Source: a virus. From it: a stretch of 46,544 bases of DNA. The stretch is from positions 1 through 46,544 of the IMG/VR virus record IMGVR_UViG_3300020171_000048. One strand, written 5' to 3'. The notes under the pieces are model-generated. The model was not told where the DNA came from. It ran no database searches and saw only the letters and a program-made list of their open reading frames with translations. Below, in pieces: positions 1-46,544 of this stretch (position 1 is the stretch's first letter; each line of letters opens with the position of its first letter). The position numbers and the translations under genes were made by a program.

Positions 1-305
1 ATCCCGCCGAACGAGTCCTTCACCGATTCGCCAGAGAGGACGTATACCGTGGAACTCCTGTTGACCTCGACGCTCGCCCCGGCGATCGTGCTGTGCTTGA
101 TGTGGAAATCAGCGGTCCCGCCGACTGCCTTGACGCTCCACGACATCCCGATCCCCGTTATGGAGTGGGAGCTGATATCGCTCACCCTTTTCGAGTAGAT
201 CATCTCGACCCCGGAATCCTCCAGGGTCTTGAAGGTCTCGGCTGAGGCCGACATCAGCCCGAGGGACGCCGCGGCGAGAATCAACCCGAAAATGGTGTGC
301 TTCAT
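1..305 (-). CDS. Exported small protein, 5' part (gene continues at 46544)
   Basis: I do not recognise the family. The start ATG at 305 overlaps the stop of the preceding gene (shared ATGA, 302-305). The first 23 residues form a Sec signal peptide: M-K-H, a hydrophobic run, then a cleavage site of the form A-S-A before E-T-F-K. The mature part is rich in S, T, V and I, as expected of a beta protein. Base 1 cuts the frame after 101 codons plus two bases. The fragment at 46478-46544 supplies the missing base and 21 further codons in the same frame (ending REGWRF), giving 123 residues. It sits between portal-side genes and the tail-fibre gene, so an envelope or virion role is possible but inferred. 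Confidence 0.8.
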   Translation of the reverse strand, partial: MKHTIFGLILAAASLGLMSASAETFKTLEDSGVEMIYSKRVSDISSHSITGIGMSWSVKAVGGTADFHIKHSTIAGASVEVNRSSTVYVLSGESVKDSFGG

Positions 306-652
306 TTGAGTTCCTCCAGGTGCTTCAGTTTCCGTCCGGCCACATCGCCGTCGTTCGCCATCCTCAACAGGTAATTCCTGAAAGCGCTGATCGCGTGGAC
401 TCCACCACCTAAGAATGCCGCATTGAGCGCCACGGCGTCGAGTGTCCGGGCCTCTGACTCGGGGCTCCAGAACGAGCTCGCACCGGCCGAGGCGGCCTCC
501 TTCCTCAGGAACGGGTCCAGGTTCTCAGCCCAGAGCCTAGATGATAGCAGGGTAGCCGCCTCGCGGCCAAGGCTTATCTCGGCACGGCAGGCGACCATCT
601 GCTCCTCGCGCCTGAGCCTGCGCTCCTCGTTGAGTTCCTTGTCGGTTGGCAT
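302..652 (-). CDS. Hypothetical protein (116 aa) downstream of portal
   Basis: Unrecognised. The N-terminal 30 residues are highly charged and probably helical (K-E-L-N-E-E-R-R-L-R-R-E-E). The middle is alanine- and serine-rich, and the C-terminal helix ends K-L-K-H-L-E-E-L-K. There is no signal peptide or membrane segment. The start overlaps the portal stop (TGATG at 650-654) and the stop overlaps the next start (ATGA), so it belongs to the tightly coupled late operon. Its position just after the portal suggests a virion or assembly factor, which is inference only. Confidence 0.7.
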   Translation of the reverse strand: MPTDKELNEERRLRREEQMVACRAEISLGREAATLLSSRLWAENLDPFLRKEAASAGASSFWSPESEARTLDAVALNAAFLGGGVHAISAFRNYLLRMANDGDVAGRKLKHLEELK

Positions 653-2802
653 CAGGCGCTCGGCGTGCGCGGAGTCATATCAGCGACGCCCTCCCTCGAA
701 TTTGCCCGGGTCGGGCTGTTCCCTGCGATGAGCGACATCGACCCGCTCTTGGCGAATGTCTTCTGCCGGGTGATGGCGCCCGGGTCCTCCAGGGCGCCCT
801 GGATAGCCGCGGCCGTGGCCTGGATGTGTGCCCTTAGCCTGAGCAGGACATCCGGGGATATCTTCTGGTTCTGGATGGCCTCGCGGATCATGGGCGCGTT
901 GAACTGCTCGACATGCTCGGAGTAGTGCCCGACCATGTTCTCCAGAGGGTTGACCTGGACCTGCTTGCCCTGGAGCATGAGCTGGAGTTCGTTCTCTGGG
1001 GTCAGCACGCCGTCCGGCATCCTCAGCACGCTCGACATGTCCGCGAATCCGAACCGCTTGAGCTCGAGTCGCTTGATCTCAGAGAGCTCCACCAGCGGCC
1101 GGGTGCCGGGCGGGAACTGGGCCATGATGGCCTCGTTGTACTTGATCGACTGCTCCAGCAGGACCATGAGTTGGTTCCTGGCCAGCGCGTCATCGCCGAA
1201 CGACGGGTCGTACTCGATGATGAAATTGAAGCTGCGCCCATCGGTGTGGATGTCCCAGAGGTCGAGCTCCATCATGCCGGTCGAGCCGTCCGGGCCGTGG
1301 ACCTCGTACGCGGTCTTCTCCATGTGGAACTGGAGGGCCAACTGCTCCATCGCCCACATCTGCTTCTGGAACCCGGCGAGCTCCTGGCGCCTGATGGACG
1401 CCATGCGCTTGGCCGATTGCGACGCTATCTCCTGGAGCCCGCCCAGCGTGTCATGGGATTGCTTCGTGCCCCCGTAACCCTTGGCGAAGTCCGGCATGCC
1501 GAGCGCACGCTCGATGATGCCCTTGTCGTTGGACTCCTGGGTGAGCATCGAGGGCGACACGTCTTGCTGGTCGAAGGCGTGCATCTCCGACGCCACGGTC
1601 CGGCCCATCTGGGGGTCCACCCTGATCTTACCGCCGGCCCTGGGCTTGAAATCGTCCTCGGCATGGGTGACTGCCTGGGGGTTGTAGGCCACCATCTTGT
1701 TGATAATGCGGATCCAGTTCCGCATGCTGAGGATGTGGATGTCGTCGAGCTCATACAACTGGTGTTCGACAGGCTCGAGCATCCCAAGTCCGAGAAGAGT
1801 AGAAGGTTGCGGTGTGCAGAGCTTGAGTCGGTATCTGAGGCCAGGCTTGTGGTACAGGTTCTCGATGTAGGCAATGACATATTTGTTGTTGGCCACGCAC
1901 CAGACCCGATCTACCTCCCAGACCCACGCGAGCGTCATCTGGTCCGTGTCGTCCTGGGTGGCGGCCGCCTCGTTGCTGCTCTGGCCCTCCATGATCTGCG
2001 AGAGCTGCTGCTTGTGGGATGTGACCCAGGACTCGATATCTACCGGCGTGATCTTGGCGCCGCGGGCGCGGTCCTTCTCGACCTCGGTCAGGTCGAAGAA
2101 CGGCACGCGCTGGCCGGCCTGGTCGATGTAGTGGGCCTCCTTGAGGTCCTCGAGCGCCACGTTCTCCTCGATCTCGACGATCCACTTCATCTTCTCGACT
2201 GAGATCTTCTTAGGTTGCGGGAAGACGTTGAATACCGACGGGAACCTGGTGTAGTACCCTACCTTGATGGGAACCTGCTGGTCGATCTCGACGGTATCAG
2301 TGAACGGTTGCCCGTTCTCGTCGAATACCTCCTGCTTGGCCCACGCCTTGCCCTGCCGGTACTGGAACGCCCAGCAATCGACCTCCCAGGACCAGCCGGT
2401 GATGGTGCGCTCGCGGACGCTGTTGGGGAAATCGGTCTGGTAGGCACCCGACCCGAAATACGACCTGGCCATCCCGTTGAACTTCATCGCCGCCGACTCG
2501 TCCTTGAGCAATTTGGGCTTGGCGGGTGTCGGGACCCTTGAGTTTAGGATGGACTCAGACAGCCCAGCGACCGAATCCTCGATGATGCCGTAGGCGTAGC
2601 AGACGCCGGTGTTGGGTTCGTCCTCGTCATCGACCGCGTCCTTGATGGATTTGTAGATCTTGTAGCACCGGATGGCCGTGTCGAGCTTCGGGCTGTAGTA
2701 ATCGCTGCTGGAGCGCAATCGCTGGCCGGTCTTGCTGATGAGATCGACACGCTTGGCCTCGTCCGCGGCCAGCTTGGCCATCGTAAGTCCCTCGGTGGCC
2801 AT
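652..2802 (-). CDS. Portal protein (head-tail connector)
   Basis: Portal proteins form the dodecameric ring at one capsid vertex through which DNA is packaged and ejected. This 716-residue protein follows the large terminase by one small gene. It contains the typical central portal pattern: a V-W-E-V-D-R-V-W stretch, a glycine-rich turn G-L-G-M-L-E-P-V-E-H-Q-L-Y-E-L-D-D, then a long helix R-N-W-I-R-I-I-N-K-M, followed by glutamine- and alanine-rich helices (clip and barrel type). The size matches the large portals of N4- or SU10-like short-tailed phages. Start: ATG at 2802 overlaps the upstream stop (TAATG). The ATG at 2781 has a better spaced GAGGG and is an alternative. In-frame codons further upstream only shadow the neighbouring gene. 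Confidence 0.85.
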   Translation of the reverse strand: MATEGLTMAKLAADEAKRVDLISKTGQRLRSSSDYYSPKLDTAIRCYKIYKSIKDAVDDEDEPNTGVCYAYGIIEDSVAGLSESILNSRVPTPAKPKLLKDESAAMKFNGMARSYFGSGAYQTDFPNSVRERTITGWSWEVDCWAFQYRQGKAWAKQEVFDENGQPFTDTVEIDQQVPIKVGYYTRFPSVFNVFPQPKKISVEKMKWIVEIEENVALEDLKEAHYIDQAGQRVPFFDLTEVEKDRARGAKITPVDIESWVTSHKQQLSQIMEGQSSNEAAATQDDTDQMTLAWVWEVDRVWCVANNKYVIAYIENLYHKPGLRYRLKLCTPQPSTLLGLGMLEPVEHQLYELDDIHILSMRNWIRIINKMVAYNPQAVTHAEDDFKPRAGGKIRVDPQMGRTVASEMHAFDQQDVSPSMLTQESNDKGIIERALGMPDFAKGYGGTKQSHDTLGGLQEIASQSAKRMASIRRQELAGFQKQMWAMEQLALQFHMEKTAYEVHGPDGSTGMMELDLWDIHTDGRSFNFIIEYDPSFGDDALARNQLMVLLEQSIKYNEAIMAQFPPGTRPLVELSEIKRLELKRFGFADMSSVLRMPDGVLTPENELQLMLQGKQVQVNPLENMVGHYSEHVEQFNAPMIREAIQNQKISPDVLLRLRAHIQATAAAIQGALEDPGAITRQKTFAKSGSMSLIAGNSPTRANSREGVADMTPRTPSA

Positions 2803-3167
2803 TATCGGTTCATCCCCATGCGCTCCTTGAGCAGGTCCCTGGAGAGGTCCTCGTAGGAGTCCATGCCCTCGAACAGGAGGCCGCATTGATGCTCGCGCTG
2901 GAGTTGGTCCCCGGCGTAGTCGAACATGTTCTTTCGGAACTGGTGGTCTTTCTCGGCGGATCTGGCCTGGCCCTTGGTGAGCTTGAGCTCGAAGGTCGCC
3001 TGGCTCTGGCAATGCAGGCAGGTCCCGCGGGCCATGATGCGGTCGTTGTAGTAATTGACGGAGATCGGCCCCTCGAACACCTTCCTGTCAGGGTTGACCA
3101 GCTTGGCCAATCCGATCCTCGGCCCGCCCCCTACGACGTTCCCGTAGGCATCGAGCAGTTGGCCCAT
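2802..3167 (-). CDS. Hypothetical zinc-ribbon-like protein between terL and portal
   Basis: No family recognised. It is 121 residues from the ATG at 3167, chosen because it follows a GGGGG ribosome site and sits one base after the terL stop; an in-frame ATG at 3182 lies inside terL. A C-L-H-C pair near residue 50 and H-Q-C-G near residue 93 could bind a metal. The C-terminal part is strongly helical and charged. Small genes between terL and portal are common in short-tailed phages, and some encode packaging or head-completion factors. That role is inference here. Confidence 0.7.
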   Translation of the reverse strand: MGQLLDAYGNVVGGGPRIGLAKLVNPDRKVFEGPISVNYYNDRIMARGTCLHCQSQATFELKLTKGQARSAEKDHQFRKNMFDYAGDQLQREHQCGLLFEGMDSYEDLSRDLLKERMGMNR

Positions 3168-3168
3168 C

Positions 3169-4749
3169 CTACACCCCCACATGTCCGTTCGGCCTGATCT
3201 TAGGCCGGAAGAATATCATTTTTCCGGCTCCGGGTTCCAGTGGTGCGATATATCTTTCGCCGGCCTCGGCGCCGTAGCGCTCCAAATCGGGGAAGTCCTT
3301 ATACTGCAACATCGGCATCTCGCTCTGGCCGCGCCGCTCGTCATGGTTCTCTTTGTAGCCGTAATGCGACATGCCGAACCTGCTGTTGTGGCAATGCTCG
3401 AGCCAGAAATAATCAGGGGTCACGCCCTTGAAGGGATCCCCGAGCAGACCCTTGACCTTCATGTGCCCAGGGACCACGGCGTCATCCGGGAAGAACATCC
3501 GCCTGAGCTTCCCGTCGGTCACGGCCTTGTACGCTTTGAAGAACTCCTCGGCAATAGAGCTGACTGTCTCGCCGGTCATCGAGGCCGACGGCCCGTAGTT
3601 GGGGTCCATGATGGTGGCGTGCGCCGGCTTGCCCACGCCCAGCGCCGCCTCGGTGATCTTGGTCAGCTTGGCGTACTGCTTGAATCCCCAATGCCAGGAC
3701 TTGATCTTGTGGAACGGCCGCATGGACATGTCCGGCCACTCGGCCACGCAGAAGCTCTTGCCGTCCGGGAAGAACGCGCGCCAGTTGGTAGCCCATGGCT
3801 TCCTGCCGTGCGGGTCGATGCGCTGCCAGAGCGTGTAGAGCCCCTTGGCCCAGCAGTCGGCGTAGTAGGGCGGGAACTCAGGCAGGGTGTGGCCGCTCGG
3901 GTCATCCCGGAACATGTTGTAGATCGCACCGGCCTTGGCCCGGCTCTTGCCGTCCCTGCGCGCAAGCAGGTCGTCATCATCGCAGTCGCGCCACTGGTCC
4001 TGGAGCGCTTCGTGCGGCATCATCCCGCGGATTCCGTGGGTGATACAATTTTCCTCCGCCGACAGCTCCATGCAGAGCACGTCGTCGCTCAGGCGCTCGA
4101 TGGTCTCGAATTCGTCGGAGTAGAACGCTGGATGCTCGGATTCCTGGTCAGTGTAGAACAGGAAGATAATCCCGCCGAACCGGAACCTGAACTTGAGGGC
4201 CTTGAAATGCGCCCGGCTCATCGGCTCATCGACGATGGCCCAGTTGAGCGTGATGGATTCTCCCTCAGACGGGTCCTGCTTGAAGGTGAAGACATCGAAT
4301 TGCGAGCCCGTGTCCGGGAATCTGTAGAGGTCGTTGAAGTTGCGACCGCGCTTGCTCGATTTGTAGCGTCCGCGCCGGAGCCACTTGGTGAACTCCATGT
4401 CGTAGTTGTTCTCGGCGGCGTTCGGGGTCGTCAGGATCCTGCCGCGGTTGGGGCGCTGGAACTCGCGCAGGTAATCGACCTTGTCCAGGTAGGCGTTCGG
4501 GTAGTTGTCGGAGAGGTAGCTCGCTAGGCTGACGGCAGTCACGGTCTTGGAGAGTCCGTTGCCACCCCGCATCATGGCGATGTAGATTCGGTTGGATCCC
4601 GGCCTGAATCTCCGGTTGAACTCGGTCAGGAATCGCTCGATGCCGCCGTTGGGCACCCAGTACCGGCATTTCTCCTCGACCAACCTGCGCTGCTGCTCGG
4701 CGCGGGCGCTCGCCTGGGCGTTGCTGAGCTGCGGGTCGGTCGCAATCAC
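3169..4749 (-). CDS. terL: Terminase large subunit (packaging ATPase/nuclease)
   Basis: TerL couples ATP hydrolysis to DNA translocation into the prohead and cuts the concatemer. The 526-residue protein has a deviant Walker A near residues 60-68 (R-G-G-N-G-L-S-K-T, the terminase type with an upstream basic residue). The Walker B W-A-I-V-D-E-P lies near residue 175. A C-terminal RNase H-like nuclease half begins at M-D-P-N-Y-G near residue 377. The start codon is GTG at 4749, overlapping the terS stop by four bases (GTGA). The gene is followed by the 121-residue gene and the portal, the usual order. The nuclease acidic triad beyond the first aspartate is not assigned. Confidence 0.93.
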   Translation of the reverse strand: MIATDPQLSNAQASARAEQQRRLVEEKCRYWVPNGGIERFLTEFNRRFRPGSNRIYIAMMRGGNGLSKTVTAVSLASYLSDNYPNAYLDKVDYLREFQRPNRGRILTTPNAAENNYDMEFTKWLRRGRYKSSKRGRNFNDLYRFPDTGSQFDVFTFKQDPSEGESITLNWAIVDEPMSRAHFKALKFRFRFGGIIFLFYTDQESEHPAFYSDEFETIERLSDDVLCMELSAEENCITHGIRGMMPHEALQDQWRDCDDDDLLARRDGKSRAKAGAIYNMFRDDPSGHTLPEFPPYYADCWAKGLYTLWQRIDPHGRKPWATNWRAFFPDGKSFCVAEWPDMSMRPFHKIKSWHWGFKQYAKLTKITEAALGVGKPAHATIMDPNYGPSASMTGETVSSIAEEFFKAYKAVTDGKLRRMFFPDDAVVPGHMKVKGLLGDPFKGVTPDYFWLEHCHNSRFGMSHYGYKENHDERRGQSEMPMLQYKDFPDLERYGAEAGERYIAPLEPGAGKMIFFRPKIRPNGHVGV

Positions 4750-5471
4750 GGAGGCAATACCTCGCCGAGGAAGTCCTCGGGCCGCGCCTGGCCGGTGATG
4801 ATGAGTTGGATCTGGCAGTCAGTGAAATTCTGGTATTGGCTGAGCTCGGTGCCCTTCTCCTCGAGCGCGCCCTGGGCCTGCATGTTGAGCTTGGCGGCCT
4901 CGAGCCTGGTGCCGTGGTCGATGTCCTCGACGGCATCGCCGAACTTGCCCATGTAGGACGGCCGCGTGACCTTCTTGGCGTTGTGCGCCTCGAAGATGAC
5001 CCTGGCGGACTCCTCGAGCTTGGCCCCGGCAGCGTTGAGGTAGACGCTCATGTAGCGCTTGACCGCCGGCTGCTCGAGCGCGCGCTTGACCGTCTTGTTG
5101 GGCAACCTGGTCATGTGCCCGATCTCGGCGATGGTCATCTTGGGGTCCCGCATCCTCCAGCCGGCGATGTCCTCCTCGTTCTGGGAGAGTCCGCCCTCCG
5201 CGGCGGTCAGCGGCGGCGCCGGCGGGTTGCCAGTGACGATCTCGTTCTGGTCCTTCTCGAGCGGTTCGCGGTCCGGGCGGGTCAGCTTTACTTTACGGGG
5301 CGCTTTCGCAGGCGGCGATACAGGAAGTCCATCCACTCCCAGTCCTTGCTCCGGTGCGGGCCGAGATGCCAGATCCCCAGTCGGCAGGTCTGGCGCCGCG
5401 GCTTGGCCTCCAGGATCAGCGGGACAGGTTCCCGGCACGGCTGCTTCCTCCTCATCCTCGAGCGTGGCCAT
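4746..5471 (-). CDS. terS: Terminase small subunit
   Basis: TerS recognises the packaging site and recruits TerL. The 241-residue protein has a long disordered, proline- and acid-rich N-terminus (about 100 residues). A helix-turn-helix follows near residues 110-135 (M-T-I-A-E-I-G-H-M-T-R-L-P-N-K-T-V-K-R-A-L). The helical oligomerisation part contains the H-G-T-R-L-E-A-A-K-L pattern often seen in small terminases. ATG 5471 has GGAG six bases upstream. A promoter-like pair and a hairpin (5517-5585) precede it, so it probably opens the late transcript. The stop overlaps the terL GTG. Confidence 0.85.
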   Translation of the reverse strand: MATLEDEEEAAVPGTCPADPGGQAAAPDLPTGDLASRPAPEQGLGVDGLPVSPPAKAPRKVKLTRPDREPLEKDQNEIVTGNPPAPPLTAAEGGLSQNEEDIAGWRMRDPKMTIAEIGHMTRLPNKTVKRALEQPAVKRYMSVYLNAAGAKLEESARVIFEAHNAKKVTRPSYMGKFGDAVEDIDHGTRLEAAKLNMQAQGALEEKGTELSQYQNFTDCQIQLIITGQARPEDFLGEVLPP

Positions 5472-5516
5472 TCACCGCTCCGTTCGCTTGGCATTTTGAA
5501 AGGTCGGCACGCAGAT

Positions 5517-5546
5517 AGAATACCCGCGTTGTGCCACAAAAGTCAA
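5517..5546 (-). promoter_or_regulatory. Putative promoter for terS/late unit
   Basis: On the minus strand TTGACT (5546-5541) and TATTCT (5522-5517) are separated by 18 bases, matching 5/6 and 4/6 of the sigma70 consensus. The pair lies just after the hairpin that ends the Tad1-like cassette and about 45 bases before the terS start, which is the place expected for the late-unit promoter. Confidence 0.5.
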
Positions 5547-5585
5547 GAGCCCCGGCGGCAGGAGGTACGGAACCCGCCGGGGCTC
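5547..5585 (-). terminator. Perfect 12-bp hairpin between Tad1-like gene and terS
   Basis: GAGCCCCGGCGG (5547-5558) and its exact complement (5574-5585) flank a 15-base loop. On the minus strand the stem is followed by TTGACTTTTG, a poor but T-biased tail; on the plus strand the tail is CTGTTTTA. It is probably a transcription terminator or attenuator closing the small cassette upstream. The weak U-run leaves termination efficiency uncertain. Confidence 0.65.
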
Positions 5586-5609
5586 CTGTTTTATGGATCT
5601 GTCGCTGCG

Positions 5610-5945
5610 TCAGCGGACGGTCGCGTGCGTCTTGTGCGTGCCCTCCACGCCCTCTTTCTCGCGCCGGGTGGTCCGCTCGTTCAGGATGCGGATAGCCTCA
5701 TTGACGTGCATGAGCGCCTCGGAGTTCTCCTGGCAGGGATACTTGCTCTCCTGGTAGAATTCCAGACGGACCTTCGCCGCCTTGAGCACTCCCTCGACGA
5801 ACGCGCCGGTGGGCTCCTTGCGGTCCTTGCCGCGGCCGAGCGGCCCGTCCTGCCAGGTGATGGTGATGCCGGTCCCCATGACCGTTCCGCCGGTCGGGTT
5901 GCCGTCCGAGTCCGTCGCGTTTCTGAATTCGATGTCTTGGTTCAT
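5610..5945 (-). CDS. Tad1-like (Acb2/Tad1 hairpin) candidate anti-defence sponge
   Basis: The 111-residue protein matches a family I recall as Tad1-like phage proteins that sequester signalling nucleotides of Thoeris (and, in some members, CBASS). Visible features: a strand region G-T-G-I-T-I-T-W-Q-D-G-P near residues 24-35, then a G-A-F-V-E-G-V helix, F63, the C-x-E-N-x-E-A-L element (N74), a helix ending R91-T-x-x-R, and the G-V-E-G-T-H-K tail at 99-105. The 17-residue N74-R91 spacing equals that between two ligand-binding residues I remember in the Clostridium Tad1 (N92 and R109). F63 lies 11 residues before N74, against 10 in my recollection of Tad1 (F82). Start ATG 5945 has AAGGAG four bases upstream. 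Family assignment is from memory and function is inferred. Confidence 0.6.
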   Translation of the reverse strand: MNQDIEFRNATDSDGNPTGGTVMGTGITITWQDGPLGRGKDRKEPTGAFVEGVLKAAKVRLEFYQESKYPCQENSEALMHVNEAIRILNERTTRREKEGVEGTHKTHATVR

Positions 5946-5959
5946 AACTCTCCTTGGGT

Positions 5960-6115
5960 TCAGCGTTTCTTGCGGACCGGCTTCTCGCCGGCATAGCGCG
6001 CCCGGACGAACGCTTCGGCTTTTGGTCTCGAGTCGGAATGTCCGACGACATCGCCGGTGCCCGTCCGGTAAATTATGTACTGCCCGTCTGAGCGGCGGCG
6101 GATGCTATAAGGCAT
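5960..6115 (-). CDS. Small basic protein (51 aa) upstream of Tad1-like gene
   Basis: Starts M-P-Y-S-I and contains Y-I-I-Y-R-T-G-T-G-D-V-V-G followed by an alanine-rich helix and a basic K-K-R end. The pattern MPY, beta strand, G-x-V-x-G, then a helix recalls many small phage proteins of unknown function. The start overlaps the upstream stop (TGATG at 6113-6117). The gene is 14 bases from the Tad1-like start and therefore in the same short transcript. Confidence 0.65.
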   Translation of the reverse strand: MPYSIRRRSDGQYIIYRTGTGDVVGHSDSRPKAEAFVRARYAGEKPVRKKR

Positions 6116-6258
6116 CAGTAGGGTTTCACTCCATGGACGGCGCATAAGATGAACCCGATGGTGATGGCCGCGGCGTAGAGCGCGACGATCCATGTGACGT
6201 ACCAGTGGGCATTCGGCGGGATCGGCGGGGTCGGTAGCTGGCATGCCCTTCGGCTCAT
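6115..6258 (-). CDS. Single-span membrane peptide (47 aa), first gene of cassette
   Basis: Forty-seven residues with a short polar, proline-rich N-terminus and one hydrophobic segment (about residues 20-41, W-Y-V-T-W-I-V-A-L-Y then A-I-T-I-G-F-I-L-C-A). No family recognised. The ATG lies about four bases from the start site predicted from the perfect promoter upstream, so it would be translated almost leaderless or poorly. It may serve mainly as the first cistron of the Tad1-like unit. It is overlapped by the next gene (TGATG). Confidence 0.55.
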   Translation of the reverse strand: MSRRACQLPTPPIPPNAHWYVTWIVALYAAAITIGFILCAVHGVKPY

Positions 6259-6268
6259 GATGGCACGG

Positions 6269-6297
6269 ATTATAGCAGGCGAGGCGATGCGTGTCAA
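6269..6297 (-). promoter_or_regulatory. Perfect consensus sigma70 promoter (TTGACA-17-TATAAT)
   Basis: On the minus strand TTGACA (6297-6292), a 17-base spacer and TATAAT (6274-6269) match the bacterial housekeeping consensus at all 12 positions and at the optimal spacing. Transcription would start near 6262 and read through two tiny genes and the Tad1-like gene to the hairpin at 5547-5585. Confidence 0.85.
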
Positions 6298-6338
6298 GCG
6301 GTCAGCCCCACCGCGCAGCTTGTAGCGGGCTTGGCGGG

Positions 6339-6548
6339 TCAAGATGTTCCCGGGGCCGCGATGCGGAACGCTAACCCAATGGCCAGGATACCGAGCAGCA
6401 TCAGAACCACCCCGATCATGATCCCGGCGAACAGCGCGTTGTCCTTCGTCTTGTTCACGATCATGACCAGGCGCTTGTTGTGGTGCCGGGCCGCGCGCTC
6501 GAGCGCTGCGATGCACGCCTCCGAGACCGGGATATCCGGGCGGGTCAT
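6339..6548 (-). CDS. Small membrane protein (69 aa)
   Basis: A soluble N-terminal half resembles an amphipathic helix pair (C-I-A-A-L-E-R-A-A-R-H-H-N-K-R). It is followed by one strong membrane segment near residues 39-63 (A-G-I-M-I-G-V-V-L-M-L-L-G-I-L-A-I-G). Family unknown. The start overlaps the stop of the nuclease-like gene (ATGA at 6545-6548), so it is the last gene of the replication block. A membrane-anchoring or lysis-modulating role is possible but unsupported. Confidence 0.65.
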   Translation of the reverse strand: MTRPDIPVSEACIAALERAARHHNKRLVMIVNKTKDNALFAGIMIGVVLMLLGILAIGLAFRIAAPGTS

Positions 6549-7012
6549 GATATATGACCCCCGAGAATGCTCTCAGACCGTCGGAATATTGCCGAGACAA
6601 ATAACCATGTTGGTGGGCATGAATCTCTTTGCGGGGCGTCGACGACAATAATAGACTCGCACCCACCCGGCTGGACCTCGAGTAGACCGCACTCGGCTGG
6701 AATCTCCTCCGGCTTGGCCACTCCGGGAGGCGTGATAAACCAGAACTTGTTTGAGAATTTTAGGCCGATCCTTCGCTTCCGCGGTTTCTTGAGCTCACGT
6801 AGGAAATCGGATCTGGATACTTTAATCTCGTAAGTGACTCTGGCGAGCCCTTTCGACGGGAACTCATGCATAGCGAATGCGTCGAGGAAGCTGTTCGCAT
6901 CGACCTTGTACCCGGTACCGGTCCTTAGTTCGAAGGCAAGGTGCCAATGCTCTCGGTGCCGCCATTTTATTGCCGCGATCATGACGGCGTTTTGGGTTTC
7001 GTTATCTGTCAT
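6545..7012 (-). CDS. MmcB-like PD-(D/E)xK fold protein (155 aa)
   Basis: The segment T-Y-E-I-K-V-S-R-S-D-F-L-R-E-L-K-K-P near residues 61-78 matches the E-x-K-x-S-R-x-D-F core of MmcB-type DNA-repair proteins of the restriction-endonuclease-like fold. A strand F-W-F-I-T-P-P-G and a closing A-E-C-G-L-L-E-V follow, as is usual for that family. ATG 7012 overlaps the upstream stop (ATGA); in-frame codons further upstream shadow the neighbouring gene. It lies in the operon of the replication initiator, which fits a role in DNA processing. Catalytic activity is not established by sequence alone. Confidence 0.6.
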   Translation of the reverse strand: MTDNETQNAVMIAAIKWRHREHWHLAFELRTGTGYKVDANSFLDAFAMHEFPSKGLARVTYEIKVSRSDFLRELKKPRKRRIGLKFSNKFWFITPPGVAKPEEIPAECGLLEVQPGGCESIIVVDAPQRDSCPPTWLFVSAIFRRSESILGGHIS

Positions 7013-7197
7013 AGCGCTGCCTCCTCGGCATGGCACGGGCAGGTGCAGTAGACGCTGAAGCATTTCCAATGCATGCCGCGGCCGCAGGTGACGCTGACCT
7101 TCTCGGCCATGACGCGCATGCCGATGCGCTTGTCCTTGCCCATCCGCTCGCTGGCCCTGCACCGGCTGATTCGGATCGTCGAGTGTAGGGGGGTCAT
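7009..7197 (-). CDS. Small cysteine-rich zinc-binding-type protein (62 aa)
   Basis: The C-terminal half has closely spaced cysteines and histidines (C-G-R-G-M-H-W-K-C, then Y-C-T-C-P-C-H), suggesting a bound zinc. It overlaps both neighbours by ATGA junctions (7009-7012 and 7194-7197) and so is translationally coupled to the initiator gene. ATG 7197 is used; ATG 7143 is a possible shorter start that keeps all cysteines. No specific family is recognised. Confidence 0.6.
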   Translation of the reverse strand: MTPLHSTIRISRCRASERMGKDKRIGMRVMAEKVSVTCGRGMHWKCFSVYCTCPCHAEEAAL

Positions 7198-8468
7198 GCC
7201 GAGCCCTCGTCGCTCACTAACCCGCCGGCCTGGCGCAGGGCCTTGGCTCTGGCGGCCTGGCGGCGCAGGGATGCCTTGCCCGCTTCCTCGATCTCGGAGA
7301 TCCCGCCCAACGTCTTCTGGAGGGCTTCCTGGTCTGGGGTCAGGGCTGGCTCAGGCTCCGGCTCAGCCTCGAGTTCCCGCTGGATGGCCTCTGCGGCCGG
7401 CTCGCTCGCTGATGCCCCAAGGACCACCGGCTCCGGGGCAGCTGCGATCGCGGCGTTCATCACATCGTAGAGCGTCCCCGCGTTCTGGGCCCTGTCGAAC
7501 GGGATCAGGTCCTCATGCTTGGCCAGCCGGATGACCGCTGCGTTCGCGTTGCGCCATGCGGCCTCAGCATCATCGCGGGTCTCAAAGCTGGTGGAGTTCC
7601 AATCCTTGTGGTCTGCAGGGTAGTACTCCGGGTGCCCAAGTAGGCCGCGCTCCCGTACGCTGTCCCGGCGCCCGCTGGGCAGCAGCCCCGGGGTCGTGCT
7701 CAGCGGCGCCCACTTGACCATCCCCTCGTTCCAGGTGTCAGGCTGGGGGTCCCCCCAGCGCCAGTGCCGGCCCAGCGGCGCGTGGGGCATCAGGGCCTCC
7801 CAGTGGGTCCGCTTACGCGGTGGGGCGGGGGGCCCGGCCGGATGGGGGGTGGGGGCCTTTCCTGGGCCGTTGCCGCTCGATTCTGGTTGGGGGGAGACAT
7901 TTACTTCGGGTATTATATTTACGCGCGTGGGTACCCCCTCTGTAAGCTCTGAAGACTCTGTGCGCGCGTTCTCAGACCCTCTCCTGCCGGGGGATACGAC
8001 CCTCTCCTGCGGCAGGATATACCCCTCTCCTGCCGGGGGATACCCTTCCTTAGGAGATGTCCCTTGGCAGGATATCCTGCGGCGGGGGATATAGTCATGC
8101 TCGAACTCCCGGCCGTGCATCGGTATCCGCCACTCCGATATCTTGGTGTTGAACCCGATCTGGGGCTCCTTCTCGGTGCCCCCCAGCTTCAGGACATCAG
8201 AGCTCTCCATGGCCCTACCAGCGTCCCTGATAACCTCCCACTTCCGGCCGAGGTCCTTGGCTATCCTCTGGATGGAGTACGGGGTCATGCGCTCAGCGGT
8301 CCATGGCCCGGCGCCGTCCTTCTTGCGGTTGCCGTACGTATGCCAGAGCACCCACATAGCGACGGCATACTGGGCCTCTGTGAAGTCCGTCCTGGCTATT
8401 TTTTCGCATAGGTCGCTGGCGAACTTGAACCACCCGTCGTCGGTGTCTGCTTTTTCGTGTGAGTGCAT
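7194..8468 (-). CDS. Phage replication protein O-like initiator (424 aa)
   Basis: The N-terminal about 110 residues fit the phage O-type DNA-binding domain (Phage_rep_O): F-K-F-A-S-D-L-C-E-K-I-A-R-T-D-F-T, then a V-L-W-H-T-Y-G-N-R-K-K-D-G core, then winged-helix-like helices around S-I-Q-R-I-A-K-D-L-G. In lambda, O binds iterons and recruits the helicase; a dnaB gene is present at 21594-22928. The middle (about residues 126-164) is low-complexity because it carries DNA repeats. The C-terminal half is proline- and alanine-rich with acidic helices. Start ATG 8468 has GAGGG upstream; in-frame codons up to 8561 overlap the promoter and are rejected. Expression comes from the promoter at 8552-8580. 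Confidence 0.75.
   Translation of the reverse strand: MHSHEKADTDDGWFKFASDLCEKIARTDFTEAQYAVAMWVLWHTYGNRKKDGAGPWTAERMTPYSIQRIAKDLGRKWEVIRDAGRAMESSDVLKLGGTEKEPQIGFNTKISEWRIPMHGREFEHDYIPRRRISCQGTSPKEGYPPAGEGYILPQERVVSPGRRGSENARTESSELTEGVPTRVNIIPEVNVSPQPESSGNGPGKAPTPHPAGPPAPPRKRTHWEALMPHAPLGRHWRWGDPQPDTWNEGMVKWAPLSTTPGLLPSGRRDSVRERGLLGHPEYYPADHKDWNSTSFETRDDAEAAWRNANAAVIRLAKHEDLIPFDRAQNAGTLYDVMNAAIAAAPEPVVLGASASEPAAEAIQRELEAEPEPEPALTPDQEALQKTLGGISEIEEAGKASLRRQAARAKALRQAGGLVSDEGSA
7897..7922. other. AT-rich stretch beside iterons (candidate DNA unwinding element)
   Basis: Within otherwise GC-rich coding DNA, 7897-7922 (core TATTATATTTA) is markedly AT-rich and lies about 50 bases from the iteron array inside the same gene. 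In lambda-type origins an AT-rich segment next to the iterons is where strands first open. The role here is inferred from that arrangement. Confidence 0.55.
7975..8093. repeat. Iteron-like array inside the initiator gene (candidate origin)
   Basis: The motif TCCTGCSGSNGGAT recurs with cores starting at 7982, 8005, 8028 and 8075, with a degenerate copy (TCCTTAGGA) at 8048. The first three are exactly 23 bases apart, and flanking CCCTC and GGGGATAC are also conserved. Each core is partly palindromic, the clearest being GCAGGATATCCTGC at 8067-8080. Because 23 is not a multiple of 3, successive copies are read in different codon phases, so conservation must be at DNA level. Position in the middle of an O-like gene mirrors ori-lambda. 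Confidence 0.75.
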
Positions 8469-8551
8469 GAGGCCCTCTAGAAAATAACGGAGCCCCTGGG
8501 CGCCTTCCCGCGCCGCAGGGGCAAACTTTTGCCTGGGAAGAGGCTGAGAAA

Positions 8552-8595
8552 ATAATAGCATGTGGGGTTTTTGTTGTCAAGTGGAAAAAAATAAA
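8552..8595 (-). promoter_or_regulatory. Strong leftward promoter with AT-rich upstream element
   Basis: On the minus strand TTGACA (8580-8575), a 17-base spacer and TATTAT (8557-8552) match 11 of 12 consensus positions. Directly upstream (8584-8597) lies a T-rich run resembling an UP element. Start would be near 8545, giving a leader of about 77 bases with a small hairpin (GGCAAA/TTTGCC) before the initiator ATG at 8468. Confidence 0.85.
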
Positions 8596-8615
8596 AAACG
8601 GGAGGTCCGCGCCGG

Positions 8616-8656
8616 TGGGGGGTGGTGGGTGGTCGGGGGGTGGCTTGGAGGGGTGC
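8616..8656 (+). other. G-rich tract with G-quadruplex potential
   Basis: The plus strand has at least four runs of three or more G separated by short T/G/C linkers, followed by a run of C at 8656-8662. It is non-coding. Quadruplex formation is predicted from base pattern only. Confidence 0.45.
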
Positions 8657-8832
8657 CCCCCCTCCGCCATGATCCGCGGCGCGCAGCCGGCGGGCGCCCA
8701 GGCCGGGGCGAGAGCTCAGGCCCAGGCGCGCCGAGCTCCGCCAGCATCTGGGCCTAAGGGCCTATGCCCCCAGGCATCCAAGCACGCAGGGGCATAATCG
8801 GCCGAATGGCGCATTGAGAGGCACCAGAAAAG

Positions 8833-8847
8833 GATACATAATGTATC
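8833..8847. promoter_or_regulatory. Perfect palindrome GATACAT-A-ATGTATC (operator candidate)
   Basis: Two 7-base arms around a central A form an exact dyad in an AT-rich island of the control region, about 250 bases upstream of the leftward promoter. The form is typical of a dimeric repressor site. No CI-like repressor is recognised in the genome, so a host or phage winged-helix protein would have to be the binder. Confidence 0.5.
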
Positions 8848-9100
8848 TTATCAGAAGTTGTCCTATTTAGTGGCAGTTCGGGGGGCAAGTTGTGCCGGGG
8901 TCCAGGCGCGCCCGGCCGGCCGCAGGCTGTGCGCTCCCAGCTCCGTTGTCCGTGGGGATTTCGGCGCGCCCGGTCGGTTCGCTAAGGTCGCATCAGCCCC
9001 AACCCAACCCTTGCAACATTCCTGCCACAACCACATCTCGCGCGATACTAATACAGTGCATAGTTTGGCCGTTTCGTTGCCTTCCCACCTGGGACATTTC

Positions 9101-9123
9101 CAACCCAACCCAACCCCACCCCG
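9101..9123 (-). other. AACCC-repeat tract, canonical G-quadruplex motif on minus strand
   Basis: The minus strand reads GGGG-T-GGGG-TT-GGG-TT-GGG, four G runs with 1-2-base loops, a textbook intramolecular quadruplex pattern. A shorter relative with three runs lies at 8997-9009. Confidence 0.5.
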
Positions 9124-9128
9124 CATCC

Positions 9129-9172
9129 ATTCACAATCTATTCAAGGTTTATTCATGTTTCATTCATAAGAC
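9129..9172 (+). repeat. Four ATTCA direct repeats phased at exactly 11 bp
   Basis: ATTCA starts at 9129, 9140, 9151 and 9162, with a variant GTTCA at 9174. Eleven-base spacing puts each copy on the same face of the helix. OmpR/PhoB-family winged-helix proteins bind tandem half-sites at this spacing, and the genome encodes such a domain at 21335-21604. The array lies about 115-160 bases upstream of the rightward promoter. Confidence 0.6.
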
Positions 9173-9235
9173 CGTTCAGACTTTGAACGCTTGTCAAGAC
9201 CTAGCCCATACCGCTGTCAAGGCCCAGATACGCCA

Positions 9236-9251
9236 TAGGTCCAAGGACCTA
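9236..9251. promoter_or_regulatory. Perfect 16-bp palindrome upstream of early promoter
   Basis: TAGGTCC-AA-GGACCTA is an exact dyad ending 38 bases before the -35 box of the rightward promoter. It is immediately followed by TACGTA sites at 9250 and 9272. Operator function is inferred from symmetry and position. Confidence 0.5.
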
Positions 9252-9288
9252 CGTAGATTATATCCCTCGTCGTACGTAGTAATCCCAC

Positions 9289-9317
9289 TTGACGAGGTAT
9301 GATGCATCTGCTACACT
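9289..9317 (+). promoter_or_regulatory. Rightward early promoter (TTGACG-17-TACACT)
   Basis: TTGACG (9289-9294) and TACACT (9312-9317) are 17 bases apart, matching 5/6 and 4/6. The start site predicted about seven bases downstream coincides with the first ATG (9324), so the first early gene would be leaderless. It drives the plus-strand operon to 17525. Confidence 0.65.
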
Positions 9318-9323
9318 ATAGGC

Positions 9324-9485
9324 ATGAACCTCGCCATCCACGCCGCACCAAGCCTCGACCGCATCGCCATCAAGGACCCTGCGATCCTCAGGATCCCGCT
9401 CATCCACGACCTCTACCACGCCGCCGCGCGCGCCAGCTACGCCACGATCCGCGCCGACCGCATCACCATCACTAAGGAGGTATGA
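9324..9485 (+). CDS. First early gene, 53-aa hypothetical protein
   Basis: Helical, alanine- and isoleucine-rich protein with no cysteines and no membrane segment, ending T-K-E-V. The last codons AAG-GAG-GTA-TGA form the Shine-Dalgarno of the next gene. No ribosome site precedes its ATG; initiation on a leaderless transcript is implied by the promoter position. Family unknown. Confidence 0.55.
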   Translation: MNLAIHAAPSLDRIAIKDPAILRIPLIHDLYHAAARASYATIRADRITITKEV

Positions 9486-9488
9486 CCC

Positions 9489-9671
9489 ATGGACTACCAC
9501 GTCCACGACAACGTATCGCCGGCTTGGCCTTGCGGCAAATTCGCCACCGAACAGGCCGCAAGGGATTTCGTCGCCGGCCGTCAGGCCCAATGGGCCATGA
9601 TGGGCTTGCGCCGGCCGCGTTACACGATCTACCGCAGGGATATTCCTATCGCAATATACCAGGAGGTATGA
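9489..9671 (+). CDS. Hypothetical protein (60 aa)
   Basis: Starts M-D-Y-H-V-H-D-N-V and has a helix with K-F-A-T-E-Q-A-A-R-D-F-V, then a basic strand R-Y-T-I-Y-R-R-D-I-P. This small alpha/beta pattern resembles other tiny early phage proteins. ATG 9489 is seven bases after AAGGAGGT. An overlapping frame starting at 9482 is rejected for poor spacing. The C-terminus Q-E-V again doubles as the ribosome site of the next gene. Confidence 0.65.
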   Translation: MDYHVHDNVSPAWPCGKFATEQAARDFVAGRQAQWAMMGLRRPRYTIYRRDIPIAIYQEV

Positions 9672-9675
9672 CCAC

Positions 9676-9813
9676 ATGAAACCAAGCGCAGAACAACTGA
9701 TGGAATGGATGGACGACGGAGGCGCCGAAGCAACAGACGGCTGTTGGGTTGAACCGGATGGGACCTGCGAGCACGGGAAAAAGTCCTGGCTGCTGGTCCT
9801 GGGCCTCATCTAG
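9676..9813 (+). CDS. Small conserved phage protein, G-C-W-V-E-P-D-G motif (45 aa)
   Basis: The protein has the pattern T-D-G-C-W-V-E-P-D-G-T-C-E-H-G followed by K-S-W-L-L-V-L-G-L-I at the very end. I recognise this as a tiny protein widespread in phages and plasmids, of unknown function. The paired C and H residues may bind zinc. Ribosome site GGAGGT precedes ATG 9676. Confidence 0.7.
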   Translation: MKPSAEQLMEWMDDGGAEATDGCWVEPDGTCEHGKKSWLLVLGLI

Positions 9814-9821
9814 CCCCTACG

Positions 9822-9848
9822 GGGACCTTGGGAACGTCCCAGGGTCCC
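9822..9848 (+). other. Intercistronic 12-bp hairpin
   Basis: Arms 9822-9833 and 9837-9848 pair over 12 positions with one G-U, around the loop ACG. There is no following T-run, so it is not a standard terminator. An alternative CCCC-TAC-GGGG stem (9814-9824) would compete with it. Confidence 0.55.
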
Positions 9849-9875
9849 GGCGGAAGCTGGAACAAGGAGGAGCAC

Positions 9876-10031
9876 ATGAAAACCAAGAGCACGCATACGT
9901 GCCGCATCAATAAAATCCAAAAGCGCTATCCCGGTTCGAGACGCCAGCGGAATTTCCACGGGGCCGGATCGTACAGCGTGGACTTTTTTTCCAGGGCCAC
10001 GGGCGAACTGATCGCATCTCATAATCTCTAG
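9876..10031 (+). CDS. Small basic hypothetical protein (51 aa)
   Basis: The N-terminal part is lysine- and arginine-rich (M-K-T-K-S-T-H-T-C-R, K-R-Y-P-G-S-R-R-Q-R). It is followed by a short beta region (S-Y-S-V-D-F-F) and ends A-S-H-N-L. ATG 9876 has AAGGAGG seven bases upstream. Function unknown; nucleic-acid binding is plausible from charge only. Confidence 0.6.
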   Translation: MKTKSTHTCRINKIQKRYPGSRRQRNFHGAGSYSVDFFSRATGELIASHNL

Positions 10032-10050
10032 AGGAGGAGCAAGGGAAGTC

Positions 10051-10224
10051 ATGACCAACAAGACCAAGCACACGCACGACGAGGGAATTACCCAGGTCCT
10101 CGCAAGCTGGATCAATGAAGGCTGGCCCGAATACCGAGAAAAACGGGCTCAACAGGTGGCCGACATCCATGGGTGGGATGTGGCCCGCGCGGCGCTCGCC
10201 AAAGCCCAAGGGGGAAAATCATGA
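10051..10224 (+). CDS. Hypothetical protein (57 aa), MTNKTK start
   Basis: A small helical protein with T-Q-V-L-A-S-W-I-N-E-G-W-P-E-Y-R and D-V-A-R-A-A-L-A-K-A. Its first ten codons are nearly identical to those of the gene at 10535, suggesting a recombined 5' end. The stop overlaps the next start (ATGA, 10221-10224). Family unknown. Confidence 0.6.
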   Translation: MTNKTKHTHDEGITQVLASWINEGWPEYREKRAQQVADIHGWDVARAALAKAQGGKS

Positions 10225-10538
10225 AGGACAAGCAGGCGCCGTGGAGCGTAGACGAGGGATGGAGCCGGATTCTTGACGCCGACGGTAAGCTCATTATCCT
10301 GTTGGGCGCGGCGGGCAGGGTTGACGACCTGGCCCGCATCGTCGCTTGCGTCAACGCCTGCGCCGGGATCGAGGACCCCGCGCAAACGATTAAGGACCTG
10401 CTGGCCGCTTGCCAGGAGGTTGATACCGTCCTGTCCCGCGAGTCGGTCGCCAACATGCGGCCGGAGAAGGCGCGGCTACGCAATGCAATGTTATCCAGTG
10501 TCCGCGACGCCATCGACAATGCCGAGGAGAAATCATGA
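10221..10538 (+). CDS. Early protein of the DLLAAC family (105 aa)
   Basis: Contains A-R-I-V-A-C-V-N-A-C-A-G-I near residues 35-47 and D-L-L-A-A-C-Q-E-V near 58-66. This is a pattern common in small phage proteins whose N-terminus forms a strand region and whose C-terminus is a helix pair. Paralogous segments occur at 10535, 16416 and 17020. Function unknown. It is coupled to both neighbours by ATGA overlaps. Confidence 0.7.
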   Translation: MKDKQAPWSVDEGWSRILDADGKLIILLGAAGRVDDLARIVACVNACAGIEDPAQTIKDLLAACQEVDTVLSRESVANMRPEKARLRNAMLSSVRDAIDNAEEKS

Positions 10539-10855
10539 CCAACAAGACCAAGCAGACGCACACGCCAGGACCCGGCGGAATAACAAGGATGGAAGTCCTT
10601 GTGGATAGGATGGGCGGATATGATGTTTTTACCGTCATCGGCTATTTCGACAATGACCGCCTTGGGGCCAACATCTACACGGGTACGAACGGGGATTTAG
10701 CCCGCCTCATTGCCGCTTGCCCGGACCTGCTGGCCGCTTGCAAGATCGTCCAGGGCCGATATGACAGTGGCGAGTCTATCGGCTCCGCGCTGTTACCATA
10801 CCTGGCGTCCGGCCAGCTCCGCGCCGCCATCGCCAAGGCCGCGCCCAAGTCCTGA
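10535..10855 (+). CDS. Early protein of the DLLAAC family, second copy (106 aa)
   Basis: The N-terminus M-T-N-K-T-K-Q-T-H-T-P-G-P is followed by a beta region, then D-L-A-R-L-I-A-A-C-P-D-L-L-A-A-C-K and a C-terminal helix A-A-I-A-K-A-A. This is the commonest layout of the widespread phage family with A-N-A-x-L-I-A-A-A-P-D-L-L. It shares a 19-base identical stretch with the preceding gene at the D-L-L-A-A-C codons. Function unknown. Confidence 0.7.
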   Translation: MTNKTKQTHTPGPGGITRMEVLVDRMGGYDVFTVIGYFDNDRLGANIYTGTNGDLARLIAACPDLLAACKIVQGRYDSGESIGSALLPYLASGQLRAAIAKAAPKS

Positions 10856-10861
10856 ATCAGT

Positions 10862-10884
10862 CCGGGGGCCTTCGGGCCTCCTGG
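10862..10884 (+). other. Intercistronic hairpin with TTCG tetraloop
   Basis: CCGGGGGCC and GGCCTCCTGG close on TTCG, a very stable RNA tetraloop, with an outer CCTGA/TCAGG pairing at 10851-10894 that includes the preceding stop codon. No T-run follows. It lies just before a strong AAACAGGAGGT ribosome site. Confidence 0.55.
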
Positions 10885-10917
10885 CGGAATCAGGAACACA
10901 GCTAAACAGGAGGTATC

Positions 10918-11772
10918 ATGTTCACGGAGAGAATCGAAATAGGATTGCGCATCTATAACCCGCTGCCCTACTGCGGCCGCGGCGTTGTGTTCGCCATCCA
11001 TGGCGAGCAGGACCAAGCCTCATGCCAGATTATGAAGGGCGTCATCAGTTCCGGCGGCCGGGCCATGATTGATGTGGTTTGGGAGGCCGGAAGGGAAAGC
11101 AGGGGAATCCCTGAAAGCCTCTTGCGCGGGTCCGTCCAGTGGAAGGTAGAGACTGAGCGCCCACGGGCCGACGGCGACGAAATCGCTAACCTCAGGGAAG
11201 CTGCGCGCCGCCGCGAATCCAAAGAGAAGCAGGCCCGCGAGGACCGCGCGAGCGCCAAGCGCGCCGGGATCGAGCGCCTCAGGCACGCGCCCGAGTACGC
11301 CGGACTCCTGCAACTCAGCCCGGAGAACCGCAACAGCCTAACCACGGCCGCAAAGAACATAAGGGCAGAACTCAAGCGTGCTTTCCCTGGTGCGTGCTTC
11401 AAGGTCAGATCCGACAGGTTCAGCGGCGGCGACTCCATCGACGTTTCATGGATCGACGGCCCGACCTTCAAGCAGGTTGAGGCCATCACGAGCAAATACC
11501 AGGACGGCCACTTTGACGGCATGGAGGACATGTACCACCATGGCGACGAAGCGTGGAACGTGGTATTCGGCGACGCGAAGTACGTGCACGAGCAACGGCG
11601 GCTTTCCGTCTCGTTCCTGGAATCCGTCCGGGCCGAGATGGGTTACTCGGCCGAGCAGGTGCCTGTCGAGAGCCACAACGACGGCGAGGGGTATATCGAC
11701 TCATGGAGCAGGGGCGACAACCGCAACCCCTGCGAGCAGGTGCAGAAGGCCGCAAGCGAACGCTCCGCCTAG
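10918..11772 (+). CDS. LPD29-domain protein (284 aa)
   Basis: The segment near residues 143-205 (A-F-P-G-A-C-F-K-V-R-S, G-G-D-S-I-D-V-S-W-I-D-G-P, then F-D-G-M-E-D-M-Y) matches the large polyvalent protein-associated domain 29, found in phage and mobile-element proteins of unknown activity. The N-terminal about 70 residues form a beta region. A charged helix (residues 85-120, many K, R and E) links the two. AAACAGGAGGT precedes ATG 10918. The domain is often associated with counter-defence or DNA-transfer proteins in mobile elements, so an early host-takeover role is a guess. Confidence 0.65.
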   Translation: MFTERIEIGLRIYNPLPYCGRGVVFAIHGEQDQASCQIMKGVISSGGRAMIDVVWEAGRESRGIPESLLRGSVQWKVETERPRADGDEIANLREAARRRESKEKQAREDRASAKRAGIERLRHAPEYAGLLQLSPENRNSLTTAAKNIRAELKRAFPGACFKVRSDRFSGGDSIDVSWIDGPTFKQVEAITSKYQDGHFDGMEDMYHHGDEAWNVVFGDAKYVHEQRRLSVSFLESVRAEMGYSAEQVPVESHNDGEGYIDSWSRGDNRNPCEQVQKAASERSA

Positions 11773-11780
11773 CCTGCCCA

Positions 11781-11806
11781 GGCCCACGCGCAGCGACGCG
11801 CGGGCC
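11781..11806 (+). other. Intercistronic hairpin
   Basis: GGCCC-A-CGCG pairs with CGCG-C-GGGCC around the loop CAGCGA, nine pairs with one A-C mismatch. No T-run follows. It is the third strong hairpin in a gap of this operon, again followed by AAGGAGGT. Confidence 0.5.
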
Positions 11807-11835
11807 GAGGGGAGTTTATGCAAGGAGGTATGACC

Positions 11836-12036
11836 ATGCCAAAGGATAAGCTGTACGAGTTCACCGTCGTAATGATCGGATGCGGCCCGACGCCCGAGGC
11901 CGCATGGACGGAGGCCGCCGAGCACGCCGTAGAGGACTCGGGCGACTTCTGCTCGACCAAGGACCTGCCCGGCTATGTAGAGATCAACAAGGACGGAACG
12001 CCCAAGGGAGGACGCCGACCATGCCCAAAAACCTAG
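11836..12036 (+). CDS. Hypothetical protein (66 aa)
   Basis: Small alpha/beta protein with a leading strand Y-E-F-T-V-V-M-I-G-C-G, a helix E-A-A-W-T-E-A-A-E-H-A-V, and an acidic D-L-P-G-Y-V-E region. The pattern resembles small early phage proteins of unknown role. ATG 11836 is seven bases after AAGGAGGT; ATG 11830 is too close to it. The 3' end overlaps the RadC-like gene by 16 bases. Confidence 0.6.
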   Translation: MPKDKLYEFTVVMIGCGPTPEAAWTEAAEHAVEDSGDFCSTKDLPGYVEINKDGTPKGGRRPCPKT

Positions 12037-12518
12037 ACCTGTTCGACGAGCCAACCGCACCCGCCAAGCCCGCCAAGGCCCTACGCCTACCCGAGTACCG
12101 GGTATCCGTGGTCAGGGATGGGTCCGTTGATGTCGAAGGCGCCGAAGCCCTGGACTCGCCCGACATCGTAGCGCGCGCCATGCGCCAGATCATCAACGGT
12201 GACGAGCGAGAGTTCTTTGTCCTGTTCATGCTCGATAGCCGGAACCGCCTGAAGCGGTATTCCATCATCAGCATCGGGACCTTGACCGCCTCGCTCGTCC
12301 ACCCGCGGGAGGTATTCCGGCCCGCTATCGTGTCCGGCGCCGCGGCCGTGATAGTCAGCCACAACCACCCGAGCGATGAGGTCCGCCCAAGCCCTGAGGA
12401 TAAGGACACCACGCGCAGGCTGGCCAAGGCCGGTGAAATCCTGGGCATGCCCGTGCTAGACCACGTGATAGTGACGAGCGATACCCATATGTCCTTCCGC
12501 CAAGAAGGGCTAATCTGA
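12021..12518 (+). CDS. radC: RadC-like JAB/MPN-domain protein
   Basis: RadC-family proteins carry a JAMM metalloprotease-like fold and are common on phages and mobile elements; their biochemical role is unresolved. The metal motif H-N-H-P-S-D then P-S-P-E-D (H-x-H-x7-S-x2-D) is near residues 114-127. The upstream glutamate lies in R-E-F-F-V-L-F-M-L-D near residue 70, and the family signature G-T-L-T-A-S-L-V-H-P-R-E-V-F-R-P-A lies between them. At 165 residues it lacks the helix-hairpin-helix domain of full-length bacterial RadC, as most phage copies do. The first 25 residues are disordered. Confidence 0.88.
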   Translation: MPKNLDLFDEPTAPAKPAKALRLPEYRVSVVRDGSVDVEGAEALDSPDIVARAMRQIINGDEREFFVLFMLDSRNRLKRYSIISIGTLTASLVHPREVFRPAIVSGAAAVIVSHNHPSDEVRPSPEDKDTTRRLAKAGEILGMPVLDHVIVTSDTHMSFRQEGLI

Positions 12519-12529
12519 GAGGAGGTACC

Positions 12530-12961
12530 ATGTACTATCGAGCGAAGGAAGCGAAGAAGGGACGCATCGCCCATATCAAAGGGCACCCAACACTGGGGCC
12601 GGAGATGCTTTTTTGTGGCAAGACCCCAGGGGTAGAGCTACGGGCAGACGGTCCCGGCCTCATCATCTGCAAAACCTGTTGGGAGGAGGAAATCCGCCGG
12701 GACTCCGGGGAAGCATTCAAGGCCCAGGAGGCCGACAGGGCCAAATTGGGACCCTACGCCTACGCCATCCCGAAGGACTCGCCCCTCCTGCGGACCTACG
12801 AAGCCGACCTCCGGGACCGCGCGGCCCTGGCCGCCTTGAATGGCGAGCTCTCCCACCAGCCCAAGGCAGTCCTGACTCTTGAAATGTACGCGACGGACGC
12901 CTGGCGTCTCGCCGACGCCTTCATGGCCGAGCGCGCCCGCCGGCTGGCCAAGGAGGACTGA
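12530..12961 (+). CDS. Hypothetical zinc-binding-type protein (143 aa)
   Basis: One cysteine in F-C-G-K near residue 29 and two in I-C-K-T-C near residue 47 suggest a small metal-binding N-terminal module. The rest is alanine-rich helix with many acidic and basic residues. GAGGAGGT precedes ATG 12530. No family identified. It ends K-E-D, its last codons again forming the ribosome site of the next gene. Confidence 0.65.
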   Translation: MYYRAKEAKKGRIAHIKGHPTLGPEMLFCGKTPGVELRADGPGLIICKTCWEEEIRRDSGEAFKAQEADRAKLGPYAYAIPKDSPLLRTYEADLRDRAALAALNGELSHQPKAVLTLEMYATDAWRLADAFMAERARRLAKED

Positions 12962-12964
12962 CCC

Positions 12965-13261
12965 ATGCTGAAAATAGAAATCGATGTATCTGAAGAAAAC
13001 GAGGGAACGGACTCGCCGTGGTGGCTGATCGTTGACCCGAAGCAGATGATGAGGCCGGAGGCTCACACCGTAGCCATGAGCATGATTACGGGTCCGTTCT
13101 TCTCGCGTGAGGAGGCGGAAGACCACCTGAGGTCTCGTAGGCATGCCTTCTCTCGACGAGCCGTCGTCTGGTGTCATAGCGGCTATTGGTCCAGACAGTA
13201 CAAGGAGAAGTACCGAGAGGCGGAGATGGCCCTCGCCGCAACCAGGGCGGCCCGACAATGA
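12965..13261 (+). CDS. Conserved small phage protein, GPFFSREEA motif (98 aa)
   Basis: Contains W-W-L-I-V-D-P-K-Q-M-M-R-P, G-P-F-F-S-R-E-E-A-E-D-H-L and V-V-W-C-H-S-G-Y-W-S-x-Q-Y-K. I have seen this layout in unnamed phage proteins. It looks like a compact alpha/beta fold with conserved tryptophans. No function can be assigned. The stop overlaps the next ATG. Confidence 0.7.
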   Translation: MLKIEIDVSEENEGTDSPWWLIVDPKQMMRPEAHTVAMSMITGPFFSREEAEDHLRSRRHAFSRRAVVWCHSGYWSRQYKEKYREAEMALAATRAARQ

Positions 13262-13482
13262 CCCGCTGCTACTTCAGACCGTGGAACATAGGGACGGGGC
13301 TCTGCTACCTGGAGCGTGGGCACGCCGGGGAGCATAAATACGCTGAGGAAGACTTCATCCCCAACCCCGCCATCCCGCCCACCATCATCCCCAAGCCCGA
13401 CCCCACCCTGCCGGGCGGCCAGATCCCGTATCAGCCCGCCATATTCGGCGAGCTATTCCAGGAGGAGGAGGACGAGAAATGA
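13258..13482 (+). CDS. Hypothetical protein (74 aa), proline-rich C-terminus
   Basis: An N-terminal C-Y-x-x-x-W-N-I-G-T-G-L-C-Y-L-E-R-G-H-A-G-x-H pattern may bind zinc (two C, two H). It is followed by a proline-rich, probably unstructured tail and an acidic end E-E-E-D-E-K. It is coupled by ATGA on both sides. Family unknown. Confidence 0.65.
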   Translation: MTRCYFRPWNIGTGLCYLERGHAGEHKYAEEDFIPNPAIPPTIIPKPDPTLPGGQIPYQPAIFGELFQEEEDEK

Positions 13483-13709
13483 AAGTCAAAGAACTTCAAG
13501 ACGCGCTTTCGAAGATGCCGCCTGAGGCGGAGGTAGATTATATTTGGGACGGTGCCGCCAGAAGCACGGCAGAAATTGTTTTCCTCGCGCGGTCGGGGAC
13601 GGTCATGATCGCCGAGCTGTCCCAGCCCGTCTATTACGATGATGACAGGCCGGCATCGGCTCCGACAGAGGAGCAGCAGGCCGACTGGAGTCCAGGGGAG
13701 ATACGATGA
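13479..13709 (+). CDS. Hypothetical protein (76 aa)
   Basis: Begins M-K-V-K-E-L-Q-D-A-L-S-K-M-P-P-E-A-E-V, the opening typical of small phage proteins that place a helix before a beta hairpin (here V-D-Y-I-W-D-G then I-A-E-L-S-Q-P-V). Such proteins are common in early phage operons, with no known activity. ATGA overlaps on both sides. Confidence 0.65.
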   Translation: MKVKELQDALSKMPPEAEVDYIWDGAARSTAEIVFLARSGTVMIAELSQPVYYDDDRPASAPTEEQQADWSPGEIR

Positions 13710-13933
13710 CCCGAGACCCATCCAAAGCCGTCCACGTAGACGCCAAGGCCCAGGCCCGCAAGGCCGCTGCCTGGAAGGACTACCGGGAGGCGTGCGCAAG
13801 GCTCGATGCCGTAGCCCCCGAGCTGTCCGAGACCGCAACCTGGGCCATCGCGCAGGCCGAAGTAACCCGGACCCGTAAACTCTGGGAGCGCGCCCGGGTC
13901 CGTTCAGCCCGGGCCGCCCTGGGCAAACCATGA
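13706..13933 (+). CDS. Hypothetical helical protein (75 aa)
   Basis: Almost entirely helical and rich in A, R, K and E (W-K-D-Y-R-E-A-C-A-R-L, A-E-V-T-R-T-R-K-L-W-E-R-A-R). No membrane segment. Overlaps neighbours by four bases at each end. No family recognised. Confidence 0.6.
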   Translation: MTRDPSKAVHVDAKAQARKAAAWKDYREACARLDAVAPELSETATWAIAQAEVTRTRKLWERARVRSARAALGKP

Positions 13934-14100
13934 TCGTGGTCTGCTCAGTCTGCAACATCCAGTTGAGCACCAAGCCGGGCCGGGGCATCAGCCATGGCTA
14001 CTGCCGATTCCATGAGCTCGAGCTGCTCCGGGACATGGGCGCCATGACCGCGGCCGAGGCCGCCGAGCTCGAGCAAATCATTAGGGAGCGCCAACGATGA
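13930..14100 (+). CDS. Small CxxC protein (56 aa)
   Basis: C-S-V-C near residues 5-8 with K-P-G-x-G-I-S-H-G-Y-C-x-F-H at 18-31 gives four candidate zinc ligands, followed by a helix ending R-E-R-Q-R. This short zinc module is widespread in phages and uncharacterised. ATGA overlaps on both sides. Confidence 0.65.
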   Translation: MIVVCSVCNIQLSTKPGRGISHGYCRFHELELLRDMGAMTAAEAAELEQIIRERQR

Positions 14101-14264
14101 AAAAAAACAAACACACGTCCGGACCACCAAGATCACCCTCGCGGGCGGCCGGGCTCGCCGTATTCCGCGAGATTGCGACCTCAATCGAAAGGGTGATGCA
14201 AGCCCATATGTTTGCGAGGATGCTTCTTGACCCTAGGCTAAGGGTGAGGAAAAAGACCCGATGA
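14097..14264 (+). CDS. Small basic protein (55 aa)
   Basis: Lysine-rich start M-K-K-N-K-H-T-S-G-P-P, then a long amphipathic helix (I-E-R-V-M-Q-A-H-M-F-A-R-M-L-L) and a basic end. No family known. It is in the ATGA-coupled chain. Confidence 0.55.
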   Translation: MKKNKHTSGPPRSPSRAAGLAVFREIATSIERVMQAHMFARMLLDPRLRVRKKTR

Positions 14265-14488
14265 GGAAAAAGGTCAAGAAGAAGATACTCTTCCTTGAGC
14301 CCAGCGGCAGCCCATTGGCCGCCCTGCTGGGAAAATGCAGGGATGACCGACGCACCGAAGTATCTCACGAATGGTTCGAGGACAAGCTATATCCGATGAC
14401 GAGGTGGAGCATCCTCTGCGCCTGGCTCGCCCTCCTCGAGAAACGCATCGCACGGGAGAAATATCAGAAATGCCCCAACCGAGGATAG
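14261..14488 (+). CDS. Hypothetical protein (75 aa)
   Basis: A basic N-terminus (R-K-K-V-K-K-K) precedes a short hydrophobic stretch and a W-x-x-L-x-A-W-L-A-L-L helix near residues 50-60. No clear membrane span. It overlaps the previous gene by four bases and the helicase by 19. Unknown function. Confidence 0.55.
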   Translation: MRKKVKKKILFLEPSGSPLAALLGKCRDDRRTEVSHEWFEDKLYPMTRWSILCAWLALLEKRIAREKYQKCPNRG

Positions 14489-16413
14489 GTCTGACCATCC
14501 ACACAGACGGCCGAGTCCTGGTTCAGCCCATGGATTTCCTGGGCCGGCCAGCGTTCGCAACATTCCGGCGTATCTGCTCCCACAACGGGGCTAGATATGA
14601 CGCCGAGGTCAAGGCGTCCGCCATCCTCCCGGACCTGGTCCCGGGGCTGGTAGCCGCCCTGCGGCAAGGCGGCCTGGGCCCGCTTGTGAGCCCGCCCTTG
14701 GCGGCCCTGCTCCAGTCCAAGGCCCAGGAGGCACGGGACGCTCAGGCGCAAGCCTCGAACCGCCTGAAGGAGCTTACTGCGCACCTGGCAGAACGCGGGC
14801 TCGAGCTCTACCCGTTCCAGATTGTGGGGGTGGCCTGGCTGGAAGGCCAACAGACAGCATTATTGTGTGACATGATGGGCCTTGGCAAAACCATCCAGCT
14901 TGCCATGGCCATGAACCGGGCGGAGGATGCCCGGGCCATCATCGTCTGTCCGGCATCGCTCAAAGGTAACTGGGCCCGGGAGCTCGGCATCTGGCGGCCG
15001 GAGATTACGCCTGTCATCCTGTCAGGCCGCGGGTCCTTCTGCTGGCCGCAGCCAGGCCAGGCCATCATCATCAACCCGGACATCCTGCCCAAGGTCGAGG
15101 AGGAGGATGAGGAAGGGGTAGTCCACCGGGTCAAGCCCTTCGAGGATTGTCCATCTAGCATCGACTTGGTAGGAGACGAGTGCCACGCCTACAAGAGCAC
15201 CGGAACCAATCGCACAAAGAGCTTCCGGGCGCTCGGCCGGGCCGTGCGCAAGGCCGGCGGCCGGACATGGGGAGCATCGGGCACCCCCCTACTCAACCGT
15301 CCCGAGGAGCTCTACAACCTGCTCTCCGTCTTCGACCTGCTCAAGCAGACCTTCGGCGACTGGCCGGGATTCTGCCGGGCCTGGAACTCCAAGGCCGGCT
15401 ACTGGGGCGGCCAAGAATGGGGCGAGCCATCGCCCGCAGTCGGGCCCATCCTCAAGCGCGCCATGCTCAGGCGCAGGCGGGAGGAGGTCCTACCGGATCT
15501 CCCCACCAAGACCCGCGGCACCATCCCGGTCGAGATCGACCGCAAGACCAGGGACCTATGCGAGGCAGCGCGGGCCGCCATCGAGGCCGCGGGCATCTCC
15601 CTGACCGACATGATCGAGGCCGGGCAGGTGTCCGGGCCAGCCTTCGAGATCATCGCACGTACCCGTAGCTCCCTGGCCAAGGCCAAGATCCCGGCGCTCA
15701 TGGACCTGCTCGATGAGTACGAGGAGCAAGGCCAGGCCGTTGTCGTGTTCTCAGCCCACCGCGCACCCATCGAGGCGCTCGAGCACCGCAAGGGCTGGAC
15801 CTGGTTCACCGGGGAGACGGCGCCGGGCAAGCGCACGGCCATCGTCCAGGACTTCCAGGATGGAAAGTTCAAGGGCCTGGGCACCACGATCGGCGCCGGA
15901 GGCGTCGGGCATACCATGACCTTCGCGCACCATGCGATTTTCGTTGACCTCGAATGGACCCCAGCGCTCAACTGCCAGGCCGAGGACCGCCTTTGCCGGA
16001 TCGGCCAGGACAGGGGCGTCATCATCAGGATCCTGGAAGCGCCCGGCACGGTTGACCAAGACGTCAACGTCCTACTCATGGCCAAGCAGAAGATCATCGA
16101 CGGGTCCATCGAGAAAGCCGCGGCCAAGCCCGCGGAGGTACCCATCGCCGTTATGCCTGAGGAGCTCGAGGCCGCGGCCAAGAACGTGGGCAGGGTGGAG
16201 ATCCGCAACTTCGCCAAGCGTAGGCCGTCCACGCCAGCGGAGGAGGACGCCCTCGCCCGACTCATGGACCTGGCGCAGCGCCATGCGTTCAGCGACAAAG
16301 ACAAGGGCTTCGGCGAGTCACTTGCAGGTCAAGTCCAGGCCGCGGGCGGGCTCACCGACAAGCAATGGACGTATGCGGTCCGGCTCGCCCGGGCCTATCC
16401 AAGGGAGGTCTAG
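14470..16413 (+). CDS. SNF2-type SF2 helicase/translocase (647 aa)
   Basis: SNF2-family ATPases track along duplex DNA and remodel bound proteins or forks. Motif I D-M-M-G-L-G-K-T lies near residues 134-141, with an F-Q-x-x-G-V-A-W-L Q-motif-like lead-in. Motif II is G-D-E-C-H near 236 (DECH in place of DEAH). Motif III G-A-S-G-T-P-L-x-N-R-P-E-E-L is near 275. Motifs V and VI are G-A-G-G-V-G-H-T-M-T and E-D-R-L-C-R-I-G-Q-D-R-G near 476-515. Length and layout resemble phage and SMARCAL1-like single-chain members. Start ATG 14470 overlaps the preceding gene by 19 bases. In this early operon it may act at replication forks or displace host proteins. Confidence 0.9.
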   Translation: MPQPRIGLTIHTDGRVLVQPMDFLGRPAFATFRRICSHNGARYDAEVKASAILPDLVPGLVAALRQGGLGPLVSPPLAALLQSKAQEARDAQAQASNRLKELTAHLAERGLELYPFQIVGVAWLEGQQTALLCDMMGLGKTIQLAMAMNRAEDARAIIVCPASLKGNWARELGIWRPEITPVILSGRGSFCWPQPGQAIIINPDILPKVEEEDEEGVVHRVKPFEDCPSSIDLVGDECHAYKSTGTNRTKSFRALGRAVRKAGGRTWGASGTPLLNRPEELYNLLSVFDLLKQTFGDWPGFCRAWNSKAGYWGGQEWGEPSPAVGPILKRAMLRRRREEVLPDLPTKTRGTIPVEIDRKTRDLCEAARAAIEAAGISLTDMIEAGQVSGPAFEIIARTRSSLAKAKIPALMDLLDEYEEQGQAVVVFSAHRAPIEALEHRKGWTWFTGETAPGKRTAIVQDFQDGKFKGLGTTIGAGGVGHTMTFAHHAIFVDLEWTPALNCQAEDRLCRIGQDRGVIIRILEAPGTVDQDVNVLLMAKQKIIDGSIEKAAAKPAEVPIAVMPEELEAAAKNVGRVEIRNFAKRRPSTPAEEDALARLMDLAQRHAFSDKDKGFGESLAGQVQAAGGLTDKQWTYAVRLARAYPREV

Positions 16414-16543
16414 TCATGCAAGGTAGATTCTGTCCGCACGGAATAGCAAATGGTGAGTTGCCTAACCGCTGTCCGCATTGTCGTATCGCAGCCCTGGAAA
16501 CGCAGGGCGGTCCGGCTCGCCCGGGCCTATCCAAGGGAGGTCT
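16375..16543 (+). repeat. 37-bp direct repeat carrying a ribosome site (16375-16411 and 16507-16543)
   Basis: The last codons of the helicase gene plus its following AAGGGAGGTCT are duplicated exactly 132 bases downstream, immediately before ATG 16545. The first copy is followed by AGTCATG and the second by CATG. The DNA between encodes a short zinc-type peptide. This looks like an insertion or tandem duplication that gave an inserted mini-gene and the following gene each their own ribosome site. Confidence 0.85.
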
Positions 16544-16826
16544 CATGAAAGAGTACAACCAGATGGGCCCCACACCGTGGGTCTTTTATCGGGATGGAGA
16601 CAGCGCTGGAATCAACGACGCCGACGGGGAAAACGTCTGCGACGATATGAACTACTACCCATCCGCACCCAACGAGGTCGAGATGAAGCACATCGTCAAA
16701 TGCGTGAACTCGCACGACGCCCTTCTGGCCGCATGCGAAAAAGCTCTTGCCGTCCTGGGGCCACAGAACGTCGAGACTCGGCAGATGCTACGCGCCGCCA
16801 TCGCCGCAACCAAGGAGGTCACATGA
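16416..16826 (+). CDS. Zinc-type module fused to DLLAAC-family protein (136 aa)
   Basis: From ATG 16416 the frame encodes F-C-P-H-G-x-x-N-G-E-L-P-N-R-C-P-H-C-R (zinc ligands), then the duplicated repeat read as P-A-R-P-G-L-S-K-G-G-L. It then gives a protein with S-H-D-A-L-L-A-A-C-E-K and a closing T-K-E-V-T. The second repeat copy places a ribosome site before an internal ATG at 16545 (93-residue product). That may be the original gene, with the upstream part an insertion. Both starts have usable Shine-Dalgarno sites, and which is used cannot be decided by eye. Confidence 0.6.
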   Translation: MQGRFCPHGIANGELPNRCPHCRIAALETQGGPARPGLSKGGLMKEYNQMGPTPWVFYRDGDSAGINDADGENVCDDMNYYPSAPNEVEMKHIVKCVNSHDALLAACEKALAVLGPQNVETRQMLRAAIAATKEVT

Positions 16827-17023
16827 AAGAGGCAGCGAGAGAAGTGGAAGATTTCCAGCGCGCGAGGCTCCAGGAATTGTTGGCTCAATGCACCGAGTCT
16901 CAACGTGACGTACACCGCAGGATGTACATCGGCGGAGTCAAGACTTCTCAGCTTACGTGGGCAATACAGCAATGCCTAAACACCGTCAAGGTGAATCAGT
17001 CCAGTCCCAAGGAGGTCGCATGA
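16823..17023 (+). CDS. Hypothetical protein (66 aa)
   Basis: Helical protein starting M-K-E-A-A-R-E-V-E-D-F-Q-R-A-R-L-Q-E-L-L, with a second helix around T-W-A-I-Q-Q-C-L. It ends P-K-E-V-A, whose codons form the ribosome site of the next gene. Coupled by ATGA on both sides. No family recognised. Confidence 0.6.
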   Translation: MKEAAREVEDFQRARLQELLAQCTESQRDVHRRMYIGGVKTSQLTWAIQQCLNTVKVNQSSPKEVA

Positions 17024-17220
17024 ACGACAAGTATAAAAGACGGGCCATCGTCGGTCAGGAGATGCTCATAAAACGCCTGGAAACCAAGCTCGCCGATGCT
17101 GATAGGAAGATTAAGACCCTGTTGGCCGCGTGCCGAGCAATCTCGGAGGCCCGCTATGATGAAGTCGGAGACTACATCTACATGGCGGGAGAGGCTGTCC
17201 GAAAAGCCGAGGGGGAATAA
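17020..17220 (+). CDS. Short coiled-coil DLLAAC-related protein (66 aa)
   Basis: A helix with M-L-I-K-R-L-E-T-K-L-A-D-A-D-R-K-I-K precedes T-L-L-A-A-C-R-A-I-S-E-A-R-Y, echoing the D-L-L-A-A-C-K segment of other early genes here. No other domain. AAGGAGGTCGC precedes ATG 17020. Function unknown. Confidence 0.6.
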   Translation: MNDKYKRRAIVGQEMLIKRLETKLADADRKIKTLLAACRAISEARYDEVGDYIYMAGEAVRKAEGE

Positions 17221-17525
17221 TGTCAGGAGCACCAGGCCGCAAGGGCTTTTCGCCCGTCTGCCACACCGAGCTGCACCGCTGGGCTGTCGAGGAAGGCTAC
17301 AGCTCGACCACGCTCGGCCGGGTCGTGGGGATCCACCGCGTCACGGTACGGCGCCATTTCCTGGGCTGGGCCATGGACGCCCGGACCTCCCGGGACTACC
17401 GGCTCCACTTCAAGGGCATCCCGGTCCCGGTGCGCGGCCGGCCGCAATGGTTCGCGCATCCGCTGCCCATCAGGAAGCTGCCGCTACCGGGCACCATCGC
17501 CACGAACAACGAGCTGGCCCGCTAG
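17220..17525 (+). CDS. Helix-turn-helix DNA-binding candidate, last early gene (101 aa)
   Basis: Residues 28-52 (Y-S-S-T-T-L-G-R-V-V-G-I-H-R-V-T-V-R-R-H-F) have the spacing of a helix-turn-helix. The C-terminal half is proline- and arginine-rich. ATG overlaps the previous stop (TAATG). A DNA-binding regulator closing the early operon is plausible. Its stop interlocks with that of the opposing resolvase gene. Confidence 0.6.
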   Translation: MSGAPGRKGFSPVCHTELHRWAVEEGYSSTTLGRVVGIHRVTVRRHFLGWAMDARTSRDYRLHFKGIPVPVRGRPQWFAHPLPIRKLPLPGTIATNNELAR

Positions 17526-18061
17526 GGTCGGCAGGCGTTCCCGAGCTGTAGCGCAGTCTCAAAGACCGCCAGGGCATCAAGGACGTGCCCGCGGTCGTCC
17601 TTCCTGGGGAACATGGCCCGCACCTGCGGGTACTTCTTGTCGACGTAGTCCTGGGCCGCCTCCTTCGATGAGGTCCACCTGCCAAGGAGGCATTGCCTGA
17701 CCTCGCCCGCGCTGTAGAACTCAGCAAACAGGCCATACCTGTCCACCACGCAAGCAATCAAGGCCGAGGCGTAGGCCAGGCACTTGAGGGCAGGGGCGCT
17801 CTTGGCGCCGGCCACCGGCAGCTCGACTACCAAGCGCTTGATGGAGTGGTACTCGATCAGCCTACAGAGCTCATGGTGGGCCTGCATTACCCGGCGCGCG
17901 TCGTCATCGGCCTGGCGCACGCGCTTCTTACGGGGATCCGGCTCGGTCGTAATCAGGCTGAGCCCTACCACCTTCCAAGGCTGGGAGGTCATGGCCGGCT
18001 GGTCCTCCATGATGGCCACGCCCAGATGGGCGAGCCCGGCGTCGAGCGCGATGACTTTCAT
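17522..18061 (-). CDS. RuvC-like Holliday junction resolvase (179 aa)
   Basis: RNase H-fold resolvases cut four-way junctions left by recombination or replication. First acidic residue: I-A-L-D-A-G-L-A-H-L-G-V-A (D near residue 6). Second: R-L-V-V-E-L-P-V near 81. The C-terminal pair is in D-R-G-H-V-L-D-A-L-A-V-F near 158-169. The T-S-S-K-E-A-A-Q-D-Y-V-D-K-K-Y-P segment is typical of the phage branch. ATG 18061 overlaps the stop of a 30-codon gene by ATGA; upstream in-frame codons are rejected. An endonuclease VII gene elsewhere provides a second junction nuclease. Confidence 0.75.
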   Translation of the reverse strand: MKVIALDAGLAHLGVAIMEDQPAMTSQPWKVVGLSLITTEPDPRKKRVRQADDDARRVMQAHHELCRLIEYHSIKRLVVELPVAGAKSAPALKCLAYASALIACVVDRYGLFAEFYSAGEVRQCLLGRWTSSKEAAQDYVDKKYPQVRAMFPRKDDRGHVLDALAVFETALQLGNACRP

Positions 18062-18150
18062 TTCCACAACTCCCAACCGAATAGGATAGCGAAGGCGCAC
18101 AGGAACAGGGCAAGCAGCTTCCAGTCACGTGGGGCCAGGGGACGGCTCAT
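18058..18150 (-). CDS. 30-residue single-span membrane peptide
   Basis: After M-S-R-P-L-A-P-R-D-W-K comes a continuous hydrophobic helix (L-L-A-L-F-L-C-A-F-A-I-L-F-G-W), ending E-L-W-K. It starts with ATG 18150 behind GGGGGA and overlaps both neighbours by ATGA. The size fits tiny phage membrane modulators. No family can be named, but the coupling on both sides argues that it is translated. Confidence 0.6.
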   Translation of the reverse strand: MSRPLAPRDWKLLALFLCAFAILFGWELWK

Positions 18151-18194
18151 CCCCGTTCCCCCTTGGCATCCCCTTCGAGTGATTGGTTCTTCAT
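18147..18194 (-). CDS. 15-codon mini-cistron (possible coupling peptide)
   Basis: ATG 18194 opens a 15-codon frame (ending A-K-G-E-R-G) that overlaps the upstream stop and the downstream start by four bases each. Its end carries the ribosome site of the next gene. It may exist only to pass ribosomes on. Confidence 0.3.
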   Translation of the reverse strand: MKNQSLEGDAKGERG

Positions 18195-18412
18195 GGCTTC
18201 TTCACCATCATCAGCCGCAATTCTCCATGTGGCATCATAGCGAGGACATAGAACTCTATGCCCTTTATTTCGACTCGCTCATCGACATGTAGCGTCGGAA
18301 GCGGCACAGAGTCCAACACCTCCTTCTTGCTCGGCCAATCAGTAGCCTCATCGAACCGCTTGGCGAATTCGTCCGGCAAGTCTCGAAAGGTCCCGGTCTT
18401 TTTGTCCATCAT
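18191..18412 (-). CDS. Small conserved protein with I-K-G-I-x-F-x-V core (73 aa)
   Basis: The end V-E-I-K-G-I-E-F-Y-V-L-A-M-M-P-H-G-E-L-R-L-M-M-V-K-K-P resembles I-K-G-I-L-F-R-V-I-R-I-K-L-D-G-R-L-T-L-K-M in the gene at 24776-25114. Both look like a beta-rich module common in phages, of unknown role. The N-terminus shares an M-x-K-x-T-G-x-F opening. ATGA overlaps at both ends. Confidence 0.65.
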   Translation of the reverse strand: MMDKKTGTFRDLPDEFAKRFDEATDWPSKKEVLDSVPLPTLHVDERVEIKGIEFYVLAMMPHGELRLMMVKKP

Positions 18413-18708
18413 GTACTTTCCCCCTTGGCCTTGGCCTCAAGCCATTCCCGAAAGTGTTTCCAATCTACAGCGCATGGCATCTTGTCAAGAACTTCGCGCA
18501 AGACCTCAGCTCTGACCCTGGCATCGTGCGCCTTCCACCATGCGGTGATAGTCGCGTCCGAATCCATCCTCGCCAACTCCCTCCTGAGTCTATGGTTCTC
18601 ATCCCTAAACCCATGCGCCCTTCTGCGCCATTCACTCTTGCTTACTTTATTATTTGGTGGCCCCGGCTCTGGTCCATGACGCTCTATTTCTTGTCCGCCC
18701 GTGAACAT
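18409..18708 (-). CDS. Helical hypothetical protein (99 aa)
   Basis: A basic coiled-coil stretch (H-G-F-R-D-E-N-H-R-L-R-R-E-L-A-R-M) is followed by a tryptophan-containing helical domain (T-A-W-W-K-A-H-D-A-R-V-R-A-E-V-L-R-E-V-L). It ends A-K-A-K-G-E-S-T. GGAGG lies six bases before ATG 18708, and the start overlaps the upstream gene by 25 bases. Part of an array of related helical proteins; no function known. Confidence 0.6.
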   Translation of the reverse strand: MFTGGQEIERHGPEPGPPNNKVSKSEWRRRAHGFRDENHRLRRELARMDSDATITAWWKAHDARVRAEVLREVLDKMPCAVDWKHFREWLEAKAKGEST

Positions 18709-19700
18709 ATATCCTCCATGCTTTCGCCGGACAGAAGGCGTAGCTCAATAATGACCGACCCCATCGTGGTCTGTCCCAACTCCCTGACTCGCTCGATAGA
18801 CCGAATGATGCCGTGCTTTTCGGATTCCCTATCCCTCCTCGCCAACTCCTCCTTGGCCCACTCCGGCGTGAGGGCAAGAGCCGGAGCCAGGACGGTCTCG
18901 GTCACGCTGTCCATTTGAACCTCTGCGGCCTGAGGAGTTCGCTTGGCCGAGAGGAGATGCCGAGCCATTTCGACGGCAATCCCGATGGCCTTGTCCTTCT
19001 TCTCCAAGACCATGATGAGTTCTTCTCGCGAGGCCTCTTGCCAGGTTGGGGCAGGAATGCCGACCTTGGCGATCTGTTCCCGCACATCCTCAAGCTCGGC
19101 CTCGGCATCCTTCACCCGCTTCGCCATGGCCATGACAATCTCGTCCTTCTTCAGCTTCTCCATGTACTCGGGGTCGAGGCATTTCTCAGCTATAGCCCTC
19201 ATGTCCTCAAGCTCGTCCTTGACCTGGGTCAACTCCTGCGCGGCTTCGTACTCCATGCTTTGGAGTTCGAGGATGCGTTCATTGGCGGCGGCGAGGTCGG
19301 TTTCGGCTTTGTGCCGCCCATCGCGTGTTATCTCCCATTGCTTTCGTAAGTCCTGTATGGCTGATTGCTCATTTCTTACGGAGTCTTCACGTACCAATAT
19401 GGACCGCTTCGCGTCGGCAACCTCCCTCTCCAACTCTCTGACCCTCGCCATGGCTGTGGCGTAGTTGGCTTGTGATGTCAGCGCTGACCTATGAAGGTCA
19501 GCATGGTCAGTATGTGACTTTCCAAACGTGGCCAAGTTTTCCCTCAACTCCCCGCACCTCTTGCGGAGGGTGGTGTTTTCGGCGCACATCGTAATGTGTT
19601 CGTCCATGGCCTCCCTGGGCGTCACAACAGCCCCGCATGTCGGACACTCAGGACCATGTGCGAATGTATCACCGACTGACATCAGGTCTTGTTTACTCAT
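18684..19700 (-). CDS. Zinc-finger plus long coiled-coil protein (338 aa)
   Basis: The N-terminal C-P-T-C-G-A-V-V then H-I-T-M-C (residues 19-39) forms a C2HC-like finger. The rest is almost wholly heptad-like coiled coil (residues 42-215 and beyond), with many E, K and R. Near residue 275 it has A-L-T-P-E-W-A-K-E-E-L-A, shared with the gene at 19843. Proteins of this shape in phages are unnamed; scaffolding of a replication or recombination complex is a guess. ATG 19700 overlaps the upstream stop by ATGA. Confidence 0.7.
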   Translation of the reverse strand: MSKQDLMSVGDTFAHGPECPTCGAVVTPREAMDEHITMCAENTTLRKRCGELRENLATFGKSHTDHADLHRSALTSQANYATAMARVRELEREVADAKRSILVREDSVRNEQSAIQDLRKQWEITRDGRHKAETDLAAANERILELQSMEYEAAQELTQVKDELEDMRAIAEKCLDPEYMEKLKKDEIVMAMAKRVKDAEAELEDVREQIAKVGIPAPTWQEASREELIMVLEKKDKAIGIAVEMARHLLSAKRTPQAAEVQMDSVTETVLAPALALTPEWAKEELARRDRESEKHGIIRSIERVRELGQTTMGSVIIELRLLSGESMEDICSRADKK

Positions 19701-20046
19701 CCCCCTTCCCCCTTGGCCTTGGCCTTAATCTCAGCGATTTTCCCCAACGCCCAGTTTGCTGTAGCGTCAGGACTCTCAGCTTGGGATCGTGCTATTTGAT
19801 AGAGGGCCTTCTTCGCTATCGCAAGCATTTTCTCGTTACGGGTCATGCGTCCCCCTTCCCCTTGGCATCCTCGCGGAGGGCGGCGAGGGCCTTATCCAAG
19901 GTGCAATCCGCGCGATGAACCGCGACCAATGTGGTATCCCCAGTGCGCGAATGAAACTGTCTCGCAAGTTTCTGGCGAGCCCTTACCGCCACAATCACAG
20001 CATCCATCTTCGCCAACTCCTCCTTGGCCCACTCCGGCGTGAGGGC
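18840..20046 (-). repeat. 36-bp direct repeat in two coiled-coil genes (18840-18875, 20011-20046)
   Basis: The codons for A-L-T-P-E-W-A-K-E-E-L-A are identical at DNA level over 36 bases in the genes at 18684 and 19843; a partial relative lies near 18568 in the 99-residue gene. Exact DNA identity rather than protein similarity implies recent duplication or gene conversion. Confidence 0.8.
19697..19846 (-). CDS. Helical peptide (49 aa)
   Basis: M-T-R-N-E-K-M-L-A-I-A-K-K-A-L-Y-Q-I-A-R is followed by A-T-A-N-W-A-L-G-K-I-A-E-I-K and the A-K-A-K-G-E-G-G tail. It overlaps both neighbours by ATGA. Its last codons contain AAGGGGGAAGGGGG, the ribosome site of the next gene. Unknown function. Confidence 0.6.
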   Translation of the reverse strand: MTRNEKMLAIAKKALYQIARSQAESPDATANWALGKIAEIKAKAKGEGG

Positions 20047-20397
20047 GAGGGCTTCCTTGGTACTCGCCCATCCTGGATGGCATTTAAGGACATGGGCCAA
20101 CTCCTTGTCCTTCTTCTCGACGAGGATTAGCGCGGCGGCGAGCCTAATACCCGACTCCTCAAGGTGACACTCCGCAACGCATCGCTTTGCGTCAGCCTCA
20201 CCAAGCTCCTTCCTCACGGCGGCGAGGTCGGCCTTGGCCTTGTCTAGCCGATAATCGAGGCCGATGAGTTTTCCGCACGAGTCAAGCTCCTTCCGCGCCT
20301 CCTCAAGCTCGGCCTCGGCCTTCTCGGCGCGGCACATCACACAGGTCCCGTAGTTGCCGACCCAATACTCGTTGTGTCCACACGTGTTCATGCTCAT
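19843..20397 (-). CDS. Zinc-ribbon coiled-coil protein (184 aa)
   Basis: The N-terminal C-G-H-N-E-Y-W-V-G-N-Y-G-T-C-V-M-C-R (residues 5-22) is a compact zinc ribbon I have seen in phage coiled-coil proteins. A coiled coil (A-E-K-A-E-A-E-L-E-E-A-R-K-E-L) follows, then the shared A-L-T-P-E-W-A-K-E-E-L-A segment near residue 124. ATG 20397 overlaps the upstream stop; upstream in-frame codons shadow the neighbour. It looks like a paralogue, in modules, of the 338-residue protein. Confidence 0.7.
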   Translation of the reverse strand: MSMNTCGHNEYWVGNYGTCVMCRAEKAEAELEEARKELDSCGKLIGLDYRLDKAKADLAAVRKELGEADAKRCVAECHLEESGIRLAAALILVEKKDKELAHVLKCHPGWASTKEALALTPEWAKEELAKMDAVIVAVRARQKLARQFHSRTGDTTLVAVHRADCTLDKALAALREDAKGKGDA

Positions 20398-20756
20398 CCC
20401 CCTTCCCCCTTGGCCTTGGCTAGAGCCTTCCGCAATACATCCCGATAACTTAACCTCAAAGCAAGGTCTGGACACGGGTGCGGTAGACACTCGGACAGAT
20501 ATTTCTCAGCCGCCTCGACCACATCTTCCATCTGCTTGACCCTGGCCTCGGACCTAACGAGGTCGGTTCTCAGTTCGCAAACGGGACCCATGAGTTCATG
20601 GGGATGGGAGCGAGTACACCCAACCTCAATCGCCACAGCCTCCCGCACATCGTCGTGGTAGCGGCGGCGGATTTCGGCTAGCTCCGCCACCAGGGCCTCA
20701 TTGCGCGCCCGCAGGTCCGCCATGTCCTGCAACATCGCCCGGTCTCGGTCATCCAT
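20394..20756 (-). CDS. Coiled-coil hypothetical protein (120 aa)
   Basis: Starts M-D-D-R-D-R-A-M-L-Q-D-M-A-D-L-R-A-R-N-E-A-L and is helical throughout, with three cysteines near C-T-R, V-C-E-L and L-P-H-P-C. It ends A-L-A-K-A-K-G-E-G-G. ATG 20756 is chosen for GGAGGG four bases upstream; a longer form from 20798 is possible. It is the first gene of the small helical-protein array. Confidence 0.6.
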   Translation of the reverse strand: MDDRDRAMLQDMADLRARNEALVAELAEIRRRYHDDVREAVAIEVGCTRSHPHELMGPVCELRTDLVRSEARVKQMEDVVEAAEKYLSECLPHPCPDLALRLSYRDVLRKALAKAKGEGG

Positions 20757-20819
20757 AACGCCCTCCAAATTGTGCCGCAGGCCCCTGGGGGCTGACATTT
20801 CCAGAACTCACCGCGGCGT

Positions 20820-20868
20820 GCAACCCTATCATGGATGTCGCGCAACCCTTGAGCGAGCCGCGCAACCT
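20820..20868. repeat. Three GCAACC direct repeats spaced 22 and 20 bases
   Basis: GCAACC occurs at 20820, 20842 and 20862, the last two with CGC in front and the first with GTG. They lie in the non-coding 136-base gap between genes at 20756 and 20893, about two helical turns apart. Possible regulatory or iteron-type sites. Confidence 0.4.
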
Positions 20869-20892
20869 ACCGCACTCAGCCCCATATCCCAT

Positions 20893-21081
20893 TTAGTCCG
20901 ACCACCCGGCTTCCCTAAAGAACTTGGCCACCCCATCCTTCCACCCTAGGTAGATGTTGTAGATGCTGACGAGCGCCGATGCGAAGATAACGACCGTCAC
21001 CCAGAAGACAACTTCATACCACGATGGCATGTTAAATGTGGAGGGAAGACCCTCCTCGCCGGGCTGGTCCCCCTCGCTCAT
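20893..21081 (-). CDS. Small membrane protein (62 aa)
   Basis: A polar N-terminus with G-D-Q-P-G-E-E-G is followed by one strong span (V-V-F-W-V-T-V-V-I-F-A-S-A-L-V-S-I-Y) near residues 22-41 and a charged C-terminal helix. ATG 21081 overlaps the previous stop (TGATG). Family unknown. Confidence 0.6.
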   Translation of the reverse strand: MSEGDQPGEEGLPSTFNMPSWYEVVFWVTVVIFASALVSIYNIYLGWKDGVAKFFREAGWSD

Positions 21082-21320
21082 CAGCCGAGCCCGCAGAACT
21101 TCTCGAGCAGGCCGAGCGCGCCGAGCTTCTGGCGCCGTGCGCTGCGGAAGATGCGCCGTACGGTCTGGACGGAGGACCACCCCTCGATGTCGGCCATGAT
21201 GTTGGCCCGGCAGTCACGGAGAGTCGCCACGACCTGCCGCTTCAGCGCCCTGTCCTTATTGAACTCCTCCTTCGAGATATACTCCTGGTCCATACGCTTC
21301 GCCTTCTTTGTTGGTGCCAT
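21081..21320 (-). CDS. Basic hypothetical protein (79 aa)
   Basis: Lysine- and arginine-rich, helical (E-E-F-N-K-D-R-A-L-K-R-Q-V-V-A-T-L-R-D-C-R; S-V-Q-T-V-R-R-I-F-R-S-A-R-R-Q-K). The charge suggests nucleic-acid contact. GGAGG precedes ATG 21320, just after a GGGG-TATAA-CCCC hairpin. No family recognised. Confidence 0.6.
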   Translation of the reverse strand: MAPTKKAKRMDQEYISKEEFNKDRALKRQVVATLRDCRANIMADIEGWSSVQTVRRIFRSARRQKLGALGLLEKFCGLG

Positions 21321-21334
21321 TGATCCTCCTGGGG

Positions 21335-21604
21335 TTATACCCCTAGTCTGTAACCACGATTCGGAACAGTCAAAATGACACGCCGGCCGAGCTTCCTGCG
21401 CAGGCGCATGACATAGACCGCGGCCGCGTTTGGCGCGGCGCTAAACGATATCCCCTCGCGGGATAGCCCGACCATAGTGACGGGCGCGGACGCCAACAGT
21501 AGGATGTTCAGAACCTTGGCCTCGGCCAGGTTGAGCTGCACCCATTCACCGTTCGGCTTCCTGGCTTGCAGGGTGACCCATCCAAGCACTATCTTAGTCT
21601 TCAT
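21335..21604 (-). CDS. Orphan OmpR/PhoB-type winged-helix DNA-binding protein (89 aa)
   Basis: The chain is essentially one effector domain: leading beta strands, E-A-K-V-L-N-I-L-L-L-A-S-A-P-V-T near residues 27-42, the recognition helix A-A-A-V-Y-V-M-R-L-R-R-K-L-G near 59-73, and the wing hairpin V-I-L-T-V-P-N-R-G-Y-R-L ending at 87. In response regulators this domain binds tandem half-sites 11 bases apart. No receiver domain is present, so it would act without phosphorylation. The start overlaps dnaB by 11 bases. Candidate targets are the 11-bp phased repeats at 9129-9172. Confidence 0.7.
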   Translation of the reverse strand: MKTKIVLGWVTLQARKPNGEWVQLNLAEAKVLNILLLASAPVTMVGLSREGISFSAAPNAAAVYVMRLRRKLGRRVILTVPNRGYRLGV

Positions 21605-22928
21605 GCCATTTCTCCTCGGCGGGTCCGTTGATGTTGGACTCGCAGAACTTCACCAGCCCACCGTCGAAATCCATGTACACCTTCTGGTCCGATAGGCCGT
21701 TGCGTGCCTTGGCAATGATGAGCTCCGTCCTTATCGAACCTGACGGGGGCGGGATATAATCCGACTTCGTTTCCAGGTCAGAAGACGGCGGCTTCCACAG
21801 GAGCAGGCACGTGTCGGCCTCGCTCTCGATGCCGGACGAACCGCGGAAGTCCCGCAGGACCGGCGGCGTCGTGCTGTTCTTGTCGCGTTCACGGTCGAGC
21901 TGGCAAGCTATGAACCCGATGACTCCGGTGTCCAGGAGGATCTCCTTGAACTCGGCCATGAAATCATAGATGGCCGTGCTCTCCTTCTCGGCCCTTGAAA
22001 ACTTGCACCGTTGCAGGTAGTCCACAAACACCACCTTGCACCCCGATCTGACGATAGCGCTCCTGATGTCCCTGATCGAGATGCGGCCCTTGTCCATCAT
22101 CTTGATAGGCAGGCTCGACATAGCCGCAACGCCGGCCGGGACACTGGCCCGCTGTTCTTGGGTCAGGCTCCGGGACCGGAATGATGAAGCCTGGACATTC
22201 GTTGCCTGCGGGAGGATCCTGCGTATCAGGCTGGCGACCCGCATCTCGGATGTGATGTAGAGGCACTCCTCACCGTCCATCGCCATGTTGAGGCAGAGCC
22301 GCGTCTGGAGCGCGGTCTTGCCGCCTCCGGTCCTGGCCCCTACCGCTATAAGCTCGCCAGGCTCGAGCCCGTTTAGCTTGTGGTCCAGGTACGGGAACCC
22401 GGTCTTGACCTGCGTGATGTCGGTGCGCATGATCTCATCGACTACCGGCTGGAGGTCCTCCCTGAAGTCGAACAGCCGGCGCCCGCGGTTGGCCTCCTTC
22501 AACAGGACCAGCTCGCTCAGCTCGCTCAGGGCATCAGGGGTCTCGTCGTCATAGACCTTTCGCACCGCATGGGAGATGCTCCGGCTCAGGCTGCACGACC
22601 TAACGATCCTGGCGTAGTGCTCGACATGGCCGGACGTTGGGGTCTTGCCGCTGGCCAACTCCGTGATGTAGGTATGGCCGCCCACGTCGTCGAGCTGGCC
22701 CATATCGCGCAGCCTGGCCCCAACGGTGACTGGGTCTATCCCCTGGTAATCGTGCTCGGAGGCCAGGTACATGACGGCCGAGAATACCCTGCGGTTCGCC
22801 TCGCTGTAGAAGTCCTCGGCCTCGAGCAGGATGCACGCCTGCCTGGCCGCTGCCTGGTCTATCAGGCAGGAACCAAGGACTGCCGCCTCGGCGTTCCAGT
22901 CCTGCGCCGGAACCTTGACTTCGCCCAT
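21594..22928 (-). CDS. dnaB: DnaB-type replicative helicase (444 aa)
   Basis: Hexameric helicase that unwinds DNA ahead of the replisome. The N-terminal domain fits (A-E-A-A-V-L-G-S-C-L-I-D near 14-25; D-F-Y-S-E-A-N-R-R-V-F-S-A near 39-51). The RecA core has Walker A G-A-R-T-G-G-G-K-T near 194-202, Walker B V-V-F-V-D-Y-L-Q near 295, the S-G-I-E-S-E-A-D-T segment and an arginine-finger region I-A-K-A-R-N-G near 405. Length is typical. It is probably loaded by the O-like initiator. It lies downstream of the Rad50-like gene in the minus operon. Confidence 0.93.
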   Translation of the reverse strand: MGEVKVPAQDWNAEAAVLGSCLIDQAAARQACILLEAEDFYSEANRRVFSAVMYLASEHDYQGIDPVTVGARLRDMGQLDDVGGHTYITELASGKTPTSGHVEHYARIVRSCSLSRSISHAVRKVYDDETPDALSELSELVLLKEANRGRRLFDFREDLQPVVDEIMRTDITQVKTGFPYLDHKLNGLEPGELIAVGARTGGGKTALQTRLCLNMAMDGEECLYITSEMRVASLIRRILPQATNVQASSFRSRSLTQEQRASVPAGVAAMSSLPIKMMDKGRISIRDIRSAIVRSGCKVVFVDYLQRCKFSRAEKESTAIYDFMAEFKEILLDTGVIGFIACQLDRERDKNSTTPPVLRDFRGSSGIESEADTCLLLWKPPSSDLETKSDYIPPPSGSIRTELIIAKARNGLSDQKVYMDFDGGLVKFCESNINGPAEEKWHED

Positions 22929-22934
22929 CGGGGT

Positions 22935-24779
22935 CTACCCGTTGGCCTGTCTTGCGCTCGTCGAGCCGTCCTCTGCCGTGTTCAGGTAGACCACGTTCCA
23001 GCCCTTCAGCCCGGCCTCGAGCCCTTCCTTCGTGCTGGTGGCCGAGAGGATGACCTGATCCAGGCCCAGGCCCTCGGTCAGGGTCAGCAGGGCGTCCCGG
23101 TTAACATCGTCCAGGATATCGGCACCGTCCAGGCAGACCATGTTGACCCTGGTCCGGCGCGCGATAGCGACCGCAAACGCCAGGGAGACGCGCACGCGCT
23201 CTGAGGCAGAGAGCAGCTCAGCCGGCCGGTCGGCGACCCGGATGGACCACTTGGGCGTGAAGTCCACCGCGACCTCGCTCACCCCAAGGGTCACGGCTAC
23301 CCGGGAGACCTCATCGAGTATCTCGGCAAGCCCTCCACCCGCGCCCATGTGCAGCGCCCGGACACGCCCACCTGCGCCCAGCTCCTTGACTGCGACCTCG
23401 ACCTTCTCGATCGCCTGAGCGACCCGCTCCTTGAATCCGTCCGAGGTCTGAAGCCTGGCCCGGTAGTCCAGGTGGGCCCGGATGATCTCCATGGACTCGA
23501 GCACGTCCTTCTCGTCCGGGAGGACCTCGGGCACCTGCTGGAGGAACCCGTCGATCTCGGCTATCCTGCCCTTCTCTATCTTGGCCATGGCTATCGTATC
23601 GGTCAGGTCCTTGAGGGCCGCCTTGGAATCGCGCAGGTCGGACTCCATCTTGCCGGGCAGGAGCCGCCCGTCGTCCATCTCGCGGGCCTTCTCGGCAGCC
23701 TTCTTGGCCTCCTTCTCATGGGCCTGGACCTCGAGGACCAGGTCGTCCATCTTGGCCTTGACCCGCATCTTGTCGAGCGCGAGCCCGCAGAACTCGCAGG
23801 ACGCCTTGCCGGAATTGCGGGCGGCCTCCATCCTGTTCATGCGCCCCTTCTTTTCCTGGGCCTCGCTATCCTCATGGTTCGCCTTGGCCATGTACGAGGC
23901 CGCTATGTTGCGCCTCTCCTCCCTGGTCTTGACCTCGTTCTTCGCATTAATCTCGAGGTCCTCGATCCTGGCGAGGAGGTCCGCCCGATTGGGATAAGGC
24001 GCGACCCTGGCGCGCATGACATCGAGCTTCTTGAGGATGCCGTCTTTCTCCTTAGACATCCACTCGACGCCGCGGGCCTTTTCCTGGGCTGACTTGATCT
24101 TTGCGAGCTCCTCCTGATTGTCCTTCAGCCAGGAGCCCAGGATATCGTCGCTGACGTCCTTGCTCTTGAAATCGCCGACCTGGACGTCACGCCTGGGGAG
24201 TTCCGGGTCCGCCACGACGTCGAGCTGCTTCTTCAGGACGGTCCTGGACGTGTAGGCGACCTGGTACGCCTGGATAACGCCGTCCATGGTGGTCAGCATC
24301 TCAGGGGTGATCCCATCGACCTCGACGCCCAGCGCCTTGGCCGCGTCCTCGGCCTTTACCTCGCTCTTGATGAGGTCACGGATGAGGGCCTCCTGGTCCT
24401 TGGCGTCCATGTCCAGGAACGCCTGGCCCCTGAGCGAGCATCTGAGCGCCTGGCGGTCGAGCCCCATCATGAGATTGATACGCTCCTGGGACTTGGACTT
24501 CGGGCCCTGGCCGAGCATCCGCGTCACCACGCCCTTGTCGGTCGTGATGTTGAGCACCCCGGCCGGAGCCTTCTCGGCCATGGTGGCCAGGCCCTCGTAC
24601 CCGCGGCCGGCCTCATCGGTCCCGCGGCAGGCGCCCGTGAATGCGTAGGCCAGGCCGTCAAGCAGGCCGGACTTGCCCGACCCGTTGGGCCCGACTACGA
24701 GGACGAACTTGCCGAGGTCCTTTAAGCGGGTCTCGACGTGCGACCTGAATCCCGACACCGTAAGCTGGTTGATCTTCAC
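22935..24779 (-). CDS. SbcC/Rad50-like SMC-family ATPase (614 aa)
   Basis: ABC-type ATPase with split head and coiled coil. Walker A G-P-N-G-S-G-K-S lies at residues 30-37, after the family start M-K-I-N-Q-L-T-V-S-G-F-R-S. A Q-loop region and coiled-coil arms surround a C-E-F-C zinc-hook-like pair near 328. The signature L-L-S-A-S-E-R-V-R-V-S-L-A-F is near 520, and Walker B V-C-L-D-G-A-D is near 546. At 614 residues it is shorter than bacterial SbcC and closer to phage gp46-like proteins. No SbcD/gp47 nuclease is recognised in the genome; the nuclease at 25111 may be its partner. Confidence 0.85.
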   Translation of the reverse strand: MKINQLTVSGFRSHVETRLKDLGKFVLVVGPNGSGKSGLLDGLAYAFTGACRGTDEAGRGYEGLATMAEKAPAGVLNITTDKGVVTRMLGQGPKSKSQERINLMMGLDRQALRCSLRGQAFLDMDAKDQEALIRDLIKSEVKAEDAAKALGVEVDGITPEMLTTMDGVIQAYQVAYTSRTVLKKQLDVVADPELPRRDVQVGDFKSKDVSDDILGSWLKDNQEELAKIKSAQEKARGVEWMSKEKDGILKKLDVMRARVAPYPNRADLLARIEDLEINAKNEVKTREERRNIAASYMAKANHEDSEAQEKKGRMNRMEAARNSGKASCEFCGLALDKMRVKAKMDDLVLEVQAHEKEAKKAAEKAREMDDGRLLPGKMESDLRDSKAALKDLTDTIAMAKIEKGRIAEIDGFLQQVPEVLPDEKDVLESMEIIRAHLDYRARLQTSDGFKERVAQAIEKVEVAVKELGAGGRVRALHMGAGGGLAEILDEVSRVAVTLGVSEVAVDFTPKWSIRVADRPAELLSASERVRVSLAFAVAIARRTRVNMVCLDGADILDDVNRDALLTLTEGLGLDQVILSATSTKEGLEAGLKGWNVVYLNTAEDGSTSARQANG

Positions 24780-25114
24780 TGGGTTGCTTCCTCCTTGGAA
24801 TCCTCGATAGCCCTTACCACATCGCCAGGGCCCGGCCTGATGATGCCCTGTGGGTTTTTCGCCTGCTCCTCGATGTCTGCCTTGTTGAGCATCTTCAGGG
24901 TGAGCCTTCCGTCGAGCTTTATCCTGATGACCCTGAAGAGGATGCCCTTGATGGAGAGGACCTCGCCTGGGGAGAGGACTGGCTTTTCGCTGTGGTCCGC
25001 TTCCTGCGGGTTGACCCTACGGCGGGCCTCCTCGCAACGGCTGACGACATGGTCGAACAGTTCCTTGGATGACCCTGCCGGTATGGGCTCGAACCGTCCC
25101 GTGTCCTGGTTCAT
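24776..25114 (-). CDS. Conserved small protein with I-K-G-I-L-F-R-V core (112 aa)
   Basis: N-terminal M-N-Q-D-T-G-R-F-E-P-I-P, then a basic helix, then L-S-I-K-G-I-L-F-R-V-I-R-I-K-L-D-G-R-L-T-L-K-M near residues 53-75. This is related to the gene at 18191. I know this short beta module from many phages; its role is unknown. ATGA overlaps with both the ATPase and nuclease genes suggest they are made together. Confidence 0.65.
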   Translation of the reverse strand: MNQDTGRFEPIPAGSSKELFDHVVSRCEEARRRVNPQEADHSEKPVLSPGEVLSIKGILFRVIRIKLDGRLTLKMLNKADIEEQAKNPQGIIRPGPGDVVRAIEDSKEEATQ

Positions 25115-26265
25115 TGTGATTCTACCTCCTGAGTTTGCTCCTGCCCGAACCGCTTGATCTTGAGCTCGGTGGTCGTCCTGTCCGTCAGGATTTTGTCGAG
25201 CTCCGGCCTCAACCCGGCGATCTTCCCGCCCGCCGTGTTGAGCTTGCGCGTGTCACCGTTGAGGTACCTTGACTTGTCAAGCCTGAACTTGTCGAGCAGG
25301 TCAAGGAGCCGCTTGACGTCCCACTTGTAGCGATGCTTGGCCACGATGTCAGCGGTCAGCCCGCCGACCTCGATGGGACCGTTTGCCTTGACGAACAGCA
25401 TGAGCATCTCCCTGGTCTCGGAAAGCTCCCGGCTCAGTACCTCGGCTCGCAGGACCATCCGGGCGGCTTCCTCCTCCGTATTCGGAACCGCGATCTTGTC
25501 TGCTGAAAGCGACCTCCGAACGTCGCAGTCCCAGAACTTCGGGCAGTCATGGCAACCCCGGCCCGGGGTGGCCGGCCAGGCGCCCTTGGCCTGCTCGAGC
25601 TCGATGACCTTGGCCCTGATGTTGAGCGCCCACTTGATGGCCGAGTCCATCCTGGACTCCGACACCACGGACACCCGCTCGCTGTCGTACCTGGGGTAGT
25701 AGAGCTTGCCCAGGAACTTGGTGGCCGAGGGCATGAGCGCCCTAGCGATCCCGCAGTAGATGGCGAGCTGCGTGCTCTCGTCAGGGTTCTCTACCACCCG
25801 GCCGCCCTTGAGGTCCCAGACGTCCACGACGAGGTCGTCCTCGATGCGCTCCATCTCCAGCTTGTCGATGCGCCCGCGCAGGACGGCAAGCGGGCTGTCG
25901 TAGGGGACCGGCTCGAGCGCGTCGTTGATGGCCGCCTGGATCTCGATGCCGACCACGGGCTCCTTGCGCAGGTCAACGAGACGTCTTGCCACGACGCTGG
26001 CCAGGTACAGGGACTCATCCCGCAGGACCTCCGGGACCTCATGCCCACCGGCATCCCATAGGTCCTCGCCAATCCTTGTGGTCCGCTCCAGGGTCACGCC
26101 CAAGGCTATCGCCTCGGTCAGGAACGCCTCGACGACCTTATGGATGAAGGACCCCTGCTTCATCGGGAGGGTAGCCTCCGACCGCAGCCCCCCGATCTTC
26201 TCAGCCCGGAACCGCTCCGGGCAGTCCTGGAACAGCTTGGCCCCGCTGTATGATATGGGCCCCAT
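25111..26265 (-). CDS. PD-(D/E)xK nuclease of RecB/Cas4 type with Fe-S cysteines (384 aa)
   Basis: Opening I-S-Y-S-G-A-K-L-F-Q-D-C-P-E-R-F is the usual start of RecB/AddB/Cas4-type exonucleases. The histidine motif is G-S-F-I-H-K-V-V-E-A-F near residue 40. The catalytic D-x-D-L-K-G-G core is near 147-153, with the Q-L-A-I-Y-C motif at about 168. Cysteine 15 and C-H-D-C-P-K-F-W-D-C near 238-247 give four ligands for a 4Fe-4S cluster. ATG 26265 is one base after the upstream stop; an arginine- and proline-rich in-frame extension is a shadow of the neighbour. A role in end resection with the adjacent ATPase is inferred. Confidence 0.8.
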   Translation of the reverse strand: MGPISYSGAKLFQDCPERFRAEKIGGLRSEATLPMKQGSFIHKVVEAFLTEAIALGVTLERTTRIGEDLWDAGGHEVPEVLRDESLYLASVVARRLVDLRKEPVVGIEIQAAINDALEPVPYDSPLAVLRGRIDKLEMERIEDDLVVDVWDLKGGRVVENPDESTQLAIYCGIARALMPSATKFLGKLYYPRYDSERVSVVSESRMDSAIKWALNIRAKVIELEQAKGAWPATPGRGCHDCPKFWDCDVRRSLSADKIAVPNTEEEAARMVLRAEVLSRELSETREMLMLFVKANGPIEVGGLTADIVAKHRYKWDVKRLLDLLDKFRLDKSRYLNGDTRKLNTAGGKIAGLRPELDKILTDRTTTELKIKRFGQEQTQEVESQ

Positions 26266-26266
26266 G

Positions 26267-27364
26267 CTAGAACCTGGCCGGCCGCGGGGTGCTCTTGGCG
26301 GCCGCGGGCTTGGGCTTGTCCTTGGCCGGCTCCGCCTTCTTCTCCTCGGCGGGCTTGGCTTCGGGCTCGGGCTCGATCTCGTCATCAAGCCGGTCGGGCT
26401 CCCCTGCGGGGGCGGGCGGAGCGGGCTTCTCCTGGAGCTTAGCCCTGGCCTGCTCGGCCGGGCTGGGCCCCTTGTCCTCCGGTGGCTGGCCGCCCAGCTT
26501 GCGCTCGAGCGCGGCGCCGCCGTGGGGCATCAGGTCGTCCGGGATCTCCTTGTCGAGTTCGGCCTTCTTGGGCATCCCGGCCGCGGGGATGGGTGCGGGC
26601 AGGGCCTTGACGCCAGGCTGGAAGGTCATCAGGCTGTCCGTCGTCCCATCGTACCTGATTTCCAGATGGAAGATCGTGACCGGCTTCCCCTCGACCTGGC
26701 ATTTCTTTGGAACGAGCAGGAGCTTCAGGGGGAGCATGCTGATTCGCCGGTAGGGCGGCTCGTCGCCCCTCATCGAGTGGATGTAGCTGTTGACGGAGAC
26801 CATCCCATTCCAGGAGGTCGTGCTAATCTCGTAGCACCCAAACCGTGGGACCTTGGGAAGCATGAAAAGGAAGCGTCCGATTCCTTTGCAGAATTTGTTC
26901 CCGGCAAAGGAGCATCGGTCGCCCAGGCATGGCATCTCGAACATCTCTCCGACCTTGACATCGTCGATACCCTCCTCCTTAAGGAACGCCTCCCCCTCGG
27001 GATCGAGAATCGTTCCCTTCGCTATCTTCGGGTTCGTCCCGTCGGCCTTGCCGACACGCACCCTGAGCGCCGTGACCATGTCGTAGCACGCGCAGAAAAG
27101 TCCCGATGTGCGGTACGCCTTGCGACCTTGCGGGAAGAAGACGTCCGGGTTCTCGACGGGGAGCATGATATCCAGCTCCTTGCAACAAGGAACCCCGTCC
27201 TTGTCCACCATGTCGTAGACCTCGGCCACCCAGGGCACGTCCTTGAAATTGAAATGGTCCAGCTTCGACGGGTACTCCTTCCCGGCCGCGTTCTTCTTCT
27301 TCTCACCCAGCCTGATCTTCCCCAACCTCGGTAGACGCCTCACGTCGCTGATTCCCTTAATCAT
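26267..27364 (-). CDS. Recombination-directionality-factor-like protein (365 aa)
   Basis: Starts M-I-K-G-I-S-D-V-R-R-L-P-R-L-G-K-I-R-L-G, the hallmark opening of a family that includes the phiBT1 gp3 excision factor. It continues with K-E-L-D-I-M-L-P-V near residue 62 and a cysteine cluster C-L-G-D-R-C-S-F-A-G-N-K-F-C before F-L-F-M-L-P-K-V near 150-175, also typical. The last about 110 residues are proline-, alanine-, lysine- and glutamate-rich and disordered. Many phages with this protein have no serine integrase, and none is seen here, so a general DNA-metabolism role is likely. It is the first gene after the promoter at 27501-27529. Confidence 0.65.
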   Translation of the reverse strand: MIKGISDVRRLPRLGKIRLGEKKKNAAGKEYPSKLDHFNFKDVPWVAEVYDMVDKDGVPCCKELDIMLPVENPDVFFPQGRKAYRTSGLFCACYDMVTALRVRVGKADGTNPKIAKGTILDPEGEAFLKEEGIDDVKVGEMFEMPCLGDRCSFAGNKFCKGIGRFLFMLPKVPRFGCYEISTTSWNGMVSVNSYIHSMRGDEPPYRRISMLPLKLLLVPKKCQVEGKPVTIFHLEIRYDGTTDSLMTFQPGVKALPAPIPAAGMPKKAELDKEIPDDLMPHGGAALERKLGGQPPEDKGPSPAEQARAKLQEKPAPPAPAGEPDRLDDEIEPEPEAKPAEEKKAEPAKDKPKPAAAKSTPRPARF

Positions 27365-27386
27365 GACTTGCCTCCATTAGATAGAG

Positions 27387-27490
27387 TAGCGCTGGCAGGA
27401 ATCGAACCTGCGACTCCCCTTGGCGGGGGCGTGAGACCAATTGCTTGCCAGCAACCAGGATTCACTCACCCGAGTCCTCACCGCAGCGCT
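27387..27490 (-). tRNA. tRNA-like element with normal T arm and acceptor, aberrant core
   Basis: Read on the minus strand, 5' AGCGCTG (27490-27484) pairs with 3' CAGCGCT (27394-27388) to give a 7-bp acceptor. A canonical T arm (GCAGG, TTCGATT, CCTGC) precedes it, followed by a single A and no encoded CCA. The total of 103-104 bases is too long for a class I tRNA. A CCCC/GGGG stem sits where a long variable arm would be. The presumed anticodon hairpin (TTGC-TGGCAA-GCAA) has an even-sized loop, so no anticodon is assigned; no CTA is present. It may be a degenerate tRNA, a tRNA mimic or a leader element. Confidence 0.45.
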
Positions 27491-27500
27491 CATGTAGCGA

Positions 27501-27529
27501 ATAGTACCACGCAGTCACATCCATGTCAA
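27501..27529 (-). promoter_or_regulatory. Promoter (TTGACA-17-TACTAT) for tRNA-like element and RDF operon
   Basis: A perfect -35 box (27529-27524), a 17-base spacer and TACTAT (27506-27501) lie just upstream of the tRNA-like element. The expected start near 27494 is about four bases from its 5' end. The next gene starts at 27364, so the element would form the transcript leader. Confidence 0.75.
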
Positions 27530-27558
27530 GTGAAATCTTTTTTCTCGTCGGTAGGAAA

Positions 27559-27596
27559 GCCCCGGCCACGCGGGAGCTATTCGCGCGGCCGGGGGA
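27559..27596 (-). terminator. Strong hairpin ending the late operon
   Basis: GCCCCGGCC-A-CGCG (27559-27572) pairs with CGCG-C-GGCCGGGG (from 27582), with one A-C mismatch and a nine-base loop. On the minus strand the tail is CTTTCC. It lies 12 bases past the holin-like stop and directly before the promoter at 27501-27529, as expected for an operon boundary. Confidence 0.7.
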
Positions 27597-27607
27597 GCAA
27601 CTGCCTA

Positions 27608-27955
27608 CTATCTGATGTCTTTGGCTGCCTGGACTGCGCCGGTCGGGCCGATGGTTCGCTTCCTGTCCTTGTCCCAGAACCCGATGCCCTCGAGCCCGGA
27701 GGAGATGCCGTACCATCCGGCCATCACCATGAGCGCATCCGGGTTGGTGGCAATCCCGCGGGCGAGCTCGACGACGCAGGGCATCCCCTCACAGGCCACG
27801 ACGGCTATGATGATGTTGGACGCGCCGGCCAGCACGGAGGCGGCGCCGGCCAGGACCTTGCCCGTCGCGCCGAGGATGGTCTTTTTCCCGTCGATGGCTT
27901 TCCAAAGCCAGCCCCCGCCAGATACCCTGATGGCGAACGCGATGAGCTTGTTCAT
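27608..27955 (-). CDS. Holin-like membrane protein (115 aa)
   Basis: The L-W-K-A-I-D-G-K-K-T-I-L-G-A motif near residues 17-30 followed by hydrophobic, alanine-rich helices is common in phage holin-like proteins. Spans are near 29-54 (G-K-V-L-A-G-A-A-S-V-L-A) and 75-95 (A-L-M-V-M-A-G-W-Y-G-I). The short C-terminus is polar. Holins form the membrane lesions that time lysis. It is the last gene of the late operon, two bases after the exported-protein gene and near the endolysin-like gene. ATG 27955 is chosen; upstream frame is shadow. Confidence 0.6.
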   Translation of the reverse strand: MNKLIAFAIRVSGGGWLWKAIDGKKTILGATGKVLAGAASVLAGASNIIIAVVACEGMPCVVELARGIATNPDALMVMAGWYGISSGLEGIGFWDKDRKRTIGPTGAVQAAKDIR

Positions 27956-27957
27956 GG

Positions 27958-28443
27958 TCAGAACCTCACGCCGACCATCAGGCCGGCCGAGTCGAGGAAC
28001 CCCTGGAACGAGCTGAAGGTCTCGACGAACCGGTCCTTGTCGGGGTAGATCATGAGCATGGGCCCGATGTCGATGGCCGGGAGCACCGTCCTCTCGACGT
28101 GCGCCCTGGCCCAGTCGAAGTCCCAGAACGCCCCGGAGATGGCCACGACGTTGACCGCACCGGCCAGATAGACATCCCCGCCCCTGATGTTCTCGGCCCA
28201 CTCACCACCGATGCCGACGCTGGCGTACCTGAGCTTGGGATTCTTGTTCGCGTGGAACTTCCAGGTCGCCCAATAGAGCGAGGCCGACGGGGACTTGTTG
28301 AGTTTGAAGATGCCGACCGGATGCATCTCCTTGATCTTGTCCGCGGCGAGCTGGCTGAACTGCTCGATGTAGGATTGCTTCGCCTCTTGCGACCAGACCG
28401 CTTGCGCGCTCACGAATAGCAGGACGAATAGGATCTTCTTCAC
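27958..28443 (-). CDS. Exported protein (161 aa), GTG start
   Basis: Signal peptide K-K-I-L-F-V-L-L-F-V-S-A-Q-A-V-W-S with cleavage near residue 18. The mature part alternates polar and aromatic residues and ends with V-G-V-R-F. A terminal phenylalanine after alternating residues is typical of outer-membrane beta proteins. The start GTG 28443 overlaps the stop of the 55-residue gene (GTGA). Placed in the lysis-type cluster, it may act on the outer membrane, but no family is recognised. Confidence 0.6.
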   Translation of the reverse strand: MKKILFVLLFVSAQAVWSQEAKQSYIEQFSQLAADKIKEMHPVGIFKLNKSPSASLYWATWKFHANKNPKLRYASVGIGGEWAENIRGGDVYLAGAVNVVAISGAFWDFDWARAHVERTVLPAIDIGPMLMIYPDKDRFVETFSSFQGFLDSAGLMVGVRF

Positions 28444-28607
28444 TCGGATGCCTCCTTAGGTCTTTCTACCTTCTCGACGACGTTGACTTCCGCTTCGCCC
28501 TTCTTCCAGAGGAAAGATTGATCCTCACGCCCAGCTTCCGATACCGGGCCAATACGGCCTCGCCGCTTGCCTCCGGGCCCACGCTTCCGATTACGGCGTT
28601 TAGCCAT
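28440..28607 (-). CDS. Very basic small protein (55 aa)
   Basis: The first 18 residues are almost all R, K and G (M-A-K-R-R-N-R-K-R-G-P-G-G-K-R-R-G-R). An acidic, valine-rich end follows (E-A-E-V-N-V-V-E-K-V-E). ATG 28607 lies four bases after the endolysin-like stop, and its own end A-S-E carries AAGGAGG for the next gene. Nucleic-acid or membrane binding is possible; no family known. Confidence 0.55.
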   Translation of the reverse strand: MAKRRNRKRGPGGKRRGRIGPVSEAGREDQSFLWKKGEAEVNVVEKVERPKEASE

Positions 28608-28611
28608 CGGG

Positions 28612-29070
28612 TCATCCCCTATAATTCCAGTATGACGGCTCGCCCTTCTTTGCCGAGAATGCCATGGACATCTTCATGATACCACAATCCTTGCCCACAT
28701 TGGCAACCCAGGGCACCTTCTTCCCGAAGGTCCCGCTCATGACGAGCGCGGCCGGCCAGATAACCGCCACGTGTCCGTGCCCCAGTCCCTTCCTCGCGGC
28801 GATGGCAAGCCCACCCGTCATGGCATGCGCCGCGGCCTGGCTGGCCTTAACCTCGCTCCAACCCTCGAGCTCATCCTTGAGCATGCCGACGATATCGTTG
28901 GCCAGCTTGCCCTGGAAGCAGAAGATCCCGAACGCCTGGCATATCCTGTTCACGGCCAGGTTGCATTTAGTTTCCTTGCCTGGCCTTCCGTCCATGTCGC
29001 TGGGCTTCATGTCCGGGTCGTTGACGAGGTCGAGCAGTATATCCCTGAGGGTATCCAGGTTGGGACTCAT
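28612..29070 (-). CDS. Candidate endolysin, CHAP/NlpC-type cysteine peptidase (152 aa)
   Basis: The layout matches small phage cysteine peptidases that cut peptidoglycan. The nucleophile candidate is in T-K-C-N-L-A-V-N-R-I near residue 36. It is followed by L-A-N-D-I-V-G-M-L, an A-A-A-H-A-x-T-G-G-L-A-I-A-A segment, then G-H-V-A-V-I-W-P near 99-106 with the catalytic histidine, and V-A-N-V-G near 122 supplying a polar third residue. It has no signal peptide, so a holin would release it. Neighbours are holin-like and coiled-coil membrane proteins. Overlaps the upstream gene by ATGA. Confidence 0.6.
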   Translation of the reverse strand: MSPNLDTLRDILLDLVNDPDMKPSDMDGRPGKETKCNLAVNRICQAFGIFCFQGKLANDIVGMLKDELEGWSEVKASQAAAHAMTGGLAIAARKGLGHGHVAVIWPAALVMSGTFGKKVPWVANVGKDCGIMKMSMAFSAKKGEPSYWNYRG

Positions 29071-29414
29071 GCCGAATGCACCCGAGCGGCGAGCGACTTG
29101 ACCTCATCAGACATGGACTTGAGACCGTCCTCGACCTTCCGGCTCATGCCCTCCATGCGCCTGTCGAAATTGGCCTCCATCTTCTCCAGGGCAGATTCGA
29201 TCTTGCCCAGGCTCTCCCTAAAGTCGTCCTTCTGCTGATGCAGGAGAGCTAACTCCACGGTGTGCCTAGCAAATTCTTTCTCCAGGGCGCGCAGGTCCTT
29301 CTCAACACGCTCCAGGTTTCTGATCTTTATGTGGAGCAAGGCCGCCCAGCCGCCACCGAACAGGACTACCAGGCCGGCCACCATGGCCACGATGCGTAGG
29401 TATTCCAGGCTCAT
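29067..29414 (-). CDS. N-terminal membrane anchor plus coiled coil (115 aa), spanin-like
   Basis: One hydrophobic segment (residues 8-28, I-V-A-M-V-A-G-L-V-V-L-F-G-G-G) is followed by a continuous charged coiled coil to the end. This is the shape of inner-membrane spanins and of XhlA-type lysis proteins. With the endolysin-like gene four bases away and a holin-like gene nearby, a lysis role is likely. No lipoprotein o-spanin overlaps it; the lipoprotein at 44930 is distant. ATG 29414 overlaps the upstream stop (TGATG). Confidence 0.6.
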   Translation of the reverse strand: MSLEYLRIVAMVAGLVVLFGGGWAALLHIKIRNLERVEKDLRALEKEFARHTVELALLHQQKDDFRESLGKIESALEKMEANFDRRMEGMSRKVEDGLKSMSDEVKSLAARVHSA

Positions 29415-29992
29415 CACCGTACCTCCGTTGCTTCTACCGTGCATCCGTACGTGCAATTCAGTGAGGCATGCGGCGAATTGACTATCGTTGTTGCTAGATA
29501 GAATGAATGAGTTCCCGCGGGCGGGGCAGTCAGAAGTCGGAAGTGTCTTGATACCGGTGCAATTAGGTAATAGTTGGAGTCCCGGTTGTCCAGGAATGCC
29601 TTGGGGAAACTGGGTATCTCGGCACCATCCATGCACATCGTGACCAGAACCGTGGACCACGTACCTATGTAATAACCATACAGGTGCCCCTGGAAATCAA
29701 CTTCGACCTTGCCGCCATTCGTTACAATGGTTACGCTTGAATTTGGAACGCCAGTGTCACACCCGATGGTGGTTGTTGCGCTATTGGTGAAAACAACATT
29801 GGATGACGGCGCGAGGGAATACGTGTTGGCGGCCGTGGCTGCGGTCACGGCATCACTATTCGTCCTCACCAGGTCGTAGAGGAAGTCCATGTTCCGCACG
29901 GTCGGGGCGTCGTCCATGGCCTCGGGGAACACGTCGGACGCGCGGGACACGCCGGGCATGAGGAGGAGCAGGGCGAAAAGTACGCATCTCAT
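29414..29992 (-). CDS. Exported beta-rich protein (192 aa)
   Basis: Signal peptide M-R-C-V-L-F-A-L-L-L-L-M-P-G-V-S-R-A-S. The mature chain is rich in S, T, V, N and Y with several cysteines (I-G-C, M-C-M, N-C-T-Y-G-C) suited to disulfides. The C-terminal half recalls phage surface or receptor-type domains, but no family is recognised. It lies between internal virion genes and lysis-type genes. Its end E-A-T-E-V-R contains GGAGGT, the ribosome site of the next gene. Confidence 0.6.
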   Translation of the reverse strand: MRCVLFALLLLMPGVSRASDVFPEAMDDAPTVRNMDFLYDLVRTNSDAVTAATAANTYSLAPSSNVVFTNSATTTIGCDTGVPNSSVTIVTNGGKVEVDFQGHLYGYYIGTWSTVLVTMCMDGAEIPSFPKAFLDNRDSNYYLIAPVSRHFRLLTAPPAGTHSFYLATTIVNSPHASLNCTYGCTVEATEVR

Positions 29993-30249
29993 GTCAGGCC
30001 CTCCGCGAGCGCTAGGGCCTGCTCGGCCGCCAAGGCCGCGCCGTCGAAATCGGCAGCGGCGATTGACTCCCGGTATTTGTCGTTCATCGGCCGTACCTTC
30101 CGCAGGGCGTCCTCAAGCAGGATGCGCCTGTCGGCCTCGTCGGCCGTTGGCACCTTGATCCCCCGCAATCCGAGGAGTTCGTCGAGGAATGGGACTGGGA
30201 GCTGTCCCCTCCTCATTGAATCGAAAGCGAGTCTCTGTATGGCGTTCAT
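29989..30249 (-). CDS. Hypothetical helical protein (86 aa)
   Basis: Alpha-helical, alanine- and leucine-rich (M-N-A-I-Q-R-L-A-F-D-S-M-R-R; A-A-L-A-A-E-Q-A-L-A-L-A-E). Follows the giant protein with an ATGA overlap. Probably a minor virion component; no family recognised. Confidence 0.6.
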   Translation of the reverse strand: MNAIQRLAFDSMRRGQLPVPFLDELLGLRGIKVPTADEADRRILLEDALRKVRPMNDKYRESIAAADFDGAALAAEQALALAEGLT

Positions 30250-33200
30250 CGGGATCCGGGCACCTGCGGGGATTTCGGGCGTTGCGGGCTTTTCGGGCGT
30301 TGCGGATGACCGCCCTCCCCAACGCCTTCCGGCTTATCCTTCTTATACCGTAGGGAATACCGGATCATCTGCTGGGCGAACCCGACGCCCCCGATTCCCG
30401 GAACCATGGCGGCCAGGTTTAAGACCGCTTTGCTCAGATTGCGGGCTGCCTTCACCGGCTTGCGCTCGTAGGCGGCGACACCTGCCTGATGTGTCCCTGT
30501 CGCTATATCCTTGAGCATTTCAAGCAGGCCGAATGGGCTATCGCCGTAGACTAATGCGCTCTGGAGCGCAGACCCGATGAGCGGCGGAACGCTCAGCAGC
30601 TCAGACAGGAACGATTCCTCCCACGAACGACGGTCCTCCTCCCATTTGTCGTATTCGTCCTTGCTCATGGCGCCCGCCATGGCGAGTGCGGCGACATAGG
30701 CCCCTGTCGATCCGTATCTAATTCCGGTCTCATAGGCCATGCTCAGACCAATCCAGAATAGGCCCTGGAGCGCCTCCTTGTTTTTCCCCTGTGTGCCGAT
30801 GGACCTACCGTACATCTCGATCTGCGCCCAGCGCGTCATGTTGAAATTCTTGAGGAATGTAATCATCTTCGCAATGGTCATGTGACCAATGGCCTTAGCC
30901 CTCGTCCTGAGAAGCGGCATGTCGATAGGGTGGGGGGATGCTTGGGTCTGGACAACGACATCATCGGCGAATACTATGGCCTGCGGGTCGGGGTTCACCC
31001 AGTCCATTTCGATGCCGCGCTGCCTGTGCCATAGGTCGAGAGCACCCATGGCGGCGGCACACCTAGAATCATAGTCCCCACGAATCAGCAGCCATAGGGA
31101 TGTCTCATTCCACTGGGCAAGAGCATTGCCGACCATGTGCCGCTGGAGCAGGGGCTCACTTCCGCCAGAAAGCTTAGAAGCGTATACCTTTGGGAGATGT
31201 TCGCGGATCAGGTTCTCGGCGTCGGTGTTCCGGGTGGTCCATAGCCTCATGCCGCGAGCCACGGCCGATGGTCCGATCTTGGCGGCGGCCATCCCAAGGG
31301 CTGATGTCTGAACGGCATACTGATGGGGCCGGTGCCCAAGCAACGAGATAGCCACGTGTCTGAGCATGTTGTCTATCGAGACCCACCGCGGCATTGGAGC
31401 AACCCCGCCCGTGCGGGCCATAACGTCCAACCCCTCGAGCACGGCCAGGTAGCCGGCGTCACCAAGCGCTTCCTCGCCGACGGCATTGATGATGTCCACG
31501 GAAAGCCGTACCTCGGGCCCGACGTACATCGCCCATAGTTCGGCAAGGGCGCTGCGCTCGAAGACCCTGAGAGCGTTCATGTCTACCGTTTGCTTTGCGT
31601 TGGGGATGCGCTCAATGGTGAAGGTCAGGTCGGGATTTTTGCGTAGGATACGCCCATTCCTCTCGCGGCCGACCTGCTCATGGGCCAGCCCACCCTCCTC
31701 GGCGTCCGTCTTGAACGGCCAATACTTCGGCAACTTGTCGATCTCGATGTTGTACTCCTCGGCCAATATCTTGGCGAGTGCCGCGAACCGCTGTCCATCA
31801 TTGAACCACTCACGCATCCAGAGCCAGGGTGCGAGCTTCGCGTCGCCTATCTGGGGTTCGTCGATCTGGGAATCAGTGTAGCCCCTCTGTTTGAGCTTGT
31901 CGCGCCCGCCCGCCTGCTCGCGGATAAAAATGGCCGAGAGCTGATTGACCTGATGCTCGGCAAGCGGGGACTGCTTCCATGTCGCGTGCATCCTTTCCTT
32001 GATGGCGTTGTAGGTGCGCGTAACAACCGCGTATTTGGCGTTCACCCTATCGTAGATGATGCGCTTGAGCGGTCCGTCGTCGCGGTCGCCGTCGAGCTTG
32101 CGAAGGACCATGCGCCACGGGTCCCTAGCTATGCCAAGGTTCTGAAGCCAATCCATAAGGTGGAACCAACCCGGCCGCCAGGAGTCGTACCATTCCCGCA
32201 GGCGTAGGGCCGGTGGGACCTTATCGCGTCCGGCCAGTTTGGATGGGCTGTTGTTGGGTTTGACCCCGGCACGAATCTCGGCTGCGGCATCGTCGATCAG
32301 TGCCTGCCGACCTGCCTCACGATTTATCTTATCCTCTATCCCGGCGTTCAGGATGGTCTTTACATCCCTGAGGATAGCCTCCAGCTCCCCGGTGGAAGCC
32401 AATCCAAGCGGCGCTCTATCGAGCTTGGCCAGATTATCCAGTAGCGCCCTGGCTGTGGCCACGTCCTTCCCGACCGCCGCGGAATGCTCAAGGAACATGC
32501 GCTCGGCCTGGAATTTCTCGATCGTGTCCGGCTTCCAGTTTTCAAGGCGCCAGTCCTTCATCCTCTCCCTGAGCATCTTCTTGAACTCTACGGGGAAATT
32601 CTTTGTTTCAAGGATGCGCTCGGCCAGGTTCTTGATCTCCTCAAAGACATCCCTGTGGTGGACCTCGGCTACGATCTGGTCGATCTTCCTGAACGCGGCA
32701 TAGAGGTCGCCCATGGTCCGGGCGTTGGCCGCCCTGGAAAGCAAATCGCCCCGGCTTTTCCGCGGCAACAGCGCCCTTGCGTATTCGACGATCTTCTTGC
32801 GAATGGCTATCTGCCAATCCTCGCGGATCCTGCCGCCCTCAAGAATGTGCTGAATGGCCTGCTTTGATTGCCGTTGCTCCTCGACCCGCTTGTGGATCTC
32901 GTCGTTGATCTGACCGCGCATCTCGATCCGGACGGCGCGGGCCGCTGCGCGGGCGCCGAGAGCCTGGTTCTTGAACTTCTGATAGAGCGCCTGGACCACG
33001 GAGAGGCCCGATGGCGGCGATGGGACCTGTACCCTGGTTGACTCCTTGACCCGCTTGGCCGCCACGCGGGCTACCGTCTTTATTCTCGCCTTCACCCCGC
33101 GTACCTTGGCCTCTAATGCCGCTATCTTCTCCTTCGAGGCCCCGCCCTCAATGGCCTTGATTATTTTTTTCCCCAGCGAATCTATCTCCATTTCCATCTC

Positions 33201-35483
33201 AGCGACGGTGGGCGGAAGTTTTTCAATCCGCACCAGCTTGGCCACGGCCTCGATAGGGATGATGGCAGGGGTCAGCGCGAGGTCGTCGAGCTCGACCATG
33301 ACGAACCCGTCCTTCAGGTCGGTGCCCGTGACCTCGAACCCGGTGCCCTTCTTGATGGCCGGTGTGAACGGAGGATTCTTCTTGACGCCCCTGATCGTCA
33401 CGCCCTTCTTGCCTACATCTAGCCCGGCCTGGCGAAGGGTGGCCTCGGACTCCTCGGGCATGAGCGGGATGTCCCGCTTGCGAGCCGTGGTGGCGTATGG
33501 CGCGGCGGCTGGCTCGGATACCCTGCCAGCCTTGGGTTCGATCCTGGATTCGTCTCTGAGTTTATCCCAGAAATCGTTCATCGTCGCGCCTTCAGGGAGG
33601 ATTCCTTCGGCTATCGCCGCAAGACGGTGTAGGTCGGGTTCCTGCCCATCCTTCTTAACCAGGTCACGCTGGATCCCCTCAGGTATCTCCACAGGGAATT
33701 CCTTCAAATGCCTAGCGCGTACCCCGACGGCTTTGACCAACTTAGTGAGGGGTTTCTTGGTTCCCTTCGGCGCGCCCTCCCTGGCCTGGGCCTCCAGGAA
33801 GGCCCGCCGGTTCTCCTCGAGATTGCTCAGCAGGCGGCCGACGTTGTCGTTGGAGGCGTTGGGGAACCGCCGCCTTACCTCCTCCTCAGTCCACGGATCG
33901 CGCTCGAGTTCTGCTTGGGCCAGGGCCGCGGCGCGGTCCTCGGGGGTGAGCGGGGTGGCCAATGCCTCGTCAATCCTGTCCTGCACCGGGCCAGGGAACG
34001 AGATATCGACGTCGCCCTCTGGCTCTTGGGCGTCCGAGATTGGCTCAGGAGCGGCCTCAGCACCCTCCGGGGCCGCCTTGGGAGTTACGGCCTCACCTGG
34101 GGCAACCTCCGGGGCTGGTGGAGCATCTATGGGTGCCTCCTGCTCAACCATGACGGCTATGGCGAATATTGGGTCCACAATCCCGGTATCGGCCATGACC
34201 TCCTGGGCCTCAACCGGGATCTCAGGCTCGGCCCCAGGGCCCGGTTGGGCCAGGGCCTCCGGGGGCATCTCCATGGTCCTTTGGACGCCTTCCGCCTCGG
34301 CTGGGGCCATTGCCGGGGCTTCCGGGGCCACGGTAGCGGCCTCAGCCTCGGGCGGAGGCATGGGGACCTCGGGCTCCGGGCCAGCCGCGCCCTCAGCCAG
34401 GAGGTTGCCGACGGCGTCCCCGGCCTTCTTGACGGCGACTTCCCGCGGGAGGCCGCTGTCCTCCATGACCTTGGCCAGGCCGTCTACTACGGCACCCATG
34501 CCTGTCCCAGCAATGGCACCGATAGCGAATTCGCTCAGGCTGGCCCTGGGTGGCGGGCCAAGCCCTGCCTCGTGGAGGACCTTCTGCTCGTCGTACCCCT
34601 CCCACATCTCCTGACCGCCCTCGGTCAGGCCGGTCGCGGCCATTCGCGTGATTAGGCCCCTGATCCACGGATTGAGCAAGCCGGCCCCACTGGTGGTCGC
34701 CGTCAAGAGAGCATTACGCCTCGTCACCCTGGCGGCGACCTCGACGGCCTGCGCCTTGGCCTCTGCCGGGCTTGCCCCCTTGGCCTTGGCCGCCTCCTCA
34801 GCTGTCTTGAATGACAGGCCGCCCATAAAGAGGGCATTGCCCATCGCACTCGCGGCGTTTGCTCCGATGGCAGCGGATATAACGGGATAGAACTTTGCCG
34901 CGGAAGCAATCTTGTAAGTCAGTGCGCCGCCGGCTGTCCCGGGAATCACGAATGGGAGCATGGTCCCGACGACCTGCGGGAGATTCGCGGCCAGCCACCT
35001 GGTATCGAAAATCAACTCAGGCGCGTCGCGGAGGTCCTGCGTGAGGTATGCCGGCGGGGACCATTCCTCGTTGCGCTTACGCCAGAAATCGTACACCGTC
35101 CTCCCGAGATTGCCCTCCTCTGCCCCAGGGGTTTCCGGCAGACCCAATGCCGCCTGGGTCTCATTCCATAATTTGCGCTGTTCATCGGCAGCCATCTCGA
35201 GGCGGGCCCCGATGGCCATGCCAGATGTGGCAGCCCCCCTGCCGGCGCTCTTGACGGCAAGCTCGGCATGGCTCGGGAGAATGTCGGGCTTTGGGATTCT
35301 CGGGACTGGGGGGTGGGGCGTCCTGGGCTGCGCAATGGGGCTTGTCCCGATGCCGACCTGGAACTGAGGGGCCGGAATAGGCGCGGCCGGCTCGCCTACC
35401 GCCTCCGGGAACTTGTCGAATCCCTCGAACGGATCGGCCTCCGGGAATTTATCAAAGCCTTCGAACGGATCATTATTGGCCAA
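30246..35483 (-). CDS. Giant internal virion / DNA-ejection-type protein (1745 aa)
   Basis: Very large multi-region proteins near the end of the structural block of short-tailed phages are typically packaged inside the head and ejected with the DNA. Tandem copies of D-P-F-E-G-F-D-K-F-P-E-A open the chain (residues 5-28). A hydrophobic, alanine- and glycine-rich region near 165-310 resembles membrane-inserting segments. An acidic proline-rich linker (about 360-500) follows, then long charged helices (about 750-1150) and a folded C-terminal region. The end has a short Q-R-P-K-S-P repeat. No peptidase motif could be assigned with confidence. Overlaps neighbours at both ends. Confidence 0.7.
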   Translation of the reverse strand: MANNDPFEGFDKFPEADPFEGFDKFPEAVGEPAAPIPAPQFQVGIGTSPIAQPRTPHPPVPRIPKPDILPSHAELAVKSAGRGAATSGMAIGARLEMAADEQRKLWNETQAALGLPETPGAEEGNLGRTVYDFWRKRNEEWSPPAYLTQDLRDAPELIFDTRWLAANLPQVVGTMLPFVIPGTAGGALTYKIASAAKFYPVISAAIGANAASAMGNALFMGGLSFKTAEEAAKAKGASPAEAKAQAVEVAARVTRRNALLTATTSGAGLLNPWIRGLITRMAATGLTEGGQEMWEGYDEQKVLHEAGLGPPPRASLSEFAIGAIAGTGMGAVVDGLAKVMEDSGLPREVAVKKAGDAVGNLLAEGAAGPEPEVPMPPPEAEAATVAPEAPAMAPAEAEGVQRTMEMPPEALAQPGPGAEPEIPVEAQEVMADTGIVDPIFAIAVMVEQEAPIDAPPAPEVAPGEAVTPKAAPEGAEAAPEPISDAQEPEGDVDISFPGPVQDRIDEALATPLTPEDRAAALAQAELERDPWTEEEVRRRFPNASNDNVGRLLSNLEENRRAFLEAQAREGAPKGTKKPLTKLVKAVGVRARHLKEFPVEIPEGIQRDLVKKDGQEPDLHRLAAIAEGILPEGATMNDFWDKLRDESRIEPKAGRVSEPAAAPYATTARKRDIPLMPEESEATLRQAGLDVGKKGVTIRGVKKNPPFTPAIKKGTGFEVTGTDLKDGFVMVELDDLALTPAIIPIEAVAKLVRIEKLPPTVAEMEMEIDSLGKKIIKAIEGGASKEKIAALEAKVRGVKARIKTVARVAAKRVKESTRVQVPSPPSGLSVVQALYQKFKNQALGARAAARAVRIEMRGQINDEIHKRVEEQRQSKQAIQHILEGGRIREDWQIAIRKKIVEYARALLPRKSRGDLLSRAANARTMGDLYAAFRKIDQIVAEVHHRDVFEEIKNLAERILETKNFPVEFKKMLRERMKDWRLENWKPDTIEKFQAERMFLEHSAAVGKDVATARALLDNLAKLDRAPLGLASTGELEAILRDVKTILNAGIEDKINREAGRQALIDDAAAEIRAGVKPNNSPSKLAGRDKVPPALRLREWYDSWRPGWFHLMDWLQNLGIARDPWRMVLRKLDGDRDDGPLKRIIYDRVNAKYAVVTRTYNAIKERMHATWKQSPLAEHQVNQLSAIFIREQAGGRDKLKQRGYTDSQIDEPQIGDAKLAPWLWMREWFNDGQRFAALAKILAEEYNIEIDKLPKYWPFKTDAEEGGLAHEQVGRERNGRILRKNPDLTFTIERIPNAKQTVDMNALRVFERSALAELWAMYVGPEVRLSVDIINAVGEEALGDAGYLAVLEGLDVMARTGGVAPMPRWVSIDNMLRHVAISLLGHRPHQYAVQTSALGMAAAKIGPSAVARGMRLWTTRNTDAENLIREHLPKVYASKLSGGSEPLLQRHMVGNALAQWNETSLWLLIRGDYDSRCAAAMGALDLWHRQRGIEMDWVNPDPQAIVFADDVVVQTQASPHPIDMPLLRTRAKAIGHMTIAKMITFLKNFNMTRWAQIEMYGRSIGTQGKNKEALQGLFWIGLSMAYETGIRYGSTGAYVAALAMAGAMSKDEYDKWEEDRRSWEESFLSELLSVPPLIGSALQSALVYGDSPFGLLEMLKDIATGTHQAGVAAYERKPVKAARNLSKAVLNLAAMVPGIGGVGFAQQMIRYSLRYKKDKPEGVGEGGHPQRPKSPQRPKSPQVPGSR
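35400..35471 (-). repeat. Tandem 36-bp repeat at start of the giant gene
   Basis: Two adjacent 36-base units (35471-35436, 35435-35400) encode D-P-F-E-G-F-D-K-F-P-E-A twice with a few silent differences. Protein sequence is kept while codons differ, so selection is on the peptide. Confidence 0.8.
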
Positions 35484-36276
35484 TGACCGTCGCCCCCCTC
35501 GCCCTCACCATGTTCCTGTTATGCAGGTTGTCCGGCACGAGTTGCGTTGTCCCATCCTTGAGCCTGACCCTCATGGCCCCGCGGGGGATTGGGGAGGTCG
35601 GGGCCCCAGACGCCGTAGGCGCCTCTGGGGCGCCCTGTCGGCCAGGGAAGACTCTCTTGGATAGGGATGCCGCAAGCCCAGCAATCCCACCGAGTGAAGC
35701 CTGGGCTTCAGGGGCCGTAGCCTGGGGCTGACCAGCCGTAGGGGCCTGAGTCGCCGCGGCCGTACCAGCACCGGCACCGGCACCGGCACCGGATAGAACC
35801 TGCGCGTTGTGCTTCAGCCTTGATAGTGTCGCCTTCGTCCTCTCGTACTCGGCCTGGTCCTCCTTGGACAATGGCTTGTCCGGACCAATCATCGACCGCC
35901 CAGCTTCTATCTTCGCCTCGTATTTGGCAAGGTCTCCCTGGAGCCATGCTATGACTTCTCCGACTGCCTGCTGGCGCTCTGGCTTCGGCCCAGCCTTCAG
36001 GTCAGCCTCGGCCTTCTCTGCCTCCGCCCTTATCTTCCTAAGCGTCGGTCCCTCGCGCTTGGCCAACCGTTCGGCCGCGGCCTGCTCGCGCTCCCCAGCC
36101 CGCTCGGACCGCCGCTCGGCCCGCTCCTTGAAGCCAAGCTCGACGTCCTCCTTGGCACCCTTAGTGGCCCGCTCCTCCTCGGCAATCACATCCTGCCTGC
36201 TCTGCCGCCGGGCCTGCCGAATCTGCCTGCCGGTCTCAAACCCCCGAGTGAACGCCCCGCCAAGATCCCATGCCAT
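35473..36276 (-). CDS. Charged helical virion protein (267 aa)
   Basis: N-terminal M-A-W-D-L-G-G-A-F-T-R-G-F-E-T-G-R-Q then about 130 residues of coiled-coil-like K, R, E and A sequence. Next come a low-complexity A-G-A-G-A-G stretch with an alanine- and proline-rich linker, and a small C-terminal domain (M-R-V-R-L-K-D-G-T-T-Q-L-V-P-D-N). It overlaps the giant gene by 11 bases. Likely an internal virion protein by position; family unknown. Confidence 0.6.
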   Translation of the reverse strand: MAWDLGGAFTRGFETGRQIRQARRQSRQDVIAEEERATKGAKEDVELGFKERAERRSERAGEREQAAAERLAKREGPTLRKIRAEAEKAEADLKAGPKPERQQAVGEVIAWLQGDLAKYEAKIEAGRSMIGPDKPLSKEDQAEYERTKATLSRLKHNAQVLSGAGAGAGAGTAAATQAPTAGQPQATAPEAQASLGGIAGLAASLSKRVFPGRQGAPEAPTASGAPTSPIPRGAMRVRLKDGTTQLVPDNLHNRNMVRARGATVIGQ

Positions 36277-36297
36277 TCCGCTACCCCCCGCCCCAGA

Positions 36298-36837
36298 TCA
36301 TTGCAGCCAGTTCTCGTTCTTATACTGCTGGTCGGATAGGTAGCCGCCCAGCTTCTTCCCAGCCGCACCACCGGCCGCAGCTCCCATCGGCCCACCGAAA
36401 TACGCACCGGCGACTGTCCCGCCGACCTGAAGCGGTAGTTGCCACATGGCCGATTGCTGCTCGCGCCTGTTCGCCGTGCTCGCCTGGTCGCCCTCCCAGT
36501 CCTGCCGCATCCTGGCAAGCTGGAGCGAGAGCTGCTGTTGGCGATTGAAGCCCTTCTCGGACTCCTCGCTCTGCCAGGCCATGCCCTCCTTGCCGAGGCG
36601 CTCCTCACGGTTGAGCCCCGCCACCCGGTATGCCAGGTCGGCATCGAGGTCGGAGAGCTCCCGGCCAGTGGACGAGCGCGCGGCGCCCTTGAGCACGGCC
36701 TCGTACGGGTCGCCCTCACGCCCGCGGGCGAGCGACTCCTCACTGGCCTGGCCGACCTGCCGAGCGCCCCGCTGCTCTATCCGGCCGGCCAGGCGCTTGT
36801 AGAAATCTTCAGTCACTTCTGGCGTAAATTCCTGCAT
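36298..36837 (-). CDS. Glycine-zipper internal virion protein (179 aa)
   Basis: Helical N-terminal two-thirds with many Q, R and E. A C-terminal glycine-zipper segment follows (G-G-T-V-A-G-A-Y-F-G-G-P-M-G-A-A-A-G-G), a pattern found in phage ejection proteins that insert in membranes. ATG 36837 is four bases after the nozzle stop; in-frame codons to 36888 are shadow. Together with the next two genes it resembles a three-protein ejection set. Confidence 0.6.
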   Translation of the reverse strand: MQEFTPEVTEDFYKRLAGRIEQRGARQVGQASEESLARGREGDPYEAVLKGAARSSTGRELSDLDADLAYRVAGLNREERLGKEGMAWQSEESEKGFNRQQQLSLQLARMRQDWEGDQASTANRREQQSAMWQLPLQVGGTVAGAYFGGPMGAAAGGAAGKKLGGYLSDQQYKNENWLQ

Positions 36838-36841
36838 TTTC

Positions 36842-39649
36842 TTAGTCCCCCGTCTTAGGCTTGGCTTCCCCGTAAATCGAGTAGGCATTGATGACCGCGG
36901 AGTGGTCGAGCTGCTCCCCGGAAATCTTGAACCGCATATACTTGCCGAGCCCGTAATAGCTGTCGAACGGGACGCGCTTGTTCACCGACGTACCCCAGGC
37001 CCCGAGGTCGAGCTCGCCTTCCTCGTACGTCCCGGACTTGTTGGTAGAGAACCCGACCGTGACCAGCGTACCCGTGCTGAAATTCGCATCAAGCCAGAAC
37101 TCCTTGAAGACCTTCTCGCCTACGGCCCAGTCCTGACCGTTGGGCGCAAACATGAAATCCTTCGTCACCCAATGCCAGGCGATCGGATCCCCATCATAAT
37201 TATACACGCCTTCCTGCATCAATTTCCACACCTTTCCGCTGAGCGCATCCCCAGCGTAGAGCGTCCCGTCGAAGGTGTCGAGCGATGAGATGGCCGGCCC
37301 GACAAGCGTGGTCCATTTGCCGTTGCGCTGGTAGACCAGGCACTTGTCGTTGGAGACCGAGTCCTCGGAGAAGGCCCCGCACAGGAAGTACCTGCGGCCA
37401 TAGCTCGCGCTCGTAGCCGGGAAAACCGAGCCCTCGGACCAGTTCCAAACGACCCGGTCGGTCCTGGCGGCTTGGCTCCCGCTGTCGATGTTGAACAGCT
37501 CGCGCCACTGGATGTAGGCACCTGTCGAGCAGGTAACGGTCGCGTTGGCCGGCTGGGCCACCCAGGCTGGCGCGGCGGCTTCGGCCAAGAATATGGAGTT
37601 CGAGCTCCTGACCCAGTACGATTGGGGTTGCCCTCCGCCGTCGGTGTCCGCCACCGAGAACGTCCCCCACGTTGTGACCTCAGTCCCGGCGTAGGCAACT
37701 TCGGAATAGTAATATGCAGTCGTTGCGGCGACAAGGGACACGTTCGCCGCGGCCGGGCTGAAGGAGGATATCGTCGTCGAGAATGAGGAACTGTATTGCC
37801 AAAACCGGGATTGCTCGACAATCCTGGCTCCGTTGTTGATATCGGCCCACGCGGACCACCCTCCGTAGGCCGATGTCGCCGACCTGATCTGGAAATCAAG
37901 ATCCGTCCCGAATGGGATGGAGCTCGACACCGTGAACGGCCCCCCTATCGGAGTCGAGAGTCCGGTGTCGAAGATGGCGGAGACGTAAGTGCCTGTATCG
38001 AGGTAGAAGGGTTCTGGGAAATCTATTCTCATTCCATACACGGTATCGCCTGATCCAGCGTAACAACCTCCTGTAGCAGGACAATCAGTAATGAATGGAA
38101 TCTTATTCACTTTCGGGAAAGCGACACTAGTCATCGATGAGCTGCGTCCTTGATATGTATCTAACTGGGTTATACGTAGTTGAAAATTCGCCGCAGTCTG
38201 AGTGCTTGTATCAAATGATGCTGTTTGACAAGTCTGCTTACATGCAGAATTCATCATATATAAAGTAGTACCGTTGGATGCATCTAATACAGCTATATTG
38301 ATGGTTGTGTCGGCGCCGGCCGAATGGCATATTACTGCATATGCCCCGAGCCCTGACCATCCGGATTCACATCGAGGAGTGGGATCAGTCCATTGTCTAG
38401 AACGCCATTGGAAAGACCCGCCTCCTGGGTAAGAATTGAACACACTCCAGTTCAGTGTATTCTCATCCAGCTCGGTTTCTTCTTCATAAGCCTCGAATCC
38501 GCTGTTCTCGAATACGACTCCCAAAGTCAGCTCCCCCGTGGTTCGCGTGCTGGTACGGAACATTGTCCCGGCCGCGAAGTCCATGCTTGACGTATCGACC
38601 CCGGTCCACGATGACGGAACGACGGACCCCGGGAAAAGGGTGGCGCTCGTCGTCGCGCCCGGACCCGCCGCATCGAACACCCCGAAGGAGAACTGCGCGG
38701 CCGAATCCACCGTCCACGAATCGAGGTTCCGCTGCCCCTGGCGCATGGCAAGCGCCACGTCGTCGATCTCCTCAGTGAGGAGCTGCGGCGGCCCCTTACC
38801 CGGCCAGCCGTAGACCCCGTTCTTGGCCAGCCACATGAGCACGCCTTCGTGCATCTGGACGGACCGATCATCAGCGCAACCGACCGTCGGGCTCAGGACC
38901 TCCTTGCGCCAGGTGATGTTGGTATTGCCCTTGATGATGTGGCTGCTGTTGTCCTTGCCGACGTACATCCCGAACGGGGTCAGCTTCATGCACTGGATGT
39001 CGTCGCCATCGTCCTTCTGGAAGTCGAAGGCGTCGGGGGCGTCGGCATTGACATCCTCACCGTCAGCCTGGAGGGTCCAGAAGGCGGCGCCGGCGTAGCT
39101 CGAGACACGCACCCTGGACCCGGACTCAAGCGGGATGTTGCCGCACCAGATGCGTTCCTTAGAGAACTCGACCAGGCTGCAAGCCGGGGACCCAGCCAGG
39201 GTGGAGGAGCTTGTCGCCGTGACCTCGATGATCGGGCTCAAGCCCCCGTCGGCGATGTAGAACCGCCCAAAGGCCGGGACCATGTCGATGCTGGACGTCG
39301 AATTGACGGTGGCGATGACGACCATCTCGGTCCCGAAGTCGGTCCGGTAGACGCTGGTGGTCGAGTGGATGAGCAGGTACCTGTCGTTTGAGGTCTCGCC
39401 GTAATGGCCCAGGGTCGAGACCACGCCGGAGGGCAGCTCGGTCGAGCGCGTGATGCCAGGGAAGACCTCCAACCTGAACCTGTCCGTCAGGACGTTCTGC
39501 ATGTCCTGGGCGTCAACGTCGGGGATCCTGGCCGAATCAGCGTTGGTGTGCAGGCCGCCCCAGTTCTGAACGGTGAAGCCTACCTCACCCGTGCGATTCT
39601 GGGCGGAAGCCGGGATGGCCAGCAGGACGAGTAGTGCGAGCCGGAGCAT
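36842..39649 (-). CDS. Nozzle-like virion protein with a signal peptide (935 aa)
   Basis: Placed directly after the adaptor, where T7-like phages keep the tail nozzle. The start of the mature chain (N-W-G-G-L-H-T-N-A-D-S-A-R-I-P-D, then D-M-Q-N-V-L and F-P-G-I-T-R) matches the G-G-x-N/D-x-P-x-N-V-x-P-G opening of such proteins. Unusually it begins M-L-R-L-A-L-L-V-L-L-A-I-P-A-S-A-Q-N, a complete Sec signal peptide. Residues about 390-540 are cysteine-rich and coded by noticeably AT-richer DNA (38030-38500), like an inserted domain. ATG 39649 overlaps the adaptor stop (TGATG). Confidence 0.6.
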   Translation of the reverse strand: MLRLALLVLLAIPASAQNRTGEVGFTVQNWGGLHTNADSARIPDVDAQDMQNVLTDRFRLEVFPGITRSTELPSGVVSTLGHYGETSNDRYLLIHSTTSVYRTDFGTEMVVIATVNSTSSIDMVPAFGRFYIADGGLSPIIEVTATSSSTLAGSPACSLVEFSKERIWCGNIPLESGSRVRVSSYAGAAFWTLQADGEDVNADAPDAFDFQKDDGDDIQCMKLTPFGMYVGKDNSSHIIKGNTNITWRKEVLSPTVGCADDRSVQMHEGVLMWLAKNGVYGWPGKGPPQLLTEEIDDVALAMRQGQRNLDSWTVDSAAQFSFGVFDAAGPGATTSATLFPGSVVPSSWTGVDTSSMDFAAGTMFRTSTRTTGELTLGVVFENSGFEAYEEETELDENTLNWSVFNSYPGGGSFQWRSRQWTDPTPRCESGWSGLGAYAVICHSAGADTTINIAVLDASNGTTLYMMNSACKQTCQTASFDTSTQTAANFQLRITQLDTYQGRSSSMTSVAFPKVNKIPFITDCPATGGCYAGSGDTVYGMRIDFPEPFYLDTGTYVSAIFDTGLSTPIGGPFTVSSSIPFGTDLDFQIRSATSAYGGWSAWADINNGARIVEQSRFWQYSSSFSTTISSFSPAAANVSLVAATTAYYYSEVAYAGTEVTTWGTFSVADTDGGGQPQSYWVRSSNSIFLAEAAAPAWVAQPANATVTCSTGAYIQWRELFNIDSGSQAARTDRVVWNWSEGSVFPATSASYGRRYFLCGAFSEDSVSNDKCLVYQRNGKWTTLVGPAISSLDTFDGTLYAGDALSGKVWKLMQEGVYNYDGDPIAWHWVTKDFMFAPNGQDWAVGEKVFKEFWLDANFSTGTLVTVGFSTNKSGTYEEGELDLGAWGTSVNKRVPFDSYYGLGKYMRFKISGEQLDHSAVINAYSIYGEAKPKTGD

Positions 39650-40368
39650 CAGGCAACTCCTGTCCCGCTACCGCGACGCCTCCTGACAAAGCGGATGTAG
39701 TCCGGCGGGGGGGCCTTGGGCTCGAGGTCGGCTTGCGAGTCCTCCTCGCCCTTGAGGGCGACGAGGTCGCGTTGCGCCACCTGGAGCTCAGGATAGGACC
39801 TGTTATCGTTGGCCATCCGGTACGCGTCCGATCGCAGGAACTTGCAGATGATGTCCTGCATCTCCTCGGGGAAGTAGGCGATCTCGGTCGCCCAGTCGGC
39901 CGTGGTCAGCTTGACGAACCGCTTCTTCGACCAGCCGATGACAGTCGAGGACGTGGATGGCGGATCGAAGAACCTGACCTTGAGGTTCATCGAGGCGTCC
40001 CGCCCGAGATGGATGTAGCCCCTGAGCGAGCCCGTGGTAGCGGGATCAGGGTACTTCAACCACTGTAGGTACTGCCGCCGGGAGTACCTGGGCAGGTAGC
40101 CGCTCTGGCCGCTCACCTGCATCTCGTAGAGCTCGCCGGTCGTGGCCGGGAAGGTCTTCTCGTAATCGGTGGAGGAGACCGTGAGGCTCACCGGGTCGAG
40201 TTGCCACTCCCAGTCATGGAAGCGCCAGATCTCGAATAGCCTGAGGCTCAGGCGGGTCAGCAGGGAGAGCGCGGCCTTATCGGTGTAGTTCCCGACGGTG
40301 CCGATGCGGGCGTCTTCCTTGACGAGATCGACTACATCTGCCGGTGTCAAGTCACCCTCCACCGGCAC
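39649..40368 (-). CDS. Adaptor / head-tail connector protein (239 aa)
   Basis: All-helical start (L-T-P-A-D-V-V-D-L-V-K-E-D-A-R-I), a tryptophan-containing middle (I-W-R-F-H-D-W-E-W-Q), and an end with Y-F-P-E-E-M-Q-D-I-I-C-K-F-L-R-S-D-A-Y-R-M-A-N-D. This is a pattern I associate with gp11-like tail-tube A/adaptor proteins that bind under the portal. Position before the nozzle-like gene agrees. The fold is inferred from pattern and order. Confidence 0.6.
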   Translation of the reverse strand: MPVEGDLTPADVVDLVKEDARIGTVGNYTDKAALSLLTRLSLRLFEIWRFHDWEWQLDPVSLTVSSTDYEKTFPATTGELYEMQVSGQSGYLPRYSRRQYLQWLKYPDPATTGSLRGYIHLGRDASMNLKVRFFDPPSTSSTVIGWSKKRFVKLTTADWATEIAYFPEEMQDIICKFLRSDAYRMANDNRSYPELQVAQRDLVALKGEEDSQADLEPKAPPPDYIRFVRRRRGSGTGVA

Positions 40369-40392
40369 CGTCGGAACGACGGCGCCGCGACT

Positions 40393-40857
40393 TTAGAATG
40401 CCTTCTTTCCGGCCGGACCCTTCGCGGGCTCAGGCTCGGCAGATTCCTTCGACTTCGGCGCGGGTAGGGCTGGGCCGCTCCTGGGAGCTTCGGTCGTGGG
40501 GGCCACGCGCTTGACCGCGGGCTTCATAACGACCTTGTCGCCCTTGTCCTCGACGAGCTTGTCGCGCACGGAGGCGACGGCTGCGAGCTCCTCGTCCGAG
40601 CAGACCTCCTGGTAGTGCTCGTCCGCCTTGTCACGCTCTTGCAGGAGCACGATGAGCGCGGCGTCCTTCTTCTTGTCCAGCTTGATCTCCCCGCCGAACG
40701 GGCCGGGATGGAAATTGGCGAACTCGGGCCGCTCGGGCCGGCCGTTGGCCATGAAGCCATGCCCACCGACCTGGACCTGGAGCCCCGGGTACCTTACGCT
40801 GACGAACAGCGCCACCTTATCGAAATCGACGTAGCCCTTGCCTTCTTTCTCGTCCAT
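40393..40857 (-). CDS. Hypothetical virion protein with disordered tail (154 aa)
   Basis: The N-terminal 60 residues look beta-rich (V-A-L-F-V-S-V-R-Y-P-G-L-Q-V-Q-V, F-A-N-F-H-P-G-P-F-G-G-E-I). A charged helix and a proline-, alanine- and lysine-rich tail follow. It is immediately adjacent to the endonuclease VII stop. Possibly a capsid or neck accessory protein; no family known. Confidence 0.6.
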   Translation of the reverse strand: MDEKEGKGYVDFDKVALFVSVRYPGLQVQVGGHGFMANGRPERPEFANFHPGPFGGEIKLDKKKDAALIVLLQERDKADEHYQEVCSDEELAAVASVRDKLVEDKGDKVVMKPAVKRVAPTTEAPRSGPALPAPKSKESAEPEPAKGPAGKKAF

Positions 40858-41523
40858 TTATGCACCTCTCGTTCCTTCAAGATAACGAATCGCAGATGTC
40901 ATGAGTTCCACGTCGTCCCTGAACTGCCCAAGCCCCCAGTTGCACATGTTGCATAGGAGGCCACGAATCCTTCCAGTCGAGTGATCGTGGTCTACGCAGA
41001 ATCTCCCGTTCTGCCCACCCGGGTCGGTCGTGCCGCAAATCGCACACCCCCCGCCTTGGACCGAAAGTATCTCGTCGTACTGCCCGACTGTCATCCCATG
41101 CCTGTACAGGGTTCGGCGTACCCTGTTTTCTTCCCCGTATCTTTTTGATTCGAGTGAGGAGCATGACTTGCACATTGTCATGATCCCGCTATGCCTCCGA
41201 TTTGCTTTGTAGAATTCCGATTTATGCTTACGCGTTCCGCACCTATTGCAATTCCTGAAACCGTTTTCGTCAAGGGCCGGCTTTCCCGGCCAAGTCATGC
41301 CCTTATATACCCACGGTCTCTTCATCTCCCTGATGGTAGGGATTCCCCTTGACCTCCTCAGCGCATCCATCCTGGCGGACGCATCGGCATTAGTGCATGA
41401 CTTGCACGGTACCCGATGCTTCCTGAAATCGGACTTTGGCTTAGTCTCGCCACACCGTGGACATGTGGAATAGGGGACGGAGACAGTTTCCGCAATGCCT
41501 GTCTCCGTCCCCTCATCTGCCAC
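40858..41523 (-). CDS. Recombination endonuclease VII family protein (221 aa)
   Basis: Endonuclease VII (T4 gp49 family) is a His-Me/HNH-fold nuclease cutting branched DNA. The C-terminal core has Y-D-E-I-L-S-V-Q-G-G-G-C-A-I-C-G, then F-C-V-D-H-D-H-S-T-G-R-I-R-G-L-L-C-N-M-C-N, the metal site plus four zinc cysteines. Two C-P-R-C / C-x-x-C zinc modules precede it (near residues 21-45 and 90-125). The proposed start is GTG 41523; any later ATG would lose the first zinc module. A perfect palindrome lies inside its first codons. Between two capsid-side genes it looks like a homing-type insertion. Confidence 0.8.
   Translation of the reverse strand: MADEGTETGIAETVSVPYSTCPRCGETKPKSDFRKHRVPCKSCTNADASARMDALRRSRGIPTIREMKRPWVYKGMTWPGKPALDENGFRNCNRCGTRKHKSEFYKANRRHSGIMTMCKSCSSLESKRYGEENRVRRTLYRHGMTVGQYDEILSVQGGGCAICGTTDPGGQNGRFCVDHDHSTGRIRGLLCNMCNWGLGQFRDDVELMTSAIRYLEGTRGA
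41472..41513. repeat. Perfect 15-bp inverted repeat at start of endonuclease VII gene
   Basis: AGGGGACGGAGACAG (41472-41486) and its complement (41499-41513) flank 12 bases. It falls 21 bases past the stop of the capsid-neighbour gene and within the first codons of the endonuclease gene. It could be a terminator, but no T-run follows. Its sequence resembles chromosomal REP-type palindromes, suggesting it arrived with the nuclease gene. Confidence 0.7.
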
Positions 41524-41533
41524 TAGTCGAATC

Positions 41534-42403
41534 CTACTTCTCGTACCAAAGACATTCGGCGAAGTTCGAAGCTGCCTGGACGCCCGTGATCTGCCCGAGC
41601 CCGACGCCGATAACGACGTGCTCGTCCTTGCCGAACTCGAGGAACCCGCTGTCATCGAGGACGTCGATCGGGATCTGCTTGTCGGTATCGTCAGCCGTGA
41701 CGGCCCGCCAGACCTCGGTCGTGTCGTTGCGCGTGACGCCATCGGACGAGCCCTCGTACTTGCGCAGCTTGCCGTAGACCCTGACCGTGTCGGCGATGTT
41801 CGCGTTGACGGTGCAGGTTTTGAGCATGACCCTCCGGCCCGAGTTCGGGGTGATGCCGACTCTGATGTCGTAGACGCCCGTGTTCCCGGTCGGGGTCGTG
41901 GCCTCGCTCTCGTCGCTGAACTTGAAGTTCGCGCCGCCGCTGGCCTTGAGGTTGTTGGTCCCCGTGGTAGCGGTCTGGTCCCTGAGCCTGATGGTACCGT
42001 CGTCACGCTTGGCGCCCAGGAGCGAGCAGTTGTAGTCGTCAAGCGCGTCGATGACGTCGCACAACTCGCCCATGGTGTCGTAGGCCGCGGAGAACAGCGT
42101 GTAGCTGCTCGCGGAGGCTCCGAAGTTGCTGGAGTCCGCGGTCCCGGCCGGAGCGTAGGCCGTGATGACGGTGGTCGTGATGGTGACGACGCACTCGGTC
42201 GAGCTCCCGACGTAGGTCAGGTTGAGAGCCAGCGAATCCACGCTGGCGACCCGGTACCCGACCCTGAGCTTGGCCGCTTCGGCCGTCTCCATGTCCCTGA
42301 GGCTTTCGGCCTGCGCCATCCTGGGCGCGACCGAAGTCAGAACTGCGAACGTCAGGGCCACCCCGAGGAGGGTTGCCCAGCCCTGCTTGATTTTGCTGGT
42401 CAT
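41534..42403 (-). CDS. Exported protein next to major capsid gene (289 aa)
   Basis: Starts with a basic, hydrophobic signal peptide (G-W-A-T-L-L-G-V-A-L-T-F-A-V-L, cleavage after A-Q-A near residue 32). The mature part is S-, T-, V- and G-rich with five cysteines. The position right after the capsid gene is where phages keep decoration or head-completion proteins, but an export signal on such a protein is unusual. ATG 42403 is preceded by AGAGA-type purines. No family recognised. Confidence 0.6.
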   Translation of the reverse strand: MTSKIKQGWATLLGVALTFAVLTSVAPRMAQAESLRDMETAEAAKLRVGYRVASVDSLALNLTYVGSSTECVVTITTTVITAYAPAGTADSSNFGASASSYTLFSAAYDTMGELCDVIDALDDYNCSLLGAKRDDGTIRLRDQTATTGTNNLKASGGANFKFSDESEATTPTGNTGVYDIRVGITPNSGRRVMLKTCTVNANIADTVRVYGKLRKYEGSSDGVTRNDTTEVWRAVTADDTDKQIPIDVLDDSGFLEFGKDEHVVIGVGLGQITGVQAASNFAECLWYEK

Positions 42404-42428
42404 TTCTCTATCTTTCTCCCCCCGGGCG

Positions 42429-43589
42429 CTATCCGGTTATGCCGGTCATCTTGCCGTGGGTTTCTTCCAGACCGACCTGGAGCCCCATCTCGGTCAAGTA
42501 CTCGTCCTTCCGGCTGTCCTTGTCGTTCGCTTGGATGTTCTGCTTGCGAACGCTGATCCGGCCTTCCATGTGCCGGATGCGGATGTTGGAGATGTCCACG
42601 CCGATCGAGGTACCGGCCAGACCATCGAAGTCGGTCAGGTCGTCGTTCTCGAACAGCTTGTGGTTCGCCAGCATGGCCACGCCGAAGGGCGAGATATACT
42701 GGTTGATGGACATTCCGTATTTCTTCATCATCACGTCGGACACCTGGAGCCTGTCCTTGGCGAATCCGCTGATCGCCTGGGTCACGATGGGCGCGTTGAG
42801 CAGGATCTTCTCGTTGCCGTACCGGAACAGCCTGCGCAGGAAGGCATCGAAGGCCGGCTCGGTGAGCCCTCCGCCGATGTTGACCACCGTGGTCGAGATC
42901 CAGTTCTTGATGCCCCTGGACGCCCGCCTGGGCTCGGTGCTGCTGGTGTCCTCGTAGCGCTGGCCCTCGAGGTTCATCCGCTCGATCTTGGTCAGATGCG
43001 TCCAGAGCATCTCGGCCGCTTCGACCTCGAAGTCCATCCCGGCGTACGTCCGGGAGAGCTTCGCGGTGTTGGAGAGCTCGAACGGGTCCCTGATGATGCC
43101 GACGTAGTTGTACTTCGGCGCCTTCTGGGTCGAGAGCACATCGCGGGAAGTGTCGCCTTCCTCGCTCGCGCTGCCGATGATCTTGAGCTTGCTGCCGTTG
43201 GTCGCCGCGGCCGCGGAGACCTCGCCCCAAGCCCTGGTCGCTGTGACGGTCGTGGTCGAGGGCGTCGCGGTGACGAGGATCTGCTCGCCGGTTTCCATGA
43301 CGAGGAGGATATCCCCGGCACGGAAATACTTGTAGTTTGTGGCCGTGAAGGTCGCGTCATCGGCGCCGTAGGCGGCCCCGAACACGTCCTGGACGGGAAG
43401 GTGTTCCTTCTCGAACCACTCGAACTTCGGGCGCTGGCAGGATTCCTTGCGGAGCTTGCCTCCCAGCACGGTGAGTGGGCCCGCGTTCGGGTCCACCTTG
43501 AGGAGCGCAGGGAAGACGTCCCTGTCGTTTGCCGTCTCTGTGCGCTGAGTCGTGCTCAGGCGCATCCCTTGAACCATGGTCGGTGCCAT
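42429..43589 (-). CDS. Major capsid protein, SU10-type (386 aa)
   Basis: HK97-fold shell protein. The central region (F-E-L-S-N-T-A-K-L-S-R-T-Y-A-G; a helix E-M-L-W-T-H-L-T-K-I-E-R; R-R-A-S-R-G-I-K-N-W-I-S near 225) and the later M-M-K-K-Y-G-M-S-I-N-Q-Y and G-R-I-S-V-R-K-Q pattern match SU10-type capsid proteins. The length is typical. The scaffold gene lies just upstream and both share the promoter at 44752-44781. ATG 43589. Confidence 0.85.
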   Translation of the reverse strand: MAPTMVQGMRLSTTQRTETANDRDVFPALLKVDPNAGPLTVLGGKLRKESCQRPKFEWFEKEHLPVQDVFGAAYGADDATFTATNYKYFRAGDILLVMETGEQILVTATPSTTTVTATRAWGEVSAAAATNGSKLKIIGSASEEGDTSRDVLSTQKAPKYNYVGIIRDPFELSNTAKLSRTYAGMDFEVEAAEMLWTHLTKIERMNLEGQRYEDTSSTEPRRASRGIKNWISTTVVNIGGGLTEPAFDAFLRRLFRYGNEKILLNAPIVTQAISGFAKDRLQVSDVMMKKYGMSINQYISPFGVAMLANHKLFENDDLTDFDGLAGTSIGVDISNIRIRHMEGRISVRKQNIQANDKDSRKDEYLTEMGLQVGLEETHGKMTGITG

Positions 43590-43613
43590 TTGTCAGCCCT
43601 CCTTGAGAGTTCC

Positions 43614-44687
43614 CTACAATATAGAGAAGGAGCGGTTCGATTTCTTGAAACCATCGACGAGCCTGTCGTTGTATGCCTCGTCGCTGTTCGGATCGACCGT
43701 TCCCTTCCCTGCCGTTCCGGGCTGTTTTGCGCCGCCGCCGGCTTCGCCCGCCGTGCCTGCCCCCACGGCCGCCGCTTTCGTCTTTGCGATGGCCGCCACC
43801 TGCGAGGCGCGAGACCGTTCCCTGGCCTGCGCGTCCCGCTTCAAAGCCCTTCGCCCATACGCCGCCCAGTACGCTACGACGGGAGTCTGCTTGTGGCCCT
43901 TGATGCCGGGAGCGTAGTCCGCAATCGACATGACATCGTCGATGAGGTCCACGTAATCCGGGAATAGCAACTCCCCGGATTTCTCATCCTTCATCTCAGG
44001 CATGCCGAGCGAGAGGTCCCGAACGTACGTCTCGGTTTCCGCTCGCTCCTTGTCCTCGTTCGCTTTGCGCGTCTCGCGGGACATCTTCGCGTTGGCCAGG
44101 AGGTTCTTGCGTTCCTGCTGGCGCTGGAGGTACCTGGTGGCTTTGACGTTCCCCATGGCTTCCAGCTCCTCGTCGGACAGTTCCTTCTCGTTCGGTCCGG
44201 CGGCGACGGTGTCCTTGAGCTCTGTGATCTCCGCGCGCATGTCGTTGACCAGCTTCTCGGTCGCGGTGGACTGGTTCTTCAGTTCCGTGGCGAGACGCTT
44301 GCCTTCGGCGGACGAGTACCCGTAGCGCGTTTGTAGTTGCGTGTGCGCTTCCTCGAGCTTCTCGGGGGACTCGTACTCACCGGCCCACTTCTTCGGGGTC
44401 GCAGTCCCGGTGGTCGCGGCCGCGTCAGCCGCGGTCGCTTCATCTCCGGTCTTTGCTTCGACGACAGCGGCCGCGCCTTCTGCTTCAGCGGCCGCCGCGC
44501 CCTCTGTGACTTCCGTCTCCGTGGTTCCGGCCCCAGGCTTTGGTTCAGCCGTAGCGCCGTTCGCAAGGGTGTCTTCCGGCGTGTCGTTTCCTGGCAATGC
44601 CGACCCCGCAAAGGGTGCGATATCACCGGACGCCTGCGCCGTCGCCGTCCCTGCTCCCGCCACTCCAGCCTTCTCCTCGCCTGGCAT
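43614..44687 (-). CDS. Scaffold-type protein (357 aa)
   Basis: Acidic, alanine-, threonine- and glutamate-rich N-terminal 130 residues, then coiled-coil-like helices (K-R-L-A-T-E-L-K-N-Q-S-T-A-T-E-K-L; L-Q-R-Q-Q-E-R-K-N-L). The small basic C-terminal end (R-L-V-D-G-F-K-K-S-N-R-S) probably contacts the capsid protein. This is the layout of phage scaffolds that shape the prohead and then leave. ATG 44687 follows GGAG by six bases; upstream in-frame ATG 44729 overlaps the leader hairpins. Confidence 0.75.
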   Translation of the reverse strand: MPGEEKAGVAGAGTATAQASGDIAPFAGSALPGNDTPEDTLANGATAEPKPGAGTTETEVTEGAAAAEAEGAAAVVEAKTGDEATAADAAATTGTATPKKWAGEYESPEKLEEAHTQLQTRYGYSSAEGKRLATELKNQSTATEKLVNDMRAEITELKDTVAAGPNEKELSDEELEAMGNVKATRYLQRQQERKNLLANAKMSRETRKANEDKERAETETYVRDLSLGMPEMKDEKSGELLFPDYVDLIDDVMSIADYAPGIKGHKQTPVVAYWAAYGRRALKRDAQARERSRASQVAAIAKTKAAAVGAGTAGEAGGGAKQPGTAGKGTVDPNSDEAYNDRLVDGFKKSNRSFSIL

Positions 44688-44703
44688 TTTGTTCTCCGTA
44701 CTA

Positions 44704-44743
44704 CCCGGTGTTCCGGGGACCTCTCTCAAGGGGCTGTTGCCCC
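44704..44743 (-). promoter_or_regulatory. Two tandem leader hairpins with identical AACA loops
   Basis: On the minus strand GGGGC-AACA-GCCCC (44743-44730) and CCCGG-AACA-CCGGG (44717-44704) are 12 bases apart in the scaffold/capsid leader. The first would begin at about the transcript 5' end, a position known to protect mRNA in other systems. Confidence 0.5.
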
Positions 44744-44751
44744 GATGCGAA

Positions 44752-44781
44752 ATGATAACCGCTTCGTGGGTGGTCTGTCAA
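44752..44781 (-). promoter_or_regulatory. Capsid-operon promoter (TTGACA-18-TATCAT)
   Basis: A perfect -35 box (44781-44776), an 18-base spacer and TATCAT (44757-44752, 5/6). It lies across the end of the interrupted membrane gene and about 65 bases before the scaffold ATG. Start near 44745. Confidence 0.75.
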
Positions 44782-44933
44782 GGCTTTTGTCTCGGCTGCT
44801 TGCTAAACTCCCACAGGAAGCGGAGAAATTTGTAGGTAACGTACACCACCGGGCAGAATGCCGCCACCAGTATCGCCACCACGATAAACAGGTCGGCCTA
44901 GTTCGCTTGGTAGAGGAATGTCTCTGGTCTCAT
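44778..44933 (-). pseudogene. Membrane-peptide gene with in-frame amber codon at position 12
   Basis: ATG 44933 overlaps the lipoprotein stop (ATGA). The frame reads M-R-P-E-T-F-L-Y-Q-A-N, then TAG (44900-44898), then 39 further codons encoding A-D-L-F-I-V-V-A-I-L-V-A-A-F-C-P-V-V-Y-V and a basic end, stopping at TGA 44780-44778. Coding quality is the same on both sides of the TAG, and no new start follows it. It is either a nonsense mutant (one base from CAG), a read-through gene or a sequencing error. Other genes here end in TAG, so general amber reassignment is unlikely. Confidence 0.65.
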
Positions 44934-45268
44934 GGCCTGACGTGGACCTTGTCACATTCCAGATTCGACTTGCCGGTGAGATGGCAAATCTCATGGAAAA
45001 GGCAGGTCAGATGCTCCCATGACGCCCAGATGGTCCGGCGCTTCTTGTCGGCACAACAGGCGATCCGGCCGACCGGCTCGCCGCGGTCGGTCAGCCTGGC
45101 GCCCCGCTTCTTGCAATGGCGGTCCACCCGGTCCTGCTCGGCGATGATGACCCTGAAGTCCATGCCCTCGTACCTGATGCGCTGGGTGTTGGTGAAGGCG
45201 GTCGCCCGGCACCCGGCCATGAGAATCGCGGCCGCGGCCAGCAGGACATAGAATGATGGGTTTTCCAT
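44930..45268 (-). CDS. Lipoprotein with H-E-x-x-H motif (112 aa)
   Basis: The signal peptide ends in the lipobox L-M-A-G-C (cysteine near residue 20), so the mature protein is lipid-anchored. The C-terminal part has C-L-F-H-E-I-C-H-L-T-G, an H-E-x-x-H zinc-protease-like site, near residues 90-100. Five further cysteines are present. Phages often carry small lipoproteins with an H-E-x-x-H-C end, function unknown; cleavage activity is not shown. TAATG overlap with the fibre gene upstream. Confidence 0.7.
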   Translation of the reverse strand: MENPSFYVLLAAAAILMAGCRATAFTNTQRIRYEGMDFRVIIAEQDRVDRHCKKRGARLTDRGEPVGRIACCADKKRRTIWASWEHLTCLFHEICHLTGKSNLECDKVHVRP

Positions 45269-46476
45269 TAGTTGTCGGTGCCGCATCCCTTGGGGGCCGA
45301 GTTCACGATGGAGTTCACCAGGGCCACGAAGCCCGAGAGGGTGCCAGAACCGACGCAGACATCCCCGGCAACCGTGCAGTCCGAGCATCGAATCTGGTCC
45401 CCGATGGTCGGCGTGATAGCGTCAATCTGCGCCTTGGTGTAGCTGACAAGTTGCAGATACCCCGCCGCCGTGAAGGTGGACTTGGTCGCGCCGGAGCCGA
45501 ATTGGGCGTCGCCGTTTACTTCCAGTTTCGTCGCGGGGGCCGTGGTGCCGAGGCCGGTCTTTCCACTCATAGTGACGGTTAAACTTCCGCCTCCGATATC
45601 AAACAAGCCCTGGGGCGTTCCAGTGGCTATTCCAATTTTGGGTTGGTTAGCCCCTGTTTCTCCAAGGACAATTGAATATGCGCCAGTTGCCCTAGCGTGA
45701 GGGCCAATGGCAACACTGGACTGAGATGTGGCCCTGGAATTATAACCCAAAGCCATTGACAGGTTTGCTTCGGCCCTGGCATAAGCACCTAAAGAAATAT
45801 TCGAGCCGCCTGCGCCGAACGCACCATAGCCGATGTTTACGCCCGACCCACTCGCGGACGCACCAATGAGTATACTTCCGTCTTCCGAGCTGGAGACACC
45901 GGTACCTATCGCGATTGCGGAATTGCTATTTGCTCGCGCATTGTACCCAACAGCAACAGCGCCATTTGACCCGTCGGAGACTGCCAGCCTCCCGATGGCA
46001 ACCCCGGTCGGACCGGGTGCCCTTGCTCCATTGCCGAACGCCACGCTATGAGCTCCCTCTACCGAAGAACCCAGACCAAAATGCTCCGAACTCGCTCCGC
46101 CACCCGGCGAGGAGATGCTTCCGTACCCACCCGCGCCGACGGTCAGGCCCATCGTGACTGTGCCAGAGCCGACCACATGGATGGCTGTCGAGGGATTGGT
46201 CAGGCCGATGCCGACTAGCCCGTCCACCACGACGAGGGTTGAGGTGCCGACAGAGAAGGCGTCGTCAGTCACAGTCAACGAGGACCGCACCACTACCGAG
46301 TTCCCATCCTCCGTGCAGTTGGCCGAGAGGACGGAGCCCGGGGTGGAGCCGTCGGTCTTGAGACAACCGGCAACGGCCATGGACCCAGCGGATGTGACAT
46401 CCTCAGTCCGCTCGATGGCGTGCGCCGGGGCCGCCGCGAACGCGGCCAGCCCGAGAATCAGAAATAGGTTTCGCAT
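45268..46476 (-). CDS. Exported tail-fibre-type protein with YadA-like head repeats (402 aa)
   Basis: A clear signal peptide (L-F-L-I-L-G-L-A-A-F-A-A-A-P-A-H-A). Then come V-G-I-G-L-T-N-P-S-T-A-I-H-V and, later, G-L-G-T-T-A-P-A-T-K-L-E-V-N-G segments typical of phage fibres. Between them residues 130-285 are at least eight S-x-A-x-G-x-x-A-x-A repeats of the YadA/Hia left-handed head. The C-terminus has paired cysteines (C-S-D-C, V-C-V, G-C-G). It could be a virion receptor-binding fibre or a protein displayed on the infected cell. ATG 46476 follows GGAGG by eight bases. Confidence 0.75.
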   Translation of the reverse strand: MRNLFLILGLAAFAAAPAHAIERTEDVTSAGSMAVAGCLKTDGSTPGSVLSANCTEDGNSVVVRSSLTVTDDAFSVGTSTLVVVDGLVGIGLTNPSTAIHVVGSGTVTMGLTVGAGGYGSISSPGGGASSEHFGLGSSVEGAHSVAFGNGARAPGPTGVAIGRLAVSDGSNGAVAVGYNARANSNSAIAIGTGVSSSEDGSILIGASASGSGVNIGYGAFGAGGSNISLGAYARAEANLSMALGYNSRATSQSSVAIGPHARATGAYSIVLGETGANQPKIGIATGTPQGLFDIGGGSLTVTMSGKTGLGTTAPATKLEVNGDAQFGSGATKSTFTAAGYLQLVSYTKAQIDAITPTIGDQIRCSDCTVAGDVCVGSGTLSGFVALVNSIVNSAPKGCGTDN

Positions 46477-46477
46477 G

Positions 46478-46544
46478 TTAGAACCTCCAACCTTCGCGGC
46501 GCTTCAGATATTTGATGTCCACGTAGACGGTGCATCCGGGCTGG
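46478..46544 (-). CDS. 3' part of the exported protein that begins at 305
   Basis: Twenty-one codons (Q-P-G-C-T-V-Y-V-D-I-K-Y-L-K-R-R-E-G-W-R-F) then TAA, one base before the fibre ATG. The single left-over base at 46544 completes the codon begun by bases 2-1, keeping the frame with the gene at 1-305. The C-terminal D-I-K-Y-L-K-R-R-E-G-W fits an exported beta protein. Confidence 0.75.
   Translation of the reverse strand, partial: QPGCTVYVDIKYLKRREGWRF

Follow-up and report, generated by a model that had tools for sequence, protein, structure and literature searches.

The 111-residue protein P0001, encoded on the minus strand of an uncultured phage genome, is a homolog of the counter-defense protein Tad1 and, at a probability of roughly 0.88, is predicted from its sequence and modeled structure to be a Tad1-type sponge that captures nucleotide alarm molecules. 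Judging from its homologs, P0001 would most likely act by sequestering the nucleotide signals of Thoeris and/or CBASS. The window analyzed here is the complete IMG/VR virus record IMGVR_UViG_3300020171_000048 (46,544 bases; GC content 62%). The unit described in the original prediction is present, occupying 6297 to 5547 of the minus strand, and lies, as stated there, between replication and packaging genes: a series of small genes lies downstream of the RepO-like gene, and the unit comes between this series and the packaging genes (Table 1).

Table 1. Features of the P0001 unit and of the surrounding phage genome
Feature	Position	Strand	Basis or remark
Large protein downstream of the terminase-like protein	within 652-4749	-	portal by position only
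Terminase-like protein	3169-4749	-	named via tblastn to an annotated large terminase
Weaker promoter-like site	5517..5546	-	9/12; directly after the hairpin, facing the packaging genes
Terminator-like hairpin	5547..5585	-	folding; perfect 12-bp stem, 15-base loop
Tad1-family protein P0001, 111 aa	5610..5945	-	homology, fold, conservation; predicted pocket Y64, N74, R91, R95; C-terminal V-E-G-T-H
Ribosome-binding site AAGGAGA	5949..5955	-	from sequence; few bases before the P0001 ATG; position +/- a base or two
Possible tiny gene, 51 aa, basic	5960..6115	-	open frame, GC3 0.73
Possible tiny gene, 47 aa	6115..6258	-	open frame, GC3 0.81; a single membrane-spanning stretch seen by eye (WYVTWIVALYAAAITIGFILCAV)
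Consensus sigma-70 type promoter, TTGACA-17-TATAAT	6269..6297	-	12/12; extended -10 (TG before the -10 box)
RepO-like protein	7194-8561
Near-consensus promoter	8552-8580	-	11/12
Gp3-like, recombination directionality factor-like family	26267-27364	-	Pfam E 3e-28
Near-consensus promoter	27501-27529	-	10/12
Perfect 15-bp inverted repeat, 12-base loop	41472-41513		immediately behind the minus-strand gene 42403..41534
SU10-type major capsid protein	42429-43589
Near-consensus promoter	44752-44781	-	11/12

The relationship with Tad1 is detectable already with the single sequence of P0001, which in a search of the PDB matches 8kbb (E-value 1.6e-6), 7uav (5.8e-5) and the phage protein gp184 (8y6v, 7.4e-5). 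In tblastn searches, P0001 matched 51 phage records, among them the annotated Tad1 of SBSphiJ7 (E-value 6e-8, 41% identity over 59 residues); the best matches come from Vibrio Ackermannviridae (41% identity over 95% of the length, E-value 3e-14), and alignment with 12 annotated phage relatives gives 27-43% identity. The IMG/VR search, opened with an alignment of P0001 that included two Vibrio phage relatives, identified at least 102 relatives in viral contigs, of which 80, with 40-61% identity, were retained; an alignment of 73 rows (A4) is the basis of the profile, the structural model and the conservation counts reported here. When the profile search proposed with the original prediction was run with these 73 relatives against the PDB, solved Tad1 structures were matched with E-values of 4.4e-18 (8kbb), 1.5e-15 (7uav) and 5.2e-8 (8y6v), and there was no other significant match, Acb2 being absent. 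Direct comparison of the 73-row profile with SBSphiJ7 Tad1 (hhalign) yields a probability of 99.6% and an E-value of 5.6e-25. Significant homology thus extends to experimentally tested Tad1 proteins, with only the C-terminal ~75 residues of P0001 aligning clearly to them; in its N-terminal part, P0001 is shorter and diverges.

Automatic annotation largely passes over this similarity. P0001 has no match in Pfam, NCBIfam or PADLOC, and this includes the Pfam model PF24729 (Acb2/Tad1 hairpin), for which the curated cut-off of 27 bits is not reached; at E<=1, this model matches 30 of the 73 alignment rows, the best with an E-value of 2.6e-7. Because PF24729 also misses PhiPA3 gp217, a homolog of phiKZ gp184, the failure of this model does not exclude a Tad1. 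In contrast to these libraries, PHROGs v4 contains two families that match P0001, PHROG 2428 (E-value 3e-17) and PHROG 23843 (E-value 7e-12); both are listed there as having unknown function, and the matches suggest that they are Tad1-like families.

The AlphaFold2 monomer model of P0001, built with alignment A4 (pLDDT 93.9, pTM 0.81), has the order b-b-b-a-a, with strands at residues 5-11, 17-24 and 27-31 and helices at 50-65 and 72-97. The model thus contains the N-terminal antiparallel sheet, of three strands rather than four, and the two long C-terminal helices that characterize Tad1. Tad1 chains are the only significant PDB matches of the model: they occupy ranks 1-20 of the Foldseek comparison, headed by 8smd, CbTad1 with 1''-3' gcADPR (E-value 1.1e-5, TM 0.71), and at rank 21 the match falls to an E-value of 0.3. 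Among viral models, the best match is an 'Acb2/Tad1 hairpin domain-containing protein' of Vibrio phage VP-1 (TM 0.88, 1.2 A). The original prediction of a Tad1-like protein was staked on a profile match and a Tad1-like fold, and both were found.

The C-x-E-N, R-T-x-x-R and G-V-E-G-T-H elements from which that prediction started are indeed present in P0001. In the phmmer alignment, Y64, N74, R91 and R95 are opposite F82, N92, R109 and R113 of the 8kbg Tad1 chain (residue numbers counted along the printed alignment), and the latter four presumably line the gcADPR pocket of CbTad1. The 17-residue spacing of N74 and R91, which had been noted to equal that of two ligand residues, reflects homology rather than coincidence because N74 and R91 align with N92 and R109. 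The predicted pocket, with the roles of its residues taken as above, is conserved in the relatives: N74 and the aromatic residue at position 64 are each kept in 72 of the 73 rows, and R91 and R95 in all of them. Conservation extends to G102 (73 rows) and H104 (67 rows), and V-E-G-T-H is found in nearly all rows. The A4 consensus reads D-x-x-G-N-P-x-G-G ... G-x-G ... W-Q-x-G-P-L-G-R-G-x-x-R-x-E-P-N-G-A-F-V-E-D-V-I ... R-L-x-F-Y-Q-x-S-K-F-x-C-x-E-N ... R-T-x-x-R-E-x-R-G-V-E-G-T-H; published pockets also involve conserved loops outside the helices (PMC12043709). Pairwise dN/dS is 0.06-0.27 in the 13 pairs, among the 15 closest, for which it was computable, that is, the relatives are under purifying selection in the pairs tested.

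The ligand range is reported to vary among sponge families (PMC12043709, PMC12657218). In a quick tree, P0001 and its relatives form a compact branch apart from most classic Tad1 (SH-aLRT 92), apart from two long-branch rows that fall among the branch; this separation, the branch-specific conserved elements D-x-x-G-N-P-x-G-G and W-Q-[DN]-G-P-L-G-R-G-x-x-R-x-E-P-N-G, and the N-terminus shorter than that of SBSphiJ7 Tad1 could mean that the Tad1 fold was kept but a different small signal is bound, such as another cyclic nucleotide or ADP-ribose product; the branch would then act as a sponge against a defense outside Thoeris and the classic CBASS set. However, all four residues aligned with the presumed gcADPR pocket are retained, and the best structural match is a gcADPR-bound Tad1; a different signal therefore appears unlikely. 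It is likewise doubtful that the branch is a separate functional group, with a remodeled pocket built from G-N-P-x-G-G and G-R-G-x-x-R-x-E-P-N-G and specific for a signal not bound by tested Tad1 proteins.

As a sponge of Thoeris and/or CBASS signals, P0001 would be produced during infection from its own strong promoter and would assemble into an oligomer, with three dimers arranged in a hexamer, like the solved Tad1. It would bind glycocyclic ADP-ribose produced by Thoeris TIR proteins and probably also the cyclic di- or trinucleotides that CBASS synthesizes. With these signals captured, the effectors would remain inactive and the cell would not commit suicide, to the presumable benefit of the phage. 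The anti-defense part of this scheme is suggested by homology.

The genomic neighborhoods of the relatives are highly diverse. Across 83 related loci, shared neighbor families occur only within small groups of relatives; the adjacent genes belong to terminase, helicase, tail, portal, HNH and thymidylate synthase families, with terminases being the commonest (phrog_2 accounts for 6 of the 101 neighbor proteins). Such scattered neighborhoods are the pattern of an accessory gene moving between phages and, combined with the purifying selection, point to a widespread mobile accessory gene. The label 'moron' attached to the unit originally fits this scatter, but nothing shows that the phage is a prophage. 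Scans of genome contigs identified relatives in only three, all metagenome-assembled, and thus point to no particular host. Structural-protein annotations occur among the relatives, and phage phiKZ injects its Tad1 into the host (PMC13282480), so that the Tad1 fold could serve here in the virion or in a housekeeping role instead of as a sponge. This is quite improbable, given that the injected phiKZ protein still works as a sponge (PMC13282480), that there are no fixed neighbors across the related loci and that the P0001 gene is separated from the head genes and has a promoter of its own.

Several members of the branch carry variations of the common architecture. In L050:3992-4402 and L081:2355-2726, the loop between G-P-L-G and R-x-E-P-N-G accommodates a cysteine-containing insertion (CESEGC...C and CFQPGWGEKDVCVDGC) that might bind metal. 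The protein encoded at L070:4001-4519 consists of 173 aa and has a charged, helix-like C-terminal extension after the V-E-G-T element (here I-E-G-T-Q). The sub-branch formed by L082, L083, L089 and L090 has a longer N-terminus and V-E-G-K-H replacing V-E-G-T-H, and its members always adjoin the same ATPase-like and other genes.

The P0001 gene itself shows a GC3 of 0.90, like the clear genes of the phage. A decayed or inactive Tad1 remnant, which T46 of P0001 might indicate given that 70 of the 73 rows have N at this position, is hardly credible considering that T is found there in two other relatives as well, the frame is intact, the ribosome site is strong, the codon-position GC pattern is canonical and every invariant residue is kept.

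The claim of a perfect promoter stood up to a count over the window: the 12/12 site is the only perfect one in the 46.5 kb, for which an order-1 Markov model predicts 0.0012 such sites. Three further sites on the same strand, with 11, 11 and 10 of the 12 positions matching, indicate that this phage uses canonical promoters generally, apparently depending on those of the host sigma-70 type; the 9/12 site following the hairpin could be a chance match. The unit may be transcribed immediately, independently of the phage program, as originally envisaged, and the strong promoter and ribosome site would fit a protein that is needed in quantity before the alarm signal accumulates. Among the 77 relatives examined, a 10/12 site within 350 bases upstream was found in about 5 and a perfect site in none; a near-consensus or perfect promoter of its own is not a trait of the Tad1-like family. 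At the other end of the unit, the predicted perfect hairpin has exact arms and folds with -40.4 kcal/mol (z -5.2), with 0 of 200 shuffled sequences folding equally well; the T tract behind it is weak (CTTGACTTTTG). A window-wide search for perfect stems of at least 11 bp with loops of 3-20 bases yielded a single other place, the inverted repeat at 41472-41513, which is probably a terminator.

Between the promoter and the P0001 gene, the two tiny genes proposed originally were recovered as open frames, the stop of the 47-aa frame overlapping the start of the 51-aa frame as TGATG; the first ATG, that of the 47-aa frame, is only ~4 bases past the expected transcription start. Neither frame has homologs in the family libraries or in the related loci, and none was detected in the phage collection, which was searched with the 51-aa frame; the match of the 51-aa frame to PHROG_4552 (E-value 0.03) is not significant. 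Because no homolog was found, the two frames count only as plausible genes.

The phage also encodes DnaB, a RuvC-like protein, RadC, an SNF2-type helicase and a PD-(D/E)XK exonuclease. Neither the terminase-like protein nor the large protein encoded downstream matches any Pfam family, and in PHROG neither reaches significance. Terminase and neighbor searches revealed no close kin of this phage; the nearest terminase in the phage collection, from three Caudoviricetes records, is only 28% identical, and the phage therefore belongs to a divergent uncultured group.

A known counter-defense family thus gains a large branch, represented in at least 102 IMG/VR contigs, that is automatically un-annotated. 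Counter-defense surveys relying on the Pfam model or the PHROG names would undercount Tad1 because most members of this branch, P0001 included, escape both. With its short and strongly conserved protein, the branch offers a test case for the ligand range of Tad1 and, should it turn out to bind another signal, would point to a defense pathway yet to be identified.

Altogether, P0001 is best compared with the set of SBSphiJ7 Tad1, CbTad1 (7uav, 7uaw, 8smd, 8kbe, 8kbf) and CmTad1 (8kbb-8kbd). Tad1 sequesters gcADPR and cyclic oligonucleotides as a hexamer, without degrading them (PMC12043709, PMC13282480, PMC12657218). P0001 shares with these proteins the size class, the small N-terminal sheet followed by a two-helix hairpin, and the FQxGP, F/Y-Q, C-x-E-N, R-T-x-x-R and V-E-G-T elements. 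It differs in being ~30 residues shorter than SBSphiJ7 Tad1 (142 aa), mostly at the N-terminus, the longer N-terminal part being absent in the relatives as well; in the three-strand sheet of the model as opposed to the four strands of Tad1; and in the G-N-P-x-G-G and G-R-G-x-x-R-x-E-P-N-G elements specific to its branch. The Tad1 proteins of phiKZ (gp184) and PhiPA3 (gp217) have a homologous C-terminal hairpin (E-value 5e-8 to gp184, 8y6v) but carry a long N-terminal extension that P0001 lacks; phiKZ Tad1, which is injected into the host, acts against both CBASS and Thoeris (PMC13282480). Acb2 employs the same sponge principle as Tad1, and one Pfam model of the hairpin, PF24729, serves for both; however, the Acb2 protomer is all-helical, and the N-terminal sheet is missing (PMC12043709). 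Assignment of P0001 to Acb2 was rejected: the model has three strands, and Acb2 is missing among the sequence and fold matches. Rather than a new kind of protein, the compact branch represents an under-annotated part of the known Tad1 family, which P0001 joins.
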